Made by a program: the position numbers and the translations under genes. 11,710 bases of DNA, from contig CANKUF010000007.1 of assembly GCA_947486675.1 (NCBI GenBank), positions 1 through 11,710 of the forward strand, read 5' to 3'. Under the pieces are notes generated by a model. It was given only the letters and a program-made list of their open reading frames with translations. It did not search any database and was not told where the DNA came from. The stretch comes from Acidimicrobiaceae bacterium. GTDB taxonomy: Bacteria; Actinomycetota; Acidimicrobiia; Acidimicrobiales; Ilumatobacteraceae. Positions 1 to 11,710 of the stretch are shown here, one piece after another. Positions within the stretch are counted from its first letter, which is position 1. Every line of letters begins with the position of its first letter.

Positions 1-1
1 C

Positions 2-97
2 GAAAAGGCAGACGCAGCTCGCATAGCTGGTCTATTGCCGAAGTCTGGTGCTTCGCACATCTTGGACATCGATCACGAAGGGGCTGTATTCATCTAA
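2..97 (+). CDS. C-terminal end of an unidentified protein (partial)
   Basis: An open frame enters from the left edge and gives 31 residues before a TAA at 95-97. The peptide has a natural protein composition (an alanine-rich helix-like start, then GLLPKSGASHILDID and a hydrophobic end), and the other two forward frames look less protein-like. The gene begins outside the window, so neither family nor function can be named. It lies on the same strand as the next gene, which starts 103 bases later. Confidence 0.45.
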   Translation, partial: EKADAARIAGLLPKSGASHILDIDHEGAVFI

Positions 98-190
98 CTC
101 CGTAACACCCGGTGGGCAGACTTCATTTGTACGCAATTGGCGCACACATGAACTCAATAACCGAAACCAAAGCCCACTGACAGTAACTAC

Positions 191-195
191 AGGAG
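191..195 (+). promoter_or_regulatory. Shine-Dalgarno site of the cysteine-motif protein
   Basis: AGGAG lies 5 bases before the ATG at 201. It fixes this ATG as the start. An open frame reaching back to 48 in the same phase would have no such site and would run through sequence that looks untranslated. Confidence 0.6.
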
Positions 196-200
196 CCATC

Positions 201-410
201 ATGAATGCCAATAATCAGCCAGTCCTTGTCATTAATTGCGACTCGTGCGTCATGCGCGAAACCGATGCGTGCAGCGATTGCCTCGTCACCTTTATGTGCG
301 GAGATTCCCAGGAATCAGCCGTAGTTTTCAACCTCGAAGAGCAGCGCGCAGTCAGGTTGCTCGCAAATGCCGGAATGGTGCCTACGCTTCGGCATCGTGC
401 CGTTAGCTAA
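201..410 (+). CDS. small cysteine-motif protein, unknown function
   Basis: This encodes 69 residues with five cysteines in the first half: C13 and C16 (CDSC), C24 and C27 (CSDC), then C33, spaced CX2C-X7-CX2C-X5-C. Four cysteines in two CX2C pairs could bind one zinc or an iron-sulfur cluster; this is inferred from spacing only. The second half looks like a short helix (EEQRAVRLLANAG) followed by a basic end. There is no signal peptide or membrane segment. The start is supported by AGGAG 5 bases upstream. The 3' end overlaps the queG reading frame by 44 bases if queG starts at 367, or 14 if at 397, so translation is probably coupled. I recall similar short proteins next to queG in related actinobacteria but cannot verify that here. 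Function unknown. Confidence 0.72.
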   Translation: MNANNQPVLVINCDSCVMRETDACSDCLVTFMCGDSQESAVVFNLEEQRAVRLLANAGMVPTLRHRAVS

Positions 411-1527
411 CCAGCAACCATTTAGCCGCGAAGAAGCGGCCGCATATACCGAGCAGTTGCTTGCTCTTGGTGCGGCAAACGGCATCGATCGATTAGGTGT
501 TGCACCAGCCGCCACCATGCAACGCGCTCGCGAAACATTGCATGCGCGTAAAGCGGTTGGGTTGCACGACACCATGCAATTCACGTATCGCAACCCCGAT
601 CGTTCGACGAACCCGCAAGTGTCGGTGCCGAATGCGCAATCCATGATTGTTGGCGCATGTTCGTATGCAACCGATTCTCCGCCAGAACCACAGCAACTCA
701 GCGCGCGCATCGCACGATATGCGTGGGCCAACTACTACGAGTCGCTTCGCGAAGGTCTTGGTGCGGTGAGCGAAGCGTTGCAAGCAGACGGATGGAACGC
801 ACAAGTATTCGTGGATCACAATGCGCTTGTTGATCGCGAGTCTGCATATCTTGCCGGGTTGGGTTGGTATGGCAAGAATTCAAACTTATTAATTAATGGA
901 GCGGGAAGTTTTTTTGTGTTGGGAAGTGTGGTTACTGATGCTCCACTTGTAGTGAATGAGCGACCTGTTGAAGACGGGTGCGGTGCGTGCAAACGCTGCT
1001 TGGACTCATGCCCAACAAATGCCATTGTTGAACCAGGTGTCATCGATGCCGCGAAGTGTTTGGCATGGCTGGTGCAAAAGCCGGGAGTGTTCAATCGCGA
1101 TTACCGAGTAGCCCTTGCTGACCGCGTGTATGGGTGCGACTCATGCCAAGACGTGTGCCCACCAACCATTCGATTGGGCATCACAACTAAACCGTCAGTG
1201 GTTCGCGCATGGGTTCCCATTTTGAACATGCTCAACATGAGCGATGCACAACTTCTTGAATCAGTTGGTCAGTGGTACATCGCGGATCGAAACCCCATAT
1301 GGGTTCGGCGCAATTTGCTTATTGTGCTTGGCAATATTGGCAGTGCAACTGATGAGGGAGTGCGCAACGCAATCCAAAAGTTTTGCGCACATGCAGAGCC
1401 AATGCTTCGTGCTCACGCAATTTGGAGTGCGGCTCGACTGGGATTACATCAGTTCATTCCCGCAACGGATGAAGATCCTGTCGTAATTGAGGAATTGCGT
1501 AACTTGCCTGAAGTGCGGGTTGGCTAA
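367..1527 (+). CDS. queG: epoxyqueuosine reductase QueG
   Basis: This cobalamin-dependent iron-sulfur enzyme reduces epoxyqueuosine to queuosine in tRNA, the last step of queuosine synthesis, in the cytoplasm. The 386 residues match the family length (about 380). Visible landmarks are the QueG core (residues 150-175, VD followed by AGLGWYGKNSNLL; D150 is the likely general acid), a ferredoxin-like part with C205, C208, C211 and C215 (CX2CX2CX3CP), C231, and C257, C260 and C264 (CX2CX3CP), which makes the eight ligands for two 4Fe-4S clusters. A HEAT-like helical tail follows from about residue 308 (RRNLLIVLGNIG). The start is uncertain: ATG 367 has only a weak AGG upstream, while GTG 397 would cut the overlap with the preceding gene to 14 bases and still keep the whole domain. 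Identity is secure from the cluster pattern and the GLGW-GK motif. Confidence 0.95.
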   Translation: MPEWCLRFGIVPLANQQPFSREEAAAYTEQLLALGAANGIDRLGVAPAATMQRARETLHARKAVGLHDTMQFTYRNPDRSTNPQVSVPNAQSMIVGACSYATDSPPEPQQLSARIARYAWANYYESLREGLGAVSEALQADGWNAQVFVDHNALVDRESAYLAGLGWYGKNSNLLINGAGSFFVLGSVVTDAPLVVNERPVEDGCGACKRCLDSCPTNAIVEPGVIDAAKCLAWLVQKPGVFNRDYRVALADRVYGCDSCQDVCPPTIRLGITTKPSVVRAWVPILNMLNMSDAQLLESVGQWYIADRNPIWVRRNLLIVLGNIGSATDEGVRNAIQKFCAHAEPMLRAHAIWSAARLGLHQFIPATDEDPVVIEELRNLPEVRVG

Positions 1528-1559
1528 CGCATCTGTCAGTATTGGTGCGAGCTCCTTTC

Positions 1560-2681
1560 ATGAAACATCTCCTCGTCACTAACGATTTCCCGCCAAAGGT
1601 CGGTGGAATTCAGAACCTGTTGTGGGAGTGGTGGCGCAGGCTTCCGCCAGATTCGTTTGCAGTACTCACTTCGCCTCACAAAGATGCGGAAGCATTTGAT
1701 GCGCAGCAGCCATACCTCATTCGGCGAACGAAGGAACCGGTGTTACTGCCACATCCGTGGATGATTCAACGCATCAATGACATGGCAGAAGAAATTGGCG
1801 CTGACTTTGTTGTGCTCGATCCGGCAGTTCCACTCGGCATCGTTGGTCCATCGCTCAAGCTTCCATACATGGTGGTGTTGCATGGCTCCGAGGTCACAGT
1901 GCCAGGCCGTTTGCCTGGTTCGAAGCAAGTGCTTGCACGTGTGTTGCGTGGGGCCGAGCACATCATTGCGGCCGGCGGGTATCCCGCTGCAGAAGCTCGG
2001 CAGGCGGGTGGCGCAAGTTTGCCAATCACCGTTGTTCCCCCTGGTGTCGACACACAGCGATTTGCACCAATCAGTGTTGAGCAACGGAACGCAACTCGTA
2101 CAAAGTTTGGGTTTGATCACGATGCCGAACTCATTGTTGGTGTTAGTCGATTAGTGCCGCGCAAGGGTTTCGACACACTCATACGCGCGGCGGCAGCCCT
2201 TGCACCAAGCAGACCAAAGTTGCGCGTAGTAATAGGTGGAAAAGGCCGCGATACCGATCGATTGCAAAAACTGATTCAGCAAACTCATGCACCGGTCACG
2301 TTGCTTGGCAGAGTGTCGAATGAAGATCTACCGCTGTTGTATGCAAGCGCAGATCTTTCGGCAATGTTGTGTCGCACTCGATGGGGTGGGCTTGAGCAAG
2401 AAGGATTTGGAATTGTGTTCTCGGAAGCCGCTGCGTGTGGTGTGCCTCAAGTAGCTGGTCAAAGTGGTGGTTCTGCAGAGGCGGTGGTCGACGGCGTTAC
2501 GGGTGTAGTCATAGACGAGCCAAGCAACGTTGCCAAGGTTGCGCGTGCAATCGATGCCTTGCTCAGTGACAAAACAAAGTTGCAGGCAATGGGTGTTGCA
2601 TCGCGCGAACGCGCACTTGCCGAATTTGATTACAACGTGCTCACTGCAAGACTTGCCGCTGTGCTTAAGGTGAACGCATGA
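1560..2681 (+). CDS. pimB: GT4 glycosyltransferase, PimB-like phosphatidylinositol mannosyltransferase
   Basis: This 373-residue GT-B fold enzyme of family GT4 probably transfers mannose from GDP-mannose to a phosphatidylinositol mannoside at the inner face of the membrane. The N-terminal domain begins with LLVTNDFPPKVGGIQ (residues 4-18), a hallmark of PimB-type enzymes, and has HGSE at 108-111. The C-terminal domain has SRLVPRKG (196-203, with the diphosphate-binding R197 and K202), the CRTRWGG segment (271-277) and the EX7E motif E281 to E289 (EGFGIVFSE), followed by SGG at 302-304. ATG 1560 was chosen over TTG 1542 and GTG 1545 because the family begins directly with this beta strand; no clear Shine-Dalgarno site is present. 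It lies 32 bases after queG and overlaps the next gene by 4 bases. Exact acceptor and donor are inferred from resemblance to mycobacterial PimB' (Rv2188c). Confidence 0.88.
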   Translation: MKHLLVTNDFPPKVGGIQNLLWEWWRRLPPDSFAVLTSPHKDAEAFDAQQPYLIRRTKEPVLLPHPWMIQRINDMAEEIGADFVVLDPAVPLGIVGPSLKLPYMVVLHGSEVTVPGRLPGSKQVLARVLRGAEHIIAAGGYPAAEARQAGGASLPITVVPPGVDTQRFAPISVEQRNATRTKFGFDHDAELIVGVSRLVPRKGFDTLIRAAAALAPSRPKLRVVIGGKGRDTDRLQKLIQQTHAPVTLLGRVSNEDLPLLYASADLSAMLCRTRWGGLEQEGFGIVFSEAAACGVPQVAGQSGGSAEAVVDGVTGVVIDEPSNVAKVARAIDALLSDKTKLQAMGVASRERALAEFDYNVLTARLAAVLKVNA

Positions 2682-3160
2682 AGATCGTGAAATTGAACGC
2701 AGCGCTTACGGCGATATTCGTTGTCGTCACTGTGCTTGCAGTAGTGGTGTTCAATTCACCGCTGCGCAGGCTCGTAGCCATTGTCGACCTATTGCTGTTT
2801 GCAATTGGCGTGGCCACGTTCATTTGGGGTTACTTCTCGGCGGTGCAGCGCAGTAGAGGCGATGAAATCTCGGTGGCCGGACTGTTTTTCCTTGTTGATG
2901 GGGTTGCCACAAAGTCGGTCATGCGGCTGATGAATTCGGCGCTCGCAATCCAGGTTGTTATTGGCCTGGGCGGGGCGATTATCCGCAGGTCTACCGATGG
3001 CGTTTCGGGAAGCACCTTGGCTTTTGGGGTATTGGTGCCATTGCTTGGGCTTGGGCTTAACGGACTGTGGGCAAGTAAGTACGGAACGTTTGGCAAGCGA
3101 ATAATCGGCCAAGTTTCTGCGCCAGAGGACGAAATCGGCAAAGATAGTGCTCATGGTTGA
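2678..3160 (+). CDS. four-helix membrane protein, unknown function
   Basis: The 160 residues contain four predicted membrane segments (about 6-26, 32-54, 85-104 and 112-132). A short loop between helices 2 and 3 includes QRSRGDEISVAG, and a polar tail begins with the basic ASKYGTFGKR (about 131-140). There is no cleavable signal peptide with a clear site. The start codon lies in ATGA, a 4-base overlap with the glycosyltransferase, and the end overlaps the SRPBCC gene by 8 bases, so the three are almost certainly translated from one mRNA. That context suggests a role connected with envelope lipid or lipoglycan work, but this is inference. I do not recognise the family. Confidence 0.82.
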   Translation: MKIVKLNAALTAIFVVVTVLAVVVFNSPLRRLVAIVDLLLFAIGVATFIWGYFSAVQRSRGDEISVAGLFFLVDGVATKSVMRLMNSALAIQVVIGLGGAIIRRSTDGVSGSTLAFGVLVPLLGLGLNGLWASKYGTFGKRIIGQVSAPEDEIGKDSAHG

Positions 3161-3584
3161 TTCTGGCTCTGACACAGTTTTTATTGAGGCGACGGCAGAG
3201 CGATGCTTTGACGTTGCTGTTGGATTCGAGCAGTACCCCGAGTGGGCTAAAGATGTTAAAGAAGCAACTGTGCTTACGCGCGACCCGCAAGGTCGACCAC
3301 AGACTGTCGAATACCGTGCATCGGCACTTGGCAGAAGCACTCACTACACGTTGGAGTACGACTACTCGAAGGCGCCACACGCATTGTCGTGGCATCTCGT
3401 CGATGGCGACATCATGCGCTCACTACGTGGCGCATATTCGTTTAACGCAGACGGAACCGGAACGCGCGTTGCATACGACCTTGCTGTTGAGTTAGTCATC
3501 CCACTTCCAGGGTTTGTGAAGCGTCGCGCCGAAATGCGCATTCTCAGCACGCTGAAAGAACTGAAGTCCCGCTCCGAATCGTGA
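3153..3584 (+). CDS. SRPBCC (START-like) family protein
   Basis: This 143-residue soluble protein has the helix-grip pattern of the SRPBCC superfamily (polyketide cyclase/RatA-like). It has an N-terminal strand (DTVFIEATAERCFDVAV), the family-typical FEQYPEWAKDVKEA near residues 26-39, alternating strands through LSWHLVDGD and GTRVAYDLAVEL, and a long C-terminal helix with MRILSTLKELK. Proteins of this type bind a hydrophobic ligand; no catalytic residue can be named. ATG 3153 was preferred to an in-frame GTG at 3147, and either start overlaps the upstream gene. From memory, a similar SRPBCC protein sits near pimB' in mycobacteria (Rv2185c) and beside the ROK glucokinase in Streptomyces, so the position agrees with a conserved actinobacterial block. 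Ligand unknown. Confidence 0.87.
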   Translation: MVDSGSDTVFIEATAERCFDVAVGFEQYPEWAKDVKEATVLTRDPQGRPQTVEYRASALGRSTHYTLEYDYSKAPHALSWHLVDGDIMRSLRGAYSFNADGTGTRVAYDLAVELVIPLPGFVKRRAEMRILSTLKELKSRSES

Positions 3585-4444
3585 GTCTTGCCGCAGGCAT
3601 TGATGTCGGTGGCACCAAGTGTCTCGGCGTGGTCATCGATGACCAGGGCAATGTTGTTCGAGAAGTTCGCAAGCCAACTCCTACAGCCGATCAACTTGTT
3701 GCAACACTTGCATCAATAGTTCACGAACTCGGTGAGCACACATCGGTTGGGCTCGGCGTTCCTGGTTTAATTTCTCGCGATGGTGTGATTCGTTCATCAC
3801 CGAACATGATTACGGCAATTGAATTTCCCGTTCGCGAACAACTTGCAAACGCGTTAGGCGAAACTGTGTGGTGCGACAATGATGCAACGTGTGCTGCGCT
3901 TGCCGAATGGCAGCGTGGCGCAGGTGTTGGATCGCACGACATGTGGATGGTCACACTAGGAACAGGAATTGGTGGCGGACTTGTTTCGGGTGGTGCATTG
4001 CAGCACGGTGCACATGGTCATGCAGGCGAAGTTGGACACATGGTGGTGCAAGCAAACGGCGAAGAATGTCCGTGTGGTCAGCGTGGATGTTGGGAGCGCT
4101 ATGCATCGGGTGCCGGGCTATCTCGATTGGCAGGGGGAGTTGCAGGAGAGGTAGTGATCGATCGCGCTAGGTCGGGTGACATTCCTTCACTTAAGGCGCT
4201 CGATGAATTCAGCACGTGGGTTGCACTCGGGCTCGCCAATATTGCCAACATGTCAGACCCCGACGCGATCGTTATTGGTGGAGGCGTCATGGAGAATGCC
4301 GACATCTTGATGCCGCGCATTCAGGAACGCTTTGCCACCATGTTGTATGCCCCAAGCCACAGGGTTCACCCGGCGCTGAAGTCTGCACAATTGGGTGAGC
4401 GGGCCGGTGCAATTGGTGCCGCTTTGCTGCATCTTCACGACTAG
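3581..4444 (+). CDS. ROK family sugar kinase, probable glucokinase
   Basis: This 287-residue ROK protein probably phosphorylates glucose with ATP in the cytoplasm. Residues 8-13 (DVGGTK) form the phosphate-binding motif, N100 and D101 (CDND) contain the catalytic aspartate, 127-133 (GTGIGGG) bind nucleotide, and E150, H153 and E172 are the expected sugar contacts. The ROK zinc signature is complete: H153 with C163, C165 and C170 (CPCGQRGC). There is no N-terminal helix-turn-helix, so it is an enzyme and not a NagC/XylR-type repressor. The GTG start lies in GTGA, overlapping the SRPBCC stop by 4 bases. Resemblance to Streptomyces GlkA, including the end (GERAGAIGAA), favours glucokinase, but mannose or N-acetyl sugars cannot be excluded. 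It may feed hexose phosphate into the glycolipid pathway suggested by its neighbours. Confidence 0.9.
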   Translation: MSLAAGIDVGGTKCLGVVIDDQGNVVREVRKPTPTADQLVATLASIVHELGEHTSVGLGVPGLISRDGVIRSSPNMITAIEFPVREQLANALGETVWCDNDATCAALAEWQRGAGVGSHDMWMVTLGTGIGGGLVSGGALQHGAHGHAGEVGHMVVQANGEECPCGQRGCWERYASGAGLSRLAGGVAGEVVIDRARSGDIPSLKALDEFSTWVALGLANIANMSDPDAIVIGGGVMENADILMPRIQERFATMLYAPSHRVHPALKSAQLGERAGAIGAALLHLHD

Positions 4445-4453
4445 TTTGTCTCT

Positions 4454-5656
4454 GTGGAATTTCGACGCATCACCAATCTGCCCCCATACGTCTTCACGAT
4501 TATCAACAATCTGAAGATTCAGGCGCGTCACGAAGGCAACGACGTTGTCGACTTGGGTTTTGGTAACCCAGATATTCCTTCGCCGCAGATTGCTGTCGAC
4601 AAGTTGATTGAAGCCGCACAGAACTCGAAGAATCATCGTTATTCGCTGTCACGCGGGTTACCTAAACTTCGTGAAGCAGTTGCCGACATGTACATGCGCA
4701 ATTGGGGAGTGAAGCTAAACCCTGAAACGCAAATTACGAACACCATCGGTTCCAAAGAAGGCTTCAGTCACCTCATGTGGGTATTGCTCGATCGCGGCGA
4801 CGCTGCAATTGTTCCGAGCCCGAGTTATCCAATTCACATTTACGGTCCCATTTTTGCTGGTGCCGACGTACGTCAAGTGCCAATGCGTAGTCAGCAAGTT
4901 ATTGACGACCAGCAGTATTCAGATGAGTTCTTTGAAAATCTCACCGAGGCATACAAGACCGGCTGGCCGCGCCCGCGAGTGCTTGTGGTGTCATTCCCAC
5001 ACAACCCAACTGGTGCCACAGTCGACTTACCGTTCATGCAGCGAGTTGTCGACTTCTGTCGCGAGCGCGACATGATCGTGGTGCACGACTTCGCCTACGC
5101 CGACGTTGGATTCGATGGCTATAAGCCACCATCAATTTTGCAAGCTGAAGGTGCAATGGAATGTGCAGTTGAGTTGTATTCCATGACCAAGAGTTTCTCC
5201 ATGGCCGGTTGGCGTGTTGCGTTCATGGCAGGCAACGAACAAGTTGTTGGTGCGCTCATGAAATTGAAGAGCTATCTCGACTATGGAACGTTCCAGCCTG
5301 TGCAAATTGCTGCAACCGTTACGTTGAACGAAGCACAAGACTTCCCGCAGGAAGTGTCAAACATTTACGAAGGCCGTCGCAACGCGCTCATTGACGGGCT
5401 CGACAGAATTGGTTGGCACATTCCTAAGTCGCGCGGTTCCATGTTTGTGTGGGCGCCAATACCCGAGGCTTACAGCGACATGGACTCAGTGGAGTTCTGC
5501 AGTCTCTTAGTGCGCGATTGCAACGTTGCACTTTCGCCTGGCGCGGGTTTTGGTCCTGGTGGCGAAGGGTACGCTCGCTTTGCGCTTATTGAAAATGAGC
5601 AGCGCATTGCTCAGGCAGTACGCAACTTAAAAGCCGGGCTTACGCGCCTTCAGTAA
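4454..5656 (+). CDS. alaC: class I/II aminotransferase, AlaC-like (glutamate-pyruvate type)
   Basis: This 400-residue PLP-dependent aminotransferase of fold type I probably makes alanine from pyruvate and glutamate. It aligns by eye along its whole length with E. coli AlaC: LPPYVFTIINNLK (9-21), GFGNPD (35-40), YSLSRGLPKLR (63-73), IGSKEGFSHLM (98-108) and PSYPIHIYG (123-131). Functional residues visible are N184 in NPTG, D212 and Y215 (HDFAYAD), the Schiff-base lysine K246 in SMTKSFSMAGWR, R254, and R375 in RFALIEN, which binds the substrate carboxylate. Between about 145 and 170 it is several residues longer than the E. coli protein. The GTG start lies 9 bases after the kinase stop, without a Shine-Dalgarno site. 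A related diaminopimelate-type specificity cannot be excluded. Confidence 0.92.
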   Translation: MEFRRITNLPPYVFTIINNLKIQARHEGNDVVDLGFGNPDIPSPQIAVDKLIEAAQNSKNHRYSLSRGLPKLREAVADMYMRNWGVKLNPETQITNTIGSKEGFSHLMWVLLDRGDAAIVPSPSYPIHIYGPIFAGADVRQVPMRSQQVIDDQQYSDEFFENLTEAYKTGWPRPRVLVVSFPHNPTGATVDLPFMQRVVDFCRERDMIVVHDFAYADVGFDGYKPPSILQAEGAMECAVELYSMTKSFSMAGWRVAFMAGNEQVVGALMKLKSYLDYGTFQPVQIAATVTLNEAQDFPQEVSNIYEGRRNALIDGLDRIGWHIPKSRGSMFVWAPIPEAYSDMDSVEFCSLLVRDCNVALSPGAGFGPGGEGYARFALIENEQRIAQAVRNLKAGLTRLQ

Positions 5657-5662
5657 GAAAGG
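5655..5662 (+). promoter_or_regulatory. Shine-Dalgarno site of the metallo-hydrolase
   Basis: AAGAAAGG overlaps the stop codon of the aminotransferase and lies 9 bases before the ATG at 5672, fixing that start. It is one of the few clear Shine-Dalgarno sites in the window. Confidence 0.6.
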
Positions 5663-5671
5663 TTTCTCATC

Positions 5672-6628
5672 ATGGACACCAACTATTCGCTCGGTCTTCA
5701 TGAAATTGGAAACAATTGTTATGCGTATCTCCAACCCGATGGTGGTTGGGGTTATAGCAATGCGGGTCTCATCGTTGGTCAAGGTTCGTCGCTACTCGTG
5801 GACACCTTGTTCGACCTGAAGCTCACTGCATCAATGCTCGACACCATGAAAGGCGCAACACAGTCGGCGCCAATTGCAACCGTGGTGAATACTCACGCCA
5901 ATGGCGATCACTGTTATGGCAACGAGTTGGTCGTCGGAGCAGAGATCGTTACGTCTGTGGCAACTGCCCATGAAATGACAGAAGTTCCACCAGCCATGTT
6001 GGCCGCACTGAATAAAGCGCCAGGCGAAGTGGGCGATCTCTTCCGGTCATTCTTTGGCGACTTCGAATTTGATGGCATTGAAATGACCTTGCCAACACAT
6101 ACATTTTCTGGTCGACTCACAGTGCAGGCTGGTGGCCGCGATGTAGAACTCATTGAAGTTGGCCCTGCACATACTGCGGGCGACACCATTGCGTATGTTC
6201 CCGATGCGCAAACGGTGTACACGGGTGACATTTTGTTTATTGGTGGAGCCCCAATCGTGTGGGCAGGCCCGCTCGAAAATTGGATTGCAGCATGCGATCT
6301 CATTAATTCACTTGATGTCGAAACTGTGGTGCCAGGTCACGGTCCACTTACCGACAAGGCTGGAGTATCTCGCGTGCGTGAATACCTGGCGTATGTATTA
6401 AACGAAGCAAGTGCTCGTCAAGCACAAGGGATGGACGCGTTTGATGCCGCTCGCGAAATTTGTGCTGACATTCTGGGTGATCCAAATAAATCGTTTGCAA
6501 CGTGGAAAGAATTTGGTCGCATCAGTGTCAACGTCGACACCGTGTACCGAAGTAAAGATGCCTCGCACAAGAGCCCAGATGTTGTTGAACAATTCAGGCG
6601 AATGGCCCAGTTAGAAAACCAGCACTAA
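5672..6628 (+). CDS. metallo-beta-lactamase-fold hydrolase with altered metal motif
   Basis: This 318-residue cytoplasmic protein has the MBL fold. The metal motif is THANGDH (H75, N77, D79, H80), so the usual second histidine of HXHXDH is asparagine. The other ligands are present: H167 in GPAHTAGD, D186 in YTGDILF and H223 in VPGHGP. The N-terminal part (GGWGYSNAGLIVG, then a strand ending LLVDT at 41-45) is typical of single-domain MBL hydrolases. After residue 230 comes a helical extension of about 90 residues that is not part of the core fold and includes a tryptophan-containing stretch near 285-295. Substrate is unknown; quinoprotein-type or thioester and lactone hydrolases are possible relatives. 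It follows the aminotransferase by 15 bases and meets the SURF1 gene tail to tail with a 4-base overlap. Confidence 0.87.
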   Translation: MDTNYSLGLHEIGNNCYAYLQPDGGWGYSNAGLIVGQGSSLLVDTLFDLKLTASMLDTMKGATQSAPIATVVNTHANGDHCYGNELVVGAEIVTSVATAHEMTEVPPAMLAALNKAPGEVGDLFRSFFGDFEFDGIEMTLPTHTFSGRLTVQAGGRDVELIEVGPAHTAGDTIAYVPDAQTVYTGDILFIGGAPIVWAGPLENWIAACDLINSLDVETVVPGHGPLTDKAGVSRVREYLAYVLNEASARQAQGMDAFDAAREICADILGDPNKSFATWKEFGRISVNVDTVYRSKDASHKSPDVVEQFRRMAQLENQH

Positions 6629-7347
6629 GCAGTTTTTTGTTTGGTCACTTCGCGCCGCACAAGTGCGACCCAACCGCCTGCGGCACTTAGCGCAAAGATG
6701 ATCCATTGCACGGTGTAACTCAAGTGTGGGCCGTTGCCGAATTCGGGGTCAACAATGGTGGAAAGCGAAGCATCTTCCGACGGTGTGCTCTTCAGCAACT
6801 GCACATACACAGGCACTAGTTCTCCGTCAATTTGTTGTTGCAGACGATCTATGTCAATTCGCTGCACTTCGGCAAGTTCGCCGGTAGCAGGGTCGGACAC
6901 TGCGCCTGTGCGGCGCTCACTCGTTGCACGAATACGACCAAGTATGGAGACTTCTCCAGACGGCGCGGGAGGAAATTCTGCAACCAGTGGCAAGAAGCCT
7001 CTATTGACAAGGACCACTTTTCCATTGCTCAACAGCAAAGGCGTAATGGCGTCATAACCTGCAGCGCCATTTTGAGAAACATTCACCAGGCTGACATCTT
7101 CACCTTGTAGGTATGTTCCCGTTATGGCTGTCGGCAACCATTCAATGTCTGATGGATCACTGCTTTGCAGCAATTCATCAAGTGGACGTATCGGGGCATC
7201 AAAACGCTGCACAAGCGTTGCATTGAAATCTTTGCGCTGTTGGTGACGGTCCAACTGCCACATAGCCAGGTTCACCATTGTCACCATCAACGCAATCACC
7301 AAAATGTGTGTAGCAATCCACTTTGGTCGAAGAAGAAACTTGTACAT
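6625..7347 (-). CDS. SURF1 family cytochrome c oxidase assembly protein
   Basis: This 240-residue membrane protein of the SURF1 family helps assemble the haem a-containing subunit of cytochrome oxidase. The two-helix architecture is complete: an N-terminal segment (about 11-30) followed by AMWQLDRHQQRK (28-39), the family signature after helix 1; a large extracytoplasmic domain with VLVNRGFLPL (112-121) and GRIRAT (137-142); and a C-terminal PEFGNGPHLSYTVQW (201-215) leading into helix 2 (about 212-231) and a basic tail. The ATG at 7347 has no Shine-Dalgarno site; it follows the SET-domain gene by 22 bases, so the two may form one operon. A TAAGTT hexamer about 10 bases before the start could instead serve a leaderless transcript. 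Its presence implies an aerobic respiratory chain with an aa3-type oxidase. No oxidase subunits are in the window. Confidence 0.92.
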   Translation of the reverse strand: MYKFLLRPKWIATHILVIALMVTMVNLAMWQLDRHQQRKDFNATLVQRFDAPIRPLDELLQSSDPSDIEWLPTAITGTYLQGEDVSLVNVSQNGAAGYDAITPLLLSNGKVVLVNRGFLPLVAEFPPAPSGEVSILGRIRATSERRTGAVSDPATGELAEVQRIDIDRLQQQIDGELVPVYVQLLKSTPSEDASLSTIVDPEFGNGPHLSYTVQWIIFALSAAGGWVALVRREVTKQKTA

Positions 7348-7369
7348 AACGGTGCAAACTTACACGCGG

Positions 7370-8152
7370 CTACAGGCCAGCGCCGCGGGTTTCGTTCAAT
7401 GTTTTAGCCAAGGCATCGAGAGCGTCAGCATTGCGCAAGAGAAGTCTGTGCAGTTCATCTGGCTGCGTAACAGCGTGCTCAACAAGCGTCTGCCAATTTG
7501 CATTCGGCATGCCCAGGCACTTTCGAAGCGCGGTACTCAGCGCGCCTTCGGGATGTGCGTCGTAAGTCGACAACAACGTTTCAACATCGTGCTTTGTCAG
7601 CAATGCGCGAAGTTGTTCTGCATCAATCTTTCGCTGAATGTATGGCGAGAAGAATCCTTTGTATTTGTGGCGCAAACTTTCCAGTTGCCAATCGTCCGCT
7701 CGAACCTTGCCTCGACACAAAGTCGTTCCACAGTTGCAGTCAAATTCGTCGTAATCACTGGCATCGCTCATGGCGTAATCAAATGTCAGTTCCTCGCCAA
7801 CCGCAATGTCGCGCATGGCAACGATGGTGGTTGCGTTGCGCATGCCGCAGTTCGGTTCACACGAATGGTTAATTGAGTCGCCCGGCTCGCGCGAAGGTGG
7901 GCCAAGAAAAATGAGGTTTGTGTTTACCTGCAGCGAACGACTGCGTCGCTCGGCTTCGTACTGAGCAAAATCAACGCGTGTCAAAGCGGTACCGCCAAAT
8001 GTGGCCACTGAAGTTCCAGCGGGAATGATCGAGATGGCCCGACTGCCAAACCCGTGAGGAGGTGTGTCGAATGATTCGGCTAGGGAAGTAAGGAAGTTCT
8101 GCACGGCAATCACCAAAGAAACGAGGTTGAGGCGCGAGACATGCGCCAACAA
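7370..8152 (-). CDS. SET-domain protein (putative lysine methyltransferase) with post-SET cysteines
   Basis: This is up to 260 residues long with a SET domain at about 30-127, expected to transfer methyl from SAM to a protein lysine. Visible landmarks are the entry strand HGFGSRAI (33-40), GDSINHSCEPN (91-101, with N95 and H96 for SAM), and GEELTFDY (119-126, with Y126 the likely catalytic tyrosine). The post-SET motif C139, C141 and C146 (CNCGTTLCRG) together with C98 would bind zinc. The remaining 110 residues are helical and leucine-rich with no named domain. No ATG precedes the domain in frame; possible starts are TTG at 8152, 8149 or 8116 and GTG at 8113 or 8104, so the N-terminus is unsettled. 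The target protein is unknown. SURF1 follows 22 bases downstream. Confidence 0.87.
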   Translation of the reverse strand: MLAHVSRLNLVSLVIAVQNFLTSLAESFDTPPHGFGSRAISIIPAGTSVATFGGTALTRVDFAQYEAERRSRSLQVNTNLIFLGPPSREPGDSINHSCEPNCGMRNATTIVAMRDIAVGEELTFDYAMSDASDYDEFDCNCGTTLCRGKVRADDWQLESLRHKYKGFFSPYIQRKIDAEQLRALLTKHDVETLLSTYDAHPEGALSTALRKCLGMPNANWQTLVEHAVTQPDELHRLLLRNADALDALAKTLNETRGAGL

Positions 8153-8171
8153 CCTCTAACAGCGCCAACAA
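8143..8171. repeat. 10-bp direct repeat at the SET gene start
   Basis: GCGCCAACAA occurs at 8143-8152 and again at 8162-8171, 19 bases apart start to start. On the - strand it reads TTGTTGGCGC, and the first copy includes the possible TTG start codons of the SET gene. It could be a paired operator or a remnant of a small duplication; the sequence does not decide. Confidence 0.4.
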
Positions 8172-8216
8172 TGCCCGCTGCGCCGAATTGACGATATCGG
8201 CAGGTAGCCTGATCGG

Positions 8217-8256
8217 TGCAACGCCTTCCCGACTGCTCAGTCGGGCGGGCATTGCA
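8217..8256 (+). other. long imperfect hairpin ahead of the riboswitch
   Basis: The arms are TGCAA/TTGCA (8217-8221 with 8252-8256), GCC/GGC (8223-8225 with 8248-8250) and CCCGACT/AGTCGGG (8228-8234 with 8239-8245), closing a GCTC loop. That is 15 base pairs with small internal mismatches. No T-run follows, so it is not a typical terminator. If transcription starts near 8217, it would form the 5' cap structure of the metX leader; it could be an extra stem stabilising the RNA or the aptamer. Confidence 0.55.
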
Positions 8257-8260
8257 AGTA

Positions 8261-8334
8261 GTACATCACGAGCGACCAACAGGTCCGGCAACCGGGTTTT
8301 CCCACGGTGCCATTTCGCGAAAGCGAAAGATGTG
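8261..8334 (+). promoter_or_regulatory. SAM riboswitch aptamer, SAM-I/SAM-IV clan (compact variant)
   Basis: The conserved SAM-I core can be laid out base by base. P1 is TACATC (8262-8267) with GATGTG (8329-8334). J1/2 is ACGAG. P2 is CGACC (8273-8277) with GGTC-C-G (8282-8287, one bulged C) closing an AACA loop. GCAACC is at 8288-8293. P3 is ACCG/CGGT (8291-8294 with 8305-8308) plus GG/CC above a bulged A. GGTGC is at 8306-8310. P4 is TTTCGC/GCGAAA (8313-8318 with 8323-8328) with a GAAA loop. These segments match the SAM-I core order AUCA-AGAG, GCAACC, GGUGC-A and GGAAAGAU. P2 is only five pairs with a tetraloop, so the kink-turn and loop pseudoknot of classical SAM-I are absent, as in the reduced SAM-I/IV-type variants. 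Position 90 bases before metX, a methionine gene, agrees. SAM binding should lower metX expression. Confidence 0.82.
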
Positions 8335-8337
8335 GCT

Positions 8338-8416
8338 GCGCCTCTGGCGTAGCAACGGGCTGGCTCAGTTGGGTGAGCGTGACGAACTGCAAAAACGCAT
8401 AGTTTCGTTACAGAGG
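8338..8416 (+). promoter_or_regulatory. candidate expression platform sequestering the metX ribosome site
   Basis: CCTCTG (8341-8346) is perfectly complementary to CAGAGG (8411-8416), which contains the metX Shine-Dalgarno site. The same CCTCTG is half of a competing small hairpin, CGCC-TCT-GGCG (8339-8349). Only one can form at a time, giving a plausible on/off choice coupled to P1, which ends at 8334. No terminator-like hairpin with a T-run is present, so translational control is more likely than attenuation. This is inference from complementarity; a 5-6 base match to a purine-rich site is not rare by chance. Confidence 0.4.
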
Positions 8417-8417
8417 A
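8412..8417 (+). promoter_or_regulatory. metX Shine-Dalgarno site
   Basis: AGAGGA lies 6 bases before the ATG at 8424. Another ATG at 8420 is in a different frame and too close to the site. This fixes the metX start and is the likely target of the upstream riboswitch. Confidence 0.65.
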
Positions 8418-8423
8418 AAATGT

Positions 8424-9593
8424 ATGACCCGACATGATTATCCAGCAACAGGAGCATGGTTTCCTGGCATGCCTGTGGGCGGTCGCAAGTTTGCGCATTT
8501 TCCTGAAGATCGACCGTTCGCACTCGATGGCGGAAAAGTTCTCAGCAGCGTTTCCATTGCGTATGAATCGTGGGGAACATTAAATGCAGACGCAACCAAT
8601 GCAATTTTAATTTGTCATGCATGGACTGGTGACAGCCATGTAAGCGGTGCTGCCGAAGAAGGTAATCCCACACCAGGTTGGTGGGAAGGTGTCGTTGGTC
8701 CGGGTAAAGCAATTGATACCAACAAGTGGTTCGTGGTGTGCAGCAACGTCATTGGCGGTTGCCAAGGAAGTACTGGCCCTGCAACGGCACACCCTGAAGA
8801 TGGTCAGTTGTATGGTTCGCGTTTTCCCGTTATCACCATTCGCGACATGGTGCGCGCACAAGTGCGCCTTACCGACATGCTTGGTATTCGAACATGGCAC
8901 AGCGTTGTTGGCGGATCAATGGGCGGCATGCAAGTGCTTGAGTGGGCGGTCACATTTCCCGACCGAGTAAAAACCATCATTCCAATTGCCACATGTGCGC
9001 AAGCAACCGCACAACAGATTGCGTGGGGTGCAATTGGTCGTAGAGCGATTCGTCTTGACCCGAAGTGGCGCAACGGCGAGTATTACGACGCAGCAACTGG
9101 TGAAGGCCCGTGGGAGGGCTTAGCTATTGCACGCATGCTTTCGCAGGTCACGTTCCGCAGTGACAACGTGTTCAACGAGCGATTCGGTCGCGCACTTGTC
9201 GACATGGACGCCGACTACAACGGGCTTGGCTTGTGGGACAGGTTTGAGGTGGAGGGCTACCTGGATCATCACGGCGATCGACTTATTCGTCGCTTTGATA
9301 CAAATAGCTATCTCATCATCGGTAAAGCAATGGATCTGCATGACATTGCTCGTGGTCGCGGCACCCTCGACACCGCAATGTCGCGTATCAAAGCTCCAAC
9401 GCTTGTTCTGGGAATTTCCAGTGACATTTTGTATCCCACCTATCAGCAAAAGCAGATCAATTCGATGCTTACTGAAAAGGGGGTGGACTCAACATATGTT
9501 GAAATCGATTCTCCGCACGGTCACGACGCGTTCCTCATCAACTTTGATCAGGTGGGTGCGCCAATCAAAGCGTTTCTTGAACGAACGTTTTAA
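8424..9593 (+). CDS. metX: homoserine O-acetyltransferase MetX
   Basis: This alpha/beta-hydrolase-fold enzyme of 389 residues acylates homoserine using acyl-CoA, the committed step of methionine synthesis, in the cytoplasm. The catalytic triad is visible: nucleophile S165 in GGSMGGMQ (163-170), D334 in SSDILYP (332-338) and H367 in HGHDAFL (365-371). Other family marks are the N-terminal YESWGTLN (47-54), CHAWTGDSH (64-72), NVIGGCQGSTGP (108-119) and the lid helices around 215-300. Length equals typical MetX. The start is supported by AGAGGA 6 bases upstream. A SAM-type riboswitch in the leader indicates repression when SAM is plentiful. The acyl donor is presumed acetyl-CoA; MetX-like proteins can use succinyl-CoA or serine, which motifs alone cannot fully rule out. 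It ends tail to tail with the next gene, sharing TTAA. Confidence 0.95.
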   Translation: MTRHDYPATGAWFPGMPVGGRKFAHFPEDRPFALDGGKVLSSVSIAYESWGTLNADATNAILICHAWTGDSHVSGAAEEGNPTPGWWEGVVGPGKAIDTNKWFVVCSNVIGGCQGSTGPATAHPEDGQLYGSRFPVITIRDMVRAQVRLTDMLGIRTWHSVVGGSMGGMQVLEWAVTFPDRVKTIIPIATCAQATAQQIAWGAIGRRAIRLDPKWRNGEYYDAATGEGPWEGLAIARMLSQVTFRSDNVFNERFGRALVDMDADYNGLGLWDRFEVEGYLDHHGDRLIRRFDTNSYLIIGKAMDLHDIARGRGTLDTAMSRIKAPTLVLGISSDILYPTYQQKQINSMLTEKGVDSTYVEIDSPHGHDAFLINFDQVGAPIKAFLERTF

Positions 9594-10006
9594 CGCGGAA
9601 GCAGTGCGTCAAGCACGCTGACACTGCTGCTCGTCATTGGAATTCGCAACATGGCAAGCACGTCATTGTCTTTGCTACGGCACAGCGCGTATGTGCGAAC
9701 AGCTGAATCTGTTGAACCAATGTGCGACGCATGCGGTTCGCCAATCACGTTCCACAAACCATGAATAGTACGGCCTCGTTTTCCGCGGCTCTTGCATGTC
9801 ACCACTGCATTTGTTGTGTCAATCACAATGCGGGCTTCAATCCATTTGGGTGCCGTGCCAGTGAGGGCAAGGGTCATTTGGCAAAAGCAACGAGTGCCGT
9901 CTGCTGAAGCCCAGTGATTAGGGCGAGTTCGCAACCACCAGATAATGAGAGACAGCACAACGACAAATGCAATGGAACTCAACACATTTACGAGCTGCGC
10001 AGACAT
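9590..10006 (-). CDS. small single-pass membrane protein, unknown function
   Basis: The 138 residues start with a membrane anchor (about 7-25, followed by RTRP) and continue as a soluble domain with alternating strands: FCQMTLALTG (46-55), WIEARIVIDTTNAVV (55-69), a basic turn KSRGKRGR (72-79), GLWNVIGE (83-90) and a C-terminal helix. The shape, an N-terminal helix plus a small beta domain, recalls the DUF2550-type proteins of actinobacteria, but I cannot confirm membership. It overlaps the metX stop by 4 bases and faces another small membrane protein across a 38-base gap. No Shine-Dalgarno site precedes ATG 10006; CATACT on the - strand lies 6 bases upstream, fitting a leaderless mRNA. Protein-like composition and tight packing support it as a real gene. 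Confidence 0.7.
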   Translation of the reverse strand: MSAQLVNVLSSIAFVVVLSLIIWWLRTRPNHWASADGTRCFCQMTLALTGTAPKWIEARIVIDTTNAVVTCKSRGKRGRTIHGLWNVIGEPHASHIGSTDSAVRTYALCRSKDNDVLAMLRIPMTSSSVSVLDALLPR

Positions 10007-10012
10007 GTTCTC

Positions 10013-10018
10013 AGTATG
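10013..10018 (-). promoter_or_regulatory. -10-like element, leaderless start of the - strand gene
   Basis: On the - strand this reads CATACT, five of six matches to TATACT-like -10 boxes. It ends 6 bases before the ATG at 10006, so transcription would begin at or next to the start codon. No clear -35 hexamer was seen. Confidence 0.35.
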
Positions 10019-10029
10019 GTCGGCTGCGG

Positions 10030-10035
10030 TAGGTT
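10030..10035 (+). promoter_or_regulatory. -10-like element, leaderless start of the + strand gene
   Basis: TAGGTT fits TANNNT and ends 9 bases before ATG 10045. The whole divergent gap is only 38 bases and contains no Shine-Dalgarno site for either gene. This is weak evidence from pattern and spacing only. Confidence 0.3.
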
Positions 10036-10044
10036 TGTGGTGTT

Positions 10045-10428
10045 ATGTCCGCGTCATTCGTAGTGGTTGCACTCTCCTTACGCGTTGCATTCGTGTCACT
10101 TGTCTGCCTTGGTGCGGGTGGTGCTTTGTCAGTGCTTACGTGGTGGTTTTGGAAAACGGCAATGCCAGAGCCACCGGCGCTGGCTCGCTTGGAAGTTATG
10201 AGTGATCGCCGTTACGAAGAAGCATCTGCTCGCGAGCGTGAATTACTGTTGGGCGAAGCAGACGAAGTGATGCCCGTAAGTGTTCGGAACACAAAGCCAC
10301 GGATCAATACTCCTGCACCAAGACCACGTGTAGCGCCTGCTGCGCCACGGCGCAGGGAAGAGCCAGTTGAAGTCAGCGCTGAGGTTCCTGTAACTCGTAA
10401 ACCAATTGACCCATTGTTGAAGAAATAG
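10045..10428 (+). CDS. small membrane-anchored protein with disordered Pro/Arg/Ala tail
   Basis: The 127 residues open with a long hydrophobic stretch (about 5-37, ending in TWWFWK), probably one membrane helix and possibly a hairpin of two. A charged, helix-prone segment follows (about 47-75, with RRYEEASARERELLLGEAD), then a tail rich in proline, arginine and alanine (about 83-107) and a basic PLLKK end. The tail is likely disordered and cytoplasmic, with the basic stretches able to bind membrane or partner proteins. No domain is recognised. It starts 38 bases from a divergent membrane-protein gene, lacks a Shine-Dalgarno site, and is followed 17 bases later by a 75-aa gene on the same strand. 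Confidence 0.72.
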   Translation: MSASFVVVALSLRVAFVSLVCLGAGGALSVLTWWFWKTAMPEPPALARLEVMSDRRYEEASARERELLLGEADEVMPVSVRNTKPRINTPAPRPRVAPAAPRRREEPVEVSAEVPVTRKPIDPLLKK

Positions 10429-10433
10429 TTAGG

Positions 10434-10439
10434 TAGTTT
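10434..10439 (+). promoter_or_regulatory. -10-like element ahead of the 75-aa gene
   Basis: TAGTTT fits TANNNT and ends 6 bases before the ATG at 10446, the spacing expected when the mRNA starts at the start codon. No Shine-Dalgarno site is present. A TTGACC at 10406-10411 is 22 bases upstream, too far for a standard -35. Read-through from the gene before is equally possible. Confidence 0.35.
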
Positions 10440-10445
10440 TACTAA

Positions 10446-10673
10446 ATGGCCGCATTTGATCCCACCGAAATGATCGCTCGATTCAAGGACCGCGCTTCTG
10501 CTGTGAAGCGTCGTCCGCTCCCACCGGTTGCGGGAGAAGAGCGTCAAATGTTTCTCACGCAGGCACAAGTGGACTTTCAAGACTTTGCAATGATCAGCGA
10601 TTCGCAGGCAACTATTGAAGAGGGTTTCTTGGTATTGCGTATTGACTTGCGCCCACCAGACACCAAAGCGTGA
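10446..10673 (+). CDS. 75-residue soluble protein, unknown function
   Basis: This small acidic-to-neutral protein has no signal or membrane segment. The first part looks helical and amphipathic (PTEMIARFKDRASAVKRR, 6-23), followed by PLPPVAGEE (24-32), a second helix-like stretch QAQVDFQDFAMI (39-50) and a C-terminal strand pair (TIEEGFLVLRIDLRPP, 56-71). It lies between a small membrane-protein gene and the transporter gene, whose GTG start overlaps its stop in GTGA, so it is probably translated together with the transporter. Composition, packing and the ending overlap support a real gene. I do not recognise the family and no function is proposed. Confidence 0.72.
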   Translation: MAAFDPTEMIARFKDRASAVKRRPLPPVAGEERQMFLTQAQVDFQDFAMISDSQATIEEGFLVLRIDLRPPDTKA

Positions 10674-11623
10674 ACAAAGTAGCGCGTGCGGGCAGCGCAA
10701 TTAGCGCTCGCGCTCAATTATTTCCTGTAAGTGGCGTACTTTTAGCGAATCTTGCATGGGGCATCGGCCCAATTCTCACAGTTGCAATTGACATGTCAAT
10801 CAATTCAACAATTTTCTACAGGGTCACCATGTGGCCGATTGTGTTGTTCTTTATTGCGCGAAGTAGAAAATCAGAAATCAGCTTCCGTATCTTGCGTAGT
10901 GCTCTCGTGCCTGGAATCTTTTTCGGTGTGTCCACCATCTTTGGTTTCATGTCATTCACAAACACGTCAATTGCCAACGCCACGCTCATCGGCAGTACGT
11001 CTTCGGCGATGATGCTGTTTATTGCACCAACGTATTTGAAGGAAAAAATCACAAAACTGCAGGTGCTGTGCGCGTTCAGCAGTTTTTGTGGAGTTGCTTT
11101 AGTCGTTATTGCTGCTGGTGGCGGCGGAGGGGCAACGGTGTACGGCGACACGTTGGCCTTGATCAACGCTGTGCTGTGGACTGGTTACTTTGTGGCCACG
11201 AAGAAGATGCGCACTGAAGGATTTGATACGTGGTCGTTCATGTTCAGCATTGCGCTCATTCAGGCAGTGCTCGCCGGTGGATGGGCGTTGATTACTAGCA
11301 AAGACATCACAGCTATTTCTCAACATGATTTTCTCTTAGTTCTCATCATGACGCTCATTCCTGGAACCGTTGGTCACACCGCAATCGTGTGGGCACAAAA
11401 ATTCGTTGCAGCATCTACTTCATCACTGATTTGTTTGCTTGGACCAGTCATCTCCATGATCTTTGCTTGGATGATTTTCGATCAGCGAATAAAGCCGTGG
11501 CAAATGGTCGGAGCGGTCATCGTTCTCACATCGCTGGCTGGGGTAGTGCGTTACGGCACGTCTGAAGCAGCCAAAGCTGACGTGTTGAGGAATGCAGACC
11601 CCCTGCTAAACTCAAATCCGTAA
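10670..11623 (+). CDS. EamA/DMT-superfamily transporter
   Basis: The 317 residues form ten hydrophobic segments in two repeats of five, the pattern of the drug/metabolite transporter superfamily with two EamA domains (about 20-147 and 158-293). Typical features are the N-terminal NLAWGIGP (27-34), YLKEKIT at the junction after helix 4, a glycine-rich turn after helix 5 (AGGGGG, about 150-155), GYFVATKKM at helix 6 and a C-terminal repeat with LLGPVISMIFAWMIFDQRI. It is a likely inner-membrane exporter of an amino acid or another small metabolite; the substrate cannot be read from sequence. The GTG start overlaps the 75-aa gene by 4 bases. The last 40 bases of the gene contain the probable promoter for the tRNA downstream. 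Confidence 0.9.
   Translation: MNKVARAGSAISARAQLFPVSGVLLANLAWGIGPILTVAIDMSINSTIFYRVTMWPIVLFFIARSRKSEISFRILRSALVPGIFFGVSTIFGFMSFTNTSIANATLIGSTSSAMMLFIAPTYLKEKITKLQVLCAFSSFCGVALVVIAAGGGGGATVYGDTLALINAVLWTGYFVATKKMRTEGFDTWSFMFSIALIQAVLAGGWALITSKDITAISQHDFLLVLIMTLIPGTVGHTAIVWAQKFVAASTSSLICLLGPVISMIFAWMIFDQRIKPWQMVGAVIVLTSLAGVVRYGTSEAAKADVLRNADPLLNSNP
11585..11612 (+). promoter_or_regulatory. probable promoter of tRNA-Gly
   Basis: TTGAGG (11585-11590) and TAAACT (11607-11612) are separated by 16 bases, with TG two bases before the -10 hexamer. Transcription would start near 11619, about ten bases before the mature tRNA 5' end. The elements lie inside the 3' end of the transporter gene. Confidence 0.5.
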
Positions 11624-11628
11624 TACAT

Positions 11629-11704
11629 GCGGACGTGGCTCAGTTGGTAGAGCATCACCTTGCCAAGGTGAGGGTCGCGAGTTCGAATCTCGTCGTCCGC
11701 TCCA
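11629..11704 (+). tRNA. tRNA-Gly (anticodon GCC)
   Basis: A complete 76-base cloverleaf is present. The acceptor stem is GCGGACG (11629-11635) with CGTCCGC (11694-11700). The D stem is GCTC/GAGC (11638-11641 with 11650-11653). The anticodon stem is TCACC/GGTGA (11655-11659 with 11667-11671) with loop TTGCCAA and anticodon GCC at 11662-11664. The T stem is GCGAG/CTCGT around TTCGAAT (11682-11688). The discriminator is T, as usual for bacterial glycine tRNA, and CCA is encoded (11702-11704). It reads GGC and GGU codons. All stems are intact apart from one G-U pair at the base of the T stem. Confidence 0.97.
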
Positions 11705-11710
11705 GTAGTT

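Follow-up and report, generated by a model that had tools for sequence, protein, structure and literature searches.

Upstream of metX, the gene for homoserine O-acetyltransferase, an Acidimicrobiaceae bacterium (GTDB family Ilumatobacteraceae) carries a compact leader element that resembles a SAM riboswitch with an unusually small P2 helix. The locus raises the question of which SAM riboswitch class the element belongs to, and by which pairing it could control metX. The whole 11,710-nucleotide stretch of DNA that was analysed (contig CANKUF010000007.1) is called the window here, and its positions are used throughout.

SAM-I carries a kink-turn in P2 and the pseudoknot PK-1, and SAM-I/IV shares PK-2, which joins L3 to the tail after P5. 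A crystal structure of SAM-I/IV was reportedly solved by Trausch et al. in 2014. According to PMC6890682, the structures of the SAM clan have one common pocket and differ in their braces: SAM-IV has P2a/P2b, PK-1 and PK-2 and no P4, with a PK-2 in which a strand inside P3 pairs with the 3' end after P5, whereas SAM-I/IV has an unsplit P2 and a P4 and lacks PK-1. A P2 without internal loop is also described for SAM-I/SAM-IV variants in PMC2864571.

A riboswitch of the SAM-I/IV lineage precedes metX

The cmscan search matched positions 8258-8369 of the forward strand to Rfam SAM-I-IV (RF01725) with 44.6 bits, 3.5 bits above the gathering cut-off of 41.1. This is well above what chance would give: the E-value was 1e-4 for the window against all of Rfam, and 1.7e-6 in the element's own 871-kb, 66%-complete assembly, where this was the sole RF01725 match; one lower-scoring match of the same clan was left out. 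Compared with 200 dinucleotide shuffles, the fold of 8258-8377 had a z-score of -2.2, and 6 of the shuffles were at least as stable.

P1 to P5 were all formed in the cmscan alignment, and all parts lie on the forward strand. P1 pairs ACAUC (8263-8267) with GAUGU (8329-8333) and is followed by J1/2, ACGA (8268-8271). P2 (8272-8286) is a hairpin without internal loop or kink-turn, built of four stacked pairs, GACC/GGUC (8274-8277/8282-8285), and an outer G8272-C8286 pair around the loop AACA (8278-8281). P3 (8287-8311) contains the GGCAACC/CGGUGCC core, a two-pair upper stem and the loop UUUUC (8297-8301); its L3 region (8294-8304) has 11 nt and holds no canonical PK-2 strand. P4 (8313-8328) is a 6-bp hairpin with a GAAA loop, and P5 (8335-8353), an 8-bp hairpin with the loop UCU, stands 3' of P1. 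The SAM-pocket core in P1/P3 was present in the alignment, with an AAGAG-type J1/2, GCAACC and GGUGC.

An earlier sequence-only reading had traced the SAM-I core, and P1, ACGAG (8268-8272), GCAACC (8288-8293), GGTGC (8306-8310) and P4 with its GAAA loop were all located, as was the short P2 closed by AACA. Its boundaries of 8261-8334 were too short, because P5 and a genus-conserved tail (8354-8378) are part of the element. It had also singled out the missing kink-turn and P2-loop pseudoknot. Both are indeed absent: PK-1, which joins the P2 loop to J3/4, is excluded by a J3/4 of a single nucleotide (A8312) and a P2 loop of AACA. As an oddity the point falls away, since this is the norm for SAM-I/IV in PMC2864571 and PMC6890682, and in the Rfam consensus of RF01725, P2 is likewise a small hairpin closed by four loop bases. 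Its further suggestion of a reduced SAM-I/IV or a still shorter form was right as to the RF01725 lineage, while the shortening lies in L3 and PK-2, which that reading had not considered.

The controlled gene (8424-9593, forward strand) was identified as metX by NCBIfam PRK00175 with 488.3 bits (cut-off 331), and 54 nt separate the end of the RF01725 match from its start. A Shine-Dalgarno-like AGAGG lies at 8412-8416, and immediately 5' of it a leader hairpin, GUGACGAACU/AGUUUCGUUAC (8379-8411), which showed no independent variation among relatives. No intrinsic-terminator-like site was found in 8150-8450, so metX is probably controlled by translation. Covariance model, gene and relatives together support a SAM-I/IV-type riboswitch ahead of metX, as first proposed. 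The element is a SAM-clan riboswitch of the SAM-I/IV lineage, of a known kind; because canonical PK-2 was not found, it is classed as a PK-2-less variant and not as a standard member.

The element is kept among relatives

Within the genus, 19 of 23 genomes, counting the window's own, gave an RF01725 match (18 above the cut-off); so did 117 of 150 sampled genomes of the family and 108 of 298 sampled genomes of the order. A script found a metX start behind 16 of the 19 genus elements; the other three loci (L024, L130, L136) reach contig ends. Four genus members gave no match: in G440, metX is preceded by a sub-threshold copy (32.1 bits); in G347, metX opens its contig, which lacks the leader; and no metX was found in G444 and G445. 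The G440 leader (L297) has a longer P2, and the Rfam cut-off misses at least this relative. metX proteins sharing 95-96% identity with that of the window were seen in an Ilumatobacteraceae bacterium, in bacterium bin92 and in a bin labelled 'acIV' Actinomycetes. A riboswitch could be parsed at 70 of the 80 metX loci taken from named genomes, with a wrong P2 at two of them (L260, L277); among the ten others, L215 and L218 have less than 100 nt upstream, and the remaining eight are not established absences.

The leader set held 214 loci with 6 duplicates, a subset of all matches in family and order. Two of the 208 loci were undissected (L011, L055), and eight further ones had no parsable P5 (L043, L057, L058, L060, L087, L096, L136, L158). 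Genus labels (g1 and the like) are anonymous, and L220, L224, L225, L228 and L232 were assigned to g173/g172 by likeness. A second RF01725 type, with an L3 starting GAGCC, was seen in g8 and g172 (L037, L092, L103, L116, L196), and G270, G331, G329 and G357, four of the five genomes concerned, had two RF01725 matches each.

All five P1 pairs were present in 16/16 non-redundant genus members, although pairing had also been used to place P1. P5 showed several pair types per position among relatives, and only this variety counts as evidence, since P5 was located through its pairing. Uniformity of the core is no independent proof either, the dissection pattern having required GCAACC and GGTG. A score so close to the cut-off, together with the failure to find PK-2, would fit a riboswitch that has decayed and lost its function as the genome was streamlined. 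Against decay, the helices were kept in every one of the 16 members while P5 changed its pair types, and the element recurs across the genus with the metX start behind it, which makes such a relic very improbable.

Canonical PK-2 is rare in the lineage of the window

In the window, no helix of at least 3 bp was found at the canonical PK-2 place (L3 with tail). This place was chosen after inspection of the relatives, and the PK-2 known for SAM-I/IV agrees with what they show, being present in most. The count covered 175 non-redundant sequences (70 + 51 + 54). In other families of the order, canonical PK-2 was present in 65/70, with helices of 5 bp or more in which GGACAC-like L3 strands match GUGUCC-like tail strands, and shuffled tails reached the PK-2 score in 3% of trials. 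Other genera of the window's family had it in 39/54 sequences, and the paired sequences vary both among genera and inside them (GGAAGC/GCUUCC, GAACGCC/GGCGUUC, GGAUCGCC/GGCGAUCC, GGUUCGCC/GGCGAACC).

Across six genera of the family, canonical PK-2 was found in only 3/51 sequences: 0/11 in the window's own genus, 0/10 in g178, 0/9 in g173, 0/2 in g9, 1/8 in g172 and 2/11 in g8. Two of the three exceptions (L196, L116) belong to the second type with an L3 starting GAGCC, and the third is L160. PK-2 was also sparse in a few other genera: g186 (0/3), g3 (3/10) and g185 (3/6). The own genus has an L3 of 11-13 nt, and the 9 nt of g178 are the shortest among the dissected sequences; in other families L3 measured 14-21 nt. 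The loss of canonical PK-2 in the lineage of the window is well supported.

An ordinary SAM-I/IV riboswitch whose PK-2 has merely moved and become shorter would account for the same absence, with CCCA of L3 (8301-8304) pairing to UGGG (8370-8373). This pairing is possible in 10/10 non-redundant genus sequences, with 6 bp in L024, L114, L121, L125, L126 and L129, 5 bp in L123 and 4 bp in L001, L124 and L135, and the genus conserves this part of the tail. However, the window type reaches only 4 bp and has a U-U at the next position; the pairing does not rise above shuffled tails (a mean fraction of 0.30 reached the own score), needs two bases already paired in P3, and competes with the metX start, which the same tail stretch fits at least equally well. 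We consider a moved PK-2 decidedly unlikely.

Three other pairings were tried and rejected. L3 with the Shine-Dalgarno region (UUUUCC 8297-8302 / GGAAAA 8415-8420, 6 bp) is lost in genus members with a different L3 or leader. The P5 loop CCUCU with AGAGG is perfect in the window and absent in near relatives whose P5 loops differ, such as L131 and L132, and was put down to chance. The apparent covariation of a shifted PK-2 in g173 (UUAGA/UCUAA, AAGAG/CUCUU) is broken by L220 and L225.

The tail complements P2 and the aptamer 5' half

Five of these genera, the window's own among them, mostly carry AAC-GGRYC-like tails directly after P5. In the window, the tail motif CGGGCU (8356-8361) complements GGUCCG (8282-8287), which is the P2 3' strand plus one G; the P2-tail pairing ends at GGUCC with an A-G mismatch. 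When the tail was compared with the last five P2 bases, at least 4 bp were formed in 36/45 sequences of PK-2-poor genera (13.7 with shuffled tails), compared with 5/53 in other genera (5.7) and 2/70 in other families (7.4). With the last ten P2 bases, 48 sequences gave 13.51 for the own tail, 9.87±0.32 for shuffled tails and 12.77±0.30 for swaps within the genus, and 0/200 trials reached the own value. The control groups also beat within-set swaps in this test (3/200 and 1/200 reached), which means that composition plays a part in the signal.

The duplex energy between the tail and the aptamer 5' half, from the P1 5' side to P2, gave a mean z of -2.2 in the own genus, where 73% of 11 sequences fell below -1.5 and 3/11 above it. 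The other four PK-2-poor genera had means of -3.1, -2.5, -3.3 and -2.7, the remaining genera of the family -1.5 and other families -0.17. For the window itself, the value was -28.0 kcal/mol, compared with -16.2 for shuffled tails. Three sequences with a GAG-type L3 (one from g8, two from g9) had a mean z of -0.03; g9 is without PK-2, yet without an anti-aptamer signal.

The P2 stem GACC/GGUC was invariant in 16/16 genus members and identical except for four G-U pairs in 51/51 sequences of the five genera, whereas the second to fourth P2 pairs were more variable in other groups. At the position adjoining the motif, the bases of P2 loop and tail could pair in 31/40 sequences, compared with 23.0 after permutation (0/2000 reached; 321/2000 when permuted within genus), through U-G, U-A, C-G, G-C and A-U. 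The second position paired in 25/40 (3/2000; within genus 58/2000), the third and fourth gave no pairing signal in the 40 sequences, and the mean run was reached by 30/2000 within-genus permutations. This set did not include L228, which has no tail motif. The covariation between P2 loop and tail is clear between genera and weak within them, and because genera share ancestry, the between-genus permutation numbers are not probabilities. Taken together, replacement of PK-2 by P2-tail pairing is suggestive. A P2 loop kissing a tail hairpin loop is compatible by eye as well, and is inseparable from the other partners of GUUGGG.

The tail also complements the metX start

Further along the tail of the window, GUUGGGU (8368-8374) complements metX codons 2-4 (ACCCGAC, 8427-8433), and its GUUGG (8368-8372) has an alternative partner in CCAAC of P2 (8276-8280). 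In 56 non-redundant leaders of the five PK-2-poor genera, tail nucleotides 4-24 after P5 complemented the Shine-Dalgarno/start region at 15.34, compared with 13.09±0.31 for swapped, 12.65±0.27 for cross-genus and 13.23±0.37 for shuffled regions, and 0/60 trials of each control reached the own value. The analyses of start region, P2 loop and tail, helices, anti-aptamer and ensembles omit sequences with an L3 of GAG type, and with them g9 and the second riboswitch type; the anti-aptamer energies show three of these sequences as a separate group.

The fit exceeded shuffles in the own genus, g173 and g8 (0/60 reached in each); it did not in g178 (17/60) and g172 (33/60). Swapping made no difference within the own genus (21/60 reached) because tail and first codons hardly vary there; the diverged member L129, whose first codons differ, still fits as AGUUGGG/CCCAACU. 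As controls, other genera of the family gave 15.24, with 14.16±0.30 after swapping (0/60) and 14.47±0.40 after shuffling (1/30), and other families 13.87, with 13.03±0.29 (0/60) and 14.00 (20/30). The swap test was positive in the control groups too and is therefore not specific, while the shuffle test separates other families, and other genera of the family less so. The tail complements the metX start region clearly in three of the five genera.

A possible switch between P2 and the metX start

On the simplest reading, the tail would be one strand with two exclusive partners, the aptamer or the metX start. With SAM, the aptamer including P2 would close, and the freed tail would cover the site where translation starts (OFF). 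In the absence of SAM, the tail could act as an anti-aptamer by pairing with P2 and the 5' side of P1, and the start site would open (ON). The switching strand would be P2 and not PK-2. We lean, with some reserve, towards a riboswitch of the SAM-I/IV lineage that would bind SAM and, by P2-tail switching, repress metX translation in this freshwater Ilumatobacteraceae (acIV-type) bacterium.

Computed folds were in part consistent with a two-partner tail. Without ligand, the OFF fold of the window (-78.8 kcal/mol) had an advantage of 5.3 kcal/mol over the anti-aptamer fold (-73.5), in which the 5' part of the leader hairpin also complements the P1 5' region, and native P2 had a probability of 0.99. 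Codons 2-4 were unpaired at 0.03 with the aptamer formed and at 0.79 in the anti-aptamer fold, as the proposed switch predicts. The openness of the Shine-Dalgarno sequence (0.96 OFF, 0.58 anti-aptamer) and of the AUG (0.72 OFF, 0.14 anti-aptamer) went the opposite way. The sign of the switch is accordingly drawn from pathway logic and the relatives, not from the energies of the window.

In the ligand-free ensembles of many relatives, the fold was split between native P2 and anti-P2, with a mean anti-P2 probability of 0.64 in g178, 0.38 in g8, 0.26 in g172, 0.18 in g173 and 0.13 in the own genus. High anti-P2 went with few tail-start pairs in L110 (1.00/0.0), L095 (0.63/0.2) and L192 (0.79/0.9), and L164 (0.80 with 14.2 pairs) and L098 (0.00/0.3) did not follow this trade-off.

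The dominance of native P2 in the window's ensemble could also reflect a SAM-I/IV aptamer whose tail does nothing but cover the metX start in the OFF state, the complementarity to P2 being a by-product of short GC-rich motifs. The weak P2-tail covariation within genera and the mildly negative anti-aptamer z in other genera of the family point the same way. Such a by-product should not peak in the genera without PK-2 and vanish in other families, as the tail complementarity to P2 and the 5' half does, nor does it account for a P2 stem nearly frozen in those genera; on balance we find it unlikely. The wider form of P2-tail switching, in which a freshwater Ilumatobacteraceae clade carries a SAM-clan riboswitch with neither PK-1 nor PK-2, the former PK-2 tail acts as the anti-aptamer strand, switching takes place in P2 and, in the SAM-bound state, the metX start is blocked by that tail, is put forward tentatively, as possible and still doubtful.

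Relation to known SAM riboswitches

The element is like SAM-I/IV (RF01725) in its GCAACC/GGUGC core, the order of P1-P5, the unsplit P2, the absence of PK-1 and the presence of P4, and this likeness extends to 16 dissected leaders of the genus upstream of metX. It differs in that the window has no canonical PK-2 between L3 and tail, its L3 is cut to 11 nt, and its tail complements the P2/P1 5' side and the metX start. It has the binding core of SAM-IV and, like it, a P5 hairpin 3' of P1, but its P2 is unsplit, P4 is present, and PK-1 and canonical PK-2 are absent. SAM-I has the same binding core and P4; unlike SAM-I, the window has a P2 of 4+1 pairs with an AACA loop and no kink-turn, no PK-1 (J3/4 of 1 nt), and a P5.

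Titles and abstract beginnings in the open-licence literature yielded no report of PK-2 loss in SAM-I/IV or of SAM riboswitches of this group. A lineage that seemingly needs neither PK-1 nor PK-2 would, if true, represent a minimal SAM-clan aptamer and show loss and replacement of peripheral RNA structure within one bacterial family, and it would allow the share of PK-2 in binding and switching to be tested directly.

Surroundings of the element

Divergent from metX, a SET-domain protein (Pfam PF00856, without an NCBIfam match) is encoded at 7370-8152 on the reverse strand. Between the two genes, directly 5' of the aptamer, lies an imperfect inverted repeat (8218-8255; GCAACGCC...CCCGACT...AGTCGGG...GGC.TTGC-like). 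The sequence CAGTTGGG was kept in the genus members L123 and L129 despite loss of the flanking GGCTC/GAGC pairing. The 11-mer GGCTCAGTTGG is common to the tail (8362-8372) and to the D arm of a tRNA-Gly (11637-11647) in the same window.
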